From: Methanobrevibacter sp. YE315
Lineage (GTDB): Archaea > Methanobacteriota > Methanobacteria > Methanobacteriales > Methanobacteriaceae
DNA: 64,000 nucleotides
Assembly: GCF_001548675.1 (NCBI RefSeq)
Contig: NZ_CP010834.1
Location: 624,001-688,000, forward strand
Reading direction: 5' to 3'
Shown here: positions 1-64,000 of the stretch, piece after piece
Layout: the number at the start of each line of letters is the position of its first letter
Numbering within the stretch: the stretch's first letter is position 1
Made by a program: the position numbers and the translations under genes
Notes under the pieces: model-generated
Databases searched by the model: none
What the model was told of the DNA's origin: nothing
Seen by the model: the letters and a program-made list of their open reading frames with translations, nothing else

Positions 1-482
1 AATGCTGAAAATCATATGTTAAGATTTATTTTTTAAATTAATAAATATTTGTAAAAAAGGCCTTTTTGTGTGATTTGACTTTGTTTTTTGGATTGTCTGG
101 AATGAATTTTTTTTCTAGAATTGGGATATTTTTGCATGAAATCGGGTTTTTTATGATTTTTTTGTTTTAGCTATTTGAGATTTAATTCAACTTCGTTTCA
201 TTCAGATATTGCTGATAATTTTTGATTTTAATAATTACTGTTAAATATTTCTTATTTTTGAATTTTAAACGTTTATTATAATTTACTGTATGGGATTTCT
301 TTCCGAGTAAGTCAAAATTTTTGCCATGTTTCCAATTTATCATGATTTGTATATTCGTTTTTTCAATTCGGTCAATATCAGTGTTAAAAACCTTAAAATA
401 TGTTTGTTTCTTCTTTATTTTCTAAATGTTAAATTTTAAAGAAATTACACTTGAAATGCACCTCTCTCTGCAATAACAAAAA
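1..482. other. AT-rich intergenic stretch, no gene seen
   Basis: No open frame with a plausible ribosome binding site is visible on either strand. The only local structure is a palindrome at 54-67 (AAAAAGG then CCTTTTT) that could be the hairpin of a terminator for a gene left of the window. The right end is the 3' flank of the EamA gene, with no clear terminator for it. Confidence 0.5.
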
Positions 483-1373
483 TTAATTTTCAGTACTTTC
501 ATTTTTACCTAAAAGCATCATGGCCACTATAGTTAATATGAATCCGGTAAACATCAGAATTGTTGGAATCTCTCTATAAAATATCAATCCGAAAATCAAT
601 GCCGCAAAAGGTTCGGCACCTGACAGCAGTATGGATGAAACGCCGGAGTCAATATAATTCAGGCTCAATGTTGACAGGATATACGGCAAGGCAAATGAAA
701 AAGTAGAGTGTAGAATTAGAAATATTATGGTCAAAACAGGATTGATTGAAATGAAACTTGATATCTGATTGAAATTGGAAAACGGTATTAATCCTATTGA
801 AATAAGGATAATTGAATAGAAAAGGATTGTAAAGGTATGTTTTCCATCTTCAATTGATTTTTTGGAAGCCATAAGATATATCGCCCAAAATATTGCAGCG
901 CCAAAACCCAATAATATTCCAAATGGAGGAATGTTTAAAATATTGCTTTCAAAGACCCCTGTCATTAGCACACATCCTGCAATAGCCATCATCATGCAAA
1001 TCACTTTTCTAGATGTAATCTTTTCTTTAAACAGCACATATGCAAATATCAATACAAAAATCGGTGCAGTGGACAATAAAACTGCAGCCAAAGACAATGG
1101 CACAGTATTCATTGATTCATTATAGCACAGATTAAGCCCTACAATGCAGATTGCGCAAACTAAAAATAAGGGAATATCCTTCAAATCTATCTTAAACAGA
1201 CTTTTATCAGTTGCCAGAATGGCAATCAATATGGGAATGATGGCTATTGAAAACCTTAAAAATAGGAGGGTGGTAGAATCGATTCCGTTTTGAGTCAATG
1301 TTCGAACAAAAACGCCGCTTGATCCAAACATTATTCCTGCAAGAATGGGCAAAATTAAATAGATTTTTCTCAT
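483..1373 (-). CDS. EamA/DMT-family permease
   Basis: This 296-residue protein is an integral membrane carrier of the drug/metabolite transporter superfamily; the substrate cannot be read from the sequence. It shows about ten hydrophobic helices in two EamA halves (roughly residues 5-138 and 150-288), the usual length for the family, and a basic N-terminus. The ATG at 1373 follows an AGTGAT ribosome binding site. It lies 4 bases after the stop of the membrane protein gene at 1378, on the same strand, so the two are probably co-transcribed from a promoter upstream of 2439. Family assignment is secure, function is not. Confidence 0.85.
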   Translation of the reverse strand: MRKIYLILPILAGIMFGSSGVFVRTLTQNGIDSTTLLFLRFSIAIIPILIAILATDKSLFKIDLKDIPLFLVCAICIVGLNLCYNESMNTVPLSLAAVLLSTAPIFVLIFAYVLFKEKITSRKVICMMMAIAGCVLMTGVFESNILNIPPFGILLGFGAAIFWAIYLMASKKSIEDGKHTFTILFYSIILISIGLIPFSNFNQISSFISINPVLTIIFLILHSTFSFALPYILSTLSLNYIDSGVSSILLSGAEPFAALIFGLIFYREIPTILMFTGFILTIVAMMLLGKNESTEN

Positions 1374-1377
1374 AAAA

Positions 1378-2439
1378 TCACTCTAAATAAGAATAGGCAT
1401 TCCATGAAACCGTGTAGTATTCGCATTTATCTTTTAGAGGAATCTTCAAATCGTTGATTAATTCCATCTCATTGTATGATGAATCTACATGATATCTTTC
1501 ATTGCTTATCTTTTCAATCGGAATGGCTCCAAAATCAACGTTGTCTGAGATATTTGCAATTTCTACAGTATAGTAGTCAGGTTCCGCTCCGGCCAAAGCA
1601 ATTGTGAACCTCAAAGCTATGATGAAAATGACTATGATGTAAGGAAGGAAGCGGTTAAATAAGTATCTGGTTTTACTTAAACCGATATTTCTGTATGTCG
1701 GCTGTATTGATTCGTTTTCCCTGAGTAATTCCTCATCGTTAAGTATGCTGCCTACAATGTAATTCAAGTAATATCCGTTTCTGTAGACTAGATATAATCC
1801 TAAAATCCCTACAAGTGCGGGTGTTCCCCACATTCCACCATCGATTGCTCCAATGATTAGGCAACTTGAAAAGAAAGCTATTAGGGATGTTGTAAACCAT
1901 GGGCGTTTTTGGCATGCTAAAACGAGTGTTGCAAATAGTATAGGTATTAACAAAATCACTAAAAAACCGGCACTTGGAACATATGAATATAGGCCGACGC
2001 CAGTATTAATGCCTCCCTGAATAAACGGTCCCATTATTTGAGTTAGGACTTTGCCTAAAATGGACTTCAACAAGTGAGTATGCAGAATGCTTGTAGAACT
2101 CATTGTGTTGGACATTGAGCAAAATACTGTGTTGAGTTTAATGCCCATTTGCATTCTGAATACAATTTCTAAAATGATGCCTGAAACTAATAAAATACTG
2201 CCGATTATGATTGACATCTTCAAATATTTTGTAACGTCGATTTCTCTGTCAATTGCTTGGGATAAAATCATAAATAAACCTAAAAGGCCGAAAAACATAA
2301 TGTCTTTTCCTTTTGAGGATCCCATTAGGAATAAATAAGTTATTGGCCTTATGATTGGATTTAAGATATCGGTTACAAAGATTACTCCGGCAAGGAGTAT
2401 GAATATAAATCCAAGTAATATGGTTTTGTTAAGTTTCAT
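1378..2439 (-). CDS. polytopic membrane protein of unknown function
   Basis: I do not recognise the family. The product (about 353 residues) has at least eight hydrophobic segments over residues 1-300, with a polar interruption near residues 235-260. After the last helix there is an acidic, probably extracytoplasmic tail of about 60 residues rich in Asp, Glu and Tyr. The ATG at 2439 is preferred over an upstream TTG at 2445; no good ribosome binding site is visible, so the message may be leaderless or start close by. It is the first gene of a two-gene unit with the EamA permease. A sensor or transport role is possible but unsupported. Confidence 0.6.
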   Translation of the reverse strand: MKLNKTILLGFIFILLAGVIFVTDILNPIIRPITYLFLMGSSKGKDIMFFGLLGLFMILSQAIDREIDVTKYLKMSIIIGSILLVSGIILEIVFRMQMGIKLNTVFCSMSNTMSSTSILHTHLLKSILGKVLTQIMGPFIQGGINTGVGLYSYVPSAGFLVILLIPILFATLVLACQKRPWFTTSLIAFFSSCLIIGAIDGGMWGTPALVGILGLYLVYRNGYYLNYIVGSILNDEELLRENESIQPTYRNIGLSKTRYLFNRFLPYIIVIFIIALRFTIALAGAEPDYYTVEIANISDNVDFGAIPIEKISNERYHVDSSYNEMELINDLKIPLKDKCEYYTVSWNAYSYLE

Positions 2440-2445
2440 TAACAA

Positions 2446-2785
2446 TACTTTAATTATTAATACTTTAAATAAATGATGTTTGTGTTTCCGCAGCAGGGAG
2501 GTGTCGGATATCTATCCGCTTTTGAAGGAAATCTTCCATCTAAATTTTTTTAAAATATTCCACTTAAAATGATTGTGTTTAAATTATTTGATTTGAGCAT
2601 GAAAGCGTCTTACTAAATTAGATTCATGTTTCGACAAAAAAAATATTTTGGATTATTATTCCGTGCATTTTTACATCTATATAAATGAATTCTTGGGATT
2701 ATAGTAAGTTTAATATATTAATGACAAAATATTATTACATACAGAAGAGATTCTTACATACAATTTAAAAAGCAATGGTGAAAAT
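2446..2785. other. divergent intergenic region with promoters
   Basis: The stretch separates two divergent genes. It carries TATA-like elements facing the plus-strand gene (around 2676-2683 and 2709-2717) and a direct repeat TTACATACA at 2735-2743 and 2754-2762. At 2487-2523 there is an unusually GC-rich patch for this AT-rich spacer, containing the dyad CGGAT/ATCCG (2502-2515). No convincing gene is visible in it. Confidence 0.4.
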
Positions 2786-3289
2786 ATGAAAAGAAAATTT
2801 TTAATGATGGGAGTTGTTTTACTCGCAATTTGTGTAACCATCAGTGCAGTAAGTGCAGATGATGGTTGGAGCTTTAATTTTAGTTCCAGTTCAGAAAGTA
2901 ACAGTGACGGTGGAGACGTTAGTGTAGAAAATAACCATGTTAAAATACAAGGTTTAGAATTCACCATCCCTGAAGGATATGTGGAAAATGAAAGTGCTAG
3001 ATTAGTTGGAAATGATACTGATCAAGATGCATTCCCTGGTTTTAAAATATCTGCAGTACAATTTGACAAAGATAATGATTCAATAATTATCAAAGTGGTC
3101 TACGGTGACGATGAACTTAACGCATCATCATACACACCAGCTAATGATACTGTAGCCGAAAAAATCAATGACATTGATGGATACTTTAAAGAATATGACG
3201 ATGGAGTATCATTTAACTACATCAAAGATGGAAAATTAGTTGAATTATTTGCTCCAAATAAAGAAACCCTCATTTCATTATTCAAATAG
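2786..3289 (+). CDS. small secreted protein, unknown function
   Basis: The 167-residue product begins with a clear signal peptide (basic MKRK, a hydrophobic stretch to about residue 22, then small residues ending in SAVSA before DDGW). The mature part is acidic and rich in Ser, Asn and Asp. It resembles other short secreted proteins of Methanobrevibacter, but I do not know a named function. There is no C-terminal anchor, so it may be released or held by other wall components. The ATG follows a GGTGA site. It is monocistronic, with a good terminator just after the stop. Confidence 0.65.
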   Translation: MKRKFLMMGVVLLAICVTISAVSADDGWSFNFSSSSESNSDGGDVSVENNHVKIQGLEFTIPEGYVENESARLVGNDTDQDAFPGFKISAVQFDKDNDSIIIKVVYGDDELNASSYTPANDTVAEKINDIDGYFKEYDDGVSFNYIKDGKLVELFAPNKETLISLFK

Positions 3290-3316
3290 AATTATAAAAA
3301 TTTAATTCTATTTTTT
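3287..3316 (+). terminator. hairpin terminator after secreted protein gene
   Basis: Inverted repeat TAGAATTA (3287-3294) and TAATTCTA (3303-3310) with an 8-base loop, followed directly by a T-run. The left arm overlaps the stop codon. Confidence 0.7.
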
Positions 3317-3391
3317 CTTATTTTTTTTTAAAATATTCCAAAGACAAATGATAAGTAATATTTATCAAAAGCATACAATATTTTAATTGAT

Positions 3392-4201
3392 ATGTTTCCA
3401 ATAGAATATTTCATAGGACTGATTTTAATTGGTATCTGTGCCGGTTTTGCATCAGGGCTTTTAGGTGTTGGTGGAGGATTTTTAATTGTTCCTCTGCAAT
3501 ATTTCCTGTTAAAGTACATTGGAGTATCGCCAGATCTTGCAATCTTAATCTCTTTTGGAACAAGTTTGGCAATCATTATTCCAACATCTATTAGCGGTGC
3601 TTATAGGCATACCAGAACAATGGACAATATCTTAAAGCCAGGAATTCGTTTAGGTATTTTTGGAATTATTGGTGGTGCACTGGGCGGTTTTGTTGCTTCA
3701 GTCCTGCCTTCAAGAGTTCTGGAGATAATTTTTGGCCTTTTACTGTTGTTCATTACAGTTAACAATATCGTCAATATCAATAAGGAAAGGGAAGAAGCCA
3801 AAATCCCATTTAATTGGATTTCAATTGGAATAATAGGATTGCTTGTTGGTTTTTCATCAGGACTTTTGGGTGTTGGCGGAGGAGTATTTTTAATAGCCAT
3901 CCTAACAGCACTGCTCGGATTTTCAATGATAGAAGCTATTGGAACATCTTCAATATTCATTAGCTTGACAGCTGTTGGAGGATTTTTGTCTTATATGATT
4001 TCAGGCTGGGGAGTTAGCACATTTCCATATTCAATAGGTTATGTGAGCATTATTAATTTTATTTTGATTGCTTGTTTTTCAGTGCCAATGGCATCACTTG
4101 GAGCTAAAATGGCACATAAGGTTCCTCAAAAAAAGCTAAAAATAATATTTTCAGTATTGGTCTTATATATGGCATTAAAAATGTTGGGTATTTTACCGTG
4201 A
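3392..4201 (+). CDS. TauE/SafE-family permease
   Basis: The 269-residue membrane protein has the duplicated signature of the sulfite exporter TauE/SafE family: SGLLGVGGG at residues 21-29 and again at 156-164, each at the start of a four-helix half. The family moves anions such as sulfite, sulfoacetate or other organosulfur compounds, but substrate cannot be inferred here. Length and topology are normal. The ATG at 3392 has only a weak upstream site (TTGAT). The gene ends 9 bases before a small TPR protein gene, so the two are probably one transcript. Confidence 0.85.
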   Translation: MFPIEYFIGLILIGICAGFASGLLGVGGGFLIVPLQYFLLKYIGVSPDLAILISFGTSLAIIIPTSISGAYRHTRTMDNILKPGIRLGIFGIIGGALGGFVASVLPSRVLEIIFGLLLLFITVNNIVNINKEREEAKIPFNWISIGIIGLLVGFSSGLLGVGGGVFLIAILTALLGFSMIEAIGTSSIFISLTAVGGFLSYMISGWGVSTFPYSIGYVSIINFILIACFSVPMASLGAKMAHKVPQKKLKIIFSVLVLYMALKMLGILP

Positions 4202-4210
4202 GGTGATAGA

Positions 4211-4573
4211 ATGAGTGGAGACAGAAAAATCGGAGAAAACTTTGATGCTGAAAAAGCAGACAGCATTTTCGATAAATTAAAAAATGTTGAAGGGAAAATA
4301 AAACCTAAAAGGGAAGGGAAATTCGATAATATTAAGGATTTGATGAATGAAGCGCAATATCTGGAAAAATCAGGTAAATTGGATGAAGCCTGTGAATTGT
4401 ACAGGCAGGTCATTTTTGTTTTGCCGGATTCTCAAAAGGCTTATGAAGCCCTTATAAACATTTACCAAAAACAGGGAAAAACTGATGAGGAAAAAGACAT
4501 TTTAAAGGAAGCTATCAGTAATTGTAAAAAGAATGATGAGTTTAAAAAAAGATTAAATGAATTGGTTAAATGA
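4211..4573 (+). CDS. small TPR-repeat protein
   Basis: A 120-residue soluble protein. Residues 43-105 read as tetratricopeptide-type helices (a long helix with AQYLEKSGKLDEACELY, then SQKAYEALINIYQKQG and a third helix), so it probably mediates protein contacts. The first 40 residues are charged and look disordered. A strong GAGGTGATAG ribosome binding site precedes the ATG. Coupling to the TauE-type permease upstream suggests co-expression; no enzymatic role is visible. Confidence 0.7.
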   Translation: MSGDRKIGENFDAEKADSIFDKLKNVEGKIKPKREGKFDNIKDLMNEAQYLEKSGKLDEACELYRQVIFVLPDSQKAYEALINIYQKQGKTDEEKDILKEAISNCKKNDEFKKRLNELVK

Positions 4574-4590
4574 ATATTAGTTCATTTAAC
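4565..4590. terminator. bidirectional hairpin between convergent genes
   Basis: Perfect 10-bp arms GTTAAATGAA (4565-4574) and TTCATTTAAC (4581-4590) around a 6-base loop, lying between the stop codons of the TPR gene and the small membrane protein gene on the other strand. Confidence 0.6.
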
Positions 4591-4802
4591 TATCTAAACC
4601 ATCCTAGCCCATAAACCAATATTAGGTTAATGACAAATATGACTATTGAAAAGTAGATTAGATACCTTCCGTGTTTGCGGTATAATTCCACGTCCTTTTT
4701 GTAAAAGAACATTATTGTTCCATAAACCAAACCTAAAATTGGAGATACTAGTGCAACTATGTATCCAATGATGGGTATGATTATATTTCCTTCGCCTTCC
4801 AT
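4590..4802 (-). CDS. small two-helix membrane protein
   Basis: A 70-residue product with two hydrophobic helices (about residues 8-31 and 45-66) joined by a charged loop. I do not recognise the family. An AGAGGT ribosome binding site lies at good spacing before the ATG at 4802, which supports a real gene. It stands alone, 90 bases downstream of the cluster at 4891-6495 on the same strand. Confidence 0.55.
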   Translation of the reverse strand: MEGEGNIIIPIIGYIVALVSPILGLVYGTIMFFYKKDVELYRKHGRYLIYFSIVIFVINLILVYGLGWFR

Positions 4803-4865
4803 GTTTTAACCTCTTAGTAATGCTTTTTAGAAAATGATTTTTAAAAAAAGATTATCTTTAAAAAA

Positions 4866-4897
4866 TAAAAAATAAGAAGAGTTATTCTCCTTATTTT
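4866..4897 (-). terminator. hairpin terminator of the UPF0145 cluster
   Basis: On the minus strand the end of the 82-residue gene can fold: AATAAG pairs with CTTATT, and GAG with CTC inside, with a two-base bulge. A run of T residues follows on the minus strand. Confidence 0.5.
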
Positions 4898-5139
4898 TTG
4901 AAAATTCCTTTGATTTTAGATAAGACACCTGTTGTGAGCAATCCAATGGCAACATTGTAGATCATGTTTGCCTGTGACTCATCAACACCCAATTTTTCAA
5001 CTATTTGAGCAATGATGAAATCCTTGTTTTTGTTGCCTGCCAAAAAGGTACTTTCGAAAATACCATTTGCTGCAACTCCTTGCTCTTGTGTCAAACCTGT
5101 TTCAGAAATCAATTGGCTTATAAAGTCTTCGCTATTCAT
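4891..5139 (-). CDS. small helical protein, unknown
   Basis: The 82-residue product is predicted to be soluble and mostly helical, with two similar helix pairs (EDFISQLISETGLTQEQ near the N-terminus and DFIIAQIVEKLGVDESQ in the middle), which suggests an internal duplication. The end is a hydrophobic helix with a basic tail (KIKGIFKK) that could touch the membrane. The start overlaps the end of the upstream 279-residue gene by 8 bases, so translation is probably coupled. I do not know its function. Confidence 0.6.
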   Translation of the reverse strand: MNSEDFISQLISETGLTQEQGVAANGIFESTFLAGNKNKDFIIAQIVEKLGVDESQANMIYNVAIGLLTTGVLSKIKGIFKK

Positions 5140-5971
5140 GCTTTTCTGTTTGTTGTTCTTGATTTAAATTTATTCCCATTCCGGTTGCGGTTATGTGGAT
5201 ATGGTCGCCACCCAATCCAACCAATCCGGGTATTATAGTTAAATCTAGAACACCGTTTCCTCCATTTTCTTTTATTTGATTGGCTAGGTTAATTAAACAT
5301 TCATTTATTCCTTTTTTAACCAATAATAAACGAATTTCTTCAATTTGGTCATGTTCTTTAATATCTATTTCATCTTCATTTTTAATTATTACATGACTTT
5401 CGAAAAATTCTAATTTTTCATAATGTGCATATCCCATATCTGGGGTTGTAACAAAATAGAAGTCTAAACTGTTTAGAATTTCATCGCTCTCTTTTTCATC
5501 ATAATCAATTAGTTCATCATTTTTTTCAGGTTGTCCGCGTCCAAATATTTTTTTAATGGTGTTAAAATTCCATTTTAATGCGGATGCTATCAATCCGATA
5601 ACAATCATGAGAATATAGTTGATCAGTGTTGGAAATGCTGCTTGAAGTATTACAACGATTGACCCTGCTGTAATAGCATTCATTCCTAATGTAGGATTTT
5701 TCAAGATAAAACTATGCACTGTAGTGTCAACAAAAAGAATTAATGCGCTTATGGCACCTAAATCTCTACCTATAAGCTTTTTGGCCATTATAGTTTCAAC
5801 AGCTCCAGCAAGAAGCGGTGCAAATATAAGTGCTAGATTCCATCCGAATATGGCTATGTGATGCACATAAAAAAACCAATATAATATAAGACCTGATGCT
5901 GTACCTGCGGCAATACATAACAGTGCCAAAAATAAGTCTTTCCAAACTACTTCTTCGCCTTTAATTTTCAT
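5132..5971 (-). CDS. membrane protein with UPF0145-like C-terminal domain
   Basis: The 279-residue product has about five transmembrane helices in residues 10-135, then a charged linker and a soluble C-terminal domain. The last about 90 residues (from NSLDFYFVTT through an ANQIKENGGNGVLDLT segment to HIHITATGMG) resemble the YbjQ/UPF0145 fold: a cytoplasmic module seen in the gene next door, here fused to a membrane anchor. The YbjQ resemblance is a judgement from pattern, not an alignment. It sits 1 base after the UPF0145 gene and overlaps the 82-residue gene, so this is a tight operon. Function unknown. Confidence 0.55.
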   Translation of the reverse strand: MKIKGEEVVWKDLFLALLCIAAGTASGLILYWFFYVHHIAIFGWNLALIFAPLLAGAVETIMAKKLIGRDLGAISALILFVDTTVHSFILKNPTLGMNAITAGSIVVILQAAFPTLINYILMIVIGLIASALKWNFNTIKKIFGRGQPEKNDELIDYDEKESDEILNSLDFYFVTTPDMGYAHYEKLEFFESHVIIKNEDEIDIKEHDQIEEIRLLLVKKGINECLINLANQIKENGGNGVLDLTIIPGLVGLGGDHIHITATGMGINLNQEQQTEKHE

Positions 5972-5972
5972 G

Positions 5973-6296
5973 CTATTCGTATTTCACGGCGGTGCCATAT
6001 GCTGTTACAAGGATGGTATTTCCCATGGTACCTCCGAGGTTATCATAAGAAATCTTAAGTCCGATTATTGCATTAGCACCTAAGCTTTTAGCTTTTTCTT
6101 CCATACTTTCAAAGGCAATGTTACGGGCTTTCTCCAATTCTTCTTCATATTGTGAAGTTCTACCGCCTACAACATCACGAACGCCTGAAAATAAGTCTTT
6201 ATAAATATTGGAACCGATTAAAGACTCTCCGGTAACAAGACCCTTATAATCTATAATTTGCTTGTTTTCTAATGTATTTGCTGAAGTTAAAATCAT
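5973..6296 (-). CDS. YbjQ/UPF0145 family protein
   Basis: A 107-residue protein with the family features: a start resembling [12 protein letters not shown], an [10 protein letters not shown]-type core (here [16 protein letters not shown], about residues 71-86) and a C-terminal strand ending near YGTAVKYE. The family forms small oligomers with no agreed function; a heavy-metal link has been suggested in names only. It lies 7 bases after the DUF2116 zinc-ribbon gene and 1 base before a membrane-fused relative, so the cluster probably works as a unit at the membrane. Confidence 0.85.
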
Positions 6297-6303
6297 ATTA
6301 CCA

Positions 6304-6495
6304 CTATTTCATGAATGTCATTATGGCCCATATAATCAGGAAAATTGCAATGACTATATATAAGATTATTTGTGATCTTTTTCTTTGGTTTAATCTTGCA
6401 TCCCAGACTTTCTGACAATCTGGTGAGCATACTAGTTCGTTCAATGGAATTGGGGTTCCACATATTGGACAATGTTTATGAGGTTCTACTGCCAT
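6304..6495 (-). CDS. DUF2116-type zinc-ribbon membrane protein
   Basis: The 63-residue product carries a zinc ribbon (CPICG near residue 9, then CSPDCQ near residue 27) and one C-terminal membrane helix (about residues 43-61). This layout fits DUF2116 proteins of methanogens. GGAGATGA precedes the ATG. It follows tatD by 11 bases and precedes the UPF0145 gene by 7, so it belongs to a long minus-strand run from 7981 to 4891. The role is unknown. Confidence 0.75.
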
Positions 6496-6506
6496 TTTTT
6501 CATCTC

Positions 6507-7295
6507 CTATATTTTAAAGAATTCTTTAGTATTTTTATTAACTTGAACTGCAAGTTCCTCTGCATCCATTCCCATGCAGAGTGCAATTGTTTTGAGGATG
6601 TGGGGTAAATATTTTGGTTCATTTCTATTTTTTTTAGGTTTCTTGTCAAAGTTTTTAGGTATTAAAAACGGTGCATCTGTTTCAATCATCAATTTTTCAG
6701 GAGGAATTACACTTACAGCTTCCTGCAGGTCTCTTCCTCTTTTCATATCACAAATCCAACCTGTAACACCAATAAAACAACCTAAATCAATGTAATTTTG
6801 TGCTTCCTGTTTTGTTCCTGTAAAGCAATGAACTACAGAGCGTTCAATAACACTGTCATGTCTTTTTAGAATGGTGTATAAGTCTTTGTGCGCTTCTCTT
6901 TCATGTAGAAATAAAGGCAAATCGGTTCTTTCGGCCACTTCTATCTGGGCTTCAAACCATTTTCTTTGAAGGTCTTGCGGTGAAAAGTTTCTGTTATAGT
7001 CAAGACCGCATTCTCCGATTGCAACAACACAATCATTTTTAGATATCTTTTCAAGTTCAAACATGGTGTGCCCATTGCATGTTTTTGCATCGTGGGGATG
7101 AACACCTGAAGTTGAAAACAAGGTTCCAGGATATTTTGAAGCATATTCGGCAGCCATCTGGCTTGAATGCACGTTGGTTCCTGTAATGATAAACTGATTA
7201 ACACCAACTTTTTTGGCTTCTTCAATAATTTCAACCCTGTCCTTTTTGAATGAGGAATGCATCAGGTTTAAGCCAATATCGACAAGATTATCCAC
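6507..7295 (-). CDS. tatD: TatD family metal-dependent deoxyribonuclease
   Basis: The 262-residue protein is a TIM-barrel metal-dependent hydrolase of the TatD family, expected to act on DNA ends in the cytoplasm. It matches the classical enterobacterial TatD closely by eye: DIGLNLMHSSF at the start (the TatD subtype without the usual HxH), GVHPHDA, AIGECGLDYNRNFS, VVHCFTGT, GVTGWICD, and IETDAPFLIP with NEPKYLPHI. The start is GTG with a good GGTGAT site. It is 8 bases after pyrH. A second, divergent TatD-type hydrolase lies at 23019-23774. The resemblance to bacteria suggests transfer. Confidence 0.85.
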   Translation of the reverse strand: MDNLVDIGLNLMHSSFKKDRVEIIEEAKKVGVNQFIITGTNVHSSQMAAEYASKYPGTLFSTSGVHPHDAKTCNGHTMFELEKISKNDCVVAIGECGLDYNRNFSPQDLQRKWFEAQIEVAERTDLPLFLHEREAHKDLYTILKRHDSVIERSVVHCFTGTKQEAQNYIDLGCFIGVTGWICDMKRGRDLQEAVSVIPPEKLMIETDAPFLIPKNFDKKPKKNRNEPKYLPHILKTIALCMGMDAEELAVQVNKNTKEFFKI

Positions 7296-7303
7296 TAAAT
7301 CAC

Positions 7304-7981
7304 CTATTCATTAATAATTCTTGTTCCTATGTTTTCTCCATTGACGGCCTTGATTAGGTTTTCAGGTTCAAAGCCGTTGGTAATGATAGTTTCCAAATCA
7401 GATCTTTTAATCATCTGGACTGCAGTTGTGTCGAAGAATTCATAGGTTCCTGCTTTAACGTCCTTGCCGCTTAAAAATTCAAGCAAATCAGTTGCTGTAA
7501 TTTCCGGAACAAGTTCAGCATCATCAAATTTGTTAGGGTCTTTTGTATACATTCCGTCAACTGAAGTCAAGTTGATGAGTTTGTCTGCTTGAACGAATTC
7601 TGCCAAGATTGCAGATACTGCATCAGTACTGTGCGCAGGCTCTGTTCCACCCATAACGACTATTTTTCCAGTTGCTGAAAATTCCAATGCTTCCTGGAAA
7701 TTGTGAGGTACTCTTTGATATGCTGCATCACCAAGTGCGGCCAACATTAATTTAGCATTTATTCTTGTAACTTCAATTCCAATGTCATCACATTGCGCTT
7801 CACCAGCACCCAAGTCACGAACTACGCTGATATATTCTCTTGCCGGTTTTCCTCCTCCAACAACAATGAATAATTCGTGTTCTTCGGTCAAATCTTTTAA
7901 TATAGCACTGTATTCCTGGAATTTTTTACAATCATATTCTTTAAGTAAAATTGATCCTCCAATTGCGATTACAATTTTCAT
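7304..7981 (-). CDS. pyrH: UMP kinase (archaeal type)
   Basis: The 225-residue protein belongs to the amino acid kinase fold and should phosphorylate UMP to UDP in pyrimidine synthesis. It shows the N-terminal phosphate loop [10 protein letters not shown], the [12 protein letters not shown] segment, [14 protein letters not shown] and [13 protein letters not shown], all typical of archaeal PyrH, which is shorter than the bacterial enzyme. The ATG follows AAGGTGAAT. It heads the minus-strand run that continues with tatD. Confidence 0.92.
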
Positions 7982-8057
7982 ATATTCACCTTAAATATTA
8001 TATATCTTTTAGATATTATTTAAATTTTAATAACTATGAAATAGATAATTATGTTCA

Positions 8058-8747
8058 ATGACTTTAAAAGAACAAATTTACATTAGAAAATCCTGCCGCA
8101 AATATCTGGATGGGGAAATCGACATGAATCAAATCCATGATTTCATGAAAACCGTAAAGCCGTTAAACAGCCAAATCAATTATAGTTATGAAATCTTAAC
8201 ACTTGATGAAGTTAAAAACCATGCCCGTTTTTCTGCTCCCTATTATTTGGCGTTATTTACAGACAATAGGGAAAATTATGTGGATATGGGTTTTATTTTC
8301 CAGCAATTGTGTCTTTATCTTCAAAGCATAGGCATCGGTACTTGTTGGGTGGGCCTTGCTTCTCCTAAAAAGAAGAATTCCGATTTTGTAATTTCAATAG
8401 CTTTCGGCAAATCCGATGACATGACAAGAGAAAAGTCCAAATTCAAGAGAAAGACATTATCCAAAATCTCCGATTTTGAAGATAAGAGATTGGTTCCGGC
8501 ACAACTTGCTCCATCATCCATTAACTCTCAGCCATGGTATTTCAAGCATACTTCCGATGGCTTTGATGTTTACAGGGCAAAACATAATATCATAAAGCGT
8601 AGATTTATAAAAAAATGGAATCTTATTGACATAGGTATAGCTTTGTCACATCTGTATGTAACCAATGAAGACTCCTTTGAATATGAAATAAAAACTGATT
8701 TTGAAGATATTCGTGGCTACATTTACGTTGCAAGTATTAAAATTTAA
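8058..8747 (+). CDS. nitroreductase-family protein (TM1586 type)
   Basis: A 229-residue flavoprotein candidate. The N-terminus (YIRKSCRKYL, residues 8-17) is the FMN-phosphate binding start of nitroreductases. SINSQPWYF (about 154-162) opens a second half, as in the single-chain pseudo-duplicated TM1586-like group where one polypeptide mimics the dimer. The substrate is unknown. The start has a weak site, so the exact first codon is uncertain. It is monocistronic and converges on the aquaporin gene. Confidence 0.75.
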   Translation: MTLKEQIYIRKSCRKYLDGEIDMNQIHDFMKTVKPLNSQINYSYEILTLDEVKNHARFSAPYYLALFTDNRENYVDMGFIFQQLCLYLQSIGIGTCWVGLASPKKKNSDFVISIAFGKSDDMTREKSKFKRKTLSKISDFEDKRLVPAQLAPSSINSQPWYFKHTSDGFDVYRAKHNIIKRRFIKKWNLIDIGIALSHLYVTNEDSFEYEIKTDFEDIRGYIYVASIKI

Positions 8748-8781
8748 AAAAAGAAAATATTAGAGGATTTAAATATCCTCT
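8742..8781 (-). terminator. terminator of the aquaporin gene
   Basis: Arms AGAGGAT (8762-8768) and ATCCTCT (8775-8781) form a 7-bp hairpin with a 6-base loop. On the minus strand it is followed by a T-rich tract (about 8742-8757). Confidence 0.6.
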
Positions 8782-9452
8782 GAAGTTAACTCTTTGAATA
8801 TTGTGCCTGCAAGGACTGCACCGACGACAGGCGCTAGAATAAACACCCAAACTTGTTTGAAAGCCTGGCCGCCAAGGAATAATGCAGGTGCAAAACTACG
8901 TGCGGGGTTTGCAGAACCGCCAGTTAATGGAATGCCGATGAGATATACTAATGTAAATGCCAAACCGATTGCAATGCCTGCAACGGCACTATTTTCTGCT
9001 TTTTTAGTAACACCAAGGAATGTGAATACAAATGCAAAGGTTAGAATTATCTCAACAATAATGGCTCCGATAGCATCCAAGCCAACGCTTGATGCTGAAC
9101 CAAATCCGTTTTGACCTAATCCTGTTGCGGCAATTCCTCCAAGATTGGGGGCTGAATTGATAATCGCTACTAAAAGGGCAATGCCGATTATCGCGCCGAT
9201 GCACTGGAATGCAATATACATCATCAAGTCATCAGAGTCAATCCTTCCATCAATCCACATGCCGATTGAGACAGCAGGGTTGATGTGACATCCGGAGATG
9301 CCTCCTACAGCGCATGTCATGGCTACAACAGACAAGCCGAATGCTAGAGCAATTCCAATAGTGCCCAATACAGAACCTGCAATGGCTGCGCTTCCACAGC
9401 CTAACAGGACAAGAAACATTGTTCCTATTAATTCTGCAATATATCTTTTCAT
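8769..9452 (-). CDS. aqpM: aquaporin / MIP-family channel
   Basis: The 227-residue membrane channel has six helices and both signature loops: CHINPAVS (about residues 55-62) and GGSANPARSF (about 178-187). These form the selectivity pore for water and possibly small neutral solutes. The sequence looks closer to AqpZ-like channels than to a glycerol facilitator, so water is the likely substrate; AqpM is used loosely as the archaeal name. AGAGGAT precedes the ATG. It follows the surface-protein gene by 19 bases and may share its promoter. Confidence 0.85.
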   Translation of the reverse strand: MKRYIAELIGTMFLVLLGCGSAAIAGSVLGTIGIALAFGLSVVAMTCAVGGISGCHINPAVSIGMWIDGRIDSDDLMMYIAFQCIGAIIGIALLVAIINSAPNLGGIAATGLGQNGFGSASSVGLDAIGAIIVEIILTFAFVFTFLGVTKKAENSAVAGIAIGLAFTLVYLIGIPLTGGSANPARSFAPALFLGGQAFKQVWVFILAPVVGAVLAGTIFKELTSEDI

Positions 9453-9471
9453 TTTTCTATCCTCTTAATTC

Positions 9472-10608
9472 TTATCTGAATCTTCTAAGTTTACCGTATA
9501 ATTTGTATGCTGCAAATAATACCAATAGTATTAAAACGATTGGGAATATGTGCAAGAGTATTGAATCGTTAACCTTATCGAAGTGATATTCATTTTCAAA
9601 GCCCATATGTTCCGCGTCAGTATGATTTTGGGTTATTTTTGCAAAGTTGTAGACTAAATCATAATAGCTTATATGTGCTCCTTCATATTCGATTGAGTCA
9701 GGGGCTCTTCCGTTCTCATCCATATAGTTTTTAACGATTCCACCCATCTTAAAGTAATCATAAACTGAATATGTATCTCTTGTCAGAATTGAAATTCCTT
9801 GAGGATCTTCCGGTTCACCGTATTCCCTAGGAATGTCTATTCCATTTCCGTTCAGATAGCAACTGGTTTGGTATAACAGTTGGGGTGTGGAATAAGCACC
9901 GTATGGTCCTTTCAATTCTTTATCTCCACTGTTTACAAGTTCTTTGCTTGCACTGGCCATTCCTGCAGGAGATATCTTATTTGTAGTAAGTAAATCATCA
10001 CTCAAGGTCCCATTAAAATCGCTGGTTCCGGTAGCGATATCCACGATTTGCTGTGCTATCTTCTTGTTCATCTCATCATTGGTGTGGTCTAAATTACCAT
10101 CCCTATAATTATCAGGGAATTCTTTTGCAGGCTGAATGTAAAATATTCCTGCTGTTTTTAGAAATGTTCCAGGGTCATGCATTCCTGCAAGTGATTCGTT
10201 TGAATAATTGTCGTCCCAAGCTCTTCTAAGGAAATTGGAATGATTGTCTAAATCATAATCCCCAGTATTCACCATTATAATTTGTTTGCTTGAATTGGTT
10301 ACCGCCGATGCCAATTGCAGGTAGTTTCCAGCATCAGCTGCTGAAAAGCACACGCTAACATCACTTGTCACTGCTATCGCCCGCCAACCTTCACCGGCTG
10401 CAGGCGCCTCATTATCAACGATTACTTGAAGTTCTCCTCCGCTTATGTCTTCAATATAACCTTTGATGGATGTTAACATTTCTAAATCAGCATCTTTATT
10501 GTTAATAAGATCCGATGTCAAAAATACAGTTTTTGACGCAGTTACTCCCTGTATTGCTGGAGTAACTATTAATAAGGCTATTAGTAGTATTGCAATTTGT
10601 TTTTTCAT
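9472..10608 (-). CDS. surface protein with pseudomurein-binding-like repeat
   Basis: The 378-residue product has a signal peptide (hydrophobic residues 5-22, cleavage likely after VTA), a C-terminal membrane helix (about 351-369) and a basic tail, so it is anchored outside the cell. Residues about 286-330 (GIVKNYMDENGRAPDSIEY, then HISYYDLVYNFAKI) fit the pseudomurein-binding repeat pattern of Methanobacteriales wall proteins. The N-terminal two thirds (a region with DVSVCFSAADAGNYLQLAS, then AGMHDPGTFL) is not a family I can name. AAGGGAT precedes the ATG. Confidence 0.6.
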   Translation of the reverse strand: MKKQIAILLIALLIVTPAIQGVTASKTVFLTSDLINNKDADLEMLTSIKGYIEDISGGELQVIVDNEAPAAGEGWRAIAVTSDVSVCFSAADAGNYLQLASAVTNSSKQIIMVNTGDYDLDNHSNFLRRAWDDNYSNESLAGMHDPGTFLKTAGIFYIQPAKEFPDNYRDGNLDHTNDEMNKKIAQQIVDIATGTSDFNGTLSDDLLTTNKISPAGMASASKELVNSGDKELKGPYGAYSTPQLLYQTSCYLNGNGIDIPREYGEPEDPQGISILTRDTYSVYDYFKMGGIVKNYMDENGRAPDSIEYEGAHISYYDLVYNFAKITQNHTDAEHMGFENEYHFDKVNDSILLHIFPIVLILLVLFAAYKLYGKLRRFR

Positions 10609-11072
10609 ATTTATTATCCCTTGATGTTTATCATATTTAATTATTAATTTTCTAGATAAAATATTTTTTTCATACGGACATATTGAATTTATCTTTTAAA
10701 TCAATATTTTTTGATTTTAAGAAATTATGGTGGTTTATAACAAAAAATTTAAATAAATTACTGTTTAATAGATTTTTTGAGGATTTAAAGAGATTATCTT
10801 TTATTTTAAGTTAAATTTGGTGTTGATTTAAAAAAGTATATTTCATTTGTCAAATTGGAAAATAACTTTAAATTTGGGCATTGGATTCAAGCTGAAATTC
10901 AATGTGTAAAGTTTCTAAAAATATAGTAAACTTTCTAATTTAGGTTATTTTTTTAAAATTTAATCTTAGAATTATTCTTTTTAAATCTAAACTCGAAATA
11001 AAAAGTTTAATTGCTAATTGATAGCTTTTGTTAATTAATATTAGTAGTATTGTCCTCGCCAGAGGTAATAAT
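10609..11072. other. divergent intergenic region upstream of the adhesin
   Basis: Very AT-rich spacer between divergent surface-protein genes. A plausible TATA element for the adhesin is TTTTTAAATC near 10978-10987, giving a leader of about 65 bases. I see no gene and no strong inverted repeat. Confidence 0.4.
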
Positions 11073-14000
11073 ATGTTGGAAAATATTCAAAAGATAGTTA
11101 TTAGCAAACCTTTCCTAATTTCAATAATTATCATTTCAATCATGTTTACTTCTTTAGGAGTAAATATGGGAGAAGCTTATGCTTTTGATTTGAATGATGA
11201 TGTTGAAACTGGTTTGGAATTAAATATTGGAGATAAATTGGAAAATTCTCACGAAATCGAAACGTTACAGGAAAATACATATTCATTGAATGGAGGTACT
11301 TTTAGAGATATTCAGGATGTGGTCAACAGTGCAAGCAATGGAGATACAATAGAATTAAGTGGAAAGTATGTCGCTAGTGATGAAAATGACAGTGTAATAA
11401 TCAATAAGAAGTTAATATTCACATCTGCCGATAAAGCGACATTGGATGCGAAAAATTTGACAAACATTTTTAAGATTTATGCAGGAGGTGCACAATCAGA
11501 ATTTATTAATCTAAAATTTATAAACGGATATACGGACGATAAAGGAGGTGCTATTAGGATAAATGCAAAAAACATCACGCTAAACAATTGCGTTTTTGAA
11601 AATAACCATGCTGAAGGAGGATCTGGTGCAGTATACACTTCCTACCTTCCCCAAGTCGCTGAAGGCTTGACGGTAAAAAACTGCAATTTCACAAAAAATA
11701 CTGCAGGCACTTCAGCAGGTGCTCTGGGAGCGTTTGGACAGCATTTCAAAATCATAAACTGTGTATTTGATTCAAACAGCGTTTACAATGACCTGGCATG
11801 TTATGGTGGAGCAATACAGATAGGTTTGGATACAAATGTTTCTTATGGTATTGTCGTTAATTCAACATTCATCAATAATAAGGCTCAATCATCAAAAAGC
11901 ATTTCACATGGAGGGGCAGGATGCGTAAGAAATGGATCATCATACTACAATTGTATATTCATCAATAACAGTGCAGATTTTGGAGGTGCATTGACATATC
12001 ATGCATCAGGAAATCTGAATAACTGTACTTTAATCAATAACACAGCAAGGGACTATGGTGGTGCGGTTGCAATCTGGTTGAATCATGATTATATGGATTT
12101 AAACATTACAAACTCCAGATTCATTGGAAATAAAGCCCCATTGGGAGGTGCGGTCAAACTCGATGGATTCAATATAAAAATTGTAAATTCAACTTTTGAG
12201 GATAATTTTGCATCCAAGTATGGTGGTGCCGTAAATATTGAAGCGTATGACGTTAAAATATTAAATTCAACTTTCAGGAAAAATATCGCAAATGTCGATG
12301 GTGGTGCAGTCTACATTAAAGGAAATGACACAACCGTCAAAAATTCCTTATTTGTATCTAATGAAGCGATACCAGACGTTAAAAAGTTAAATGATGGATT
12401 GGGTGGTGCAATCTACATAAACAGTACAAAGGCGTTAGCCCAAAATAATGTTTTTAAACTGAATACTGCAAGAAATGGCAGTGCCCTTTATTTTGATAAG
12501 CATGGCGTTGAATTCAAACTGATCAACAATACATTGTATCAGAATCAGGCATGGGTTTATGCATTGCCGATTCAGGCTCAAGACATTTATTATGGGGATA
12601 GTGAAAGGATAAAATCAGTAATCTACGGTGGAAACAACATTGCGGATTATGACAATCTGGCAGTTTCAAATGCAATTTACAACGCTGCAGATCATGATAA
12701 AATAGAAATTGATGGTGAACATCCTGTATCCGGAGCTACCAACAGCGGTAAACTTTACCAGGATGATCGTGAATACAATATAGAAATTATAATGACTGTT
12801 AAACATGAAGATGGAACTGTGGTATATAATAAAGCTTTAAACTCCAGCTATTTGGGTCAGGTTTCACTAAATCTGGACAATTTAAAGCCGGGAAAATATT
12901 ATGTCACTGCAAAGCACAATGAAGACAATTACTATAAGGGAATAACCAATGCCACAACATTCAATGTCATTCCAAAAACAGACCTCAGAATCATAAAACT
13001 GTGCAATAAGGACAGAATAACCTATGGTGATGTGGTCATATGGACACTTGAGGTGACTAATGATGGGCCGAACAATGCAACTGGTGTTAAAGTTTACGAT
13101 GTGTTGCCTGAAGGATTGGTTTGGCAAAAAGATAATACAAACGGAAAATACAATCCTGAGACTGGTGTTTTAGACATAGGTTCATTGAATGCGGGAGAAA
13201 TGGTTGCATTTAAAATAACAACTCTTGTCAATAAAACCGGGAAAATCAACAATAAGGTAAATGTTTCTGGAAACGAATTCGATACTAACATTGAAAACAA
13301 CTATGACCAATATCAAATCAACGTCCCTAATGCGATCGATTTGGAAGTAGTTAAAAAAGCAAATAAATCAAATCCGAATTTCGGCGATCTGGTTACTTGG
13401 AGCATTGTTGTTTTGAATAATGGTCCGGATATTGCCCACGATGTCGAAGTTAGAGACATGCTTGCAAAATCCTTGATTTTTGTCAATGCTACTGGAAACT
13501 ATGATGTCAAAACCGGAACCTGGTTAATCAAGTCATTGGGAGTTGGAAAATCCGTCAAGATGACTCTTGTTTGCAGGGTAAACAAAACAGGGGTGATAAA
13601 GAATAGCGCCAATGTTTCCGCAAATGAGTACGATTGGAATCTTTCTAACAATTTTGATGAAAAAGCTATTAATGTTGCTCCTGCCAGTGATTTGAGAGTC
13701 ACTAAGTTGGTTAATGATTCCAATCCGAATTTCGGCGATCTGGTTACTTGGAGTGTTGTTGTCTTGAATAATGGTCCTGATGTTGCCCACAATATTAAAG
13801 TGGCAGATATCCTTCCTGAATCATTGGTTTTTGTCAATGCCAGTGGATATTATAATGTTAAAACAAACAGCTGGCTAATCTACTCTTTAGGCGTTGGAAA
13901 ATCAGCTAAATTAACTCTTCTTTGCAGAGTCAATAAGACAGGAGAGATAAGGAATGCCGTTAATGTTTCCGCTAATGAGTATGATTGGGATTTGTCAAAT

Positions 14001-17000
14001 AACTTTGATGATGAAGTTATTGATGTTGCACCAGCATCTGATTTAGAAGTAGTCAAATCAATTAATAAGTCTAATCCGAATTTCGGCGATTTGGTTACTT
14101 GGGGTGTTGTTGTCTTGAATAATGGTCCAGATGTCGCACATGATATCCACGTGCAAGATATGCTTCCGGAATCACTAATATTTGTCAATGCTACTGGACA
14201 TTATGATGTTAAAACCAGTAGCTGGTTAATCAATTCATTAGGTGTCGGCAAATCAGTTAGGTTGACTCTTGTCTGTAGGATCAATAGGACTGGTGAGATA
14301 AGGAATGCCGTTAATGTTTCCGCTAATGAGTATGATTGGGATTTGTCAAATAACTTTGATGACGAGGTTATTGATGTTGCTCCGGCATCTGATTTGAGAG
14401 TCACTAAGCTGGTTAATGATTCCAATCCGAATTTCGGTGATTTGGTTACTTGGAGTGTTGTTGTCTTGAATAATGGTCCGGATATTGCACATGATATCCA
14501 AGTAATTGACATGCTTCCAAAATCATTAATATTCGTCAATGCCAGCGGGCATTATAATGTTAAAAGCAGTAGTTGGATAATTAAATCTTTAGGTGTCGGC
14601 AAATCAGTTAGGTTGACTCTTGTCTGTAGGGTCAATAAAACTGGTGAAATAACAAACATGGTAAATGCAACAGCCAAAGAATTTGATCCTGACATGACAA
14701 ATAACCATGATAAAAATCAGATTAAGGTTCCAAGAACCGTTGATTTGAATGTCATTAAAAAAGCTAATGTCACAAATCCGAATTACCTTGATTTGGTAAA
14801 TTGGACAATTGAAGTTTCAAATTTCGGTCCCGATGCAGCTCATGATATCAAAGTCATCGATGAGCTTCCTGATTCATTAACATTTGTTGATGCAAGTTCA
14901 AATTATGATAAAGAAACTGGAATTTGGAATATCAAATCATTAGGAGTGAATGAAACAATTAAATTGTATATTGTTTGTAGAGTAAATGCAACCGGTGAAA
15001 TCATAAACGGTGTCAATGTCACAAGCCGTGAACGCGATTATAATGAATCTGATAATTTTGATGAGAAAACTATTGATGTAGCTCCAGCCTGCGATTTGGC
15101 GATAGTCAAAATGGTCAACGATTCCAATCCGAACTACCATGATTTGGTTACCTGGACTATTGAAGTTTCAAATTCAGGTCCCGACATAGCTCATGATATT
15201 GAAGTTGTTGAATTGCTTCCTGAATCCTTGATATGGATTAGTGATGATTCACTCGGAAAATATAATCCGAATAATGGGATTTGGAATATTCATTCATTAA
15301 ACAGAGGTGAATCCGTAAGGCTAAACCTTATTTCATTTGTCAATTGCACAGGCAATATCACAAACATCGTTTCAGTAACCTCAAAGGAATATGATTACAA
15401 TCCTGAAAATAACAATGATTCAAACATCATCCGAGTCAACAAATCAGGAGATCTGTCTATTGTTAAAAACGTAAATGCCAGTGGAGCTAACTATGATGAT
15501 TTAATCAGATGGATATTGACTGTTTCAAATAAAGGTCCGGATAAGGTAACTGACATTATTGTTGAGGATGTATTGCCTGAAGGGTTGGTATTGGTCGATT
15601 ATGATGCATCAAAAGGATTTTATGATGAGGGTTTATGGAACCTATGCTGTCTTGAAAAAGGTGAAATCCAAACCTTGGAGATTATCTGCAGAGTAAATAT
15701 CACCGGAAATATCACAAACATTGCTAAAATTTCGGGCAAGGAATATGATAGCAATTTGACAAACAATGTGGACAATGAAACTGTGGAAATACCATTTGCA
15801 GCCGATATTCAAGTCATTAAACAAGTAGATAACAAATCTCCATTCTTTGGCGATGTTGTCGTTTGGATGATAAAAGTTGAAAATAAGGGTCCAGATACAG
15901 CAACAAACATCCAAATTTTCGATGAATTGCCTGAAAGCTTGATTTTTATGGATTATCAATCCACCAATGGAGTTTACAGGAATGGAATTTGGAATATTGA
16001 TCATTTAAATACAGGAAACTCAGAATATCTAAATATCAGCTGCCGTGTCAATGAATTAGGTGTTATTATAAATGATGCAACTGCAACAGCCAATGAATAT
16101 GATACCGACATGTCAAACAATCATGATGACGCATTCATTGACGCATTTCCGGTTTCAGATTTGTCCATTCAAAAAATCGCAAATGTGTCAGATGCAAATT
16201 ATGGTGACTTTGTAAGATGGACATTAATAGTTTCAAATGAAGGATTTAATGATGCAACAGGGGTTTTCGTTGAAGATATATTGCCGAATTCTTTAGAATA
16301 TGTGGAAGCATATGGTGATGGGGAATATGGCGACGGAGTCTGGTATATTGGAGATGTTGAAGTTGGCGAGTCTAAAAAATTGAATATTGTATCAAAAATC
16401 ATCAAAACAGGAAGCATTGTCAATTCAGCTATTGTTTACGGCAATCAAAAAGACCCTGACTTGTCCAATAACGAAGCTGAAGAAAGCATTTATATTCCTC
16501 CTGCAGCCGATTTATCAATTTCAAAGACTGTCTCTAAATCAGAATATAATGTCGGTGATTTGATTGAATTTTCAATCAGACTTATTAACAACGGACCTGA
16601 CCGCGCTTTGAATGTTAAAGTTAAAGAGATATTTGACGATTTCCTCCATTTAAAATCATTCAAGGCAAGCAAAGGATCATTTGATAAGATGAGTAGCGAG
16701 TGGAATATTGATGAGTTGGAATCAGGCAGCGAAGAAAACTTATTGATAGTATTTGAAGCTATAAAAGAAGGTGAATTTGAAAACATCGCTTCTGTAATAA
16801 GCGATACCTTTGACTTTGACAGGAACAACAACGAAGATGGTGCTTTTGTCAAAATAGTTGAAAACATTACCAATGGAACTGATAAAACACTATCAATAGA
16901 GGATGATTTATTGAAATCAAGAAATATTGATTCGCCACTTTCAAATCTTCAAAAACACCCAACTTCTAATCCAATATTGTTATTGGTTGGTTCATTATTG

Positions 17001-17045
17001 ATTTCAATGATGTTTGTTGGTGGCAATATTTTTAAAAAAAGATGA
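11073..17045 (+). CDS. giant adhesin-like protein with beta-helix head and DUF11 repeats
   Basis: About 1990 residues. A signal/anchor helix is followed by a right-handed parallel beta-helix of about 450 residues, seen as repeated GGA(V/I) turns and N(S/C)xF rungs, then an Ig-like domain and 11 DUF11 domains of about 117 residues (each starting like DLxVxK and containing VxNxGPD). A C-terminal helix (LLLVGSLLISMMFVG) and KKR tail anchor it. It likely projects from the pseudomurein wall and binds a partner cell or glycan. ATG 11073 (MLENIQ) with AGAGGT is preferred to the upstream TTG at 11028. Domains 2-5 are nearly identical to each other in DNA. Confidence 0.88.
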   Translation: MLENIQKIVISKPFLISIIIISIMFTSLGVNMGEAYAFDLNDDVETGLELNIGDKLENSHEIETLQENTYSLNGGTFRDIQDVVNSASNGDTIELSGKYVASDENDSVIINKKLIFTSADKATLDAKNLTNIFKIYAGGAQSEFINLKFINGYTDDKGGAIRINAKNITLNNCVFENNHAEGGSGAVYTSYLPQVAEGLTVKNCNFTKNTAGTSAGALGAFGQHFKIINCVFDSNSVYNDLACYGGAIQIGLDTNVSYGIVVNSTFINNKAQSSKSISHGGAGCVRNGSSYYNCIFINNSADFGGALTYHASGNLNNCTLINNTARDYGGAVAIWLNHDYMDLNITNSRFIGNKAPLGGAVKLDGFNIKIVNSTFEDNFASKYGGAVNIEAYDVKILNSTFRKNIANVDGGAVYIKGNDTTVKNSLFVSNEAIPDVKKLNDGLGGAIYINSTKALAQNNVFKLNTARNGSALYFDKHGVEFKLINNTLYQNQAWVYALPIQAQDIYYGDSERIKSVIYGGNNIADYDNLAVSNAIYNAADHDKIEIDGEHPVSGATNSGKLYQDDREYNIEIIMTVKHEDGTVVYNKALNSSYLGQVSLNLDNLKPGKYYVTAKHNEDNYYKGITNATTFNVIPKTDLRIIKLCNKDRITYGDVVIWTLEVTNDGPNNATGVKVYDVLPEGLVWQKDNTNGKYNPETGVLDIGSLNAGEMVAFKITTLVNKTGKINNKVNVSGNEFDTNIENNYDQYQINVPNAIDLEVVKKANKSNPNFGDLVTWSIVVLNNGPDIAHDVEVRDMLAKSLIFVNATGNYDVKTGTWLIKSLGVGKSVKMTLVCRVNKTGVIKNSANVSANEYDWNLSNNFDEKAINVAPASDLRVTKLVNDSNPNFGDLVTWSVVVLNNGPDVAHNIKVADILPESLVFVNASGYYNVKTNSWLIYSLGVGKSAKLTLLCRVNKTGEIRNAVNVSANEYDWDLSNNFDDEVIDVAPASDLEVVKSINKSNPNFGDLVTWGVVVLNNGPDVAHDIHVQDMLPESLIFVNATGHYDVKTSSWLINSLGVGKSVRLTLVCRINRTGEIRNAVNVSANEYDWDLSNNFDDEVIDVAPASDLRVTKLVNDSNPNFGDLVTWSVVVLNNGPDIAHDIQVIDMLPKSLIFVNASGHYNVKSSSWIIKSLGVGKSVRLTLVCRVNKTGEITNMVNATAKEFDPDMTNNHDKNQIKVPRTVDLNVIKKANVTNPNYLDLVNWTIEVSNFGPDAAHDIKVIDELPDSLTFVDASSNYDKETGIWNIKSLGVNETIKLYIVCRVNATGEIINGVNVTSRERDYNESDNFDEKTIDVAPACDLAIVKMVNDSNPNYHDLVTWTIEVSNSGPDIAHDIEVVELLPESLIWISDDSLGKYNPNNGIWNIHSLNRGESVRLNLISFVNCTGNITNIVSVTSKEYDYNPENNNDSNIIRVNKSGDLSIVKNVNASGANYDDLIRWILTVSNKGPDKVTDIIVEDVLPEGLVLVDYDASKGFYDEGLWNLCCLEKGEIQTLEIICRVNITGNITNIAKISGKEYDSNLTNNVDNETVEIPFAADIQVIKQVDNKSPFFGDVVVWMIKVENKGPDTATNIQIFDELPESLIFMDYQSTNGVYRNGIWNIDHLNTGNSEYLNISCRVNELGVIINDATATANEYDTDMSNNHDDAFIDAFPVSDLSIQKIANVSDANYGDFVRWTLIVSNEGFNDATGVFVEDILPNSLEYVEAYGDGEYGDGVWYIGDVEVGESKKLNIVSKIIKTGSIVNSAIVYGNQKDPDLSNNEAEESIYIPPAADLSISKTVSKSEYNVGDLIEFSIRLINNGPDRALNVKVKEIFDDFLHLKSFKASKGSFDKMSSEWNIDELESGSEENLLIVFEAIKEGEFENIASVISDTFDFDRNNNEDGAFVKIVENITNGTDKTLSIEDDLLKSRNIDSPLSNLQKHPTSNPILLLVGSLLISMMFVGGNIFKKR
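13336..14741 (+). repeat. 351-bp tandem DUF11 units in an A-B-A-B order
   Basis: Units starting near 13336, 13689, 14040 and 14391 are highly similar in DNA and are spaced about 351 bases. Units 1 and 3 share DLEVVK and FVNATG; units 2 and 4 share DLRVTKLVNDSN and FVNASG. The order implies duplication of a two-unit block of about 702 bp. Confidence 0.8.
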
Positions 17046-17050
17046 ATTTA

Positions 17051-17085
17051 AAGTAGCTTTTTAGCTACTTCTTTTTATTTTTTTA
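17051..17085 (+). terminator. terminator of the adhesin gene
   Basis: Perfect arms AAGTAGCT (17051-17058) and AGCTACTT (17063-17070) with a TTTT loop, followed by a long T-rich tract. Confidence 0.8.
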
Positions 17086-17202
17086 AAACGGTTTTTCAAA
17101 ATTTTCAAAGTATAAGGATTATTAGTTTTACGGTTGATTATTTTATAACTTGCATGTAAAAACCATCAAATACTGCTTCAATTTTTCAATTTAAACGAAA
17201 CA

Positions 17203-17210
17203 TTTAAATA
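17203..17210 (+). promoter_or_regulatory. TATA box of first histone-like gene
   Basis: TTTAAATA preceded by an A-rich BRE-like stretch (ACGAAACA). It implies a transcription start near 17232 and a leader of about 80 bases. The whole 17109-17218 region has a close copy upstream of the second paralogue. Confidence 0.6.
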
Positions 17211-17313
17211 ATACTTGCCATATATATGTTAATTGATATTGATTAAATGATAATTTTTTAAAAGAAACGTAGAGTGAATCAATATTTTTAATAAACATAA
17301 ATGAGGTGTAATT

Positions 17314-17751
17314 ATGGCTGATGAAATGATTGAAGAAACTTCAGAAGAATTCGTCGAAGAAGATGAAGAAAAATTACCTTTCGCTAAAGCAGAAGTTGTA
17401 CGTTTAATGAAAGAAAATCTCGATGATGACAAAATGATTAGGGAAAGAGTAAAAGTAGAAATGAACAATTTCCTTTATTCTGTCTTAAAAAACGTATGTA
17501 AACAATTAAACGATTATCCATACACTACCATCGAGTATGAAATGTTTAAAGAATGTACATACCCTTACACTAACATCGAAAGAATCAACCAAGAAAAAGA
17601 AAGGATTTTATTACATTTAGAAGCTATCAAAGCAGATTGTAACGCATTAGCTATGGATGTACAAAAAACCTTAAAATTAAAAGATGTTGTAGAAGATGAC
17701 ACTTTCTCTTTCTCAGCACCTGTTGAAGATGAAGAATTAGATGAAGAATAA
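17314..17751 (+). CDS. putative histone-fold protein with C-terminal coiled coil (copy 1)
   Basis: A 145-residue acidic-tailed protein. Residues 21-82 can be laid on an archaeal histone: [13 protein letters not shown] (helix 1, compare LPIAPIGRIIK), a long middle helix (KMIRERV to [12 protein letters not shown], 40-65), then a YTTIEYEMF segment (70-78) in place of the RKTIxxxDI loop-2/helix-3 motif. Residues 87-122 form a charged coiled coil ([19 protein letters not shown]). The tail is Asp/Glu rich. This matches the idea of coiled-coil histone variants of methanogens that may bridge DNA; it is inferred from pattern only. GAGGTG precedes the ATG. Confidence 0.6.
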
Positions 17752-17776
17752 TTCTTCTTATATTATTTTTTTTTAC
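17743..17776 (+). terminator. terminator after histone-like copy 1
   Basis: GAAGAA (17743-17748) and TTCTTC (17752-17757) flank the stop codon as loop; a T-rich tract follows. Confidence 0.6.
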
Positions 17777-18169
17777 TGACTTTTTTTTTTAAACTTTTTA
17801 TAAATTCTCTGTTTTTAACGTTTTTTTTTTTGATTAATGGAATTTTTAAATTGTAAATATTACCAAAATCAATCTTTTTTCTGCATATGTTTTAATTCTA
17901 TTTTAATAACCGTTATTTTTAAAATGCACTATCTAGATTAATTTCAATATTCATGACTGAAAATTCATAAAGTATCAAAATTATTAATTTAATGCTTAAT
18001 TATTTTATAACTTATATCTAAAAACTATAAAATAATTAATCATTTCTTTAATTTAAACAAAACCTTTATATAGGACTTAAGACAAATATTTAATTAGACA
18101 GTAGAATGATATTTTTCCAAAAACCAAAACCATCACTATTGTCGATAATCAAAAAATTGAGGTGCAATT
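17752..18169. other. spacer between the histone-like paralogues with duplicated promoter
   Basis: The first about 200 bases hold the terminator and T/A-rich DNA with no gene. From 17971 to 18079 the sequence is a recognisable copy of 17109-17218, sharing TTATTTTATAACTT and TTTAAAC blocks. The rest is the leader of copy 2. Confidence 0.6.
18065..18072 (+). promoter_or_regulatory. TATA box of second histone-like gene
   Basis: TTTATATA preceded by ACAAAACC, at the same relative place as the TATA box of copy 1, about 100 bases before the start codon. Confidence 0.6.
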
Positions 18170-18571
18170 ATGTCTGAAGAAGTTAATCAAAAATTGCCTT
18201 TTGCAAAAGCGGAAGTTGTACGTTTGATGAAGAAGAATCTCGATGATGACAAAATGATTAGGGATAGGGTAAAAGTAGAGATGAACAAGTTTCTTTATTC
18301 TATTTTACAGAATGTATGTAAACAATTAAACGATTATCCATACACCACTATTGAGTATGAAATGTTTAAGGAATGCACTTACCCATACACCAACATTGAA
18401 AGGATAAACCAAGAAAAAGAAAGAATTTTGTTGCATTTGGAAGCTATCAAAGCGGATTGCGATGCATTGTCTATGGATGTTGAAAAAACATTAAAATTAA
18501 AAGATGTTGTAGAGGATGATGGTTTCACATTCAAAGCAGCAAAAGAGGATGATAAAGCGGAAGAAGAATAA
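18170..18571 (+). CDS. putative histone-fold protein with C-terminal coiled coil (copy 2)
   Basis: A 133-residue paralogue of the upstream protein, nearly identical from [14 protein letters not shown] to the end of the coiled coil, but with a shorter N-terminus (MSEEVNQ) and a different acidic tail that includes lysines. Conserved Tyr/Thr/Ile in the [12 protein letters not shown] segment and the cysteine near it suggest the same fold and partner surface. Substitutions such as N to K and S to D in the coiled coil could let the two form homo- or heterodimers. GAGGTG precedes the ATG. Function as a DNA-binding protein is inference. Confidence 0.6.
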
Positions 18572-18579
18572 TCTTCTTC
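18560..18579. terminator. hairpin between convergent genes
   Basis: Perfect 8-bp arms GAAGAAGA (18560-18567) and TCTTCTTC (18572-18579) with a 4-base loop that includes the stop of copy 2; the facing ZPR1 gene ends immediately after. Confidence 0.6.
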
Positions 18580-19161
18580 TTAATTATCTTCAATATGAGC
18601 AAAACCTGTTTTCAGTTCACGCAATTCCTCTTCGGGAATTTCTGAAACTTCGACGTTTTCGCTCACGATATTGCTCTGTCCGAAAGGATCAAGCATTATC
18701 AAAGTGGCGGTCCCATTTCCTTTTTTAAGCTCCTGAATATTATTAAGAGTGACTTTTGCATTTTCCTGTGATTGGGCATCTTCAAATAGGTTCAAAGCCT
18801 TTTTTACTGCATCTTCAAAACGGGTAAGGACGCCTTCTACGTTTGTCACATAACCTTCGGATTTTGGTCCTGGCTCCACCTTAACGCCAAGTTCAGGTAT
18901 TTCTATGGTTGCAGACTGTGACCTTACAACCCTCACAGATAAGTTGTTTTTGTTGATTTCAATAACATATTTTGCAGGATCGTTCTGTTCTAAGGTTATT
19001 ACGTCACTATGTCTGAATCCGCATGATGGACATTGTATTGTAGTTTCTAAGACTTTTCCAAAATGTGGAATGTCAAGTTCCTTCATTATTGATTTGGCAA
19101 CACCTTCTATTCCGCATGCGGGACATTTGATAATCATTTCAGCGAGATTCTCTTCATTCAT
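18580..19161 (-). CDS. ZPR1-type zinc finger protein
   Basis: The 193-residue protein has a single ZPR1 module: a zinc ribbon with CPACG (about 14-18) and CPSCGFRHSDV (about 44-54), followed by the beta-rich domain with ELGVKVEPGPKSEGYVTNVEG (given here in part, about 101-121). Eukaryotic ZPR1 works as a chaperone for translation factor eEF1A; the archaeal homologues may act on aEF1A, which is inference. The start overlaps the end of the kinase gene by 8 bases, suggesting translational coupling. Confidence 0.85.
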   Translation of the reverse strand: MNEENLAEMIIKCPACGIEGVAKSIMKELDIPHFGKVLETTIQCPSCGFRHSDVITLEQNDPAKYVIEINKNNLSVRVVRSQSATIEIPELGVKVEPGPKSEGYVTNVEGVLTRFEDAVKKALNLFEDAQSQENAKVTLNNIQELKKGNGTATLIMLDPFGQSNIVSENVEVSEIPEEELRELKTGFAHIEDN

Positions 19162-20098
19162 TTAAAACATATCCTTTTTCTTGTAATTCACTAATTATTT
19201 TATCTAACTTTTCCTGGTTTGAAGCACAGATTGTTGTTTTTCTATACTCTGACAGTTCATATAATTGCGTTAAGTATTCTTTTTTATCCTTATTTTCATT
19301 AAGGTCTTTTATAAACTTATTGGCGGAGTCAATGTCTGATATGCTGATATTTCTGATTAAAGGTTCTTTAAACCCTTTGATGTTATAGGTGATTCTTTCA
19401 AGTGTAGCGTTGTTTTTGCTGATTATGATGTCGATGACATCCTCCAGTTCATCAATTGAGTTAGTCAGTTTAACGGTAGTGCATGATTTATTGATCACTG
19501 CCAAAATCTTATCTAAAGTTGATTCAATTGATGTGGTTTTGATGACATTCACGTTATGGGCTTTGGCTCTTTCCAATAGATGATCATGGATGATTCTGTT
19601 TTCTTTAAAGAAATCCAGCTGTTTACCACCCCTATGGATTTCAACTGCTCTTTTTACGAATCTTTCCTTGTGTGATTCCTCATCAGAACTTAAAACGAAA
19701 AAGTAAATGTTTGCTTCATCTTCAAACTGCTCGGTATCTATTAACCCTGGCACCAAATGGACTCCTTCAATAACAATATCGTCAAAATCAGTGATTGCCC
19801 TTTGGATAATCTTTTCCAATGCCGGGATTACATAGGATGCATGATCATCAAATCCTGCTGAAACAAGTTCGTCATAGCTTTCATATCTGTCCTTGTTTCT
19901 TATATGCTTATAGGCATCATAAGATGAGCTGTGGAGTGCGGGAGCATACTCTTTACCAATAATTCCACGAACAACTGCTCTGATAAAGTCACTTTCAATT
20001 AAATGTTTTATATTCAGTTTTTTTGCAATTTCTGCAGATATTGTTGATTTTCCTATTCCTGATGCACTTCCGATAAGTATAACATAAGGTTTTCTCAT
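19154..20098 (-). CDS. 2-phosphoglycerate kinase family protein
   Basis: The 314-residue protein begins with a P-loop (GSASGIGKSTIS, about 10-21) and a Ser/Asp sensor region (ESDFIRAVVRGI), then LHSSSYDAYKHI, typical of the 2-phosphoglycerate kinase family. In Methanobacteriales such kinases make 2,3-bisphosphoglycerate, the precursor of the cyclic thermolyte. Length matches the family (about 300). Other members phosphorylate different small molecules, so substrate is not certain. AGAGGGGA precedes the ATG. It is coupled to the ZPR1 gene. Confidence 0.75.
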   Translation of the reverse strand: MRKPYVILIGSASGIGKSTISAEIAKKLNIKHLIESDFIRAVVRGIIGKEYAPALHSSSYDAYKHIRNKDRYESYDELVSAGFDDHASYVIPALEKIIQRAITDFDDIVIEGVHLVPGLIDTEQFEDEANIYFFVLSSDEESHKERFVKRAVEIHRGGKQLDFFKENRIIHDHLLERAKAHNVNVIKTTSIESTLDKILAVINKSCTTVKLTNSIDELEDVIDIIISKNNATLERITYNIKGFKEPLIRNISISDIDSANKFIKDLNENKDKKEYLTQLYELSEYRKTTICASNQEKLDKIISELQEKGYVLNE

Positions 20099-20344
20099 GT
20101 TAATTTCCCCTCTTTTTTATATTCATTTAGTTTATTTTTTCTATGTTATAAAATATATTTTTGGCGAATTTTAATGGTATAAGATGAATATTTTAGAAAA
20201 TATGTTCATTTTAAAATTAAAAAAGGTATTTTATAGTTTAACTCAATCATCTATCAAAAAATTATCAATTGCTATGGTATTGTGAGCGTTTATATTAATT
20301 GACAATTAAAAGTAAAAAAACACAAATAAAAAAGCCTTTTCAAT

Positions 20345-20359
20345 AAGTATAGTATACTT
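20345..20359. promoter_or_regulatory. 15-bp palindrome, candidate operator
   Basis: AAGTATA and TATACTT arms around a central G. A T-run follows at 20362-20367, so a terminator hairpin is an alternative. Confidence 0.4.
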
Positions 20360-20484
20360 GATTTTTTCAAAATGAAATCCCAAAAAACATTTACATTTAT
20401 TAATGTGAAAATTTATAATTAATAATAATAACATTTTTTTTAAAATTATTTTTAAAAAACTTAGGATAATAAATTTACATGGTT

Positions 20485-20499
20485 GTTATAAATTATAAC
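20485..20499. promoter_or_regulatory. 15-bp palindrome before DUF1611-sepF
   Basis: Perfect arms GTTATAA and TTATAAC with a central A, ending 8 bases before the first start codon, where a bound repressor would block transcription or translation. Confidence 0.45.
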
Positions 20500-20507
20500 T
20501 TATAGGG

Positions 20508-21569
20508 GTGAAATTGTTGTATTCAGTAAATTCAGTTAAAGAGATTCAAGAATTAAATCCGTTCATCGTAGTAGGTTGTGGGGGCGGAGGAGAAAAATTC
20601 TCCAATCTTGAAGGTATTGAGACAGTAGGATTCATAGATGATGATGAAAGAAAACAGGGTAAAGAGTTTTGCGGCAAAATGGTATCAGATAGCCTAGAAA
20701 ACTGTTTGAAAATGGCAACTGATGCAAAGTCATTGGTCATAATGTTGCCTATAGGTGCAGAAGGCGCAGCTCTAAAATATGCGGTTCAGGCTATTGATGC
20801 AGGATTGAATGTAATTACCTCATTCAGGTCATTATCTGTCAGTGAAAACCTGTCTTTGCAGAAATTTGCTGATGCAAGAAATGTAGTTATTAAGGAAATC
20901 GGTCCTAGATTAGATGTCGTTGAAAAGATTGCAGGCGTCGCACCTGAAAAGTCATGTGAAGTTTTGCCGAAAATTTCATACAAACCTAAAGCACCTGTAA
21001 TTTTCGTTGGAGGAACCTCTCAAGAATGCGGTAAAAGGACTACAACAAAAATGCTCGGTTTGGCAAGTGCAGAAAGAGGCATGAAACCGGCAATCATATC
21101 CACTGATGAGATGGGACTTGAAGAACCTACTGATTTTAACTTTAGAGCAGGAAGCTTGTCTGCTATGGATGTACCTGCAGCAGTGCTTTCAGCAATCAAA
21201 TACATTGAAGATACAAAACAACCAGACATTATTTTTATTGAAGGACAATCCAGCCTGACTGAAAAAGGAAACCCACACCCTAGAGGTTTGTCTGCAGCTA
21301 TTTTAATCGGTGCTGCTCCTGATGCAGTAATTGTAGGACACAGACCAAATCACCCATATAGAGAACCAAGAGGAATTACTGAAGAAATCAAAGCTATTGA
21401 AGCTGTTGAACCTACCAAAGTTGTCGGTTTATCAATCAACCTCAAAAACGCTGAATTAGACTTATGTCCTGAATTCTTTGAATCCAAGTATCACTTGCCT
21501 GCAGAGGATGTTTACAATAATGGAGCTTCTAAATTGTTAGATGCTATCCTTAATTATTTAGAGGAGTAA
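20508..21569 (+). CDS. DUF1611 family P-loop protein
   Basis: The 353-residue protein has an N-terminal Rossmann-like domain ([11 protein letters not shown], about 22-32) and a C-terminal ATP-binding domain with a P-loop ([13 protein letters not shown], about 167-179), the arrangement of DUF1611. No substrate is established. The start is uncertain: the GTG at 20508 is part of a GGGGTGA ribosome binding site, so the TTG codons at 20514 or 20517 may be used. It is 5 bases before sepF, so the two are one transcript; a link to division is possible by context only. Confidence 0.75.
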
Positions 21570-21574
21570 TTAAA

Positions 21575-22090
21575 ATGAGCTTTACTGATACATTAAAAAG
21601 AAGCTTAGGCTTTGAAGGAACTGAAGATGGTGAAAAAAATAATAATGAAGGTTTTAATTTAAATGAATTCATTAACAATTTCACAAAATCTTTCAATAAT
21701 GGTTCCCAACAGCAAAATGATGGTCAAGAACAAAATTCCTGGTCTAATTCACAGGAAGCTTCTCAAGCAGGTTCTGCTCCGTTTTATGATGATTTTGAAG
21801 ATTATGTGATTACTCCCGAACAGTCTTTCTATGAAGTCATTCTTATCAGACCAAAAACCATTGATGATATCAATTATGTGGTCGATCAGATAATCGAAGA
21901 AAAAAATCCTGTAATATTGGATTTATCATTTTTGGAAAAGGAAAGTCCTGCCAATTTCAAATTGGCTGGTGACAAGATTAAACAAATGAGAGCAAGATAT
22001 GGTGCTCAGGCATTATTGCTTGCACGCTCTGAAGATAAGGAATTAATTATTCTTTCTCCTAAGAAAGTAAAATTAGTCAATAAAGGATAA
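21575..22090 (+). CDS. sepF: SepF, archaeal cell division protein
   Basis: The 171-residue protein has the SepF layout: an N-terminal amphipathic membrane-binding helix (MSFTDTLKRSLGF), a Gln/Asn-rich disordered linker (about 20-70) and the C-terminal SepF core (from about residue 82, with VILIRPKTIDD, VILDLSFLEKES and QALLLARSEDKELIILSP in part). In FtsZ-based archaea SepF anchors the FtsZ ring to the membrane, and it has been characterised in Methanobrevibacter smithii. GAGGAGTAAT precedes the ATG. It is second in a unit with the DUF1611 gene and ends with a good terminator. Confidence 0.93.
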   Translation: MSFTDTLKRSLGFEGTEDGEKNNNEGFNLNEFINNFTKSFNNGSQQQNDGQEQNSWSNSQEASQAGSAPFYDDFEDYVITPEQSFYEVILIRPKTIDDINYVVDQIIEEKNPVILDLSFLEKESPANFKLAGDKIKQMRARYGAQALLLARSEDKELIILSPKKVKLVNKG

Positions 22091-22113
22091 GTAGATTAAT
22101 CTCTACTTTTTTC
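22089..22113 (+). terminator. terminator after sepF
   Basis: AAGTAGA (22089-22095) and TCTACTT (22102-22108) with a 6-base loop, followed by T residues; the left arm overlaps the stop codon and the facing gene ends here. Confidence 0.65.
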
Positions 22114-23013
22114 ACTATTTTTTAAGAAATTTGCATATCTGACTAAGACATAAATCACAATTAGCGTAGCAATTGCTGTTTCTAAGCTCAAAACATTTCC
22201 TATTAAGCTATTTGAACCGACTGTTTTTAAAATGCCCTTTGTTGCAAGAGCGCTTATTACAAATGGAAATGTAAATGCTGAAAAGCTTGGATAAAAGTCC
22301 AGATTCCTATAATCGATGAACTTATAGAATGCAAATATGTAGAACACGCAGGCGATTGAATATAAAACTGTTAAAAATTCAGTTGATATCTGTGGTGTTG
22401 AATTCAAATATCCGACTATCAATATGCTTATCAATGCGGTAAAAATACAGATTAATGGTTTGTTCATGTCCGGAACGTCTGGATATCTGAGGTATCTATA
22501 GATTACTAATGGCAGGGTTATAAGCATTGCCATAAATCCAATCATGAAGAATATGAATCCGATTTCTTTGAGTCCATGAACCTGTGCAGTAATTGCGGCC
22601 ATGGTGATTCCAACAAAGACTATCCAGTAGCTTGGATAAACCATCGAAATATCAAAATCATGTATGATGAAATGATAGGTAAAGTAAATCATTAGCATAA
22701 TATGCAAGCTTACTCCAATTATCCATATGGTATATGCAATACTTGGCATAAATTCTATAAGGTATGTAGATAAAAGCATCAAACTCATCGAAAAAGTACC
22801 GGAACTGCTTACTATAACAGGATTTTTGAAGTCTTCCTTAATGTCTTGAGGATACAGAATCACTTTTAGGATAATTAAAATAATAAGTAAAACTCCAATA
22901 GTTCCAAATAAATATCTTAAATACGGATGAATGTCCTGCAAAAGATTGCCTAATGACAATAACGCAAGTATCAGTCCTGCTATTGGAATAGGGAGTTTTC
23001 TAATCAGATTCAT
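22096..23013 (-). CDS. TDT-family (TehA-like) membrane transporter
   Basis: The 305-residue protein has about ten hydrophobic helices and no soluble domain, with conserved prolines and small residues near helix starts (RKLPIPIAGLILALLSLGN at the N-terminus) as in the tellurite-resistance/dicarboxylate transporter group that also includes SLAC-type anion channels. The substrate is unknown. It begins 5 bases after the stop of the TatD-type hydrolase gene, so they are co-transcribed. Confidence 0.7.
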   Translation of the reverse strand: MNLIRKLPIPIAGLILALLSLGNLLQDIHPYLRYLFGTIGVLLIILIILKVILYPQDIKEDFKNPVIVSSSGTFSMSLMLLSTYLIEFMPSIAYTIWIIGVSLHIMLMIYFTYHFIIHDFDISMVYPSYWIVFVGITMAAITAQVHGLKEIGFIFFMIGFMAMLITLPLVIYRYLRYPDVPDMNKPLICIFTALISILIVGYLNSTPQISTEFLTVLYSIACVFYIFAFYKFIDYRNLDFYPSFSAFTFPFVISALATKGILKTVGSNSLIGNVLSLETAIATLIVIYVLVRYANFLKNSEKSRD

Positions 23014-23018
23014 TTTAT

Positions 23019-23774
23019 CTATATTTCAAAATAGTTTTCGGCATTCTTATGGGAAACCTTTGCGATTTCGCTTTTTTTATAATCCAATCTGGTCAGTTCA
23101 CGAACGGTTTTGGGAACTGAAAGGGGATCGGATGGTTTGTTGCTCATATCACTGTTTAAAAGGAATCCATCAAAACCGAATTCATCTAAAATCCCGATGG
23201 CACCTGCAACATCAAGCTTATGGGGCTGTACGGTCAATCCCAACATGTAATCCTTATCGATAACCTCATGAATGACGTCCTGGTTAATATGGTCGATAAC
23301 AGCCTGTTTTTCATCCAGATGCTGAGGAACAATATCCAAAATTTCTTTCAACACTTCCAGCTTGTTTTTTCTGGGGGTGTGGATGATAACCTTTGAGTTG
23401 GTTTCATCTGCAATGTCCAGCTGCTTTTTGAATATGCTGATTTCGGTTTCAGTCAAATCCTCAAGGCCAATTTCTCCAATAGCCACAATCTCCTTGTTTT
23501 CAATCCATTTGTATAGATTTTCATAAATCGGTTCAGGATTGCCGATTGGATTGGTGGGATGTATTCCTAGTGCTACTTTCAAGTCAAGTCCGTGTTCCTG
23601 TGCTCTTTTTGTGTCGTATTCTCTAATCCTATTTAAATGATTTAATAGAATCAGTTCATTATCTATTTTGTATGGGTAGTAACTGCATGTTATTGCTTTA
23701 TCGATTCCGGATAAGTACATTGCTTTGAAATCTTCACCACTTCTTGCATCGGCATGGATGTGTGTATCAATCAT
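23019..23774 (-). CDS. TatD-related metal-dependent hydrolase
   Basis: The 251-residue TIM-barrel protein starts with the metal-binding DTHIHADARSG (residues 3-13) and has ALGIHPTNP (about 68-76), AIGEIGLED (about 96-104), KVIIHTPRKNK and a C-terminal LLNSDMSNKPSDP segment. This is the TatD-related group common in methanogens, clearly different from the bacterial-like TatD at 6507. It may act on nucleic acid or another phosphodiester; that is not shown. GTGATAAT precedes the ATG. Confidence 0.8.
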   Translation of the reverse strand: MIDTHIHADARSGEDFKAMYLSGIDKAITCSYYPYKIDNELILLNHLNRIREYDTKRAQEHGLDLKVALGIHPTNPIGNPEPIYENLYKWIENKEIVAIGEIGLEDLTETEISIFKKQLDIADETNSKVIIHTPRKNKLEVLKEILDIVPQHLDEKQAVIDHINQDVIHEVIDKDYMLGLTVQPHKLDVAGAIGILDEFGFDGFLLNSDMSNKPSDPLSVPKTVRELTRLDYKKSEIAKVSHKNAENYFEI

Positions 23775-23908
23775 ATTATCACGTTTTAGTTTAGTTGATG
23801 TTATTTTGTTTTTTTTATTTTAAAAAAATAACCATTTTATTTTCCACTTTTAAAGTTTTCTTAAGTGTTATTTTTCATATTTGTTCACTTCAAGAGATTT
23901 TATATTTT

Positions 23909-23940
23909 TAGTAATACTAATACTAATTTAAGTAATACTA
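23909..23940 (+). promoter_or_regulatory. tandem candidate operators of the FilR1-like regulator
   Basis: TAGTAATACTA (arms TAGTA and TACTA around A) at 23909-23919 and a one-mismatch copy AAGTAATACTA at 23930-23940, spaced 21 bp, about two helical turns, and ending 14 bases before the start codon. Confidence 0.55.
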
Positions 23941-23954
23941 CATCGGTGATAAAT

Positions 23955-24740
23955 GTGGAAGAAAATAAAAACTATTTAGAAAGCTACGAATCAGTTTCGA
24001 AAGAAGTAAAGTACCTGACAAATTCGTTGGTAAGGTTGAAGCTATTGGCAACACTTTATGAGCAGCCTTTAAACATGAAGGATATAAACAGCACCACCGG
24101 CCTTAGCTACAGTTCCATTTCAAGCAACATGCACGATTTGGAATTGGACGGCTACGTATACAGGCATGCAAACAAATATTTCTTATCAAATTCCGCAAAA
24201 TTGCAGATTGACAATGTTCTCGAGCTGAATTATGTCATCATGTTGTTAAATGAATTTTTCAATATTCTCGATAAGCATCTGGTTGACATGATTCCGAACC
24301 AGTCAATTGCGGAGTTCTATCTTCTTGGAAAAGCGAATTTAATAGAATCGGATGGTGTGGACGTATACAGGATATATAAATATATCGCAGATGTTTTAAA
24401 TGCGGCAGACTCAGCAAAATGCGTACTGCCATTTTATCATGAAGTTTTAAATGAAAAGTTGAATGATTTGGTATGTAAAAAGAAAGAAGTTGAGATAATC
24501 ATATCCGATTTGCTGGTTGATATATTTAAAGAAAAGTCTAAAGTCAATAGCTTATTGTCCTTTAAGGGAGAAAATAATTTTTTGCTGATTGTCACAAATC
24601 AAATGATGATATTGGGTTTATTCAAGGAGGATGGTTTCTTTGATCAGAATAGGTTATTGACATCCAAAAATCAGGATTCAATCAATTGGGCAAATAACCT
24701 ATATGAAAATTTTAAAAATGAGAAGATAAATGAGTTTTAA
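23955..24740 (+). CDS. winged-helix regulator, FilR1/DUF1724-like
   Basis: About 261 residues. An N-terminal winged helix (LVRLKLLATLYEQPLNMKD, then TGLSYSSISSNMHDLELDG in part) is followed by a C-terminal domain of about 160 residues like the FilR1 middle/ligand domain of methanogen regulators. GTG 23955 (VEENKN) with GGTGAT is a far better start than the upstream in-frame ATG at 23865. The AGTAATACTA repeats just upstream suggest autoregulation. The gene is alone between divergent and convergent neighbours, so its other targets are not visible. Confidence 0.75.
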   Translation: MEENKNYLESYESVSKEVKYLTNSLVRLKLLATLYEQPLNMKDINSTTGLSYSSISSNMHDLELDGYVYRHANKYFLSNSAKLQIDNVLELNYVIMLLNEFFNILDKHLVDMIPNQSIAEFYLLGKANLIESDGVDVYRIYKYIADVLNAADSAKCVLPFYHEVLNEKLNDLVCKKKEVEIIISDLLVDIFKEKSKVNSLLSFKGENNFLLIVTNQMMILGLFKEDGFFDQNRLLTSKNQDSINWANNLYENFKNEKINEF

Positions 24741-24750
24741 ACTCATTTAT
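24726..24750. terminator. 25-base inverted repeat between convergent genes
   Basis: Twelve-base arms ATAAATGAGTTT and AAACTCATTTAT flank a single central T. It spans both stop codons (24740 and 24743) and can serve as a terminator in both directions. Confidence 0.65.
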
Positions 24751-26437
24751 AATAATTTTCAAGATAATCCTTTAATTCAGCTATTGGAATTCTTTCCTGA
24801 GCTTCGGTGTCTCTGTCTCTGACGGTTACCTGATTGTCTTCTAAAGTGTCAAAGTCAACGGTTATCGCTAATGGCACACCTATCTCATCAGCTCTAGCAT
24901 ATCTTTTTCCGATTGTTCCGGTTGCATCATATTCAACGGTAAAACCGGCCATCCTTAACTCTTCTGTCAAGTCTATGGCGATTTCACGAGGGCCTTCCTT
25001 GTTGACAAGAGGGAAGATTCCAAGCTGAACAGGTGCAATTGACTTGTCGAATTTGAAGTAGTCCTTTTCTTCGGTTTCGGCAAATGAATGGAGTAATACG
25101 GAGTAGGTGATACGGTCAATACCGAAAGAAGGTTCAATAACATGAGGAACTATTTTTTCACCTGTGATTTCCTCTTCAACATCCTCAAATATAAGCAAAT
25201 CTTCGCTCACTTCGTAGGTCTTATCCAGTTCGACGGTGAATTTTCCATCACTTTCAAGTGCCGCTTTGATATCGTCAATATCTGCATTTTCGATTGCTTG
25301 TTTTACTTTAGGAGAATCCCCTTTAAATATTGGTCCGAATTTTGACAAGTTAGGTTTAACTATAGTCTTTTGAACTTTTTTAGGTTCATCATATTCCACG
25401 AACACGTTTAACTCTTCGTTACTGAATTTGGAATGTGATGTCAAATCGTAATCTCCTCTGTCAGCGATTCCGATGATTTCAACCCAACCGTATTTGTCGG
25501 TTTTGACTTCAACGTCCCAGCAGTCGAGTGCATAGTGAGCCATTTCACCTGCCAAGTGTTGTCTGAATCTTAAAACCTCTTCAGGGATTCCAATTTCAGT
25601 TAAAAACTTTCGGGCTAAATATAACTGATAAATTAACATTTCATTAGCCACGATTCCTTTGTCAAGCGCTTCGCGTGCAGTGATTTCCAAAGGCTCTAGA
25701 TTGTTTTCCTGAACTTCCTGTGAATTCAAGCGCAATACTTCATTTTCAATCTGTGCAAATTTAGGATGGGTTTTGTCTTTAGGGTTTAAGAAGATTTCAG
25801 CTTCCGCTTGTGTGAATTCCCTGAGTCTGATAACTCCTTGTCTTGGTGATATTTCATTTCTGTAAGCTTTTCCAAGCTGAACTGCACCAAATGGCAATTT
25901 TCCTCTGAAAAATCTTTCCAAACGTTTGAATAAAATGAAGATCCCCTGTGCGGTTTCAGGTCTCATGTACCCTACTTTATCTCCTTTTGCACCGATTTCT
26001 GTTTTAAACATTAGGTTGTAGTTCCAGATTTTTGATAATGTGCCTTCACACTCAGGACATTTGATATTGTTGTCAATAACAATTTGGTCAAGCTCTTCAT
26101 TTTCAAGGCTTTCCACATCTTCACCAATAGCATCTTCAATAATGTGGTCTGCCCTAAACACTTCTCCACAGTTTTCACATTTACACATTGGGTCTGTAAA
26201 GTTATCAACATGTCCTGATGCCTTTAATACTTCTTTTGGCATTACTGTCGGGCCTTCGATTTCATAAAATCCTTCACCGGAGACATATTGTTTTCTCCAT
26301 TTTTGCATGATGTTGTTTTTTAGGCTAGCTCCAAGAGGGCCGTAATCTGTAAAACCGGATACTCCTGAGTAAATTTCAAAGGATGGCCATAAAAAACCTC
26401 TTTTTGCACTAATATTTGTCATTTTATCATGATTCAT
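24743..26437 (-). CDS. glyS: glycyl-tRNA synthetase (archaeal/eukaryotic class II type)
   Basis: The 564-residue enzyme charges tRNA-Gly. It has RGFLWPSFEIYSGVSGFTDY at the start (motif 1 region), zinc-binding CKCENCG and CPECEG insertions (about 88 and 122), MRPETAQGIF and GKAYRNEISPRQG (motif 2), and HVIEPSFGIDR (motif 3), then the anticodon domain with VQLGIFPLV. This is the dimeric archaeal form, of normal length. GGGAGAT precedes the ATG. It follows dcd by 16 bases on the same strand, so it may share a transcript. Confidence 0.95.
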   Translation of the reverse strand: MNHDKMTNISAKRGFLWPSFEIYSGVSGFTDYGPLGASLKNNIMQKWRKQYVSGEGFYEIEGPTVMPKEVLKASGHVDNFTDPMCKCENCGEVFRADHIIEDAIGEDVESLENEELDQIVIDNNIKCPECEGTLSKIWNYNLMFKTEIGAKGDKVGYMRPETAQGIFILFKRLERFFRGKLPFGAVQLGKAYRNEISPRQGVIRLREFTQAEAEIFLNPKDKTHPKFAQIENEVLRLNSQEVQENNLEPLEITAREALDKGIVANEMLIYQLYLARKFLTEIGIPEEVLRFRQHLAGEMAHYALDCWDVEVKTDKYGWVEIIGIADRGDYDLTSHSKFSNEELNVFVEYDEPKKVQKTIVKPNLSKFGPIFKGDSPKVKQAIENADIDDIKAALESDGKFTVELDKTYEVSEDLLIFEDVEEEITGEKIVPHVIEPSFGIDRITYSVLLHSFAETEEKDYFKFDKSIAPVQLGIFPLVNKEGPREIAIDLTEELRMAGFTVEYDATGTIGKRYARADEIGVPLAITVDFDTLEDNQVTVRDRDTEAQERIPIAELKDYLENYYK

Positions 26438-26453
26438 AAGTATTATCTCCCAT

Positions 26454-27038
26454 TTATTTATTTAATTCATAATCTAACTTAACTCTACTGCTTTCTGGGC
26501 GAGTTTGACCCATATATTTACTATTTCTATCGGGGTGTCCGTATGGTATTTCTGATGGTGTTGTCATTGTTTCGAATACAATCTGGCATACTCTTTGACC
26601 AGGATATAAAGCTACCGGCATCGCACCGATATTTGATATCTCCAATGTGATTTTTCCTTCAAAACCCGGGTCGATGAAACCTGCTGTAACGTGCATTGTA
26701 ACACCTAATCTGCCCATACTTGAACGTCCTTCCACTCTTGCAACCAGATCATCAGGTATTTTAACATACTCCAAGGTGGTTGCCAATGCAAATTCATTCG
26801 GATGGATTATAAATGCTTCACCTTTTTCAACGGTAGTTGCTTCCATATAAGATGCGATTTCCTCTTCATCTTTAGGATCAATAAAAGGTTTTCTAATAAC
26901 TTTAAAAACTTTAAACTCATCTCCTAATCTCATATCAACTGAAGATGGTTGAATCTGTTTTTCATCTAAAAGAGGTTCAATACCAAGTTTACCTTCTTCC
27001 AAATATTCTCTTATAGTCTTATCACTTAAAATTGCCAT
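26454..27038 (-). CDS. dcd: dCTP deaminase
   Basis: About 194 residues. The enzyme makes dUTP from dCTP (some archaeal members also hydrolyse it to dUMP). Key segments are SSVDMRLGDEF, EGRSSMGRLGVTMHVTAGFIDPGF (given in part; the E-RSS-RLG region is the active site) and the C-terminal GQTRPESSR. ATG 27038 (MAILSDKTI) matches the family N-terminus better than the upstream TTG at 27050. It lies between the ferredoxin gene and glyS, all on the minus strand with short gaps. Confidence 0.93.
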   Translation of the reverse strand: MAILSDKTIREYLEEGKLGIEPLLDEKQIQPSSVDMRLGDEFKVFKVIRKPFIDPKDEEEIASYMEATTVEKGEAFIIHPNEFALATTLEYVKIPDDLVARVEGRSSMGRLGVTMHVTAGFIDPGFEGKITLEISNIGAMPVALYPGQRVCQIVFETMTTPSEIPYGHPDRNSKYMGQTRPESSRVKLDYELNK

Positions 27039-27062
27039 TTTTTCACACAAATAAGTTTATAA

Positions 27063-27887
27063 TTATTTAATTTCAATTAAATTATCTATTCTATTGACTA
27101 CATTATCAATAGCTTCATCACTGTAGTCAATTGAAATAGCATCAAAGTTACATGTATTAACGCAAAGGCCGCAGCCTTTACAATTATCGTAATTGATTCT
27201 GATTTTATTATCTTCTAAATGAATAGCGTCAAACATACAAACTTCATCTAAACATTTTTTACACAATCTGCATTTGTCTTCATGGAGTTTTACTTCAACG
27301 CCTTCAAGCTTTTCTAGTTTGTCGCTAATGTCAGTATCTAGGTTCGGATAGACTTTCCACAAACAACAACATGGACAGCAGTGACAGATGGTTAAAAGCC
27401 CTTTTCCGGGGTGCACATTCATCCAGACGGTATCAATCTTATTTCTTCCAATGATGTGGCTCAAACCGGCTTCATCGGCTTTGTCGACTTGGGCTAAAGC
27501 TTCTTCTACAGTTGCCTTGTTACCGATATGTTTTGGGATTTTTTTGGCTGTTGGTCCAAGGAAAATGCATCCAAGGTCTTGAGGATAATCCTGGCAGTTA
27601 TTTGAAGTCCTGCAAAGACAGGAATTCATAATCACAATATCATCACTACGTTTTATTACTTCCTTGATTATTTCTGTAGGCAGGAATTCGGAGCCTTCGG
27701 ATTCGATTTTTTTATTTATATTTATTGTATTTGGTATAACAACTATTTCATCATCTTTAAATAATGTAAAATCAATTATTCCTTTATATATTTTTGACTT
27801 CTTAGTAAATTCAGCTATTCTGAATCTCCAATTGAAGATGTATTTTAGGATAAATCTACTGAAATCCACTATTCTAGGCCTTTTCAT
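27063..27887 (-). CDS. 4Fe-4S ferredoxin-domain protein
   Basis: The 274-residue protein has a cysteine-rich middle (NSCLCRTSNNC, about 90-100, and CHCCPCCCLW, about 170-179) and a C-terminal pair of [4Fe-4S] motifs (CRLCKKCLDEVC, CKGCGLCVNTC). The first part resembles uncharacterised redox proteins of methanogens where the unusual CxC and CCxCCC sequences may bind another cluster or metal. It overlaps the SPOUT methyltransferase gene by 4 bases. The redox partner is not known. Confidence 0.75.
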   Translation of the reverse strand: MKRPRIVDFSRFILKYIFNWRFRIAEFTKKSKIYKGIIDFTLFKDDEIVVIPNTININKKIESEGSEFLPTEIIKEVIKRSDDIVIMNSCLCRTSNNCQDYPQDLGCIFLGPTAKKIPKHIGNKATVEEALAQVDKADEAGLSHIIGRNKIDTVWMNVHPGKGLLTICHCCPCCCLWKVYPNLDTDISDKLEKLEGVEVKLHEDKCRLCKKCLDEVCMFDAIHLEDNKIRINYDNCKGCGLCVNTCNFDAISIDYSDEAIDNVVNRIDNLIEIK

Positions 27888-28792
27888 TGTTCACCAATCT
27901 TGTTTTTTAATCGTCTTAATATACCTTTAAAGGTATGTGCTTCTCTTGCTGTTATGAAAGCTCTTGAAATAATATTGTTGAAAGTTTTAAGACCATTTCT
28001 TTTTTTATGGTCTGGAATGTCTAAACTGTTAATCAAATCACGCATATCTCTTATCAGATAATCTTTTTCTAATTCGCTGCTTTCTTCAAGTCCTTGAACT
28101 CCATAATCGTGCTTGTTTTTAAATAATTCATAAAATATTATCGCGGCTGCATGTGAGATGTTCATAATCGGATATGTTGGGTCTGTTGGAATTGAAACGC
28201 AAATGTCGCAGTCTTCGATTTCCTTATTTGTAAGTCCATCACCCTCTCTTCCAAACAGAATAGCTATTTTATTTGAAACGTTCATTGATTCACCAAGTTC
28301 CTCAGGTCTAAGGGGGATTCTTGAAAGGTTATAGCTTCCTCCAGCCATTCCGGTTGAAGCAACCTTAAAATCAATTCTTTGGGCCTGGTAGAAATCATCC
28401 AATGTCGGAAATATTTTTGCCTCTTCAACAATGTACTTTCCATGTGTAGCCTGATAATATGCTTCATTTGTTAATGTAGGGGGATTGATTAATACTAAAT
28501 TTTTCAATCCGAAGTTTGCCATGGTTCTTGCAAGAAAACCGATGTTTCCAGGAGTTTCACATTCAACAAAAACAATGTAGATGTTTTCCTTAAAAAGGCT
28601 GACCTCTTTTTCTTCCTGTTCTCTTACAATCTTTGATCTTGCAGTTCCTCTGGATTGTTTTGTGGATGCCGCTTTTTTTGTGGAAGTTGATTTTTTCTCA
28701 GAGTCACTTTCTTCCTTTTTTTCAGGTGAACTCATTGAAGTGGTTTCAACCACTTGTTGTTCACTTACAGCAGCATCTCCTATTTTAATCAA
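27884..28792 (-). CDS. SPOUT tRNA/rRNA methyltransferase, TrmJ-like
   Basis: The 302-residue protein has a SPOUT (TrmH/TrmJ) methyltransferase domain from about residue 70: YIVFVECETPGNIGFLARTM, NLVLINPPTL, IAILFGREGDGLTN and CVSIPTDPTYPIMNISHAAA, which form the S-adenosylmethionine knot. It probably 2'-O-methylates tRNA. The first 65 residues are Ser/Lys/Glu-rich and look disordered. The start is unclear: the TTG at 28792 is too close to the GGAG site, and ATG 28735 is an alternative that would drop 19 residues. Confidence 0.85.
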   Translation of the reverse strand: MIKIGDAAVSEQQVVETTSMSSPEKKEESDSEKKSTSTKKAASTKQSRGTARSKIVREQEEKEVSLFKENIYIVFVECETPGNIGFLARTMANFGLKNLVLINPPTLTNEAYYQATHGKYIVEEAKIFPTLDDFYQAQRIDFKVASTGMAGGSYNLSRIPLRPEELGESMNVSNKIAILFGREGDGLTNKEIEDCDICVSIPTDPTYPIMNISHAAAIIFYELFKNKHDYGVQGLEESSELEKDYLIRDMRDLINSLDIPDHKKRNGLKTFNNIISRAFITAREAHTFKGILRRLKNKIGEQ

Positions 28793-28804
28793 CTCCTAAC
28801 TCAA

Positions 28805-30283
28805 TTATTCGTAAGCTTTGTCTAATAATTCCAGAATGTGCATGCATTTTACATCATCACATCCTATTTCATTTAAACCATCCTGTATATTCAGTTGACA
28901 GAATGGGCATATTGTAATCACAGCGTCAGCGCCAGTATCTTTAATCATTTCCGCTTTTGATTTAGATAAATCCATCGCAATTTCAGGTTTTCCGGATTTT
29001 ATTCCACCACCAGCACCGCAGCATTGGCAAGGATAAAGCATCTCTTTAAATTCAATGCCAGGTATCTTTTCAATAATCTCTCTTGGCGCATCCTTGATGC
29101 CTTGTCCTCTGCCCAAATGGCATGGGTCATGGTATGTAACAGTCATTTTAACTTCATTGAGTTTTTCTTCATCAAGCTTATCTACTAAAAACTCACTGAT
29201 GTCCATTACATTTAGTTGTGAACCAAATTGCGGATGATTATTTTTCAATGTGGCTCCGCAGCCGGAACAGATTGTAATTACAGTATCATAATCTTTAAAG
29301 ACTTCTTTGTTTTTATCAACAAGGTCCTGAACGATGTCGGTTTGACCGGTTCTCAATAGTGGAGATCCGCAGCATACCTGTCCTTCAGGAACATCAATGT
29401 CAATTCCATTTTCCTTTAGGATTTTAACTAATTTATGACCTGTCTCAGGGAATTTATAATCTACCATGCATCCTGTAAAGAAAGCTATTTTTGAACCGGT
29501 ATTGTTTTCAGCCTCTTCGATAAATGTTGGCTTGTCGGTTTTTACAGACCTTCCGGTTTCTAAAATGTTTTCCTTGAATGCAACATGTTGTGGAAGCGGT
29601 CCGGAACCGTTTGCAACGGCAATCGCTCTCATTTTTTCTATTGCATCGCCGAAAGTATTGATGTTTTTAGGACAAACAGCCAGACATTTGCCGCAGCTGG
29701 TACAGTTGTATAATCCTTCATCCAACGCCTCTTTAAGTCTGTCAAATTTGTCTCTTGGATCGGTTTCGAATTTGTCGATGTATCTCATCAGATATGGGCC
29801 GCCGAATTCCTCTGTTGCGATATTGACAACAGGGCATGATGAAAGGCAGGAATAACATTCGATACAGCTTCTCACTTTTTTAGTTTCTTTGGTGTCTTCC
29901 TTGGTCATGCTTGTGTCCAAAGCGTCACGTTTATGGTCGCATTGAAGGGACAACTGCAAATCTTTTACTTTTGCCTCAATACTTGACTTATCAACAATTA
30001 AATCTTTTATGACCGGGAATTTAAGGGGCTCTATTATGGCTCCGTCCTTAATCTCTTTTTGACAGGCAAGAGCTCCGTTTCCATTAAATAAAACACCGCA
30101 GGATCCGCATTGACCTGCCCTACATGAGCTTCTAAAACTAATGTCAGCATCATATTTTTCATTAATAGCTTGCAGGGCGTCAAGAACTTTCATATGAGGT
30201 GTCTGTTCGATTTCATAACACTCTAAGTGAGGTTCTGTGTCCAGTTCACTATTAAATCTTGAAACATAAACTTTAATCATCAT
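28805..30283 (-). CDS. tfrB: thiol:fumarate reductase subunit B
   Basis: The 492-residue protein joins an SdhB-like N-terminus to an HdrB-like C-terminus, the mark of TfrB. It has the [2Fe-2S] motif CRAGQCGSCG (54-63) with C74, two [4Fe-4S] motifs (CIECYSCLSSCP, 140-151; CTSCGKCLAVCP, 194-205), and two CCG segments (CCGSPLL and CQCCGAGGG). With TfrA it reduces fumarate using coenzymes M and B, giving succinate for biosynthesis and the CoM-CoB heterodisulfide. TfrA is not in the window. It is divergent from iorA over a 100-bp promoter region. Confidence 0.93.
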   Translation of the reverse strand: MMIKVYVSRFNSELDTEPHLECYEIEQTPHMKVLDALQAINEKYDADISFRSSCRAGQCGSCGVLFNGNGALACQKEIKDGAIIEPLKFPVIKDLIVDKSSIEAKVKDLQLSLQCDHKRDALDTSMTKEDTKETKKVRSCIECYSCLSSCPVVNIATEEFGGPYLMRYIDKFETDPRDKFDRLKEALDEGLYNCTSCGKCLAVCPKNINTFGDAIEKMRAIAVANGSGPLPQHVAFKENILETGRSVKTDKPTFIEEAENNTGSKIAFFTGCMVDYKFPETGHKLVKILKENGIDIDVPEGQVCCGSPLLRTGQTDIVQDLVDKNKEVFKDYDTVITICSGCGATLKNNHPQFGSQLNVMDISEFLVDKLDEEKLNEVKMTVTYHDPCHLGRGQGIKDAPREIIEKIPGIEFKEMLYPCQCCGAGGGIKSGKPEIAMDLSKSKAEMIKDTGADAVITICPFCQLNIQDGLNEIGCDDVKCMHILELLDKAYE

Positions 30284-30309
30284 TTCTCCCCATTTTATAA
30301 AAGTTTATA

Positions 30310-30330
30310 AAATATTATAATATAATATTT
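30310..30330. promoter_or_regulatory. AT-rich dyad between tfrB and iorA
   Basis: Arms AATATTA (30311-30317) and TAATATT (30323-30329) with a 5-base spacer; one more base pair extends it on each side. A related dyad with a 6-base spacer is at 36306-36325. It may be an operator or only AT-rich DNA. Confidence 0.35.
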
Positions 30331-30386
30331 ATATCTTAAACTATTATATAATATATTGTATTAATGATAATTTTGAGGAAAATATA

Positions 30387-32279
30387 ATGAATTTAAAAGA
30401 GTTAGTCACAGGAGTGCCTGGTGAAAAACAATTTTTGCTGGGTAATGAAGCTGCCGTAAGAGGAGTTATAGAAGCAGGCGTTTCTATTGCAGCTACATAT
30501 CCGGGAACTCCTTCATCAGAAATTGGAAACGTATTATCCGTATTGGCTAAAGATGCTAATATTTATTTTGAATTTTCTACTAATGAAAAAGTCGCAATGG
30601 AGGTTGCAGCTTGTGCAGCAGCTTCAGGTCTTAGGTCATTTACATTCATGAAGCATGTTGGTATGAATGTAGCTAGCGACTCTTTCATGACAACAGCATA
30701 TACCGGCGTTAATGGCGGAATGGTTATTTTGTCAGCTGATGACCCGTCACTTTTCTCATCCCAAAATGAGCAAGACACCCGTAATTTTGCAAAATTGGCA
30801 AATGTGCCTATTTTAGAACCATCTAACTGTCAAGAAGTCAAAGACATGGTTAAATACGCATTTGACTTATCAGAACAATTCAATATACCAGTCATTGTCA
30901 GAACTACTACTCGCGTATCTCACATGAGAGGGGTTGTCGAATTTGGAGAAGTAAAGGATAACTCATCAAATGGCGATAATCACTGGAAAAGAGGTCATTT
31001 CAACAAAGACCCATCAAAATATGTTCCAGTTCCGGCATTTGCGGGAAGCATGCACGTAAGACTTTGGGATAAAATCCATAAAATTGAAGAGATTACCAAT
31101 AAAAGTGAATTGAACACAGAAATTAAACTAACAGAAAATAAAAAATACGGTGTAATCGCTTCAAGCAGCGCCTATAATTATGCTCATGACGTAATAAAAT
31201 TCAATGAATTGGATGTCAATATTTTAAAATTAGGATTTTCATATCCTTTCCCACAAAATAAGGTCGCCGAATTCCTAAGTGACATAGATGAAGTATTCAT
31301 AGTTGAGGAAGTTGATCCAATCATCGAAAGGGATACACTGGCCTGCATTGGAGCAAACGGGCTCAATGTTCAAGTCCACGGTAAACTGGATGGGACTTTC
31401 CCTCTTTATCATGAATTCAATTCCGATGTTGTTGGCGATGGACTTAACAAAATCTTGAACTTTAAAGAAGAAACTGGTATTGATTACTCTTCCAATCTGG
31501 AAAAATTAAGTGAAGATATCCCATCAAGAGCACCTGTTTTATGTGCAGGATGCCCTCACAGGGCAATGTATTACGGAATCAACATTGCAATCGAAGAATT
31601 AGGCATGAAAGCTTCCGATGTAATATTCGCTTCAGATATAGGATGTTATACATTAGGAATCAACCCACCATACAATGCTGCTGATTACCTGCTGTCTATG
31701 GGTTCAAGCGTAGGAGATGGATGCGGATTTTCCGTTTCAACAGACCAGAAGGTAGCCAGTTTCATTGGAGACTCCACATTTTTCCACAGCGGAATTTCAC
31801 CGTTAATCAATGCAGTGCACAATAAGCATAACTTTGTTCTAACAGTGCTTGACAATAGGATTACTGCCATGACCGGCGGTCAGCCAAACCCTGGAATTCC
31901 TGTTGATGGAATGGGAGACGAGGCTCCAGAGGTTTCAATCCGTAAATTGGCTCTGGCCTGCGGATGTGATTATGTGCGTGTAATCAATCCATTCAATCTG
32001 GATCAGGTCGTTAAAACTTATAAAGAGGCATTTGAAAGAAATGACACTGCAGTCATTATTTCAAAGGCACCATGTACCCTTATTAAAGGCTTAACCAAAA
32101 AGCCTCCGGTCAACTTCATTGAAGGAAATTGTAATAAGTGTGATAAATGTGTAAGCGAACTTGCTTGTCCGGCCATTTCAAAAATCGATGGAAAAATCAC
32201 CATTGACAAATCACAATGTGACGGATGTAATGTTTGTATTCAAGTTTGCAAATATGGCGCTTTAGAGGCAGGTAGGTGA
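30387..32279 (+). CDS. iorA: indolepyruvate ferredoxin oxidoreductase, alpha subunit
   Basis: The 630-residue subunit interconverts arylpyruvates and aryl-acetyl-CoA with ferredoxin, using thiamine diphosphate. It has the pyrimidine-binding N-terminus (EAGVSIAATYPGTPSSEIG, about 30-48), a TPP-binding region with SDIGCYTLG and GDSTFFHSGI, and a C-terminal ferredoxin domain (CNKCDKCVSELACP and CDGCNVCIQVC). Length is normal. GAGGAAA precedes the ATG. It is translationally close to iorB (4 bases). With the nearby paaK it can make aromatic amino acids from arylacetates. Confidence 0.95.
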   Translation: MNLKELVTGVPGEKQFLLGNEAAVRGVIEAGVSIAATYPGTPSSEIGNVLSVLAKDANIYFEFSTNEKVAMEVAACAAASGLRSFTFMKHVGMNVASDSFMTTAYTGVNGGMVILSADDPSLFSSQNEQDTRNFAKLANVPILEPSNCQEVKDMVKYAFDLSEQFNIPVIVRTTTRVSHMRGVVEFGEVKDNSSNGDNHWKRGHFNKDPSKYVPVPAFAGSMHVRLWDKIHKIEEITNKSELNTEIKLTENKKYGVIASSSAYNYAHDVIKFNELDVNILKLGFSYPFPQNKVAEFLSDIDEVFIVEEVDPIIERDTLACIGANGLNVQVHGKLDGTFPLYHEFNSDVVGDGLNKILNFKEETGIDYSSNLEKLSEDIPSRAPVLCAGCPHRAMYYGINIAIEELGMKASDVIFASDIGCYTLGINPPYNAADYLLSMGSSVGDGCGFSVSTDQKVASFIGDSTFFHSGISPLINAVHNKHNFVLTVLDNRITAMTGGQPNPGIPVDGMGDEAPEVSIRKLALACGCDYVRVINPFNLDQVVKTYKEAFERNDTAVIISKAPCTLIKGLTKKPPVNFIEGNCNKCDKCVSELACPAISKIDGKITIDKSQCDGCNVCIQVCKYGALEAGR

Positions 32280-32283
32280 TAAT

Positions 32284-32868
32284 ATGGATAATCGTTATTG
32301 TATTTACATATGCGGTGTTGGAGGTCAAGGAATCATTAAGACCTCAACAATAATTGGTGAAGCCGCAATGAATCAGGGACTTGATGTTGTTATGAGTGAA
32401 ATTCATGGAATGTCTCAAAGAGGAGGATCTGTTTCCACAGAACTTAAAATTGGAGGATACAATTCTTCAATCATTCCAAAACAAGGTGCAGATATGCTAC
32501 TTTCCTTTGAACCGATAGAAACAATCAGAGGTTTGGATAAGGTAAATAGTGAAACCAAAATTGTTTATAACACTCATCCGATAATACCATCCTCATCTAA
32601 TAAGGCTTATCCTAACGTGGACAGCATAACTAAAACTTTAAAAGAGAATTTTAAACATGTGCTTCCGATTGACGGTACTGAATTAGCTATGGATGCTGGA
32701 AGCGTATTGGCCTTGAATATGGTTCTTTTGGGTGCAGTTACCGCTGATGAGAAATTCCCATTGACAAAAGAATCAGTCATCGATGCAATGAAAAATAATC
32801 TAAAACCTAAATTCCACGAGATGAATTTAAAAGCTATCGAAAGTGGGTACAAATCTATTAAAGGTTAA
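32284..32868 (+). CDS. iorB: indolepyruvate ferredoxin oxidoreductase, beta subunit
   Basis: The 194-residue gamma/beta-type subunit begins with ICGVGGQGIIKTS (residues 9-21), the usual start of this oxidoreductase domain, and has SEIHGMSQRGGSV (about 39-51). It completes the IorAB enzyme. The GGTGATAAT site sits in the end of iorA, so the two are translated together. The gene is followed by a 92-residue unknown. Confidence 0.93.
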   Translation: MDNRYCIYICGVGGQGIIKTSTIIGEAAMNQGLDVVMSEIHGMSQRGGSVSTELKIGGYNSSIIPKQGADMLLSFEPIETIRGLDKVNSETKIVYNTHPIIPSSSNKAYPNVDSITKTLKENFKHVLPIDGTELAMDAGSVLALNMVLLGAVTADEKFPLTKESVIDAMKNNLKPKFHEMNLKAIESGYKSIKG

Positions 32869-32923
32869 AAATTTAAATACTATTTAAACTAATAATTTAA
32901 ATAGATAATAAAAGTGTGGTATT

Positions 32924-33202
32924 ATGGCTTACAAAATTGACAATGCTATTATAAAAAAAGACAGGAATGGAAAATTAACCTTGATTGATCCTGAAAATGT
33001 TTTTGGTGATGAAGATGCATTTATTGCGATTAAAAGTGATGACTTAATTACTATCCAGCTTTTAATCAATGGTATCTTGAAAAATGATTTTAAAACTTGG
33101 AAGGAATTAGGTCCTATTCCTGATACTGAACCACTTAAAAGCCTTTTTGTTCGTTTAGGCTATTCTAGAGAAGATATGGCTAATTTATTAAAAGAATTTT
33201 AG
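32924..33202 (+). CDS. hypothetical protein
   Basis: A 92-residue soluble protein with no recognised domain. It is Asp/Lys-rich and shows a short alpha/beta pattern with a C-terminal helix (SREDMANLLKEF). It lies 55 bases after iorB and has its own TATA-like sequence near 32880-32900. The upstream site (GTGGTATT) is moderate. The function is unknown; it may be part of the insertion that separates iorAB from the ACT-paaK unit. Confidence 0.55.
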   Translation: MAYKIDNAIIKKDRNGKLTLIDPENVFGDEDAFIAIKSDDLITIQLLINGILKNDFKTWKELGPIPDTEPLKSLFVRLGYSREDMANLLKEF

Positions 33203-33446
33203 CTATTTTTCTTTACTTTTTTATAATGCTTTTTGAAAATATTCTTTGACACTCTTTTTTTAGATAATTTTATAATTTAATTGATATTCTTATAGAAAAT
33301 TGTTTTTATTTTGTTCTATTGCTCCGGTTTTGTAATATTTACTCCGTAAAACCATTTTATTTAAATTAATACTCTTTGATTCCAATATAAATCTTTTTAA
33401 ATTACCGTGTCATAATTATATTTATCCACTGGGGAGGTATATTAAT

Positions 33447-34353
33447 ATGGCTGAGTTTCAAGAGGGCATGTTATTTAAAAACGTTTTAGATGAGGATGCA
33501 GGTATTCTTTTAGAGATTATGGGCAAAAAATCTGAAAGAACAAAAGTGTGGACTAAAGAGTTAAGGCATATTGACCCAACAAATTTTAAACCAGACCTAA
33601 TTTTGGAGTTGGATAATGAAAATTTAATCATTGAATTTCAGAGTACTAATGTAAATGAAGAATTTTCAAAAAGAGCCCATTCTTATGTTGCAATAACTGA
33701 CCAAAATAAAAAGAACAATAAAGAAGTAAATTTATCTGTTTTAAGCACTGCTGAAGATTCTAAGATTATTGAGTATAAATACAACAAATTAAATGTATTT
33801 AAATATGAAATAGAGGGGTTAAATAATTTATATAGTGAAGAAATTATAAATAATGTTAAAACTAAACTTAAAAATAAAGAAAAGCTTCATGGTAGATATG
33901 TTATATTGTTGTCTTTAGTTCCATTAAGTAAAAAAGGTAAAAACATTGTTGAATACATTTACAGGGTTAATAAGAATTCTATTCAAATTAAAAGATTTGA
34001 CAGCATCTCAAAAAGATCTATCATATGGGATAATGTGGTTAACAACTGACAAATTCGTTGAGGATACGTTGGAAAGAAATATAATTTGTGATATGTTAGG
34101 TGGTAGAATGAGTTTGATTCATGAATACGGGGAAAATAAATATAATCAGGGCAAAGATGACGGTATTGAGCAAGGAATAGAGCAAGGAATAGAGCAAGGA
34201 ATAGAGCAAGGTATAGAACAAGGCATTGGACAGGGTATTGAAAGAATTATCGTTAATCTCTTAAAATCAGGTGATAATGCTGAAGATATTGCTAATAAAA
34301 CGGAAATTCCTTTAGAAAAAGTAATTGAAATAAAAATTAAAAATAAGTTGTAG
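33447..34353 (+). pseudogene. frameshifted PD-(D/E)XK nuclease of the Rpn/transposase-like family
   Basis: The first frame (33447-34049) has the nuclease core: FKPDLILELDNENLIIEFQS (about 51-70), i.e. D followed by the E-x-Q motif of Rpn-type proteins. It ends at 34049. The family C-terminus (LTTDKFVED, RMSLIHEYGENKYNQGKDD) continues in the +1 frame up to 34353. One extra base near 34034-34038 would explain it: removing a G from GTGG restores DNV-LTTDKF. Such genes often spread as selfish or phage-linked elements. The C-terminus has a QG repeat. The GGGGAGGT ribosome site is strong. A sequencing error is possible. Confidence 0.7.
34162..34245 (+). repeat. 12-bp tandem repeat coding for GIEQ
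   Basis: Seven 12-base units near 34162-34245; three (34174-34209) are identical (GGAATAGAGCAA). The repeat keeps reading frame when units change. Confidence 0.85.
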
Positions 34354-34374
34354 AAAAGAAATTAATCTTTTCTA
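34351..34374. terminator. bidirectional hairpin
   Basis: Nine-bp perfect arms TAGAAAAGA (34351-34359) and TCTTTTCTA (34366-34374) with a 6-base loop, spanning the stop codons of the two convergent genes. Confidence 0.65.
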
Positions 34375-34803
34375 TAGTTCTTTTATGTCTTTATCATCTA
34401 AAATTTTAACATCACTATCTTTGAGAGCTTCGATAGCTTTTTCCATATCTTCCAATCTCATGACAACAATGGCTTCATCAGTTTTATTACTTACAAATGC
34501 ATATAAGTATTCTAAATTAATGCCTTTTTCATCAAAGACTTCTAATGTTGAATTTAATCCATTAGGTTTGTCTGGGATTGCTAAAATAATGACATCATTT
34601 TCTTTAACAATAAAACCATCTTTTTCAAGTGCTTCTATTGCCTTTTCATTATCGGAAACAATCAATCTTAAAATTCCGTATTTTGTAGTGTCAGCTATTG
34701 AAAGAGCACGAATATTAATATTTTCTTGTGCTAATGTATTTATGGCTTTTTTAAGCCTTCCTTCTTTGTTTTCTATGAAAATTGATATTTGTTTAACTGC
34801 CAT
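34372..34803 (-). CDS. ACT-domain regulatory protein
   Basis: The 143-residue protein has two ACT domains (about residues 4-68 and 73-137), each with the beta-alpha-beta pattern; the first reads ISIFIENKEGRLKKAINTL. ACT pairs bind amino acids, and this small protein sits downstream of paaK with a 9-base gap in the same transcript. It probably senses an aromatic amino acid and adjusts the arylacetate pathway; this is inference from context. GGGTGAT precedes the ATG. Confidence 0.85.
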   Translation of the reverse strand: MAVKQISIFIENKEGRLKKAINTLAQENINIRALSIADTTKYGILRLIVSDNEKAIEALEKDGFIVKENDVIILAIPDKPNGLNSTLEVFDEKGINLEYLYAFVSNKTDEAIVVMRLEDMEKAIEALKDSDVKILDDKDIKEL

Positions 34804-34812
34804 CTTATCACC

Positions 34813-36114
34813 CTATTCAAAATTCCTCTCATCAATTACACGAACGGCTTTTCCTTCACTTCTTGGAAGTGATTCTGGTTCACAGATTGTCACATCTACT
34901 CTAAGGCCTGTTTCTGATCTTATTGATGCTTGGATTTGTTTTTCTACTTTTTCCATTTCCTTCATTTCATCGAAGAATAATTCTTTAGACGCTTCAACTT
35001 TAACTTCAACTTCATCCAAAATGTCTGGTCTGGTAACGTGAATCATGTAATTAGGACTAATTCCCTTAATTTTAAGCAATGCTTTTTCAATTTGGGATGG
35101 GAACACCATAACACCTTTGATTTTTAGCATATCGTCGCTTCTACCGGTGATTCTGGTCATTCTAACGGTTGTTCTTCCACATTCACATTTTTCACCAATA
35201 AGTGAAGTCAAATCTTTTGTTCTAAATCTTATAATAGGCATTCCAGTTTTGGTTAGGGAAGTTAAAACGAGTTCTCCTTTTTCACCGTAATCTAAGGTTT
35301 CGCCGTTTTCCGGATTGATAATTTCTGGATAGAACTGGTCATCTTGGATGTGCATTCCATTTTGGTATTCGCATTCTTGAGCTACTCCCGGCCCCATAAC
35401 TTCGGTTAAACCATAAATGTTATAGGTTTTAATTCCTAAAGATGCTTCAATTCTTTTTCTCATCTCATCGGTCCACATTTCTGCTCCGTGGATTCCTGCT
35501 TTTAGGTTAATGTCTTCAAGGGAAATTCCGGCTTTTTCTCTTGATTCTCCTAAATACATTGCATAAGAAGGAGTGCAGGTTAAAATATCACTTTGGAAGT
35601 CGATCATTGTATCGAGTTGTCTTTGTGTGTTTCCTGCTGATATAGGGATTGTGATAGCGCCCATCTTATTTCCACCATGGTGGATTCCAAAACCTCCAGT
35701 GAATAAACCATATCCGTAAGCATTTTGGATAATGTATTCTTTTTCGGCACCGGCCATTTTAAGTCCGCGTGCAATGCATTCTCCCCATATATCCAAATCA
35801 TTTTGTGTGTATGCGGTCACTGTTGGTTTCCCTGTTGTTCCTGATGAAGCGTGCACTTCGACAATTTCTTCACGGGGAACCGCAAGTAATCCTAATGGGT
35901 AAGCTTCTCTTAAATCGCTTTTTGTTGTAAACGGTATTTTTTCAATATCCTTTAAAGTTTTGATATCCTCTGGTTTTATTCCAGCTTCATCAAATCTTTT
36001 TTTGTAAAATTCGACATTTTCGTATGCTAGTTTTACTGTTTCTTGTAGTCTTTTTAGTTGCAGTTCTTCTTTTTCTTCTTTTCCCATACATTCTGCCTTT
36101 TCATTCCAAAACAT
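34813..36114 (-). CDS. paaK: phenylacetate-CoA ligase family (aryl-acid or F390 synthetase-like)
   Basis: About 433 residues of the adenylate-forming enzyme superfamily. It has the P-loop-like [12 protein letters not shown] (about 86-97), [10 protein letters not shown], and IITRPD-like C-terminal domain with [14 protein letters not shown] 36114 (MFWNEK) matches the family start and has AGGGAT; the TTG at 36132 is unlikely. In methanogens this family activates arylacetates, which IorAB carboxylates to arylpyruvates for aromatic amino acid synthesis. Some relatives are called coenzyme F390 synthetase, so the exact substrate is open. Confidence 0.85.
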
Positions 36115-36244
36115 AGTATCCCTATTTAACAAATTTATTGCAATGTTTAATTATTTCATTTTATGTTTATAAAACTTTATTATTTTTTCATGTTAATTTT
36201 TTAATTATATAATATTATTTGAGATAAAGATTAAACTAAATATA

Positions 36245-36262
36245 ATGTACTAAAAAGTACAT
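36245..36262. promoter_or_regulatory. 18-bp palindrome between paaK and the symporter
   Basis: Perfect 7-base arms ATGTACT (36245-36251) and AGTACAT (36256-36262) with an AAAA spacer, placed midway between divergent genes. Confidence 0.5.
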
Positions 36263-36305
36263 CAATGTATCTTTATGTGAAAATATTTATATATTCATAA
36301 TCTAT

Positions 36306-36325
36306 AATATTATAATAGTAATATT
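36306..36325. promoter_or_regulatory. AT-rich dyad before the symporter
   Basis: Arms AATATTA and TAATATT with a TAATAG spacer, 31 bases before the start codon; resembles the dyad before iorA (30311-30329). Confidence 0.35.
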
Positions 36326-36356
36326 AATAATTTTTAATATTTAGAGGTAATTATTT

Positions 36357-37967
36357 ATGAACGTAATGATTTTGGCAATTGTATTTATAATTTACATATT
36401 CGCGCTTGTTTTTGTAGGTTATTATGCATACAAAAAAACTAATTCCTCTGAAGACTTTATGATTGCTGGTAAAGATACGCACCCATTCATTATGGCAATG
36501 AGTTATGGAGCAACCTTTATTTCGACAGCAGCTATTGTTGGTTTTGGTGGAGTTGCAAGTGAATATGGTATGAGTGTTTTATGGCTAGCATTCTTAAATA
36601 TTATTATTGGTGTATTCATAGCCTTTGTATTTTTAGGAAAAAGAACTCGTAGAATGGGGCATGCTTTGGATTCTTTAACTTTTCCTGAGTTTTTAGGTAA
36701 ACGTTTCGACTCAAAATTCATTCATTATTTCTCAGGATTAATAATCTTCTGTGCAATGCCTCTTTATGCAGCTGTAGTATTAATCGGGGCTGCAAGATTT
36801 TTAGAATCATCATTATTAATTGATTTCAGTATTGCTTTACTTATTTTATCAATTATTATTACATTTTATGTGTTGTTCGGTGGAATTCGTGGTGTAATGT
36901 ATACAGACGCACTGCAGGGAACAATCATGGTTGTTGCTATGATTTTCTTACTTGTATTTGTATACTGGTTGCTCGGAGGAGTACACACTGCAAACACTGC
37001 ATTAACAAACATGGTTAATCTCTATCCTGCCGATGCTTTGGCTACAGGAGGTACGGGCTGGACGGCCTTCCCAGAGTTTGGAACACCATTCTGGTGGTCA
37101 CTTGTTTCATCAACTCTTATCGGTGTAGGTATTGGGGTGCTTGCTCAACCTTCATTAATCGTAAGATTCATGACAGTTAAATCAGATAAGGAATTGAACA
37201 GGTCTGTTTTGATTGGAGGTATCTTCATTGCAATCATGCCAACAACCGCATACATCGTAGGATCCCTTTCAAACGTATATTTCTATGATAAGCTAGGCAA
37301 AATTGCTGTGGATGTAGTTGGAGGAAACATTGATAAGGTTATTCCGACATTCATTACAATGGCCTTGCCTGAATGGTTCGTATACATTTTCCTGTTATCA
37401 TTGATTGCAGCTGCAATGTCAACAATCTCTTCACAATTGCACACTCAGGGAACCGCATTCGGTGTAGATATTTACGGTACAATAAGAGATAAATCCAAAC
37501 AGAAATTAGATCAGATAAGCATTTCAAGAGTAGGTATTTTAATAGCTATCCTCCTTGCTTTAATTATGGCATATTCACTTCCAGGAAGTGTGGTTGCACT
37601 TGGAACAAGCTTGTTCTTTGAAATTTGTGCAGCAGCATTCTTGCCAGTATTTTTGGGAGCACTTTACTGGAAAGGAATTACAAGACTTGGAGCTATTGCA
37701 GGAATCGCATCAGGAACCCTTGTTAGTTTGTTTTGGATGGTATTCGTATTTAAAAAGACTGCTGTCGGACTTGGAATCTGTAAATTTATCTGTGGTGTTG
37801 AAACATTGATACCTGCTGCACCATGGCCATTCATTGATGTTATGTTAATAGCAGTTCCTGTTTCCGCAATATTTACAATTGTTGTAAGCCTGCTCACTAA
37901 ACCTCCGGCTCAAGAGGTAATTGATAAAGCGTTTGAACAAATTGACACAGAAGGAAGTGATGCATGA
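36357..37967 (+). CDS. sodium:solute symporter family transporter
   Basis: The 536-residue protein has about 13 transmembrane helices and the SSS signatures: FMIAGKDTHPF (about 32-42), the SYGATFISTAAIVGFGG helix, and GALYWKGITRLGAIAG. The substrate could be an arylacetate, acetate or pyruvate; its location next to paaK favours an aromatic or carboxylic acid. AGAGGTAAT precedes the ATG. A short accessory protein overlaps its end. Confidence 0.9.
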   Translation: MNVMILAIVFIIYIFALVFVGYYAYKKTNSSEDFMIAGKDTHPFIMAMSYGATFISTAAIVGFGGVASEYGMSVLWLAFLNIIIGVFIAFVFLGKRTRRMGHALDSLTFPEFLGKRFDSKFIHYFSGLIIFCAMPLYAAVVLIGAARFLESSLLIDFSIALLILSIIITFYVLFGGIRGVMYTDALQGTIMVVAMIFLLVFVYWLLGGVHTANTALTNMVNLYPADALATGGTGWTAFPEFGTPFWWSLVSSTLIGVGIGVLAQPSLIVRFMTVKSDKELNRSVLIGGIFIAIMPTTAYIVGSLSNVYFYDKLGKIAVDVVGGNIDKVIPTFITMALPEWFVYIFLLSLIAAAMSTISSQLHTQGTAFGVDIYGTIRDKSKQKLDQISISRVGILIAILLALIMAYSLPGSVVALGTSLFFEICAAAFLPVFLGALYWKGITRLGAIAGIASGTLVSLFWMVFVFKKTAVGLGICKFICGVETLIPAAPWPFIDVMLIAVPVSAIFTIVVSLLTKPPAQEVIDKAFEQIDTEGSDA

Positions 37968-38080
37968 TGATGATTTTAGGAATTGAAGATCCTTGGATTT
38001 GGGGAGTTTATCTTGGAATTATCTTGTCTACACTTTTATGTGTTGTTTATGGTATTATAAACTGGAATAAAGGAGATTAG
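37964..38080 (+). CDS. symporter small accessory protein
   Basis: A 38-residue protein beginning MMMILGIEDPWIWGVYLG and ending WNKGD, with one hydrophobic helix (about 13-33). Its start overlaps the stop of the symporter. It fits the short proteins found right after SSS-family symporters in methanogens and bacteria, named symporter small accessory protein in annotation. It is likely to stay in the membrane with the transporter. Confidence 0.8.
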   Translation: MMMILGIEDPWIWGVYLGIILSTLLCVVYGIINWNKGD

Positions 38081-38145
38081 ACTCTCTTTTATTTTATTTA
38101 TTTTTTTAAAAAATTTTTTATAATCTATTTTTCAAATTTATTTTC

Positions 38146-38865
38146 ATGAATAAACTATTTGACAATTTTGGAAGAATTCAAAAAAATGACCCTGAATTTC
38201 ATGAAATCTTTAAGAATTTTGCATACGATGAAGTGTTTGAATACTCTACTTTAAGTGAAAAGGAATCTATTTTAGTTATATTGGCTTCATTAATCGCATG
38301 CCAATCACCAAAAGCATTTAAAAAGACTTTATTGTCTGCATTGGATTGCGATATAACTCCGCAAGAGGTTAAAGAGCTATTGTACCAGTCAGTTCCTTAT
38401 GTGGGTTTTGGCCGTGCACATAACTTTTTCGGGGTTGTGATTAAAGTTTTTGAGAAAAAAGGAATCGATATGCCTTTGCCTCCAGGATCTAACACCTCTG
38501 TTGAAAACCGCCATAAAAAAGGCCGTGAACTTCAAGAAAAGTATTTTGGAGCTGAAATGATTCAAATGATAAATGAGAATACGCCTGATGGCCAGAAGCA
38601 TTTCAACAGATTTTTGGAAGGATTCTGTTTCGGTGATTTCTACACAAGAGATGGTTTGGATGACAAGCAAAGGGAATTGATAACATTTGCATTCCTTGCA
38701 TCTTTAGGAGGATGTGAAAATCAGTTGAGAGGTCATGCTCAAGGTAATCTAAATGTTGGCAATGATAAAGAAAAATTAGTATCTGCAATAACAGTCATAA
38801 TGCCGTATATTGGTTTTCCAAGGACATTGAACGCATTGGCGATTGTCAATGAAATATGTGGATAA
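38146..38865 (+). CDS. carboxymuconolactone decarboxylase family protein
   Basis: The 239-residue protein has two AhpD/CMD-like halves. The second contains REQ-like RELITFAFLASLGGCENQLRGHAQGNLNVG (shown in part), with a single Cys and His in place of the CxxC-H of AhpD, so thiol peroxidase activity is uncertain. The first half has SLIACQSPKAF. The family includes oxidant-response and decarboxylase members; the substrate is unknown. It is monocistronic and has a weak ribosome site. Confidence 0.75.
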   Translation: MNKLFDNFGRIQKNDPEFHEIFKNFAYDEVFEYSTLSEKESILVILASLIACQSPKAFKKTLLSALDCDITPQEVKELLYQSVPYVGFGRAHNFFGVVIKVFEKKGIDMPLPPGSNTSVENRHKKGRELQEKYFGAEMIQMINENTPDGQKHFNRFLEGFCFGDFYTRDGLDDKQRELITFAFLASLGGCENQLRGHAQGNLNVGNDKEKLVSAITVIMPYIGFPRTLNALAIVNEICG

Positions 38866-38884
38866 GGGAAATTTAATTCCCTTA
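38863..38884. terminator. bidirectional hairpin
   Basis: Eight-bp perfect arms TAAGGGAA and TTCCCTTA with a 6-base loop, between convergent stop codons. Confidence 0.6.
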
Positions 38885-39289
38885 ATATTTAAATTCGTAG
38901 GATTCTTCAATAGCAAACATATTTCTAAATTCTGCTGTAGCGTCATTGAGGTAGAATACGCCCATTTTCCAATTGTTTGCTTTGTATGCTTCAGCTATTT
39001 CCGGCATTAATTCAAATGCTTTTTCAACAACTTCATCATTTCCAGATAAGTCAACGGTTCCATAATATCTTAAAAAGTGTTCTCCATCCCACGCTGCTAT
39101 TTCAACACTCGGATTTGCTTGCATTTGTTTGTATACATCCTTATGGTCCCCGACTCCAAAGTATATTTTGTCTTCAAATAATAAATGGAAACCAAGTGGT
39201 CTGACTTTTGGTTTGTCTCCGTCTACTGTTGCAAGGTAAAACACTTGTGCTTTTGTTAATAATTCATCTACTTTTTGAATGTTTGACAT
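38882..39289 (-). CDS. pyridoxamine 5'-phosphate oxidase family protein
   Basis: The 135-residue split-barrel flavin-binding protein reads FYLATVDGDKPKVRPLGFHL (about residues 17-36), then KIYFGVGDHKDVYKQM and EIAAWDG, as in small PPOX-type FMN/F420 proteins. It may reduce or bind a flavin; the substrate is unknown. AGAGGTG precedes the ATG. It is alone. Confidence 0.85.
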   Translation of the reverse strand: MSNIQKVDELLTKAQVFYLATVDGDKPKVRPLGFHLLFEDKIYFGVGDHKDVYKQMQANPSVEIAAWDGEHFLRYYGTVDLSGNDEVVEKAFELMPEIAEAYKANNWKMGVFYLNDATAEFRNMFAIEESYEFKY

Positions 39290-39504
39290 TTTGACACCTC
39301 TAGTTCTATATATTGTTTAATTAGTATTTAAAAGTTCCATGTTAATATTATTTCTATTCGATTTCTTAATTAAATTATAAGGGTTTTACTTTCGCCATTT
39401 GTGTAAAAAAACTTATTTTTTCCGCTTTTGACTATTTTAAATTAATGCTTTTTTTTCGAAATTGTATCAATGTGAAGATATATGTTCAGTTCGTTATGAA
39501 AATA

Positions 39505-39512
39505 TTTATATA
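39505..39512 (+). promoter_or_regulatory. TATA box of the mod operon
   Basis: TTTATATA preceded by GAAAATA. A start of transcription about 25 bases downstream falls in the dyad listed next. Confidence 0.55.
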
Positions 39513-39515
39513 TCA

Positions 39516-39539
39516 TAGTAATTAGATTTATAATTACTA
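39516..39539. promoter_or_regulatory. candidate operator of the mod operon
   Basis: Perfect 9-base arms TAGTAATTA (39516-39524) and TAATTACTA (39531-39539) with a 6-base spacer, directly downstream of the TATA box. A protein bound here would block RNA polymerase. It is the expected place for a molybdate-sensing repressor, but does not match the bacterial ModE box well. Confidence 0.55.
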
Positions 39540-39646
39540 ATCATGATAATTAAATAATAATTTAAGATTGGGTAATGAAGAGGGTAATAATATTATTAAT
39601 TTAGTGTTATTTTGAATAGTATTTTTAATTACTGTGATATTATTCG

Positions 39647-39693
39647 TCTGCAGTTTCATGTTATGTAATGCAGATGTGTAATAATCTTTTTTT
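39647..39693 (+). promoter_or_regulatory. leader hairpin with T-run before modA
   Basis: TCTGCA (39647-39652) pairs with TGCAGA (39669-39674); inside, TTTCAT faces ATGTAA with one mismatch and a GTT loop, next to a bulged G. Seven T residues follow at 39687-39693. An attenuator-like structure is possible. Confidence 0.45.
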
Positions 39694-39764
39694 CTAATCT
39701 TTGAATTATAGTATTTGATGTCTGATGGTGTTTTTTATAAATTAAAGATAAAGAGGAAATAACC

Positions 39765-40592
39765 ATGAAATCTATGAAAAAATTGTTATTTGTTGCAATT
39801 TTAGCTTTAGTAGTTATTGTTAGTGTAGGAGCATGTTCCGCTGGTTTCCTTGATTTCTTAGGAGGGGACTCATCCTCTGTTGATGCTAACGCTACTGGTG
39901 AAGTTAATTTGGCTGCTGCTGCTAGTTTAAAAAATGCTTTTGATAAGGATTTAATTCCTTTGTTCAATGAAAAATATCCTGGTATAAAAGTTACTCCTAC
40001 TTATGCTTCAAGTGGAGATTTACAAACTCAAATTGAAAATGGTTTAAAAGCAGACATATTCATGTCCGCTGCTAATAAACAAATGAATGCATTAGCTAAA
40101 AAAGGTTTAATTGACAATGATACTAATGTTCAATTTTTAGAAAATAAAGTTGTTTTAATTGTACCAAAAGACTCAACTTTAAACATTACTTCATTCGATG
40201 ACTTGAAAAATGTGAATGGTACCATTGCTATTGGGGACCCTGAATCTGTACCTGCAGGACAATATGCTCAAGAAGCTTTAAACAACACTGGTCTTTGGAG
40301 TTCTGTCGAACCTAAATTATCTTTAGGTACTGATGTAACTGCTGTATTGAACCAAGTAGCTCAAGGATCTGCAGATTGTGGTATTGTATACGCTACCGAT
40401 GCTAAATCTAATGAAAATGTTACAGTAGTTTGTGAAGCTCCTGATAATGCTTTAAAAACTCCGGTAATTTATCCTATAGCTATGATTAAAGATTCAAATA
40501 ATACAGATTCTGCAAAAGCATTCATGGACTTCTTGCAAACCCAAGAAGCTAAAGACATATTTGTAGAATATGGATTTACTATCCATGAATAG
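39765..40592 (+). CDS. modA: molybdate (or tungstate) ABC transporter, substrate-binding protein
   Basis: The 275-residue extracellular binding protein has a signal/lipobox-like N-terminus (GACSAG near residue 27), then LAAAASLKNAF (about 48-58), the start of the ModA fold, and YASSGDLQTQIENGLKADIF. It binds the oxyanion with Ser and backbone amides. Whether molybdate or tungstate is preferred cannot be read. GAGGAAAT precedes the ATG. The permease and ATPase genes follow, but after a 321-base gap with strong inverted repeats. Confidence 0.92.
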   Translation: MKSMKKLLFVAILALVVIVSVGACSAGFLDFLGGDSSSVDANATGEVNLAAAASLKNAFDKDLIPLFNEKYPGIKVTPTYASSGDLQTQIENGLKADIFMSAANKQMNALAKKGLIDNDTNVQFLENKVVLIVPKDSTLNITSFDDLKNVNGTIAIGDPESVPAGQYAQEALNNTGLWSSVEPKLSLGTDVTAVLNQVAQGSADCGIVYATDAKSNENVTVVCEAPDNALKTPVIYPIAMIKDSNNTDSAKAFMDFLQTQEAKDIFVEYGFTIHE

Positions 40593-40645
40593 ATTCAGCA
40601 TTGTATTGTAATGTAAGAATTCTCAAACTTTTTTAAGTTGGAGTA

Positions 40646-40695
40646 AATTTCTTTGAGTGTGGAAAAATTCTATTTTTCGAACACTCTTAGAAATT
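40646..40695 (+). ncRNA. predicted 50-base RNA hairpin downstream of modA
   Basis: Three nested perfect helices: AATTTCT with AGAAATT, GAGTGT with ACACTC, and GAAAAAT with ATTTTTC, separated by a TT/TT internal loop and a G/GA loop, around a TCT loop. Twenty base pairs in total. No T-run follows, so it is not a plain terminator; it could stabilise modA mRNA or be a regulatory element. Confidence 0.5.
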
Positions 40696-40799
40696 ATTTA
40701 AATCATATAAATAAAATTGATTACTGTAATAGTTTTAATAACTTTTTTTAAAACGATAACCAAGTTTTAAATAAGAATTATTATATAAATTGTTAAATT

Positions 40800-40878
40800 T
40801 TCACGCGAGAATGCTGTGATATATTACTTTCTAATAGTCTTGTGTGAAGTAAAATCCCTGGCTTCTATGAAGTTGAGG
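40800..40878 (+). ncRNA. predicted structured leader of modBC
   Basis: TTCACGCGAG (40800-40809) pairs fully with CTTGTGTGAA (40839-40848) if two G-U pairs are allowed, a sign of RNA rather than DNA structure. A second hairpin (40856-40878) has a 10-base stem with one mismatch and three G-U pairs around a TAT loop. The modB ribosome site lies about 25 bases further on. Confidence 0.45.
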
Positions 40879-40913
40879 TAGTTTAAATAAATATTGTTAA
40901 AGAGGATAGCAAC

Positions 40914-41588
40914 ATGATGGATTGGTCACCAATTGCAATTTCAATGAAGACTGCAAGTTTGTCAATTTTTATAACCTTTTTCTTAGGTTTGATTGTTGCT
41001 TGGGGTATTGTTAAGGTAAAAAATGATACAACAAAGATTATACTTGACGGTATCTTTACACTCCCTCTTGTATTACCCCCTACTGTGGTAGGGTTCTTTT
41101 TACTGTGGATTTTTGGTGTTAGAGGGCCTATAGGTAAGTTTTTTATAGACTTTTTTGCTGTAAAAATAGCGTTTTCATGGTCTGCAACAGTTATTGCTGC
41201 TGTTGTCATGTCTTTTCCTTTAATGTATCGATCTGCCCGAGGAGCATTTGAACAAGTGGATTCTAACTTACTGGATGCGGGACGTACATTGGGGATGTCT
41301 GAGTGGAAAATTTTCTGGAAAGTTTTATTTGCAAATGCATTACCAGGAATTATTAGTGGAGGAATTCTTGCTTATGCTCGTGGTTTAGGCGAATTTGGTG
41401 CTACAGCTATGCTTGCGGGTAATATTGCAGGACAGACCAGAACTCTCCCTATGGCGGTTTATTCCGAAGTAGCTGCAGGTAATATGGGTGAGGCTTTTGA
41501 TTATGTAATAGTCATTATCATCATAGCATTTTTTGCTATTTTCATCATGGATTACATTTCTTTACGAAAGGAAAAACAATGGAAATAG
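40914..41588 (+). CDS. modB: molybdate ABC transporter, permease
   Basis: The 224-residue membrane permease has about five helices and the EAA loop read as LLDAGRTLGMSEWKIFWKV (about 120-138) that contacts the ATPase, plus LPLVLPPTVVGF and GEFGATAMLAGN, typical of ModB. AGAGGAT precedes the ATG pair. It is 24 bases upstream of modC. Confidence 0.93.
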   Translation: MMDWSPIAISMKTASLSIFITFFLGLIVAWGIVKVKNDTTKIILDGIFTLPLVLPPTVVGFFLLWIFGVRGPIGKFFIDFFAVKIAFSWSATVIAAVVMSFPLMYRSARGAFEQVDSNLLDAGRTLGMSEWKIFWKVLFANALPGIISGGILAYARGLGEFGATAMLAGNIAGQTRTLPMAVYSEVAAGNMGEAFDYVIVIIIIAFFAIFIMDYISLRKEKQWK

Positions 41589-41612
41589 TTTACATTTTAT
41601 AGGGGATCAAAT

Positions 41613-42650
41613 ATGGATAATAAATTGTTAAAAGTAGATATTCAAATGCAGCTTAAAGAATTTGACTTGGATGTCGATTTTGAATTGAAAAAAAGGCGTT
41701 TGGGTATTCTTGGTCCTTCTGGCTGTGGTAAAAGTATGACATTGAAATCCATTGCGGGTATTGTGACTCCGGATGAAGGGGTTGTAAGTTTAAAAACTAA
41801 TGAAGAAACCACTTATTTTGATTCCAGTAAAAAAATTAATTTAAAACCTCAAAAAAGAAATGTAGGTTACTTATTTCAGAATTATGCGTTATTTCCAAAT
41901 ATGACTGTTGAAGAAAATGTTGCTGCAGGGTTACCTAAAGATTATGATAAGAACCTTGTGGATAGATTAATTAAGCGTTTTCATTTAGAAGGATTGGAAA
42001 AAAGATATCCTAGACAATTGTCTGGAGGTCAGCAGCAAAGAGTAGCTTTAGCCAGAATATTGGCTTATGGTCCTGATGTTATATTATTGGATGAGCCATT
42101 CAGTGCTATGGATACATTTTTAAAAGAACAATTGCGTATTGAACTTGTTAATTCACTAAAAGATTTTGATGGATTTTCCATTATGGTTACTCATGACCGT
42201 GATGAAGCGTTTCAGTTTTGTGATGAACTTATAATATTGGATCAAGGTAAAATTATAGCAAAAGGGGATACCTATGAAATATTTGAAAATCCCAGAAAAG
42301 TTCAGGTTGCAAGACTAACTGGTTGTAAAAACATTTCCAAAATAGAGGTTATTGATGATTATCATCTCAAATCTTTAGACTGGGGACTAATATTTGAAGT
42401 ATCTGAAAAGATTTCACCAAATATCACTCATATTGGAATAAGGGCGCACGATTTTTCCTTTGCTGAAAAAGATGATGTTAATGTGATAGACACCACAAAT
42501 TCTACAGTGATAGAAATGCCTTTTGAATGGGAAATAACCTTGACAAACGGTTTATGGTGGAAATATGATAAATTGATTTATGATCACGAATTTGAGATTC
42601 CTCACTATATTAAAATTGACCCTAAAGATATAATCTTGTTGGAAGAGTAG
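41613..42650 (+). CDS. modC: molybdate ABC transporter, ATP-binding protein
   Basis: The 345-residue ATPase has Walker A GPSGCGKSM (about 34-42), the signature LSGGQQQR (about 136-143) and Walker B VILLDEP. The last about 110 residues are a TOBE-like domain that can bind the oxyanion and regulate transport. AGGGGATC precedes the ATG. It closes the operon. Confidence 0.93.
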   Translation: MDNKLLKVDIQMQLKEFDLDVDFELKKRRLGILGPSGCGKSMTLKSIAGIVTPDEGVVSLKTNEETTYFDSSKKINLKPQKRNVGYLFQNYALFPNMTVEENVAAGLPKDYDKNLVDRLIKRFHLEGLEKRYPRQLSGGQQQRVALARILAYGPDVILLDEPFSAMDTFLKEQLRIELVNSLKDFDGFSIMVTHDRDEAFQFCDELIILDQGKIIAKGDTYEIFENPRKVQVARLTGCKNISKIEVIDDYHLKSLDWGLIFEVSEKISPNITHIGIRAHDFSFAEKDDVNVIDTTNSTVIEMPFEWEITLTNGLWWKYDKLIYDHEFEIPHYIKIDPKDIILLEE

Positions 42651-42701
42651 TTTGACTTATCACTTTATTTTTAAATATCATGTTGAATAAACATTTATAA
42701 C

Positions 42702-43779
42702 ATGACCCAATTGTTTTGTAAAGAAAAAGTTAATTCATCTAGGCAGGTTGAATGGGACCTTGCAAAAGTATCTGCAATATTTCTCATGATTCTGGTTCAT
42801 TATTTTGCTTTTTGCACTTTCGGTAACTTGGATTATGGTATTATTACTGAATATATGTTTATATTGTTTCAATGTTCCGCTCCAATATTCATGTTTGCCA
42901 TGGGAATTGGGATGATTTATACAAGACATGATTCCCCAAGGGAATTTGTTATTAGGGGAATTAAGCTACTTTTATTGGGTTTGATTGTCAACACAATGTA
43001 TTTCCTTTCAAATTATTCTGCAGGCGTTCCATTGGAATATTCACTGTTGTCTTTTTTAGCAAATGACATACTTCAATTCGCGGGATTAACATTTATTCTT
43101 GTTGGTATTCTTAAAATTTGACGTAAGCACATTTCGAATGGCTTTAATAAGTATTGTATTTTCATTAATTGCAAGTTATTTTTCAGATTTTTCCTTTAGT
43201 AATATTTATTTGAATCAATTGTTAGGTAATTTAATAGAAACCTTCGGACAGAATACAGTTAGCTGTTTTCCTATTTTGAACTGGTTTATCGTTCCAGCTT
43301 TTGGAATGCTATTCGGTGAAAACCTAATCAGATGCAATGATAAAGATCAGTTATACAAATTAATATTGAGGCCAACAGCGATCATATCACTTATCTTTTT
43401 GATAGTAGGTTTAATTACACGTGAAGGCATGTTTTCTACAGTGGGAGGTACTGTACCTGAAAAATTAGAATATCTTCATCCTTCAATTCCGGACATTATT
43501 ATTTTGATTGCAGTAATATTGTTCATTGTTTCATTACTGTATTTTATAACTAAAAGGTTATCTCCTAAAATTACAGATTTCATAGTTAAAACCAGTAAAA
43601 ACGTCACAATCATTTATATTATCCAATGGGCTTTAATTCTTTCTTTAACATATATAAATCAATTCTTACAGATTAAAGCCACATTGCCGATAGCCATATT
43701 GACTTTATTATTTGTCCTGATTGCCACTCTTATTTTAACTGAAGCTTATGTTAAGGTTAAGAATCTAGTTTTTAAATGA
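42702..43779 (+). pseudogene. frameshifted membrane acyltransferase-like gene (DUF1624-like)
   Basis: Frame 1 (42702-43121) has a polytopic start with RQVEWDLAKVSAIFLMILVHYF, as in heparan-alpha-glucosaminide N-acetyltransferase-like membrane proteins. The rest (to 43779) is in a second frame: LKFDVSTF follows if one A is removed from the AAAA run at 43113-43116. So a single-base insertion breaks a protein of about 358 residues with about ten helices. A real mutation or a sequencing error is possible. Confidence 0.65.
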
Positions 43780-43814
43780 AAAAAATTTAAAATATCTGAT
43801 AATTGGGGCATTGT

Positions 43815-44366
43815 CTATTCAAAGTTAAATTTAAAGCAATTAGGCTCATGATTGTTGATTATTCCGATTGATTCTAGATAGGAATATATTATTGTCGGAC
43901 CTACAAACCTCATTCCGCGCTTTTTTAAATCTTTAGATATATCTTTGGATAATTCAGATTCAGTTTTAAATTCTCCTTTGATAATTTCACCATCTGTAAA
44001 TCCCCAGATATACTTGTCAAAGCTTCCAAATTCCTTTTGTATTTCAATAAATACATTTGCATTGTTAATTGCGGAGGTAATTTTTCCTTTATGTCGGATA
44101 ATTCCTTCATTTGAACGCAATTCCTCAACTTTAACATCATCATAGTTTGCTACTTTTTCAACATCAAAGCCGTCAAAGGCATCTCTAAAATTTTCTCTTT
44201 TTTTAAGGATGGTGATCCAGGAAAGGCCTGCCTGAAACGATTCTAAAACAAGCATTTCAAATAATTCCTTATCGTCATGGGTTGGAATTCCCCATTCATT
44301 ATCATGGTATTTTATGTATGTTTCTTCGTTCAAATTCACCCATGAGCAACGGTTTTTCTTTTCCAT
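43815..44366 (-). CDS. tag: DNA-3-methyladenine glycosylase I
   Basis: The 183-residue base-excision repair enzyme removes 3-methyladenine from DNA. It shows RCSWVNLNEETYIKYHDNEWG (in part, about 6-26), the Tag start, then FEMLVLESFQAGLSWITIL (about 37-55) and the C-terminal FVGPTIIYSYLESIG. Zinc-binding Cys/His of Tag (C7, H171-like) are present in part. The divergent acyltransferase start lies 40 bases away. Confidence 0.9.
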   Translation of the reverse strand: MEKKNRCSWVNLNEETYIKYHDNEWGIPTHDDKELFEMLVLESFQAGLSWITILKKRENFRDAFDGFDVEKVANYDDVKVEELRSNEGIIRHKGKITSAINNANVFIEIQKEFGSFDKYIWGFTDGEIIKGEFKTESELSKDISKDLKKRGMRFVGPTIIYSYLESIGIINNHEPNCFKFNFE

Positions 44367-44406
44367 AAGAAATACTTATAATGTATATTATTTAAATATA
44401 TTCTCA

Positions 44407-45471
44407 ATGAAAATCAGTCCGAAGCGAATTTTATATTTAGATGAAGTGAGGTCTCTTGCAATTATTTTGGTTGTTTTAGGGCATTTGATTCGTTTATTTT
44501 CAAAAGATTTTTTTACTTGGCAAATTTGTTCTGGTGTTTTTTCATTAACCAGAATAGGTGTTCCTCTATTTTTCACAGTCAGCGGTGCTTTGCTTTTAAC
44601 AAGAAAGCATGATATTAAGCAATTTTTAGAAAAAAGATTTAAAAGAGTTGTTTTGCCATTCGCGTTTTGGATTGTTGTTTATTTGATTGCAGGCATTCTT
44701 ATTTGGCATTATGAGCCTACATTGGATTATTTTTATGGAGTGATATTCGGATCCCATGAGCTATCCTCATTGTTTTGGTTTATATGGTCTTTAATTGGAG
44801 TTTATCTGTTAATTCCTGTTTTGAGTAGTTTCATTCGTGAGTATGGTCCTTTCGGTTCAGAATACTTAATTTTAATAACAATAATTCTATCAATACTTTA
44901 TACGATAGGATTTTTTGATGTTCAACAAATCAAATACGATTTTAGGATTATATTTAACTTCTTCCCTGTTTTAGGGTATTTTATTATTGGTTCCTATGTT
45001 CATAATACCAAATTCAAATTTTCCAATCGAAGAATGTTTTTCATTGGAATTCTGATGTTTTTAGTTGGAATCCTTGGCCATTTTATAAAGATTTATTACA
45101 AAGGTCTAGGTGGATTTTCATTAGCTCCAATAGACTTTTTTGACATCTGCGTTGTCATGGAAACAGTTGGCTTGTTTATCGCATTCAAATATGCTGACGT
45201 TAAAATGATTTCAGATAAAATCAAACCATTAAAAGAACAGACTCTCGGCAAAATCATTGTACAATTCAGCCTATGCAGTTTCGGCATTTACTTTTCACAT
45301 TATATTTTGATGTTATACCTGTTTAAATTCGGATTTATGCAGGGTTGGGGTAATAAGAACCTGTTTATTTATTTCCCATTGTCCGCTGTGATAATCATTA
45401 GCATCTGCTGGGCTTTAATTTATATTATGAGCAAAATTCCGATATTGAAAGTTGGAAGCGGAGTAAAATAG
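44407..45471 (+). CDS. OafA/WecH-type acyltransferase family membrane protein
   Basis: About 355 residues with about ten helices. The N-terminus RILYLDEVRSLAIILVVLGH (about 6-25) is the acyltransferase-3 signature with the catalytic His. It probably O-acetylates a cell-surface glycan or teichoic-like polymer; target unknown. ATG 44407 is chosen because an upstream ATG at 44314 would overlap tag and has no homologous prefix. No good ribosome site, so it may be leaderless. Confidence 0.8.
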   Translation: MKISPKRILYLDEVRSLAIILVVLGHLIRLFSKDFFTWQICSGVFSLTRIGVPLFFTVSGALLLTRKHDIKQFLEKRFKRVVLPFAFWIVVYLIAGILIWHYEPTLDYFYGVIFGSHELSSLFWFIWSLIGVYLLIPVLSSFIREYGPFGSEYLILITIILSILYTIGFFDVQQIKYDFRIIFNFFPVLGYFIIGSYVHNTKFKFSNRRMFFIGILMFLVGILGHFIKIYYKGLGGFSLAPIDFFDICVVMETVGLFIAFKYADVKMISDKIKPLKEQTLGKIIVQFSLCSFGIYFSHYILMLYLFKFGFMQGWGNKNLFIYFPLSAVIIISICWALIYIMSKIPILKVGSGVK

Positions 45472-45595
45472 TGATGTATGGAATATATTACTTTAAAAGC
45501 TGAATATTAATGTAAAGCTATCTGATAAAGAGAAAGAATTAATTTAGATTAATCAAATATATAATATTAAATTTAGTTAATATGAGGCTGGTTAT

Positions 45596-46738
45596 ATGAT
45601 GCAATTAGGCATGGGAATGATGAGATTACCAATCTTGGATGAAAATGACTTTACAAGCATTGATTATGAACATGTAAATCAGATGGTTGACGCATACATA
45701 GAAAGCGGATTTAATCATTTTGATACTGCATACGTCTATCATGAAGGTTTAGGGGAAAAGACATTTAAAAAATGCGTTGTTGAAAGATATCCTCGTGATT
45801 CATTTAAAATAGCAACTAAATTACCATTATTTGTCATTACTGAAGAATCACAATTGGAACCGATTTTCGCTGAACAGCTTGAAAATTGTGGCGTTGAATA
45901 TTTTGATTATTATATGTTGCATAATGTAAGCGGATTCACTGAAACCGCTTGGAAAAACGTTGATCTATATTCATTTATACAAAAGAAAAAAGAAGAAGGA
46001 TTCATTAAACATATCGGTTTGTCCACTCATGGAAATTCCGAATTTTTAGAAGAGATTCTGTTTGAACATCCTGAACTGGAGTTTGTACTGCTTCAGATTA
46101 ATTATCTCGACTGGGAAGATGAAGGAATCGAATCAAGGAAATGTTTTGAGGTTGCAAAAAAATATAATAAGAAAGTAATGATTATGGAGCCATATAAGGG
46201 AGGATTTTTAGCGGATGTTCCTGAAGAGGCAGAAAAACTCATGAAAGAATATAATCCGGATAGATCAGTTGTCTCCTGGGCCATGAGATTTGTAGCCAAT
46301 CTTGATGACGTCTGTGTGGTTCTGACAGGTGCAAGTAGTTTAGAACAACTTCAAAGCAATATTCAGGAATTCGAAAATGCAGATCCTTTAAATGATGAAG
46401 AATTCGAAATCCTTGAGAGGGTTTCCGAAATCATCAACAGCAATATTACTGTGGACTGTACAAAATGCAGATACTGTGTCGATACATGTTCTGAAGAAAT
46501 AGACATTGCAAAATTATTCGATTTGTACAATAAGCATAAGATGCTTAAGATTGATGAATGGACCCAATTTGGAAATGCATATCTGAACTATTCCAAGCTT
46601 CCAGATGTAGGGATTGCTTCAGACTGCATAGAATGTGAAAATTGCATAGAGGAATGTCCACAGCAAATCAATATTCCTGAAGTCTTAAAAGATGTTGCAG
46701 AAACTTTTGAAACGGAAATTTACGGATTTAAAAATTAA
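45596..46738 (+). CDS. aldo/keto reductase with C-terminal 4Fe-4S domain
   Basis: The 380-residue protein has an AKR barrel (GMGMMRLPI at the start, HFDTAYVYHEGLGE about 44-57, with catalytic D and Y) followed by two [4Fe-4S] motifs (CTKCRYCVDTC about 285-295 and CIECENCIEECP about 343-354). Such proteins are common in methanogens and may use ferredoxin rather than NADPH; not shown. AGGCTGG is the likely site. The gene is alone. Confidence 0.88.
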   Translation: MMQLGMGMMRLPILDENDFTSIDYEHVNQMVDAYIESGFNHFDTAYVYHEGLGEKTFKKCVVERYPRDSFKIATKLPLFVITEESQLEPIFAEQLENCGVEYFDYYMLHNVSGFTETAWKNVDLYSFIQKKKEEGFIKHIGLSTHGNSEFLEEILFEHPELEFVLLQINYLDWEDEGIESRKCFEVAKKYNKKVMIMEPYKGGFLADVPEEAEKLMKEYNPDRSVVSWAMRFVANLDDVCVVLTGASSLEQLQSNIQEFENADPLNDEEFEILERVSEIINSNITVDCTKCRYCVDTCSEEIDIAKLFDLYNKHKMLKIDEWTQFGNAYLNYSKLPDVGIASDCIECENCIEECPQQINIPEVLKDVAETFETEIYGFKN

Positions 46739-46827
46739 ATCCTTTTTTATTTTTTCAATGTGTTAAGTTAATTTTAATAACAATTAATAATATATTTATA
46801 AATAGTTAATTTATTGAAGGTTTTATT

Positions 46828-47178
46828 ATGATACCTGGAATGAATAAAAAACAAATGAAACAAATGGAAAGACAAATGAAAAAAATGGGCATGAAAATGG
46901 AAGATTTAGAAGGTGTCCGTGAAGTTATTATCCGTTTTGATGATAAAGAATTAATTATTGATGATCCTAGTGTAAGTTTAATGAATGTGATGGGTCAAGA
47001 AACTTACCAGATAGATGGTAAAGCCCGTGAAGTCGAACTTGAATATGAAATCGAAATTCCAGATGAGGATGTTGAAATGGTAGCCAATAGTGCAGGTGTT
47101 TCTAAAGATGAAGCAAAAGCAGCTTTGGAAGAATGCAAAGGAGACCTTGCTGAAGCTATCATGAAATTAAACCAATAG
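46828..47178 (+). CDS. nac: nascent polypeptide-associated complex protein
   Basis: The 116-residue archaeal NAC has a NAC barrel (REVIIRFDDKELIIDDPSV about 31-49) after a Met/Lys N-terminus that contacts the ribosome, and a C-terminal UBA domain (SKDEAKAALEECKGDLAEAI). It forms homodimers at the exit tunnel. It is followed after 5 bases by the phosphodiesterase gene. Confidence 0.95.
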   Translation: MIPGMNKKQMKQMERQMKKMGMKMEDLEGVREVIIRFDDKELIIDDPSVSLMNVMGQETYQIDGKAREVELEYEIEIPDEDVEMVANSAGVSKDEAKAALEECKGDLAEAIMKLNQ

Positions 47179-47183
47179 ATAAT

Positions 47184-47927
47184 ATGACTGTTATTGCACA
47201 TATTTCAGATTTGCATGTTAGCAGATTCCATTTCGATGAAGATGTTTTCATGCAGGCTGTAAGCGAAATCAATGACTTGCAACCGGATATGATTATACTG
47301 ACTGGAGATATAACCAGCGATGGTTATTATAAGCAGTTCGAACAAGCAACAAAATATTTAGAATTGTTTGAAGCACCATTATTTGCCGTTCCTGGAAACC
47401 ATGATGCCCGTAATTTGGGTTATCTCACTTTTGAAGAGTTAATCGGTGAAAAAAGTTGGAAACTAACAATGGGTGATGAATTAACCGTAATAGGATTGGA
47501 TAGCAGTTCTCCTGATGAAAATAGGGGCCATATTGGAAGTCCTCAGCACATGTGGTTGGAACATCAATTAGATGAATGTGTCATTAATGAAAATTTTTCA
47601 ATTATCGCTTTGCACCATCATGTGATTTCAATTCCTCAAACAGGCCGTGAACGTAATGTTTTATCAGATGCAGGGGATATTTTAAAGACTTTAACCACTC
47701 ATGAAGTTGATTTAGTTTTATCAGGTCACAAGCATGTTCCAAATATTTGGAAAATAAATAATACAATCGTTGTTAATGCAGGTTCATTATGTTCAACAAA
47801 GCTTAGAGGAAAAATAAATAACTCCTATAATGTTTATAACATAAATAAGGAAGAAATAGAGATTTTTCTCCATAATGTTGGTGGAGAAAAATTTTTATTT
47901 GGAAAATATCCAAGGAATAAACTATAA
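47184..47927 (+). CDS. calcineurin-like phosphoesterase, CpdA-like
   Basis: The 247-residue protein has all metal ligands of a class III cyclic-nucleotide phosphodiesterase-like enzyme: DLH (residues 9-11), GD (41-42), GNHD (71-74), HHH (144-146) and GHKH (181-184). Such enzymes cut cyclic nucleotides or other phosphodiesters. It sits between nac and an NYN ribonuclease gene, 79 bases before the latter. A link with the palm-domain protein two genes on is proposed below. Confidence 0.85.
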   Translation: MTVIAHISDLHVSRFHFDEDVFMQAVSEINDLQPDMIILTGDITSDGYYKQFEQATKYLELFEAPLFAVPGNHDARNLGYLTFEELIGEKSWKLTMGDELTVIGLDSSSPDENRGHIGSPQHMWLEHQLDECVINENFSIIALHHHVISIPQTGRERNVLSDAGDILKTLTTHEVDLVLSGHKHVPNIWKINNTIVVNAGSLCSTKLRGKINNSYNVYNINKEEIEIFLHNVGGEKFLFGKYPRNKL

Positions 47928-48006
47928 ATTAAATTTAAATAATAGAATACAAAAATATATTATACTGAATTGAATTAAGATTAATAATATATTGTTAGGT
48001 GATATT

Positions 48007-49032
48007 ATGAAAGTAGTCGTTGATGCTTCTAATGTAGCTTATCATGTAAAAAATGAAAATGGGCAACCTAAAATCTCTAATATTCTTTCTGCTGTTAAAG
48101 CATTGGAAGAAAGTGAAGATGAATTTGTAATTATTGCCGACGCATCACTTCGTCATGACATTGATGATAAGGAAAAATATTTGAAATTGTTGGAAAGCGA
48201 AAATGTAGAGGAAGTTCCAGCAGGTAATGATGCAGACCATTTTATTTTAGAAATAGCCTATGATGAAAAAGCTAAAATATTGTCTAATGATAAATTCAGA
48301 GATTATGCTGCTGAATTTAAAAACATTTCTTCTATGAGGATTCCATTTATCATTGAAAACGGCAGACTCACATTTGGAAAACCTAAAAAGCCTAAAAAAG
48401 ATAAAAATATTCTTCAACATATCTGTAATGAAATAATTAAGGAATTGGAATTTAAAAAATGGGAAATATATACTGGTAAGGAAGGTTTGGAGATATCCCC
48501 ATTGAATATTGCTAAACAAGCTATTATTCGTATTGACAATGAGAGTAATGCAGACTCTAAACTGGAAAATATCTTCTCAAAAATCCCAATGTTTAATAAG
48601 ATTGTAGAGATGGTTGACGATGTTGAAGTGGCTGCTCCATATGTGATATTTGTATTAGTTCACCCTAAGGATTATAAGGTTGCAGTAAAAAATGCTGGAA
48701 ATATATCAGTCACCGTTGCAGATAGATTAGGTCTTGAAAAGAAACCTTTGATTGCTGTTCGTAATGACTTATTCACTAAACCGGGTACTTTTGAATTGAA
48801 TATTCTTTTGGCAGATGAAGTAACTGAATACGCTCCATATAATATTTTAATTCGTGTAAGCACTCATGATGAAGTATTCATCAAAAGAAACTCTAGAAAT
48901 ATTGCTAGTACAATAGCTGGAAGACTTGGATCTTGGAAATTCCCTTTTGTTTCTGTCAAACCAGACATGTTTTTAGAAAAACCTGGCGAGTTTGAAATTG
49001 AACTTGAGAAGGGAGGGGGCTTAGATGGTTAA
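48007..49032 (+). CDS. NYN (Zc3h12a-like) ribonuclease with duplicated C-terminal domain
   Basis: About 341 residues. The N-terminus (VVVDASNVAYH, D6 and N9), ADAS (D45), NDADHFILEIAY (D75/D77) and SNDKFRDY (D95, D99) match the catalytic Asp set of Zc3h12a-type NYN ribonucleases. A basic linker (KPKKPKKDK) follows. Residues 213-267 and 280-332 are repeats of one domain (KNxxNIxxTxAxRLGxxKxP, then DxFxKPGxFE). ATG 48007 with TAGGTGAT is preferred to the upstream TTG at 47992. The stop overlaps the next start by 8 bases. Confidence 0.75.
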   Translation: MKVVVDASNVAYHVKNENGQPKISNILSAVKALEESEDEFVIIADASLRHDIDDKEKYLKLLESENVEEVPAGNDADHFILEIAYDEKAKILSNDKFRDYAAEFKNISSMRIPFIIENGRLTFGKPKKPKKDKNILQHICNEIIKELEFKKWEIYTGKEGLEISPLNIAKQAIIRIDNESNADSKLENIFSKIPMFNKIVEMVDDVEVAAPYVIFVLVHPKDYKVAVKNAGNISVTVADRLGLEKKPLIAVRNDLFTKPGTFELNILLADEVTEYAPYNILIRVSTHDEVFIKRNSRNIASTIAGRLGSWKFPFVSVKPDMFLEKPGEFEIELEKGGGLDG

Positions 49033-50227
49033 TCCTTTAACCAAGGCTATTATTAAACTTACTACTAAATTAGAACCGATTGCTGTTGGAACAAAATTTT
49101 TTCCAACAAATTCTCTTGAAACTGAATATGTAGAGTTGTTTAATTATACTCAAACCATTCTTTTCGAACTTGAAAAGGCGGAAATCAATTCAGACACCAT
49201 TTTGCAAAATCTTATAAGGGATGTCGGTGCAGAAAATATTCCTTCAGATTATAGTTTTTATGAATTGAAGCCTGCTGAGAATAAGATTGAAGAGTATGCC
49301 TTGGTAAGTAATATCATCATGGGTAGTGATCGTTATTTCTATATTGAATTACCTAATCCTTCAAACCTAATTAATATTTTTGTTAAGATTATTGAAACTG
49401 AAAAGGGGGAAGTTGTTGAAAAAACAGCAACTGAACTTGTTGCAAAAATGTTAAGTAAAAATGATGCAATCCGTGTAGCTATTGAACTTATTGGAATAGG
49501 ATTGTCCGAGGGAGTTCAAGTCATTTCCGCAGTGGGCATGACTGGTGCGGCTTCTATTGAACGTGCTATTCATTACACTCAAAATGTAGGTACTTTTCCA
49601 GGTATTGCATTTACAAAATTAGGCGGAGAGTATGCGCTTGTTTTCGATTCCCCATTCCTGCTTCAACAATCAAAACCAATTGATTTAGAAAATTATCTGT
49701 TCATTGACTTAATTAATTCTACAAAATTCATAGATAAGAACGGTAGAAATCAGCTTGTGGAATTAATGACAGGTATTAAAAATTTCATTGAAACGGAATG
49801 TGACGGGGAATTGGAAGGTTATCGTGAAGGTGGGGATGATTTTATAGCAAGATTCCCATCAAAAGATTTGGCTATTCGTGCAGGTCTTGATGCCGCATGG
49901 TTTGCATTAGATAACGGTGCAAAAATCAGGGCAGGAATAGGCAGAAGTAGAAGAGAAGCTGGAGAGAGGGCTCAACTTGTTGATAGTCTTCAATCAACAT
50001 CTCCATTATCTTTAGTTGTATTTGAATTAGCTAATGGATTATATGCATATAACATTCCTTCAGAATTCACAAGAACTTTGATTAACTTAATTGAAAATGA
50101 AAAAGCAAAATTAATTGGAATATTTGCATTTGTGTTTATTTTCACATATTTAATGTCAGTTTTAGGTTTGGGAGTATATAGTTTTATAGGCATAATTTTG
50201 GCTTTAATTTATGCATTTGTTGCTTAA
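49025..50227 (+). CDS. membrane-anchored palm-domain protein with GGDDF motif
   Basis: The 400-residue protein has a helical N-terminal region (1-210), a palm-like domain (about 222-320) and a C-terminal pair of membrane helices (365-399). In the palm, FIDLINSTKF has the first metal Asp (D228), and EGGDDF (268-273) replaces GGDEF; KIRAGIG and ERAQLVD follow. This fits the superfamily of class III cyclases, GGDEF enzymes and Cas10 palms. A nucleotide product is likely but not known. It overlaps the NYN gene, so the two proteins are made together. Confidence 0.65.
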   Translation: MVNPLTKAIIKLTTKLEPIAVGTKFFPTNSLETEYVELFNYTQTILFELEKAEINSDTILQNLIRDVGAENIPSDYSFYELKPAENKIEEYALVSNIIMGSDRYFYIELPNPSNLINIFVKIIETEKGEVVEKTATELVAKMLSKNDAIRVAIELIGIGLSEGVQVISAVGMTGAASIERAIHYTQNVGTFPGIAFTKLGGEYALVFDSPFLLQQSKPIDLENYLFIDLINSTKFIDKNGRNQLVELMTGIKNFIETECDGELEGYREGGDDFIARFPSKDLAIRAGLDAAWFALDNGAKIRAGIGRSRREAGERAQLVDSLQSTSPLSLVVFELANGLYAYNIPSEFTRTLINLIENEKAKLIGIFAFVFIFTYLMSVLGLGVYSFIGIILALIYAFVA

Positions 50228-50252
50228 TGAAATTTAAAAAAAGAGAAATAGT

Positions 50253-50597
50253 ATGAGGCGGAAGAAAGATAATAAAAGGGTTTTAATCCCTAGAAATCAA
50301 ATGAATGCTCATCAAAATCAGAGGAATGCAAGGAAAAAGAAAAAGAAAGGCAGTGGTAAACTTTTGTTCCTTATGATTCTTGCTTTGGTTGCATTCGTAA
50401 TTGGTGCAGGAATTGGAATTTCCTTTACTTTGGATGATTCTTCTGAGGGAGCTCATTGGGAGAATGTCACAGAAGAAATGACTAATTTGTCAAATAATAC
50501 AGATTCCATAGATTATGATGTGGAATTGGATCGCGTTGATTATAACGATAATGAAACTATAGCAAAATTAAATCTTACAACTGAACCGTCATATTAG
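50253..50597 (+). CDS. small single-pass membrane protein
   Basis: A 114-residue protein with a very basic, Asn/Gln-rich cytoplasmic tail (about 1-35, with RKKKKKGSG), one membrane helix (37-57) and an acidic exterior tail rich in Asn, Asp and Thr. I do not know its function. It lies 25 bases after the palm-domain gene and abuts argJ, so it belongs to this transcript. The topology allows interaction with RNA or phospholipid on the inside. Confidence 0.6.
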   Translation: MRRKKDNKRVLIPRNQMNAHQNQRNARKKKKKGSGKLLFLMILALVAFVIGAGIGISFTLDDSSEGAHWENVTEEMTNLSNNTDSIDYDVELDRVDYNDNETIAKLNLTTEPSY

Positions 50598-50605
50598 TGA
50601 TTTTT

Positions 50606-51829
50606 ATGGATTTTATTAGAGATTTGGATGGAGGATTTTCAGTAATTGAAAATCTTAAGGTATCAGGAGCACGTGAAGGCAAATATGGTGTTAGTATAAT
50701 TTTATCCCCAAACAGCACAGCATCTGCCGTGTTTACATCAAACAAAGTCGTTGCAGCTCCTGTTAAATACACAAAAAACGTACTTAAAAAAGGAATTATT
50801 TCTGCTGTTTTTGTAAATAGTGGTAATGCCAATTGTTTTACAGGTCAACAAGGTATCAAAGATTGTGAAACTTTAGTTGAGCTATTATCAAAAGATTTGG
50901 GATTGCCTTCAGATGAAATTGCTATTTCTTCAACAGGTGTTATAGGTCGTGAAATGCCTATTGATATCATTTCCAAAGTGGCTTATGAGTCAATTTCAAA
51001 ATTGGGAAATAAGCCTGAAAATTCCCTTGCCGCTGCAAAGGCAATTATGACAACAGATACATTTCCTAAGGAATGTGCTGTTGAAGTGACCTTAACCACT
51101 GGAGATAAAGTCAAAATTGCAGGCATTACAAAAGGAAGTGGAATGATTGCTCCAAATATGGGCACAATGCTTTCGTTTATTGTAACTGATGCAGTTATTC
51201 CTGCAGATGAAATTAATAATGCATTAAAAAAAGCTGCTGATGTCAGTTTCAACATGATAGTTGTGGATGGTGATGAAAGCACTAATGATACCTGTTTGAT
51301 GATGGCAAATGGCGCATCTGGAATTAATGTTGTTAACGATGGAAAATTGGATTCAAATTTCCAGGATGCCTTAAATTATTTGTGCATTGATTTGGCTAAA
51401 AAAATGGCTCGTGATGGTGAAGGGGCCACTAAATTTATCGAAGCAAATGTGGTTGGTGCAAAAGATTTTGAAGACGCTAAATTGGCTGCAAAATCCATTA
51501 TTTCTTCCAGTCTTTTTAAATCTGCTGTATTCGGTGGGGATCCTAATTGGGGAAGAATTGTCTCAGCAATTGGATACTCAGGATGTGATTTAGATCCGGA
51601 TATTGTAACAATAGCTATTGCTGATGATTTGGATGAAGTGGATTTGGTTAGAAAAGGGGAAATTTTAGCATTTGAAGATACTCCTTTCCTTGAAAGAGCT
51701 GAAAAAATAATGCAGTCTAAAAACGTCATTGTTAACATTGACCTTGATTTAGGGGATGGCCAAGCAACTGCATGGGGATGCGATTTAACTTATGATTATG
51801 TTAAAATTAATGCAGAATATACCACTTAA
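50606..51829 (+). CDS. argJ: glutamate N-acetyltransferase (ornithine acetyltransferase)
   Basis: About 407 residues. ArgJ moves the acetyl group from N-acetylornithine to glutamate in arginine synthesis. It is made as a proenzyme and self-cleaves: AITKGSGMIAPNMGTMLSF (in part) contains the cleavage site before Thr in GTML. GDESTNDT and GDPNWGRI are also typical. ATG 50606 with AGTGAT is preferred to GTG 50597. argB begins at 63952, so the arginine genes are close but not adjacent. Confidence 0.95.
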   Translation: MDFIRDLDGGFSVIENLKVSGAREGKYGVSIILSPNSTASAVFTSNKVVAAPVKYTKNVLKKGIISAVFVNSGNANCFTGQQGIKDCETLVELLSKDLGLPSDEIAISSTGVIGREMPIDIISKVAYESISKLGNKPENSLAAAKAIMTTDTFPKECAVEVTLTTGDKVKIAGITKGSGMIAPNMGTMLSFIVTDAVIPADEINNALKKAADVSFNMIVVDGDESTNDTCLMMANGASGINVVNDGKLDSNFQDALNYLCIDLAKKMARDGEGATKFIEANVVGAKDFEDAKLAAKSIISSSLFKSAVFGGDPNWGRIVSAIGYSGCDLDPDIVTIAIADDLDEVDLVRKGEILAFEDTPFLERAEKIMQSKNVIVNIDLDLGDGQATAWGCDLTYDYVKINAEYTT

Positions 51830-51921
51830 AGAAAAGCTTTAAATATCTTGAAAACAAATATTTTTTTGTTATAGATATAATTCTAATTATTTTTATGATT
51901 GATTTTTAAGGAGGGTAAGAT

Positions 51922-52026
51922 ATGGCAAAAGTTAAAGGAACTAACAGAAGAACCAGACAAAAAAGAAGTTATACTAAACCTGGTAGTAAAAGAGGAAGAG
52001 GAGTAAAACAAACCTGGAAAAAATAA
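51922..52026 (+). CDS. 34-residue polybasic peptide
   Basis: ATG 51922 follows a near-perfect ribosome site (AAGGAGGG), and the frame codes MAKVKGTNRRTRQKRSYT and ends GVKQTWKK. Fifteen of 34 residues are Lys or Arg, with no hydrophobic core. It could be a ribosomal or nucleic-acid-binding peptide, comparable in size and charge to eL41, but I cannot name the family. It stands alone between argJ and the methyltransferases, with a T-rich tail after the stop. Confidence 0.7.
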   Translation: MAKVKGTNRRTRQKRSYTKPGSKRGRGVKQTWKK

Positions 52027-52138
52027 TCCTCTTATATCTTTTTTTTATTATTTTAACTATTTTTAAAGTGTTATGTACATTCCATCACATTGACAATAAA
52101 TAAATACTATTTTTTAGATATCATTATATGGTGATTAT

Positions 52139-52729
52139 ATGCATGGTCATAGAGCTCATGGATTTTCTAGTGCACTGTTTTTAGATTCCGATGAAATTTT
52201 AGGAGAGTTGAATCTAAAAGGTGATGAAACTTTTATGGATGCGGGATGTGGTGACGGCCATATTGCAATAAAAGTAGTTGAAGAATATCTTCCTGACGGT
52301 ACTGTTTATGCTGTGGATGTTTATGATGCATCAATTGAAGATATGGAGACATATAAAAATGAAAACAACATTGAAAATTTAATTAACATTGAAGCCGACA
52401 TTACAAAGGGAATTCCTGGTGTAGATGATGAATCTATTGATGTTGTTTTAATGGTTAATGTATTCCACGGATTTAAAGCATCAAGAACTATGGATGAAGC
52501 CATTGAAGAATTTTCAAGGATTATTAAAAAAGACGGAAAAATAGCAATAATGGACTATAAAGCATGGGATGTTCCAAAAGGACCTCCAACTGCATTTAGA
52601 AGTTCTCCTGAAGAACTGGAAGAAATTTTCAATAAGCATAATCTAAAAATGACATATTTAAACGAAGAGATTGGTGAAGATATCCCTCAAGGCAAATCTC
52701 ACTTTTTCATCGTATTTCAAAAAGAATAG
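52139..52729 (+). CDS. class I SAM-dependent methyltransferase (copy 1)
   Basis: The 196-residue protein has motif I MDAGCGDGHIAIKV (about 35-48) and the acidic post-I residue VDVYDAS, then DVVLMVNVFHGF (motif IV-like). The short N-terminus is His-rich (MHGHRAHGFS). The substrate is unknown; similar proteins are named ubiquinone/menaquinone-type or UbiE-like. GGTGATT precedes the ATG. It is a paralogue of the next gene. Confidence 0.8.
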   Translation: MHGHRAHGFSSALFLDSDEILGELNLKGDETFMDAGCGDGHIAIKVVEEYLPDGTVYAVDVYDASIEDMETYKNENNIENLINIEADITKGIPGVDDESIDVVLMVNVFHGFKASRTMDEAIEEFSRIIKKDGKIAIMDYKAWDVPKGPPTAFRSSPEELEEIFNKHNLKMTYLNEEIGEDIPQGKSHFFIVFQKE

Positions 52730-52831
52730 ATTTTAACGGGAAATAAAATCTACTTTTTTTTCTTTTTTTTAATTAAAAATTATTAAATACTAATTTTCTA
52801 AATATTATTATCTATAAACGGGGGATTCATA

Positions 52832-53419
52832 ATGGAACATAAACATCATGGAAAATCAAGTTCAGGGTATTTAGATGGTGATGAAATTTTAAAAGAATTT
52901 GATTTTAATGGAAATGAGACTTTTATGGATGCAGGTTGTGGAGATGGATATATTGCTAAAAATGCAATTGATAATTATCTTCCCGACGGCACTGTCTATG
53001 CAGTGGATGCCTATGATCAATCCATAAAAGATTTAGAAAATTATAAGAAGGAAAATAATGTTGATAATTTAATTAATATCGAAGCGGACATTGCTAAGGG
53101 GATTCCAGGTGTTTATGACTCTTCAATCGATGCTGTTTTAATGCTTAATGTTTTCCATGGGTTTAAAGCATCTGGGGAAATGGATAAAGTAATCGATGAG
53201 TTGGCTAGAATAATAAATGATGATGGTAAAATAGCAATTATGGATTTTAAACCATTAGATATGCAAAGAGGACCTCCAATCGAAATTAGAAGCTCACCAC
53301 AAGAGTTGGAAGAAATATTTAATAACCATAATCTTAAAAAAATATATTTGAATGAAGATATTGGTGAGGATATTCCAGAAGGCAAATCTCACTATTTGAT
53401 AATGTTTAAAAAGGAGTAA
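52832..53419 (+). CDS. class I SAM-dependent methyltransferase (copy 2)
   Basis: A 195-residue paralogue of the preceding protein, sharing MDAGCGDGYIA, VDAYDQS and LNVFHGFKASGEMD with the same spacing, and the end IGEDIPEGKSHYLIMFKKE. The two probably arose by tandem duplication and then diverged in the first 20 residues (MEHKHHGKSSSG). It is 7 bases before tarI, so it may be co-transcribed with the CDP-ribitol genes. GGGGGATT precedes the ATG. Confidence 0.8.
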   Translation: MEHKHHGKSSSGYLDGDEILKEFDFNGNETFMDAGCGDGYIAKNAIDNYLPDGTVYAVDAYDQSIKDLENYKKENNVDNLINIEADIAKGIPGVYDSSIDAVLMLNVFHGFKASGEMDKVIDELARIINDDGKIAIMDFKPLDMQRGPPIEIRSSPQELEEIFNNHNLKKIYLNEDIGEDIPEGKSHYLIMFKKE

Positions 53420-53426
53420 GGTTTCA

Positions 53427-54137
53427 ATGATTTTTGCAGCAATCTTGGCAGGTGGAATAGGATCTAGGATGGGTGGCACTGACACTCCAAAACAATTTTT
53501 GGATTTGGGAAATAAGCCGGTCATAATTCATACAATTGAAAAGTTCGTTATTAATAAAAAAATAGATAAGATTATTGTTTTAACTCCAAAAAACTTCATT
53601 GACCATACTAATCATTTGATTAATGAGTATATTGGATTTGATGATGAGATTATTGTTATTGAAGGTGGAAAAACAAGAAACGACACCATAATGAACAGTA
53701 TCAGTTACATTAATGATGAATTTGGCATTGATGAAGACTCAATAATCATTACTCATGACTCTGTGCGTCCATTTGTAACCCATAGAATCATTGAAGACAA
53801 TATTGAAGCTGCAAAAAAATATGGGGCTTGCGATACTGTAATTCCAGCTACAGATACGATTGTTGAAAGCATCAACGGCGCGACCATTGAAAGCATTCCC
53901 GTAAGGGATTATTATTACCAAGGTCAAACACCACAGAGCTTCAATATAAAGAAACTTTATAACTTGATTACTAGTTTAACGGAAGAAGAATCCAATATAC
54001 TTACAGATGCATGTAAGATATTCACACTTAAGGACGAAGATGTACATCTAGTTGAGGGTGAAGTGACAAATATTAAAATTACATACCCTTATGACTTAAA
54101 ATTAGCAAATACTATACTTGAGGATATTCATGATTAA
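53427..54137 (+). CDS. tarI: ribitol-5-phosphate cytidylyltransferase, TarI-type
   Basis: The 236-residue protein joins CTP and a sugar-alcohol phosphate. Key motifs are AAILAGGIGSRMG (3-15), TPKQFLDLGNKPVIIHTIEKF (in part), ITHDSVRPF and IPVRDYYYQGQTPQSFNIK (in part). The family also includes IspD, but archaea use the mevalonate route, and the gene overlaps a tarJ homologue by 8 bases, as in Gram-positive teichoic-acid loci. So CDP-ribitol is the likely product. GGAGTAAGG precedes the ATG. Confidence 0.85.
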   Translation: MIFAAILAGGIGSRMGGTDTPKQFLDLGNKPVIIHTIEKFVINKKIDKIIVLTPKNFIDHTNHLINEYIGFDDEIIVIEGGKTRNDTIMNSISYINDEFGIDEDSIIITHDSVRPFVTHRIIEDNIEAAKKYGACDTVIPATDTIVESINGATIESIPVRDYYYQGQTPQSFNIKKLYNLITSLTEEESNILTDACKIFTLKDEDVHLVEGEVTNIKITYPYDLKLANTILEDIHD

Positions 54138-55146
54138 CATTGTTTACAGATTAAAATCTCCAAAGTTCTTTGAAGAGGCAATAGATGAAATTGAATTGGA
54201 CGGCATTGTAGTAAGGCCGCTTTATCTTTCAATCTGTCAAGCTGACCAAAGGTACTATCAGGGGTCAAGGCCGGTTGAAGTCTTGGAAAAAAAATTGCCT
54301 ATGGCATTAATCCATGAAGGAGTTGGAGAGGTGGTATTTGACTGCAATAATAACTTTAAACCTGGTGATAAGGTTGTAATGATACCGAATACCCCTTCAG
54401 GTGAAGATGTCTGCAGATTAAATTATTCTTATAATTCAAAATTCAGGGGAAGTGGTTTTGACGGATTCACTTCCGATTTAATTAAACTTGATGAAGATAG
54501 GGTCATAAGGATTCCGGATGATTTCAATCTTCATGTTTCATCATTCATTGAACTGATTTCAGTAGCCTATCAGGGAATCACAAAATTTAATGATATAGCC
54601 ATTACTCCAAAAGACAAATTGGGAGTTTGGGGTGATGGGAATTTAGGTTTCATAACCTCACTTCTTTTAAAGGAAATGTTTCCGGATTCAAAGGTATATG
54701 TATTTGGAAAACATCAGGATAATCTAAGCCTATTCACTTTTGCAGATAAGGTTTATCAGATTCATAATGTTCCTGACGACCTTGTAATTGACCATGCTTT
54801 TGAATGTGTTGGTTCCAGTGCATCACAAGCAGCTATTGAACAGATAATCGATTTGATTAACCCTCAAGGAACAATTAATTTATTTGGAGTAAGCGAATAT
54901 CCGATTCCAGTAAATACTCGTATGATTCTAGAAAAGGGATTGACCGTTCAGGGAAATAGCCGTTCCGAAAGAGAAGATTTTGTTGGAGTCATTGAAACTC
55001 TCAAACAAAACCCAAAATTATTTGAATATTTGGGAAAACTGGTTACCAACGTTTGCGAAATAAACTCTTTAGATGATTTAAAAGAGGCATTTGACAAAGA
55101 CTACATTTATCGCTTTGGCAAAACAATTTTGAAATGGAATAAATAA
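54130..55146 (+). CDS. tarJ: ribulose-5-phosphate reductase, TarJ-type
   Basis: About 338 residues of the zinc/MDR alcohol dehydrogenase superfamily. It is very like staphylococcal TarJ: RPLYLSICQADQRYYQGSRP (about 29-48), LPMALIHEGVGEVVFD, VVMIPNTP, WGDGNLGFITSLLL and HAFECVG. It reduces ribulose 5-phosphate to ribitol 5-phosphate, the TarI substrate. ATG 54130 with GAGGAT is preferred to TTG 54118. The pair probably came from Firmicutes; the ribitol acceptor is not visible here. Confidence 0.88.
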   Translation: MINIVYRLKSPKFFEEAIDEIELDGIVVRPLYLSICQADQRYYQGSRPVEVLEKKLPMALIHEGVGEVVFDCNNNFKPGDKVVMIPNTPSGEDVCRLNYSYNSKFRGSGFDGFTSDLIKLDEDRVIRIPDDFNLHVSSFIELISVAYQGITKFNDIAITPKDKLGVWGDGNLGFITSLLLKEMFPDSKVYVFGKHQDNLSLFTFADKVYQIHNVPDDLVIDHAFECVGSSASQAAIEQIIDLINPQGTINLFGVSEYPIPVNTRMILEKGLTVQGNSRSEREDFVGVIETLKQNPKLFEYLGKLVTNVCEINSLDDLKEAFDKDYIYRFGKTILKWNK

Positions 55147-55671
55147 TCAAAAGATTTGGTTTATTATTTCGAAACACTCCTTTCTAAAATAATTCCTATC
55201 TTCTTTCTTGCACATTAACGGAATCAATGTCAATGCATGCAAATCGTCTTCATTCAGAATTTCACCATTATTTAACTTTTCTTTTATCAATTTCAGTGCT
55301 ATCTGCGCAGGATTTTCATTGATTGAAGCCAATTTAATTGTGAAGTCGGCTTCAGATTTTATTTCACATTCCTTAACACGTATTTCTACGGTATCAGGAC
55401 AGATGATATATATTGAAACGTGTTTTCTGTTTATCTCATATAACTTTTCTGCGATTTCAACATATTTTACCAATTCATCAACAGTAAAATCATCTATTTG
55501 AAATTCCAGGTCTATAACTTCGCCATTTGTAGTTGTAAAAATGTCTCCCAGTTCATAAGTGCTTTCATCAAACTCCATATCGTTTTCATGTGCAGGACAT
55601 TTGATGGTTCTTGTGTCATTAAATGTTTCTCGTATTATTTTTGTTTTAATATTAAAATCTTGTTTGTTCAT
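55147..55671 (-). CDS. PD-(D/E)XK-like protein, possible Rpn-family relic
   Basis: The 174-residue protein has LGDIFTTTNGEVIDLEFQIDD (in part, about 41-61): a D then E-x-Q pattern like the Rpn-type nuclease core of the frameshifted gene at 33447. A short helix pair (TVDELVKYVEIAEKLYEINRK in part) follows, and a His-rich C-terminal part (DDLHALTLIPLMC) ends it. It is shorter than family nucleases, so it may be a trimmed or specialised copy. AAAGGTT precedes the ATG. The assignment is tentative. Confidence 0.5.
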   Translation of the reverse strand: MNKQDFNIKTKIIRETFNDTRTIKCPAHENDMEFDESTYELGDIFTTTNGEVIDLEFQIDDFTVDELVKYVEIAEKLYEINRKHVSIYIICPDTVEIRVKECEIKSEADFTIKLASINENPAQIALKLIKEKLNNGEILNEDDLHALTLIPLMCKKEDRNYFRKECFEIINQIF

Positions 55672-55828
55672 AGTTTAACCTTTACAAATTTTGATTTGTA
55701 TTGGTTATATCTGATTTTAAGATTAATAAATTAGTAAGTTATTTATTAAATCAATTTTAGAGCTTTAAATGAATTTTATAAGGTTGAAACAATATTTTAA
55801 AAAAAAAGATTAAGAGTTAAAAAAACTC

Positions 55829-57193
55829 TTAATTTCCAAATTTTTCTCTTATCCGTTTAATTTCTGATCTGGCGAATACGTAGTTTATGACACTGGCAAT
55901 CGCTCTTCCAATACATAAGCCTAACCAAACACCGACAAGATTCCAATTGAAAATAAATACGAATAAATAGATTAAAGGAACTACAAAAAGGATTTCCCTT
56001 AAAATTGTAAACATCAAACTGTAGACTCCCTTTCCGATTCCTTGATAGAAAAAGCTTGAAGGTATTCCAATACCGGTTAAGATTAGACATGGGCAGGCAA
56101 TCTGGAGATACTGTGCAATTCCAGGAACCAGATTGGCGGTTTCAGGAGTATATGCAAAAATTGTAGCCAAAGGTGTGGCGAATATTACTAAAATTAAAGT
56201 AATCACGGTTCCTAAAGCTAAACCGAATTTTACACCATAAGTATGTGTTCTGGACAGATAATCTCCATTTCTGGCACCGAATGCACTTCCGGATACTGCA
56301 ATAACTGCTGAACCGATAGCTGTAAGCGGCATTATTGCAAATAAGTATAACCTTTGACCGGATGTGAATGTGGCTATTCCATAGTCTCCTCCAACCATGG
56401 AAATCACTATTAGATAAATGGACATTGCTATTGCCATAATCAGCATATCAAGTGCAGATGGAATTCCAACTTTTAAAATGTCTTTTGCTAATTTTGAGTC
56501 AAATTTGAAGTTTTTAAGGCTAACATCAATATAAGTGTCTTTTTTAATTAAGATCCAGTATAATATGACGATTGCAGAAATTGCTGCGCTTACTATTGTA
56601 GCAAGTGATGCTCCGGCAGATCCCAGGCCTAAAACGTAAATAAATATCGGGTCGAGTGATGCATTTAAAACAACAGAAACAACTACAACATACATTGCAC
56701 GTTTCATATCCCCTTCTCCACGAAGGATTCCGCTGCAGCCGTTTCCAAACATTAATGCAATTAAACCTAAAAACAATGGTGTTGCATAAGCTATAGCTTC
56801 ATTCAATGTCTGGCCTGTAGCACCATAGCTTTCAAGTAAAGGCTTTTGTATTATCAGGAAGATAAGTGTCAACACAATTGAGGCTATCAGGAAAATAAAC
56901 ATCGCCTGTACTGCAGATTTATCTGCCATTTCATGATTCTTCGCTCCAATAAATCTTGAAATGCTGCTTGTTGCACCGTTTCCAAGTCCTACGCTTGCTC
57001 CGTTTAACACCATGAAAATTGGTGTTACAAATCCGATTCCTGCAATAGCTGTTGGTCCGAGTCCCGCTACCCAAATTCCATCAACGATATTGTATAGTGC
57101 GGTTAAAATCATTGATATCATGATTGGGATAGCTAATTTCTTTACAGCTTTTTCAGGTTCTCCTCTCATCAATTCCACATTTTTGTTAGCCAT
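55829..57193 (-). CDS. MATE-family multidrug efflux transporter
   Basis: The 454-residue exporter has 12 helices in two halves, starting with KAVKKLAIPIMISMILTALY (about 16-35) and with GLGNGATSSISRFIGAK at the first loop; length is normal. It likely pumps a cationic toxin with sodium or proton counterflow. AGAGGAT precedes the ATG. It is 18 bases after the marR gene on the same strand, so it is the probable target of that repressor. Confidence 0.92.
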   Translation of the reverse strand: MANKNVELMRGEPEKAVKKLAIPIMISMILTALYNIVDGIWVAGLGPTAIAGIGFVTPIFMVLNGASVGLGNGATSSISRFIGAKNHEMADKSAVQAMFIFLIASIVLTLIFLIIQKPLLESYGATGQTLNEAIAYATPLFLGLIALMFGNGCSGILRGEGDMKRAMYVVVVSVVLNASLDPIFIYVLGLGSAGASLATIVSAAISAIVILYWILIKKDTYIDVSLKNFKFDSKLAKDILKVGIPSALDMLIMAIAMSIYLIVISMVGGDYGIATFTSGQRLYLFAIMPLTAIGSAVIAVSGSAFGARNGDYLSRTHTYGVKFGLALGTVITLILVIFATPLATIFAYTPETANLVPGIAQYLQIACPCLILTGIGIPSSFFYQGIGKGVYSLMFTILREILFVVPLIYLFVFIFNWNLVGVWLGLCIGRAIASVINYVFARSEIKRIREKFGN

Positions 57194-57211
57194 AGTAATC
57201 CTCTTTTATAA

Positions 57212-57655
57212 TCATTCTTTAAGTATCTCTTCACTTTTTCTAGCTATTTTTCTTAATTGATTTTTTGTTTCATCGTCTAGTTCATTGATTCCGACTTTTT
57301 CTTCCCATTCGTCTAAATCTTTTTTCAATAAAATAGCTAGTTCTTCTCCTTCTTTTGTTGTTTTTAATATGTATTTTCTCCTATTGTTTTCATCAACTGT
57401 TCTTTCAACATATCCATTATCTTCCAATTTCCTTAAAGCTTTGGCTATTGTTCCTTTGCTTTGGCCAAATATGTTTGCAAGGTCATCCTGGGACAAATTG
57501 TTCCTTTTATGAATTTCCATTAAATAACGACCTTCATGGACCATATCTATACGATTTGGATTCTTCCTAGAGTATATTAGTTTATTTTTAGATATGTGAT
57601 GAATCAATGCAAAAAAAGGCATTGAATCAAATTTATCTGTCTTTTCTGTAGTCAT
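57212..57655 (-). CDS. MarR-family transcriptional regulator
   Basis: The 147-residue winged-helix repressor has the DNA-reading helix LSQDDLANIFGQSKGTIAKAL (in part, about 54-74) and a wing with RTVDENNRRKYILKTTKEG. It is in one transcript with the MATE exporter gene, and twin palindromes lie 50-80 bases upstream of its start. MarR proteins are usually released from DNA by phenolic or oxidising compounds, so export may be induced by such a ligand. Confidence 0.9.
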   Translation of the reverse strand: MTTEKTDKFDSMPFFALIHHISKNKLIYSRKNPNRIDMVHEGRYLMEIHKRNNLSQDDLANIFGQSKGTIAKALRKLEDNGYVERTVDENNRRKYILKTTKEGEELAILLKKDLDEWEEKVGINELDDETKNQLRKIARKSEEILKE

Positions 57656-57707
57656 GTTTTCATCTGATATGTTTTTAGATTTACTTTGTCGGCCACAATA
57701 TATAAAT

Positions 57708-57736
57708 GTTTCCTAGGAAACTGTTTATCGATAAAC
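57708..57736. promoter_or_regulatory. twin 14-bp palindromes, MarR operator
   Basis: GTTTCCTAGGAAAC at 57708-57721 and GTTTATCGATAAAC at 57723-57736, both perfect, with one base between. A TATA box for marR reads TTTATATA on the minus strand at 57699-57706. Confidence 0.7.
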
Positions 57737-57794
57737 TATAATGTTGAAACACTTTAATACTCATCAATTTAATATCTATTAATTAGGTGATATT

Positions 57795-58121
57795 GTGGAT
57801 TATGAGGCAATCATTTGTGAAAAGTTCCCAACATGTAACGTTGAAGTGATAAAGCCGGATGTATTTGAAATAGATCAGCTGGTCGAATACATTACAGATG
57901 ATATTGTAGTATATAAGCCTCACTCAGTAATGGTTTACCGTCATATGATCAGATTCTTGATGAATGTAGGTGAAAGGGGTAAGATTTATTATTTGGAAGG
58001 ATTTTCAGATGAGGATTTAAAAATTGTTCATGCGGGCCTTCTGAAATTCACATGGAAAAGCGATACAAAAATTAATCTGTTTAAGAATTCAAATCCCGAC
58101 CGTGATGTTTTAGGTTTATAG
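57795..58121 (+). CDS. hypothetical protein
   Basis: A 108-residue soluble protein with a GTG start after AGGTGATATT, which is a good site. It has an alpha/beta pattern (VYKPHSVMVYRHMIRFLMN in the middle) but no family I recognise. It is divergent from marR over the twin palindromes, so it may be part of the regulon. Its 3' end overlaps the facing zinc-ribbon gene by 6 bases. Confidence 0.6.
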   Translation: MDYEAIICEKFPTCNVEVIKPDVFEIDQLVEYITDDIVVYKPHSVMVYRHMIRFLMNVGERGKIYYLEGFSDEDLKIVHAGLLKFTWKSDTKINLFKNSNPDRDVLGL

Positions 58122-58280
58122 CTGGAAAAATTCGTCACAATATTCGCAATAATAGTTGTACTCACTAGTGCAGCAATTTCCAATTATTATTTCTCCTTTT
58201 AGAGATTCAACAGCCAGTTCATCTGTTGAATCATGAAAAACTTTTTTCAATTCTCGCATGCATTTCGGACAGGTTTTCAT
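58116..58280 (-). CDS. small zinc-ribbon protein
   Basis: A 54-residue frame starting MKTCPKCMRELKK and ending CEYCDEFFQL. Cys4, Cys7, Cys45 and Cys48, with a CC pair at 36-37, form a likely zinc site. The N-terminus lies just before the divergent STAS-like gene at 58332. No strong ribosome site is visible, so it may be leaderless. Unknown function. Confidence 0.55.
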   Translation of the reverse strand: MKTCPKCMRELKKVFHDSTDELAVESLKGEIIIGNCCTSEYNYYCEYCDEFFQL

Positions 58281-58331
58281 ATTATCAATTATATTAATGA
58301 TGAATTTTAAATATTAGTGTAGGTGTAAATT

Positions 58332-58589
58332 ATGCTTATTAATATAGGGGCTGAATTCGGCACACATTTGGAAACCAGCGAAGTTGCAGTGGAACTTATT
58401 GATATTCTAAATAAGATACCTAAAGATGACTTTATCATTGATTTTAAGGATGTTTCATTCATTACTATGAATTTTGCTCAAGCCTATTATAATGCTAAAT
58501 ACCAATCTGAAAAGAGAATATCTGAAATCAATATATCCGATGAAATCAGTGTTGTAATGGGTGCGGCTGACGAAGCGTGCAATCCTTAA
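58332..58589 (+). CDS. STAS-like DUF4325 protein
   Basis: An 85-residue protein with FIIDFKDVSFITMNFAQAYYN (in part, about 34-54), the pattern of the STAS-like DUF4325 domain, in which a conserved Ser/Thr or Asp region after the strand is expected to bind a partner. The domain often accompanies ATPase-like regulators, but none is nearby. AGGTGTAAAT precedes the ATG. Monocistronic. Confidence 0.75.
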   Translation: MLINIGAEFGTHLETSEVAVELIDILNKIPKDDFIIDFKDVSFITMNFAQAYYNAKYQSEKRISEINISDEISVVMGAADEACNP

Positions 58590-58717
58590 TTCTTTTTATT
58601 TTTTTTCATTCATTTTGAAATGTTGTTTTAGGCTCATAAAATTGTTTTATTTATAACTGCTTATTCTAAATACTTTTTTTTACCAATCCCACTTTGTTGA
58701 CTATAGGGTTTATGGTG

Positions 58718-58760
58718 TTAAGTTAACTATATTTTTTTAGGCAAAACATTAAATTAACTA
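58718..58760 (+). repeat. direct repeat upstream of SAP-domain gene
   Basis: TTAAGTTAACTA at 58718-58729 and TTAAATTAACTA at 58749-58760, offset 31 bases (three helical turns), about 105 bases before the GTG. Confidence 0.35.
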
Positions 58761-58865
58761 AAATCTAAAATATTAATATCAAATTTATATTCTTTCTTAA
58801 CGGGGAGTTTAATTATTACATTTGGCAATTTAAAAGATTGCTAATGAAGTATAAAGGGTGTTTAA

Positions 58866-59798
58866 GTGAGTGAACAAAAATTAGAGATTTTTAATGTTTT
58901 GAATTTTTTAAATAGTGGCTATAAACTTGAAGATATCTTGAAAGAAGGCAATTTTGGAACATTTCCGTCAGCTGAAGACTGCATCAACTATCTGGTTGAT
59001 GAAGGATATCTTGAAGGAGATGTCTCAATTGATGTTGATGTGGAAATAACTGCTGAAGCAATATCCAAAAAGTACATAGTTTCCGAGCTAAAGGATATTT
59101 TAAGGGAAAACGGACTTAAAGTTTCAGGTAAAAAACAGGAATTGGTAGAAAGGGTTTTGCCTGTATTGAAAGAAGCTAAGAATGCACGTAATATCGATGT
59201 TGATGTTAATGAAGAAAAATCATATGATTTGAAATTAACCGATAAGGCTTATGAATTTTTAAAAGAAAATGATTGGATTGATTTATACATGTTTGCTCTT
59301 GTAGCATTCAGATTTGAAGATTATGAGACTTATGTCAATTCCTCATCAGCGGGTAAAATTGAAACCGGTTTAAACTTCTGTGATGAGATTATTTCAAGGG
59401 CATTAATGGTCAATCAGTTTTTAGTATTTATAGATGCGTTATCTGCAAAAGCACATGTCTATGCATATGATGGAGATTATGATTCATTCTTGGATTATGA
59501 TTTGCAAAGATATATCCTGGGATTGAATCCGATTGTAATGGACCCTCAGACTTACGCTACATATAATGTTATAAACGAAGCCAATATTCTCAATTTAAGA
59601 AATGTTTTAGAAAAATTGGAAATGGGCAGCTTAAAGAAAAGATTTGACAGAATCTGGAATATTTCCAATATTCATAATATCACTGTACCTAAAAAGTCCT
59701 GTTATAAGATTTTGCAGAAGGCCATTTCTGGTGCAGACATCGAAGAGCTTAATTTTGACTTAAGACAAAAATATTTTGATAAGAAATTTGGGATTTAG
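58866..59798 (+). CDS. SAP-domain protein
   Basis: The 310-residue protein has a SAP motif (SELKDILRENGLKVSGKKQ, about 77-95), a small helix-extended-loop-helix that binds DNA or RNA. The rest is a helical C-terminal region with no family I can name. The first 60 residues resemble an acidic helix-turn-helix. The GTG start has GGGTGT upstream. It is followed after 3 bases by a DUF998 membrane protein gene. A role in chromatin or RNA metabolism is possible. Confidence 0.7.
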   Translation: MSEQKLEIFNVLNFLNSGYKLEDILKEGNFGTFPSAEDCINYLVDEGYLEGDVSIDVDVEITAEAISKKYIVSELKDILRENGLKVSGKKQELVERVLPVLKEAKNARNIDVDVNEEKSYDLKLTDKAYEFLKENDWIDLYMFALVAFRFEDYETYVNSSSAGKIETGLNFCDEIISRALMVNQFLVFIDALSAKAHVYAYDGDYDSFLDYDLQRYILGLNPIVMDPQTYATYNVINEANILNLRNVLEKLEMGSLKKRFDRIWNISNIHNITVPKKSCYKILQKAISGADIEELNFDLRQKYFDKKFGI

Positions 59799-59801
59799 AG
59801 T

Positions 59802-60389
59802 ATGAGAAGCAAGGTTGCCGGAATTGTATTCATAATAGGTAGTTTGTACTATGTTATAGCTGAAGCTATTTCAGCAGCTTTTTTCAATGCTTCACTACCG
59901 GAAACTTATATTTTCCACACCATTTCAGAGCTTGGAATCCCACATCCGAACTCACCGTTATTCTGGTTAATGAACACAGCCTTTATTTTAATAGGTCTGG
60001 CATTGATATTCGGTTCTTTCTATGAGTTCAAGGATTATATAGTCAAAAATAAAGCTATTTTTTATATATTCACATTGATAACCGGTTTGGGTGTTATTAT
60101 CGTTGGTTTGATTCATGGAGGAAACCCGTTGACATCCGGCTATCACACTTTGGGCGCTGTGATGGCAATTCTTGGAGGGAACATCCTTTTAATTATCGTT
60201 TCAAGATCAATGAAAGACTTTGGAAACTATCAGAAGTTGACCTTGGTTTTGGGTATTTTTGGCTTAATTGTGTTTTGGATAATGTTTTTCAATATCACAA
60301 GCATCTACATGCCGGTATTCGAGAGGCTTTCTGTTTATACTATGATTGTCTGGAGTTTTTCAACCGGTGTTTACCTTCTTTTAAATTAA
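59802..60389 (+). CDS. DUF998 membrane protein
   Basis: The 195-residue protein has six helices and fits DUF998: N-terminus GIVFIIGSLYYVIAE, then TISELGIPHPNSP (about 41-53) and IHGGNPLTSGYHTLGA (about 108-123), with conserved polar residues in membrane. Function unknown. It is in a two-gene transcript with the SAP protein. Confidence 0.8.
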   Translation: MRSKVAGIVFIIGSLYYVIAEAISAAFFNASLPETYIFHTISELGIPHPNSPLFWLMNTAFILIGLALIFGSFYEFKDYIVKNKAIFYIFTLITGLGVIIVGLIHGGNPLTSGYHTLGAVMAILGGNILLIIVSRSMKDFGNYQKLTLVLGIFGLIVFWIMFFNITSIYMPVFERLSVYTMIVWSFSTGVYLLLN

Positions 60390-60559
60390 TTTTATGAGCA
60401 ATTATTATAAATTGTTAAATTTATTTTCAGTGTTTTATTATAGTTTATTTTAATTTACTTCAATATATGATTATATTTCGCATATCCTGGTCTGTTTATC
60501 TGCATCTAAGTATAAAAATTTAAATATTTCTTAGATTAATTATAATTAAAGGTGATATT

Positions 60560-60808
60560 ATGGCAAACCTTGATAAAGCTACAGAAGAAGAAATTTTAGC
60601 AATTGTCGAAAAATACCAAAAAGAAAATACAAAACTTTTGAATTACCTCATTACTGATGATGAGATTACATTTTTCTCACCATTGGCAAACGGTAATGCT
60701 ATAACCGCTGAAGATTTGCAAAAAGTTGCAGATATTTTAGACGGTTCATTTGAAGGAATGGAAATTGTAAACCAAGAGTACAGATTCAAATTTAAAATGG
60801 GTATTTAA
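60560..60808 (+). CDS. hypothetical protein
   Basis: An 82-residue soluble protein, probably helical at the start (ATEEEILAIVEKYQKEN) and beta-rich after. AGGTGATATT precedes the ATG. I do not recognise it. It is monocistronic and facing the GNAT gene. Confidence 0.6.
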   Translation: MANLDKATEEEILAIVEKYQKENTKLLNYLITDDEITFFSPLANGNAITAEDLQKVADILDGSFEGMEIVNQEYRFKFKMGI

Positions 60809-60819
60809 TTACTCATTTT

Positions 60820-61347
60820 TTATTTTTTTAGCAAGTATTCATAAAGATGAAATTTTTCCAATCCGACAGCTTCATGGAACAATTCAATGCTGTCCACATA
60901 TTGAAACCCTATTTTTTTAAAAAATTTTTGAGCACCGACATTTCCGTTAATAACATCAGTTCTAATGGTCTTTTGATTGTTATTGAGGGCATTGATTTTT
61001 ATTTGTTCAAATATTTCTTTTCCTATTCCTTTTCTTGAAAAATTGGAATTGACTGCAAAGGTATGGATTATTGTGACTTCATCTGATTCTGCATCAATGG
61101 CCCAGTTAATATTTCCATATTCCGGGTTAAACAGATTGTTTATAATTACGCAGGATATTATAGTATCGTCTTTTGTGTAAGTATATAACTCCTCTTTTTT
61201 GATGCTTGTTTTAATGTATTCTAGGTTAGGGTAGTGTTCATTCCATTTAGGTTTAAAATCAGTCTCTTTAATCGAATTGATGATATTGCGATAGAATCTT
61301 AGTATTTCTTCGGCTTCGCTGGGTTTTGCTTTCCTTAGATTGGTCAT
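60820..61347 (-). CDS. GNAT-family N-acetyltransferase
   Basis: The 175-residue protein has the acetyl-CoA loop region NSNFSRKGIGKEIFEQIKI (about 99-117) and the C-terminal GAQKFFKKIGFQYVDS segment, as in GNAT proteins. The acceptor is unknown. It starts 4 bases after the stop of the Fe-S gene on the same strand, so they are co-transcribed. Confidence 0.85.
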   Translation of the reverse strand: MTNLRKAKPSEAEEILRFYRNIINSIKETDFKPKWNEHYPNLEYIKTSIKKEELYTYTKDDTIISCVIINNLFNPEYGNINWAIDAESDEVTIIHTFAVNSNFSRKGIGKEIFEQIKINALNNNQKTIRTDVINGNVGAQKFFKKIGFQYVDSIELFHEAVGLEKFHLYEYLLKK

Positions 61348-61351
61348 GTTA

Positions 61352-62029
61352 TCATTTGCCTTTTAAATATGCTTGAGTGAGCTTGCATTCGCACATGCAT
61401 TTTGTACAGCCCAATCCGTTTTTGTATTGGTCCATTATATATTCGAAACAGGCATCAATGTCAATGATGTCTTCTCTATTCAAACGGTCATTCCATTTTT
61501 GAGGATTGATTGCCCCAACGGGACAAGCTTTCTGACAGTTTTCACAGTCATCACATTGGGAATCTGTTATTGGTGTTCCGAACTCAAGAGGCATATCGGT
61601 CAATATGCCGCCTAAAGCAACCATTGATCCATATTCTGGTGTAACAAAAAGTGCAGATCGTCCAATCCATCCCATTCCTGATTTGGTGGCTATTGTCTTG
61701 TAAGGCAAAATGCTCAATAGCTTTTTCATATCGCATTCATTTCTCTGCATGGTTAGAGCAAATGCATCATATCCAAGGTTTTTAATGTATTCTTCACCTT
61801 TAAGGGAAATTTCAGTCAATTCAGCAATCTTTGAGTGAAAACAATTCCAATAGGATTTGTAATCTTCCTGGTCTATATAATACATTGCCTTTTTAGGAAG
61901 CTTTAAAACAAGACTTATTCCGTTGGGCAAATCTACAAATTCGTTTGCCAAACCGTCGACATCGGCAAAACCAACTTTGCTGACGCCCCGCCTTTTAAGG
62001 TAATCCTTAAGGTCATTCATCTCAGACAT
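61352..62029 (-). CDS. epoxyqueuosine reductase-like 4Fe-4S protein
   Basis: The 225-residue protein has the QueG-like N-terminal region (SKVGFADVDGLANEF, about 16-30) and a double [4Fe-4S] motif (CDDCENCQKACPVGAI, then CTKCMCECKL at the end). It lacks the full length of QueG, so it is more likely an Fe-S redox protein of the same fold. The start is ATG 62029 (MSEMND). It is upstream of the GNAT gene. Confidence 0.75.
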   Translation of the reverse strand: MSEMNDLKDYLKRRGVSKVGFADVDGLANEFVDLPNGISLVLKLPKKAMYYIDQEDYKSYWNCFHSKIAELTEISLKGEEYIKNLGYDAFALTMQRNECDMKKLLSILPYKTIATKSGMGWIGRSALFVTPEYGSMVALGGILTDMPLEFGTPITDSQCDDCENCQKACPVGAINPQKWNDRLNREDIIDIDACFEYIMDQYKNGLGCTKCMCECKLTQAYLKGK

Positions 62030-62134
62030 GATATTAAATATAATTCTGTCATATAAATAGTTAGATGATTTTTCTCATTTGATTTCAAATTTTGTGTGAA
62101 CTAGTTAATTTTATATATCTTGAATGAAATAATA

Positions 62135-62154
62135 TACCTAACGAACGGTAGGTA
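62135..62154. promoter_or_regulatory. imperfect 20-bp palindrome at the tetR start
   Basis: TACCTAACGA and ACGGTAGGTA halves match as an inverted repeat at 16 of 20 positions. It lies between a TATA box (TTTATATA, 62110-62117) and the ATG at 62160, over the expected start of transcription. Confidence 0.6.
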
Positions 62155-62159
62155 GGAAT

Positions 62160-62786
62160 ATGAATACTAAGGAAAAGATTTTTGATGTGGCATTGGATCT
62201 ATTTTCAAAAAAAGGATATGACTCAGTTTCACTTAGGGAAATTGCAGAAGAAGTAGGAATTAAAAAAAGCTCAATATATAGCCATTATTCTTCTAAAGAA
62301 GCAATATTAATGGACATATTCGAATATTTCACAGACCTTTTCGAACAGGATGAATTGCTTAACAGCAAAGATTATACTTTATCTGCAGACAATGAACTAT
62401 TGCTTGAAAACCCCGAAATGTTCTATCATAGAGGGTCTGAAGCTATAAAGAGAATGGTATCGGAGGAAAGAAACCTTAAAATCTGGAAGCTGATTTTCAT
62501 ACAGATGCATTATAATGAGTCTATAAGATTATTTTTCCAAAATGAGATGCTTGTCAAGCCATTGATATTCTGGAAGGGTTTTTTCACTATTTTAAAAGAA
62601 AACGGAATCATACGTGCAGACTGCAATCCTGAATTGCTGGCAAAGGAATATTACAGTTTTCCAATATATCTCCTTTTGGAACTTTCAGCCAAATATGATG
62701 ATATTCCCGAAAGCTCATTGGATGACTTCTTTAGGCAAGCAGAAGACCATGCTGAATTCCTGCTCGATTGTGTGAAGGTGAAATAG
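62160..62786 (+). CDS. TetR-family transcriptional regulator
   Basis: The 208-residue repressor has the TetR helix-turn-helix (VSLREIAEEVGIKKSSIYSHY in part, about 22-42) and an all-helical ligand domain. Autoregulation is likely through the palindrome at 62135-62154. The next gene's ATG directly follows its stop codon, so the radical SAM protein is made with it. The ligand is unknown. Confidence 0.9.
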   Translation: MNTKEKIFDVALDLFSKKGYDSVSLREIAEEVGIKKSSIYSHYSSKEAILMDIFEYFTDLFEQDELLNSKDYTLSADNELLLENPEMFYHRGSEAIKRMVSEERNLKIWKLIFIQMHYNESIRLFFQNEMLVKPLIFWKGFFTILKENGIIRADCNPELLAKEYYSFPIYLLLELSAKYDDIPESSLDDFFRQAEDHAEFLLDCVKVK

Positions 62787-63881
62787 ATGGAAGATAATTT
62801 TGATATTCAGGAATACCTTGCCGAAGGTGTTGAAATCATTTTAAAAGATGCTTTTCGCGCTTCATTAAAGAATCCTAAAGAAAGCTTGTTTCTGGTTAAA
62901 TTTTCAAAGCATGCAAAAAAGGCTACCAAAATCAGGCAAAAGTATAGTGAAAATGGTCAGAATATTCCTGTTTTCTTAATAGCAAGCATTACAAGCAGCT
63001 GCAACCTTCATTGTACTGGATGTTACTCACGGGCCAATAATTCATGCAGCGATGATGCTCCTTCAAATCAGCTTAATGATGATGAATGGGGGGATATATT
63101 CAATCAGGCAAGGGACATGGGAATAAGCTTTATAGTTCTTGCAGGCGGAGAGCCCCTTATGAGGAATGATGTTATAGTTAAGGCCAGTAATTTCCACGAA
63201 ATTTTATTCCCAATATTCACAAACGGAACAATGATAAATGAGGATTATCTGAAGCTATTTGATGAGAACAGAAATCTTGTCCCGGTTTTATCTATTGAAG
63301 GAGATGAAAAAATCACAGATTCCAGAAGGGGAACAGGCGTCTATAGCCAATTGGTTAATTCGATGGATTTGATGAGAAACAACAATATAATCTTTGGTAC
63401 TTCTCTTACTTTTACAAAAGGAAACCTGCCTTCACTTCTTTCAGATGATTTCATTGACAGATTGCATGATTTCGGATGCAAAGTCGTATTTTTCATTGAG
63501 TATGTTCCGGTCAATGAGCAGACAATAGACCTTGCGCCTAGTGACGATGAAAGGGAATTGCTGTTAAATGAACTTGACCGTTTACGAAACAAATACCGTG
63601 ACATGCTGTTCCTGTCATTTCCTGGAGATGAAAAGACTTCCGGAGGCTGCTTGGCTGCCGGAAGAGGCTTTTTCCATATAAACTCTCATGGCGGTGCCGA
63701 ACCATGTCCTGCTTCACCATATTCAGATATAAATGTACGGGATACATCGCTCATTGAAGCATTGAATTCCAATTTATTCATGTCACTTAGAGATGGTGGA
63801 ATTCTTATGGACGACCATGAAGGAGGTTGCGTTTTATTTGAAAATAAGGAAAAAGTTGAAAAGTTATTGGACAATAATTGA
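62787..63881 (+). CDS. radical SAM protein with SPASM-like C-terminus
   Basis: The 364-residue enzyme has the radical SAM triplet CNLHCTGC (about 72-79), FIVLAGGEPLMRND (about 112-125) and a C-terminal Cys set (GGCLAAGRG, EPCPASPYSD, GGCV) like a SPASM domain holding extra clusters. It probably modifies a peptide or other molecule by radical chemistry; the target is not visible. It starts right at the tetR stop codon. Confidence 0.85.
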   Translation: MEDNFDIQEYLAEGVEIILKDAFRASLKNPKESLFLVKFSKHAKKATKIRQKYSENGQNIPVFLIASITSSCNLHCTGCYSRANNSCSDDAPSNQLNDDEWGDIFNQARDMGISFIVLAGGEPLMRNDVIVKASNFHEILFPIFTNGTMINEDYLKLFDENRNLVPVLSIEGDEKITDSRRGTGVYSQLVNSMDLMRNNNIIFGTSLTFTKGNLPSLLSDDFIDRLHDFGCKVVFFIEYVPVNEQTIDLAPSDDERELLLNELDRLRNKYRDMLFLSFPGDEKTSGGCLAAGRGFFHINSHGGAEPCPASPYSDINVRDTSLIEALNSNLFMSLRDGGILMDDHEGGCVLFENKEKVEKLLDNN

Positions 63882-63951
63882 AACTTTAATTTGATATTTC
63901 CAACAATAGGGTTTATAAACTAGTAAATAAAATATTTAGTTTAGTGATAAA

Positions 63952-64000
63952 ATGAAAGATATTGATGTTTTAATTGAAGCTTTGCCATATATCAAAAAGT
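63952..64000 (+). CDS. argB: acetylglutamate kinase, N-terminal fragment
   Basis: The first 16 codons (MKDIDVLIEALPYIKK) are cut off by the window end. They match the N-terminal helix of ArgB in methanogens, which begins LIEALPYIKKFH. AGTGATAA precedes the ATG. ArgB phosphorylates N-acetylglutamate in arginine synthesis, the pathway of argJ at 50606. Confidence 0.75.
   Translation, partial: MKDIDVLIEALPYIKK

What the first reader, a model, noticed from the sequence alone, without database searches (positions are those of the whole stretch)
47184..50597. Possible nucleotide second-messenger module: phosphodiesterase, NYN ribonuclease, membrane palm-cyclase
Seen: three adjacent plus-strand genes code a CpdA-like phosphoesterase with all metal ligands, an NYN ribonuclease with full Asp set, and a palm-domain protein (D228, GGDDF 269-273) with two C-terminal membrane helices; NYN and palm genes overlap by 8 bases. 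Known: palm enzymes of the GGDEF/class III cyclase/Cas10 group make cyclic or linear nucleotides, CpdA-like enzymes destroy them, and NYN proteins cut RNA. Inferred: a signal is made at the membrane, degraded by the phosphodiesterase and read by the ribonuclease, perhaps through its duplicated C-terminal domain. The setting beside nac and argJ suggests a housekeeping stress or translation-quality role rather than a phage-defence island.
Basis: partly seen in the sequence, partly recalled or inferred. Interest (0 to 1): 0.78.

Follow-up and report, generated by a model that had tools for sequence, protein, structure and literature searches.

The report
Archaeal nucleotide cyclase–RNase gene pair
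Methane-making archaea with pseudomurein walls carry, almost without exception, a linked gene pair: a membrane-anchored enzyme that looks like a distant cousin of the cyclases that make cyclic AMP, and a partner protein that in most of them also carries an RNA-cutting domain. It may be an unrecognised signalling system and the missing source of cyclic AMP in these organisms, but no activity has been tested.

Summary
The genes are as described. The palm protein (49025-50227) is a single-copy core gene, found in 148 of 152 Methanobacteria genomes and in all five Methanopyrus-like genomes, and in none of the 368 other archaea searched. D228 and GGDD (269-272) never vary. It is a tandem palm: a degenerate N-terminal palm, a catalytic-type C-terminal palm and a C-terminal membrane hairpin. 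Profile searches match only class III nucleotide cyclases among the significant PDB hits (best E 1.6e-5). The AlphaFold model matches class III cyclases first and archaeal GTP cyclohydrolase III second. Pfam and NCBIfam have no model for it.

The NYN gene is next to it in 40 of 40 Methanobacteria loci examined. In Methanopyrus the partner keeps only the duplicated C-terminal domains and has no NYN nuclease. The conserved core is therefore tandem-palm enzyme plus duplicated-domain partner. The RNase is a lineage-specific part, and the phosphodiesterase is dispensable: several near-complete genomes lack it. The signalling idea is plausible but unproven.

The pair is very probably 'cluster D' (NYN RNase + nucleotide cyclase) of Lupo et al. 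2025, so adjacency and lineage restriction are not new. New here are the tandem-palm anatomy, the NYN-less Methanopyrus version and the link to the unexplained cAMP of Methanothermobacter.

The parts
46828..47178 (+). nac gene (nascent polypeptide-associated complex protein); context, not part of the core module
   Evidence: NCBIfam TIGR00264 equivalog, E 1e-37, above its cut-off. Order nac-MPE-NYN-palm is common in Methanobacteria but not in Methanopyrus.
47184..47927 (+). calcineurin-like metallophosphoesterase (class III PDE/CpdA/GpdQ superfamily); optional neighbour, 5 bp after nac
   Evidence: Pfam Metallophos E 1.4e-19; PDB profile hits GpdQ 2dxl/2zo9 and Rv0805 2hy1; missing or moved in several genomes that keep NYN-palm.
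48007..49032 (+). NYN-type ribonuclease with a duplicated C-terminal domain, partner of the palm protein
   Evidence: Pfam RNase_Zc3h12a E 2e-17; Foldseek of the model to the ZC3H12C PIN/NYN domain E 4e-7; invariant active-site residues.
48010..48366 (+). NYN (Zc3h12a/Regnase-like) nuclease domain; absent from the Methanopyrus homologue
   Evidence: profile match to ZC3H12A/B/C and KHNYN, best E 2.8e-6 over residues 3-121; Methanopyrus match starts at residue 132 of the profile.
48625..49023 (+). tandem repeat of an approx. 60-residue beta-alpha-alpha-beta-beta unit, the part shared with Methanopyrus
   Evidence: repeat against repeat by hhalign: probability 97.6%, E 2.6e-12; secondary structure; Methanopyrus homology over residues 132-337, E 1.9e-38.
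49025..50227 (+). tandem-palm, class III cyclase-like membrane protein (400 aa)
   Evidence: No Pfam or NCBIfam family.
49322..49660 (+). degenerate N-terminal palm (residues 100-212): metal positions replaced by E108/T136/E137; T173, A175, A176, E179 and R180 invariant
   Evidence: hhalign N-palm against C-palm: probability 98.0%, E 1.5e-13, 108 aligned columns; same strand/helix order in the model.
49679..50062 (+). catalytic-type C-terminal palm (residues 219-346): D228 at 49706-49708, GGDD at 49829-49840, K280
   Evidence: invariant in Methanobacteria and Methanopyrus; aligned to the metal Asp positions of Rv1900c and Ma1120.
50105..50221 (+). C-terminal membrane hairpin (two helices, residues 361-399)
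   Evidence: helices in the model; hydrophobic windows 363-381 and 382-400 with mean Kyte-Doolittle 2.35; hydrophobic C-termini also in orthologues.
50253..50597 (+). small single-TM protein of low conservation, found only in close relatives; not part of the core
   Evidence: tblastn detects it in some Methanobrevibacter-group loci only, at 30-49% identity.

Best explanation
The pair encodes a two-protein nucleotide-handling unit of pseudomurein archaea. Shown by sequence and model: protein 1 is a membrane-anchored tandem palm of the class III cyclase group. Its C-terminal palm carries the two-metal acidic site (D228 with D271/D272). Its N-terminal palm has lost the metal ligands but kept its own invariant residues (T173, E179, R180), as in a pseudo-heterodimer where one half is catalytic and the other completes the site. 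Protein 2, encoded next to it and often translationally coupled, is a tandem-domain partner that in Methanobacteria carries an active-looking NYN ribonuclease. Inferred: the palm protein uses an NTP at the inner face of the membrane and makes a cyclic (or linear) nucleotide. The duplicated domains of protein 2 bind the palm protein or its product. In Methanobacteria this switches the attached RNase, coupling a membrane or envelope state to RNA turnover. The metallophosphoesterase may help remove the product in some lineages but is not required.
For: Only class III cyclases match the family profile significantly in the PDB: Rv1900c E 1.6e-5, Ma1120 E 0.004. In the structure search the AC9 tandem C1/C2 is first (E 1.1e-6), with Ma1120, Rv1900c and OaPAC following; GCH III 2qv6 comes at 1.9e-4. 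The acidic residues are invariant across two archaeal lineages. The tandem duplication is highly significant. The gene is present in 148 of 152 Methanobacteria and 5 of 5 Methanopyrus-like genomes, and in none of 368 other archaea. Partner linkage is kept in both lineages, overlapping or within a few bases in most loci. A Regnase-like active site is kept in the NYN domain. cAMP was reported in Methanothermobacter, and the review PMC8646023 says most archaea likely make it by a yet unknown route. Methanothermobacter-like genomes have no Pfam class III cyclase; in two related genomes a weak sub-threshold hit of that model falls inside the palm gene itself.
Against: The canonical class III transition-state Asn-xxx-Arg segment is missing from the C-terminal palm, and only an Arg (R180) is found in the N-terminal palm (by alignment). 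The second motif is GGDD, GGDEF-like rather than the cyclase GDG. Methanopyrus has no NYN domain on the partner, so the signal-to-RNase step is not needed wherever the pair occurs. No receptor fold was assigned to the duplicated domains. The inter-domain placement in the palm model is uncertain: rmsd about 14-20 A when both palms are aligned. All ten genomes checked also have a CYTH protein, another nominal cAMP-synthase family. No activity data exist.
Confidence: 0.45

Rival explanations
1. The palm protein is a metabolic, GTP cyclohydrolase III-like enzyme: it opens or hydrolyses a purine NTP in a biosynthetic step and makes no signal. The partner only stabilises or localises it.
For: GCH III is also a tandem palm with a GGDN motif and an AGIG segment much like the palm protein's. 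GCH III (2qv6) is the only non-cyclase in the top 50 fold matches, aligned over both palms. The two Methanopyrus-like genomes tested have the palm protein but no detectable GCH III.
Against: Profile-profile comparison with GCH III is weak (probability 2.4%), and GCH III is absent from the PDB profile hits while class III cyclases are present. Methanobacteria carry a separate full GCH III. Membrane anchoring and an RNase partner are unusual for a biosynthetic step.
Confidence: 0.2
2. The palm protein acts on RNA ends or adds nucleotides (Thg1- or polymerase-like), and with the NYN RNase forms an RNA-processing or quality-control unit at the membrane or ribosome.
For: Partner is an RNase. nac, a ribosome-associated chaperone gene, is often in the same gene string. 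An acidic dyad at the hairpin is also the pattern of palm polymerases (PMC2904730).
Against: Sequence and fold searches prefer class III cyclases; no polymerase or Thg1 appears among the best 50 PDB matches. nac linkage is missing in Methanopyrus. No RNA-binding domain was recognised in the palm protein.
Confidence: 0.15
3. The palm protein is a non-enzymatic or only nucleotide-binding regulator: NTP binding at the tandem palm controls its partner, like an energy sensor.
For: Canonical transition-state residues are not found; one palm is degenerate.
Against: Complete invariance of D228, G269-D272 and K280 over two lineages is the pattern of catalysis.
Confidence: 0.15
4. A phage-defence system of the Panoptes/mCpol or CBASS type.
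For: Combination of a palm nucleotide enzyme, a nuclease and membrane helices.
Against: Core gene in almost every genome of the class with a stable housekeeping neighbourhood. No PADLOC match to the palm protein, none meaningful to the NYN protein. No mobile-element homologues. mCpol systems are described as relatively rare (PMC12657218), unlike this gene.
Confidence: 0.05

Closest known systems
Class III nucleotide cyclases (Rv1900c, Ma1120, AC9, OaPAC)
   Same: Palm fold, F-x-D-x-x-x-S/T first motif, Gly-Asp at the beta2-beta3 hairpin, catalytic site expected between two palms; only significant PDB profile matches.
   Different: GGDD instead of GDG; no canonical Asn-xxx-Arg segment in the catalytic palm; tandem degenerate/active palms in one chain with a C-terminal membrane hairpin; below Pfam PF00211 detection.
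GTP cyclohydrolase III (MJ0145, PF05165)
   Same: Tandem palms in one chain, GGDN/GGDD, AGIG segment; fold match E 1.9e-4.
   Different: Not matched by PF05165; separate paralogue in the same genomes; GCH III is about 250 residues and lacks the membrane hairpin and N-terminal extension.
Cluster D of Lupo et al. 2025 (OG0001213 NYN RNase + OG0001214 nucleotide cyclase, >1 TM), PMC11915815
   Same: Same annotations, gene linkage, TM prediction and restriction to pseudomurein archaea; almost certainly these genes.
   Different: Only listed there, as probably unrelated to wall synthesis. Tandem-palm anatomy, residue conservation and the missing NYN domain in Methanopyrus are not described in the text read. 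OG sequences could not be compared directly.
GGDEF diguanylate cyclases, Cas10 and mCpol (Panoptes OptS)
   Same: R-x-G-G-D-[DE]-F/L resembles the GGDEF signature; Cas10 also pairs a degenerate and an active palm (own knowledge).
   Different: None in the best 50 fold matches or the PDB profile hits. No CRISPR, CARF or 2TM-beta partner recognised beside the gene.
Zc3h12a/Regnase-type NYN ribonucleases
   Same: Nuclease domain of the partner; sequence and fold match.
   Different: Joined here to a lineage-specific duplicated domain and linked to a palm protein.
Archaeal GGDEF relatives typified by MK0296 (PMC2904730)
   Same: Described as a small archaeal family with three acidic palm residues, with pseudomurein archaea among the species in the paper.
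   Different: Identity with the present family could not be confirmed: in the M. kandleri-size genome the palm gene lies near 101 kb, and no GGD[DEN] palm protein was seen at 270-310 kb, where locus 296 would be expected.

Membership tests
class III nucleotide cyclase | detectable homology to the cyclase homology domain | tested here: met
   PDB profile search E 1.6e-5 to Rv1900c; Foldseek E 1.1e-6 to AC9 and many others; but below the Pfam PF00211 cut-off.
class III nucleotide cyclase | two metal-binding Asp (first strand and beta2-beta3 hairpin) | tested here: met
   D228 and D271 invariant and aligned to the cyclase Asp positions.
class III nucleotide cyclase | transition-state Asn and Arg on the partner palm | tested here: inconclusive
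   Segment missing in the C-terminal palm; N-terminal palm has invariant E179-R180 in a comparable helix but no Asn.
class III nucleotide cyclase | NTP to 3',5'-cNMP activity | not testable with these tools
   needs biochemistry
GGDEF diguanylate cyclase | RxGG[DE]EF signature and GGDEF-domain homology | tested here: not met
   [RK]xGGDD[FL] is similar, but no Pfam match and no GGDEF structure in the PDB profile hits or best 50 fold matches.
GTP cyclohydrolase III | PF05165 match | tested here: not met
   no PF05165 hit to the window protein or any of 41 orthologues at E<=1; separate GCH III gene in G000.
GTP cyclohydrolase III | tandem palm fold | tested here: met
   hhalign of the two halves E 1.5e-13; fold match to 2qv6 E 1.9e-4 over 255 columns.
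Zc3h12a-like NYN ribonuclease (partner) | domain match plus catalytic Asp/Asn set | tested here: met
   PF11977 E 2e-17, above cut-off; D7, N10, D78, D96 invariant; fold match E 4e-7. Domain absent in the Methanopyrus partner.
class III phosphodiesterase (CpdA/Rv0805) for 47184-47927 | metallophosphoesterase metal-ligand motifs | tested here: met
   DxH, GD, GNHD, HHH and GHxH positions invariant.
class III phosphodiesterase (CpdA/Rv0805) for 47184-47927 | specific membership of the cAMP-PDE equivalog | tested here: not met
   64 bits against a cut-off of 225 for NCBIfam 3',5'-cyclic-AMP phosphodiesterase.
Panoptes/mCpol defence system | mCpol with linked 2TM-beta effector, rare and scattered distribution | tested here: not met
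   near-universal core gene; no PADLOC match to the palm protein; the small TM neighbour is found only in close relatives.
cluster D of pseudomurein archaea (Lupo 2025) | adjacent NYN and nucleotide-cyclase genes present in Methanobacteriales and Methanopyrales only | tested here: met
   OG sequence identity itself not testable here.

The most novel reading that the evidence does not exclude
The family is a separate, archaeal kind of cyclic-nucleotide synthase: a membrane-anchored single-chain palm pseudo-heterodimer that is the missing source of cAMP (or another cNMP) in Methanothermobacter and its relatives, with a dedicated partner that in Methanobacteria turns the signal into RNA cleavage as a housekeeping rather than antiviral pathway.
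Probability: 0.25. Interest if true: 0.85.

Novelty: new variant of a known kind. Interest (0 to 1): 0.6.

Why it matters
cAMP was reported in Methanothermobacter in 1986, and a 2021 review concludes that most archaea probably make cAMP by a yet unknown route (PMC8646023). Here is a conserved class III cyclase-like candidate in exactly those methanogens, with active-site residues that can be mutated and a genetic partner that can be deleted. If it works as proposed it would be a housekeeping nucleotide-signal-to-RNase pathway, the sort of circuit otherwise known mainly from antiviral defence.

Tried and rejected
Rfam scan of the window: no RNA families.

Pfam, NCBIfam and PADLOC for the palm protein: nothing; 41 orthologues in Pfam: only scattered chance hits. 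PHROGs: nothing.

Single-sequence PDB search: nothing; only profiles worked.

Palm as a GCH III orthologue: rejected. GCH III is kept as the closest fold relative outside the cyclases.

Viral structure library: no match at E 0.001 or better; cyclase- and GGDEF-like proteins only at about 0.01 and weaker.

Fold of the duplicated NYN C-terminal domain: weak, mixed matches (thioredoxin-like, tautomerase/MIF-like) at E 0.007 or worse; not assigned.

MK0296 as the Methanopyrus palm: not confirmed.

Mobile origin of the palm: no plasmid or phage homologue.

Full report
WHAT WAS CHECKED. The three genes exist at the stated places: a metallophosphoesterase at 47184-47927, an NYN protein whose natural ATG is at 48007 (stop at 49032), and a 400-residue protein at 49025-50227. 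The last two overlap by 8 bases. A small TM protein (50253-50597) and argJ follow; nac lies 5 bp upstream of the phosphoesterase. The genome is a 2.27 Mb Methanobrevibacter-type archaeon (close relatives named).

DISTRIBUTION. The palm gene is found in 148 of 152 genomes of its class, and in 90 of the 91 that are at least 90% complete, as one match in nearly all. A profile that includes Methanopyrus finds it in all 21 Methanobacteria and all 5 Methanopyrus-like genomes of a 394-genome archaeal sample, and in none of the other 368. G181 has the length I recall for M. kandleri AV19 (1,694,969 bp) and G149 the length I recall for M. thermautotrophicus delta-H (1,751,377 bp); both identifications rest on my own knowledge. 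So the gene marks the pseudomurein-walled archaea. No plasmid, phage or PADLOC homologue of the palm was found.

NEIGHBOURHOOD. In 40 Methanobacteria loci from many genera the NYN gene is always directly upstream of the palm gene, usually overlapping or within a few bases. A few genomes show larger gaps (up to 2.5 kb) or contig breaks. nac-phosphoesterase-NYN-palm-argJ is the common order. The phosphoesterase is not obligatory: eight of nine g9 genomes, including the single-contig G024, have no orthologue at E 1e-10, and in several g12 genomes it lies elsewhere. In Methanopyrus the palm gene sits beside a 241-residue protein that matches only residues 132-337 of the NYN protein (E 1.9e-38) and has no NYN domain. 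The ancient unit is therefore palm plus duplicated-domain partner.

ANATOMY OF THE PALM PROTEIN. The AlphaFold model (34 sequences, mean pLDDT 82, pTM 0.72) shows an N-terminal alpha/beta part, then the same strand/helix order twice (residues 104-206 and 223-343), then two C-terminal hydrophobic helices. The two halves are homologous by profile comparison (probability 98.0%, E 1.5e-13, 108 columns). The C-terminal palm has D228 and G269-G270-D271-D272. In the N-terminal palm the corresponding positions are E108, T136 and E137; E108 is not kept in Methanopyrus, but T173, A175, A176, E179 and R180 are invariant across both lineages. K280 is also invariant. This is a pseudo-heterodimer in one chain.

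WHAT IT RESEMBLES. A PDB profile search with Methanobacteria alone has class III cyclases on top (Rv1900c E 0.0048). With Methanopyrus added, all six hits up to E 10 are class III cyclases or annotated as such, best E 1.6e-5, with D228 and D271 aligned to the cyclase metal Asps. Foldseek ranks AC9, Ma1120, Rv1900c and OaPAC first and GTP cyclohydrolase III (2qv6) at 1.9e-4. When both palms are aligned the rmsd is 14-20 A, so single palms match but the relative placement of the two is not established. GCH III itself is a separate gene in Methanobacteria, is not detected in the two Methanopyrus-like genomes tested, and aligns only weakly to the palm profile. The canonical cyclase Asn-xxx-Arg segment is missing, so I do not call it a canonical class III cyclase. 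It is a divergent tandem palm of that superfamily.

PARTNER. The NYN domain is Regnase/ZC3H12-like by sequence and fold (E 4e-7), with invariant D7, N10, D46, D78 and D96 (numbered from 48004). The C-terminal half is a true duplication (E 2.6e-12) of a beta-alpha-alpha-beta-beta unit of unassigned fold.

MECHANISM. Most likely the C-terminal palm catalyses two-metal chemistry on an NTP at the cytoplasmic face, completed by residues of the N-terminal palm, giving a cyclic nucleotide; the partner's duplicated domains bind the palm or its product; in Methanobacteria an attached RNase responds. Shown: fold group, conserved acidic site, tandem anatomy, predicted membrane hairpin, linkage. Inferred: catalysis, product, partner binding, RNase control. 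The phosphoesterase as degrader is possible but not general. The GCH III-like, RNA-end-processing and binding-only rivals are given with their tests.

PRIOR KNOWLEDGE. Lupo et al. [quoted passage not shown] This is almost certainly the same pair, so adjacency and restriction are known. Anantharaman et al. 2010 (PMC2904730) mention a small archaeal GGDEF-related family typified by MK0296 of M. kandleri; identity with this family could not be confirmed. cAMP was reported in Methanothermobacter, with the enzyme unknown in most archaea (PMC8646023). Pfam's class III cyclase model gives nothing over its cut-off in the Methanothermobacter-like genomes searched, while weak hits in two related genomes, G002 and G003, fall inside the palm gene. 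CYTH proteins, the other nominal source, occur in all ten genomes tested, but the same review reports that true class IV cyclases appear to be bacterial only.

VERDICT. Novelty: a new variant of a known kind (divergent tandem-palm cyclase-like enzyme with an RNase-bearing partner). The main value is that it makes the unexplained cyclic nucleotide of methanogens directly testable.

Noticed in passing
window 53427-54137: An IspD-family protein scoring far above the NCBIfam cut-off for D-ribitol-5-phosphate cytidylyltransferase (371 bits against 166), followed by an overlapping alcohol-dehydrogenase-like ORF at 54118-55146; it looks like a TarI/TarJ-type ribitol pair in an archaeon (the second gene by eye).
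   Followed up: partly
window 52139-52729 and 52832-53419: Two tandem, closely similar SAM-methyltransferase-like paralogues directly upstream of the ribitol pair (no NCBIfam match).
   Followed up: no
L218-L222 (Methanopyrus-like genomes): The Methanopyrus partner protein lacks the NYN nuclease domain and is transcribed divergently from an aspartate-kinase-like gene; a ThiC-like gene follows the palm gene (names by eye).
   Followed up: yes
G181 and G159 genomes: No GTP cyclohydrolase III (PF05165) detected in the two Methanopyrus-like genomes tested, although Methanobacteria have it.
   Followed up: no
G094 (C19:6098-6571) and G153: A class III cyclase-type match over the PF00211 cut-off in one Methanobrevibacter-genus genome, and several in an unrelated archaeon; in G153 a weaker PF00211 match falls inside its GCH III gene.
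   Followed up: no

Follow-up and report, generated by a model that had tools for sequence, protein, structure and literature searches.

The window analysed here, a 64,000-nucleotide stretch of the Methanobrevibacter sp. YE315 genome (one contig of 2,273,296 bases), carries two overlapping genes that the initial annotation had named tarI and tarJ, a pair known from Gram-positive bacteria. Their occurrence in an archaeon of a pseudomurein family raises the question of whether the names are right, from where the genes came and on what their product, CDP-ribitol, would be spent.

The tarI-tarJ pair and its surroundings

Both frames are intact and overlap by 8 bases (Table 1). With 371.5 bits, TarI is far above the cut-off (166) of the curated model NF001183, and it stays below cut-off for the two IspD equivalogs (149.6 bits for TIGR00453, cut-off 181.3; 177.1 for NF001186, cut-off 253). 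Its top four matches in the PDB are 4jis and 6xhp, both named ribitol-5-phosphate cytidylyltransferase, and 3f1c and 2vsh, which are older entries labelled methylerythritol-phosphate cytidylyltransferases; 4jis is matched with 297.8 bits versus at most 95.5 bits for true IspD entries. TarJ is best matched in the PDB by the S. aureus ribulose-5-phosphate reductase 6xh9 (371.2 bits, residues 1-336), the second-best match being an alcohol dehydrogenase with 44.6 bits. Residues C37, H63, E64 and E143 of TarJ (numbering of the first row), which we take to be the zinc ligands of the MDR family, are invariant across 12 aligned TarJ.

That TarI is in fact IspD or another alditol-phosphate cytidylyltransferase, and TarJ a general alcohol dehydrogenase, could be argued from the membership of TarI in the IspD Pfam family and from database records, which often label such genes methylerythritol-phosphate cytidylyltransferase. 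This is hardly credible when NF001183 is exceeded by far while the IspD equivalogs are not reached, when TarJ matches S. aureus TarJ with ca. eight times the bits of any other PDB dehydrogenase, and when tarI and tarJ are strictly paired: of 135 loci (a count that includes the window's own genome and duplicates), 133 have them adjacent with order and strand unchanged, the two exceptions being cut by contig ends. IspF, the partner of IspD in the MEP pathway, is absent from the window's genome, so an IspD role for TarI is not needed, and the MEP reading was rejected. As judged from sequence matches far beyond chance, the pair is real and correctly named.

The likeness to TarI-TarJ of S. aureus, Bacillus and Listeria extends to full-length enzymes, the tarI-tarJ order, a short overlap and the conserved residues, and identity to the pairs of Listeria and S. 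epidermidis is 50-59%. The overlap, initially noted as a Gram-positive trait, indeed has counterparts on an S. epidermidis plasmid (8 bases) and in a Listeria record (4 bases); among 20 other archaeal loci, 8 show it and 12 have gaps of 0-169 bases. A TTG at 54118 given in the list of open reading frames is less likely to be the tarJ start because homologues start at ATG (MIN...). When compared to four relatives, dN is 0.08-0.17 and dS 1.1-1.6 for tarI, and dN 0.09-0.24 and dS 1.9 to saturated for tarJ; both genes are under purifying selection. Their GC contents are 0.332 and 0.354, that of the window being 0.336.

The pair is directly preceded by a class I methyltransferase gene that is probably on one transcript with tarI, and further upstream by argJ. 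In 7 of 20 archaeal loci argJ and the methyltransferase are retained beside tarIJ, with the methyltransferase homologue directly upstream of tarI; as argJ, the kept left neighbour, shows, tarIJ sits in an old housekeeping position and not in a polysaccharide island. Unlike Gram-positive tarIJ, the pair of this genome is unlinked to tarL, tarF and tagGH. When stretches of 6-11.5 kb were considered, a PF04464 or LicD gene was found near tarIJ in 6 of 21 archaeal loci versus 54 of 79 bacterial loci, the bacterial sample favouring near relatives.

Table 1. Location of the features of the window and of the other loci discussed
Feature	Position	Strand	Remarks
argJ	window 50597..51829	+	PF01960, 459.4 bits; conserved left neighbour of tarIJ
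Tandem methyltransferase copy	window 52139..52729	+	68% identical to the second copy (52832..53419)
Class I methyltransferase	window 52832..53419	+	PF13847, 55.9 bits; ends 7 bases before tarI
tarI	window 53427..54137	+	ATG 53427, stop 54137, 236 aa; D-ribitol-5-phosphate cytidylyltransferase (NF001183, PDB 4jis)
tarJ	window 54130..55146	+	ATG 54130, stop 55146, 338 aa; ribulose-5-phosphate reductase (ribitol-5-phosphate dehydrogenase; PDB 6xh9)
P0004	own genome 78506-79597		bare PF04464 protein, 363 aa
GT2-PF04464 fusion and TagG-TagH pair	own genome 2069692-2074386		adjoining genes
GpsA locus	own genome 1117636-1119385 (L018:7637-9386)		bacterial-type GpsA
LicD locus	own genome 1525818-1532865 (L020:7819-14866)		two LicD proteins
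TarL-like homologues	L170:2292-4079 and 12835-14658		near tarIJ
TarL-like homologue	L171:8424-10220		near tarIJ
TarL-like homologue	L172:10766-12511		near tarIJ
TarL-like homologue	L173:7956-9725		near tarIJ
TarL-like homologue	L174:900-2693		near tarIJ

Distribution and origin

TarJ was detected in 83 of 138 Methanobacteriaceae genomes, corresponding to 65 of the 67 genomes of the window's genus and 18 of the 71 of other genera, and in none of 13 other genomes of the phylum outside the family; the two genus genomes devoid of TarJ are 89% and 77% complete. TarI passed its cut-off in 84 of the 138. The pair is thus old and settled in the family. A recent transfer into this strain was ruled out by the spread in the genus, the kept neighbours and the ordinary GC.

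Bacterial counterparts were sampled by scanning named genomes of bacteria and archaea, as the best 80 of at least 574 confirmed relatives (5 archaeal and 75 bacterial), a sample that favours near relatives since the first row of the scan was a Methanobinarius TarJ. Bacterial titles in these best 80 of at least 574 are mostly from Clostridia and other Firmicutes, many of them from gut or rumen, with a few named just "bacterium". The TarJ and TarI trees were built on 24 archaeal and 77 bacterial rows, from which L097 and L151 (no complete TarI), the duplicate contigs L078, L079, L080 and L136 (equal to L063, L071, L070 and L061, respectively) and 27 of 29 further genus loci (L024-L052, of which L024 and L030 were retained) had been dropped; L024 and L053 are one genome. 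Also dropped, as a suspected mix-up, was L074 (NZ_CP151763.1), a tarIJ-bearing plasmid labelled Yoonia, a marine alphaproteobacterium; its TarJ is 74% identical to that of the S. epidermidis plasmid, which suggests mislabelling or contamination. For the joined TarI+TarJ tree, L114, L093, L088, L053 and L076 were removed as well and the bacteria were thinned at 74% identity, leaving 46 rows.

In the TarJ tree, a single clade (SH-aLRT 96) takes in 23 of the 24 archaeal rows and is nested in a group with 63 bacterial rows, mainly named Clostridia (98). The joined tree, which provides the TarI/TarJ phylogeny that the initial annotation had called for, places 22 of 23 archaeal rows in a monophyletic group (98/98) that is sister to 17 clostridial rows (99/95), the two together being supported at 100/100 and the sampled Bacilli falling outside. 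With TarI only, the archaea-plus-Clostridia group is recovered (99) and the archaeal branching is not resolved; TarI groups there with clostridial TarI. An IspD affinity, or unrelated dehydrogenases as relatives of its partner, either of which had been put forward as grounds for discarding the annotation, is contradicted by the model and PDB scores given above. The second TarI-like protein of the same genome was tried as an outgroup to the TarI tree and rejected, as its branch of 6.9 cannot root anything.

The simplest reading, which the trees support, would be an old transfer of tarIJ from a clostridial lineage to ancestors of these methanogens, the bacteria-to-archaea direction resting on the nesting and on how widely the family is spread among Firmicutes, with a root that is not formally fixed. 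Gut Firmicutes had been suspected as donors from the start: the clostridial sister group, many of whose sampled members are from gut or rumen, agrees with this, while the nearly genus-wide presence of the pair speaks against a recent or local event.

A single archaeal pair departs from this pattern. In genus g13, one of six genomes (G126; L072/L177) has tarIJ and is also the sole one with PF04464, which is adjacent to the pair. The G126 pair groups with rows of Bacilli and lactobacilli, and a single archaeal group occurs in 0% of 200 bootstrap trees; one archaeal clade including G126 is not rejected by the AU test (p 0.072). G126 probably gained its pair independently, possibly by a separate transfer of the whole tarIJ-PF04464 unit. 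In a phage collection, TarI was found in 20 records and TarJ in 3.

Candidate users of CDP-ribitol

A search for TarK/TarL-type homologues, proposed together with the gene names, was productive: the window's genome has eight matches to PF04464, the family that includes TarB, TarF, TarL and TagF, and TarL-like proteins occur in relatives. Among the eight, P0004 is a bare PF04464 protein encoded ca. 600 kb from tarIJ. Its best PDB match is TarL (8va1, 148.5 bits) versus 130.5 bits for TagF and 62.7 bits for Cps3D (8qoy), a TagF-like capsule polymerase of the same phosphotransferase family; in NCBIfam it scores 174, 162 and 130 bits to TarL, TarF and TarB, respectively, all below the equivalog cut-offs (1000 for TarL). 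It has H102 and H231, which are invariant in the aligned set, and the DYSS motif of that set. The gene lies downstream of dTDP-rhamnose genes and ahead of GT2 genes and of a WcaJ-type primer (479.5 bits, cut-off 410.75).

Among 78 good genomes, PF04464 is present in all 49 that are TarJ-positive, and a P0004 orthologue in 47 of these 49 versus 6 of 29 TarJ-negative ones, in a comparison that is not corrected for relatedness and that uses a 45% identity line drawn after the table had been seen; at E 1e-40 and with no identity line, 98 of 138 genomes have a match. The six exceptions (G007, G008, G017, G018, G021 and G029) have P0004 while lacking both TarJ and any TarI match. CDP-ribitol therefore cannot be what P0004 requires in every genome, which weakens the assignment of its donor; in these genomes it may have another one. 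A genuine TagD above cut-off occurs in only 1 of the 138 family genomes, which leaves no obvious case for CDP-glycerol as general donor, and it was rejected as such, the TagD-like domain of the window's genome being fused and below cut-off. TagD-like matches in many relatives lie in open frames of ca. 435-465 aa.

The organization found in relatives brings these genes together. In M. cuticularis (L175) and G016 (L176), tarI and tarJ are followed by tagG, tagH, a P0004-like gene, two GT2 genes and wcaJ, with P0004-like, glycosyltransferase and WcaJ proteins that share 43-65% identity with their counterparts in the window's genome (51-65% for GT2-GT2-WcaJ). Two genes past wcaJ in L176 also match the window's genome (51% and 90%), which indicates that the cassettes are syntenic and that only tarIJ and tagGH sit elsewhere in the latter, where the phosphotransferase-glycosyltransferase-WcaJ run is retained. 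In G042, from the window's genus group, a P0004-GT2-GT2-GT2-WcaJ run comes after a TagG-TagH pair. Other arrangements associate tarIJ with TagGH, P0004-like and TarL-size proteins (G012, L170, and G135, L173), with TarL-size and P0004-like proteins (G103 and G105, the latter with tarI only at a contig end), or with TagGH and one TarL-size protein (G014). Against TarL, the six TarL-size proteins of these five genomes reach 311-386 bits, versus 114-135 against TarB/TarF; all stay below the TarL equivalog cut-off of 1000. At E < 1e-100, such proteins are confined to 5 of 138 genomes, all TarJ-positive.

These clusters resemble Gram-positive tar/tag clusters by their PF04464 transferases, their TagGH-type transporter and, in five relatives, a TarL-like gene near tarIJ; they differ from them by a WcaJ-type primer. 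The TagH-like protein of the window's genome has TagH as best PDB match (187.1 bits), while in NCBIfam a galactan Wzt (202.4) equals TagH (202.1), both below cut-off, so that Wzt/RfbE exporters are as close as TagH.

A putative ribitol-phosphate surface polymer

Because relatives place tarIJ next to genes for teichoic-acid-type polymers and their export, a ribitol-phosphate surface polymer is probable. TarJ would reduce D-ribulose 5-phosphate to D-ribitol 5-phosphate and TarI would convert the latter, with CTP, to CDP-ribitol, two predictions that follow from strong family membership. CDP-ribitol would then be consumed by PF04464 phosphotransferases, foremost P0004, which, going by the conservation of the cassette, may put ribitol phosphate onto a glycan that the WcaJ-type primer and the adjoining GT2 enzymes would assemble on a polyprenyl carrier; the product would reach the cell surface via the TagGH-type ABC transporter. 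The pair itself, according to tree and distribution, was presumably gained from Clostridia long ago and then kept. Taken as a whole, from CDP-ribitol synthesis through P0004 to export and old clostridial origin, this scheme has a good probability of being right, on sequence grounds.

What is proposed is a teichoic-like ribitol-phosphate polymer. The LCP (LytR-CpsA-Psr) family is the bacterial wall ligase, and no LCP match was obtained in the window's genome, another difference from Gram-positive tar/tag clusters, so no claim of canonical wall teichoic acid is made. LCP-family proteins above cut-off do occur in 8 of the 138 Methanobacteriaceae genomes (L187, L188 and 6 others). A bolder version, in which the surface of gut pseudomurein methanogens bears a true polymer of the poly(ribitol phosphate) type, made with tarIJ of clostridial origin, TarL/P0004-type transferases and TagGH-type export, and attached without LCP and perhaps without a TagO-TagA linkage unit, is conceivable and is put forward tentatively, with somewhat more doubt than confidence.

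CDP-ribitol might instead be used by long glycosyltransferase-PF04464 fusions or by LicD to build a capsule-type repeat or to add a single decoration, as in bacterial capsules or with mammalian fukutin/FKRP, and not for a P0004 teichoic-type chain. The seven further PF04464 matches of the window's genome fit such a role: they lie in open frames of 750-920 aa, the four scanned are multi-domain proteins combining GT2 or GT1 with PF04464 (the GT1 of L019:6303 being just below the Pfam cut-off), and a GT2-PF04464 fusion adjoins a TagG-TagH pair. The two LicD proteins of this genome and the six genomes with P0004 and no TarIJ point the same way. Where tarIJ is clustered, however, its neighbours are P0004-like, TarL-size and TagGH proteins and not LicD, which is found near tarIJ in just 1 of 21 archaeal loci, and the LicD locus of the window's genome has its own TarI-like cytidylyltransferase and TagD-like fusion; we therefore regard this use as unlikely.

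Even less probable is a cytoplasmic or lipid role, in which tarIJ would provide CDP-ribitol or ribitol for a solute or a lipid head group and no surface polymer would be made. In its favour, tarIJ lies amid housekeeping genes and apart from those for polysaccharides, both in the window's genome and in the majority of the relatives sampled from its genus, but PF04464 enzymes accompany TarJ in every good TarJ-positive genome, other genera cluster tarIJ with export and glycosyltransferase genes, and tarIJ and PF04464 coincide in the sole g13 genome having either.

Teichoic-type polymers in bacteria are phage receptors and antigens. If the proposed ribitol-phosphate polymer exists, a Gram-positive-type polymer would be a core surface feature of the main human and animal gut methanogens, acquired from bacteria of the kind among which methanogens live, with consequences for the viruses of methanogens, for immune recognition and for vaccines meant to reduce methane. 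A poly(ribitol phosphate)-type polymer would also explain the phosphate-rich walls of M. ruminantium.

Part of this background is not new. Teichoic-acid gene homologues in M. ruminantium M1 (listed in Table S1) and walls holding much phosphate, the latter credited to Kandler and König 1978, were already stated for this species in 2010 in passages of Leahy et al. (PMC2812497), which name no ribitol, TarI or TarJ. Extracts of later papers list one CDP-glycerol glycerophosphotransferase under teichoic-acid biosynthesis in a lauric-acid study (PMC5816558) and tagF and tagD in the 2020 reannotation of M1 (PMC7772410); the terms teichoic, ribitol, TarI, TarJ and IspD do not occur in the main text of a 2026 comparison of Methanobacteriota (PMC13135261). 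Among the papers listed, with subscription literature thinly covered, no title or abstract opening mentions archaeal CDP-ribitol synthesis. In a GC-MS analysis of sugar residues in Methanobrevibacter extract, the relevant passage gives ribitol as the internal standard (PMC12281867), so that native ribitol would be hidden in such an assay. The enzyme pair is a known one in a new occurrence and, together with its archaeal partners, is a new variant of the teichoic-type pathway.

Two further loci of the window's genome carry related genes. At the LicD locus, the two LicD proteins occur with a fusion of a TagD-like cytidylyltransferase domain, scoring below the TagD cut-off, and a GFO_IDH oxidoreductase. 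Also present, beside an extended SDR, is a second TarI-like protein that reaches 220 bits (cut-off 166), and a second CDP-alditol pathway is possible. Finally, a bacterial-type GpsA, sn-glycerol-3-phosphate dehydrogenase (275 bits, cut-off 257), is unexpected in an archaeon because archaeal lipids use glycerol 1-phosphate; its neighbours are a nucleotidyltransferase and a pair of PF04464 proteins, of which the one scanned is a GT1 fusion, and this locus may feed a glycerol-phosphate polymer.
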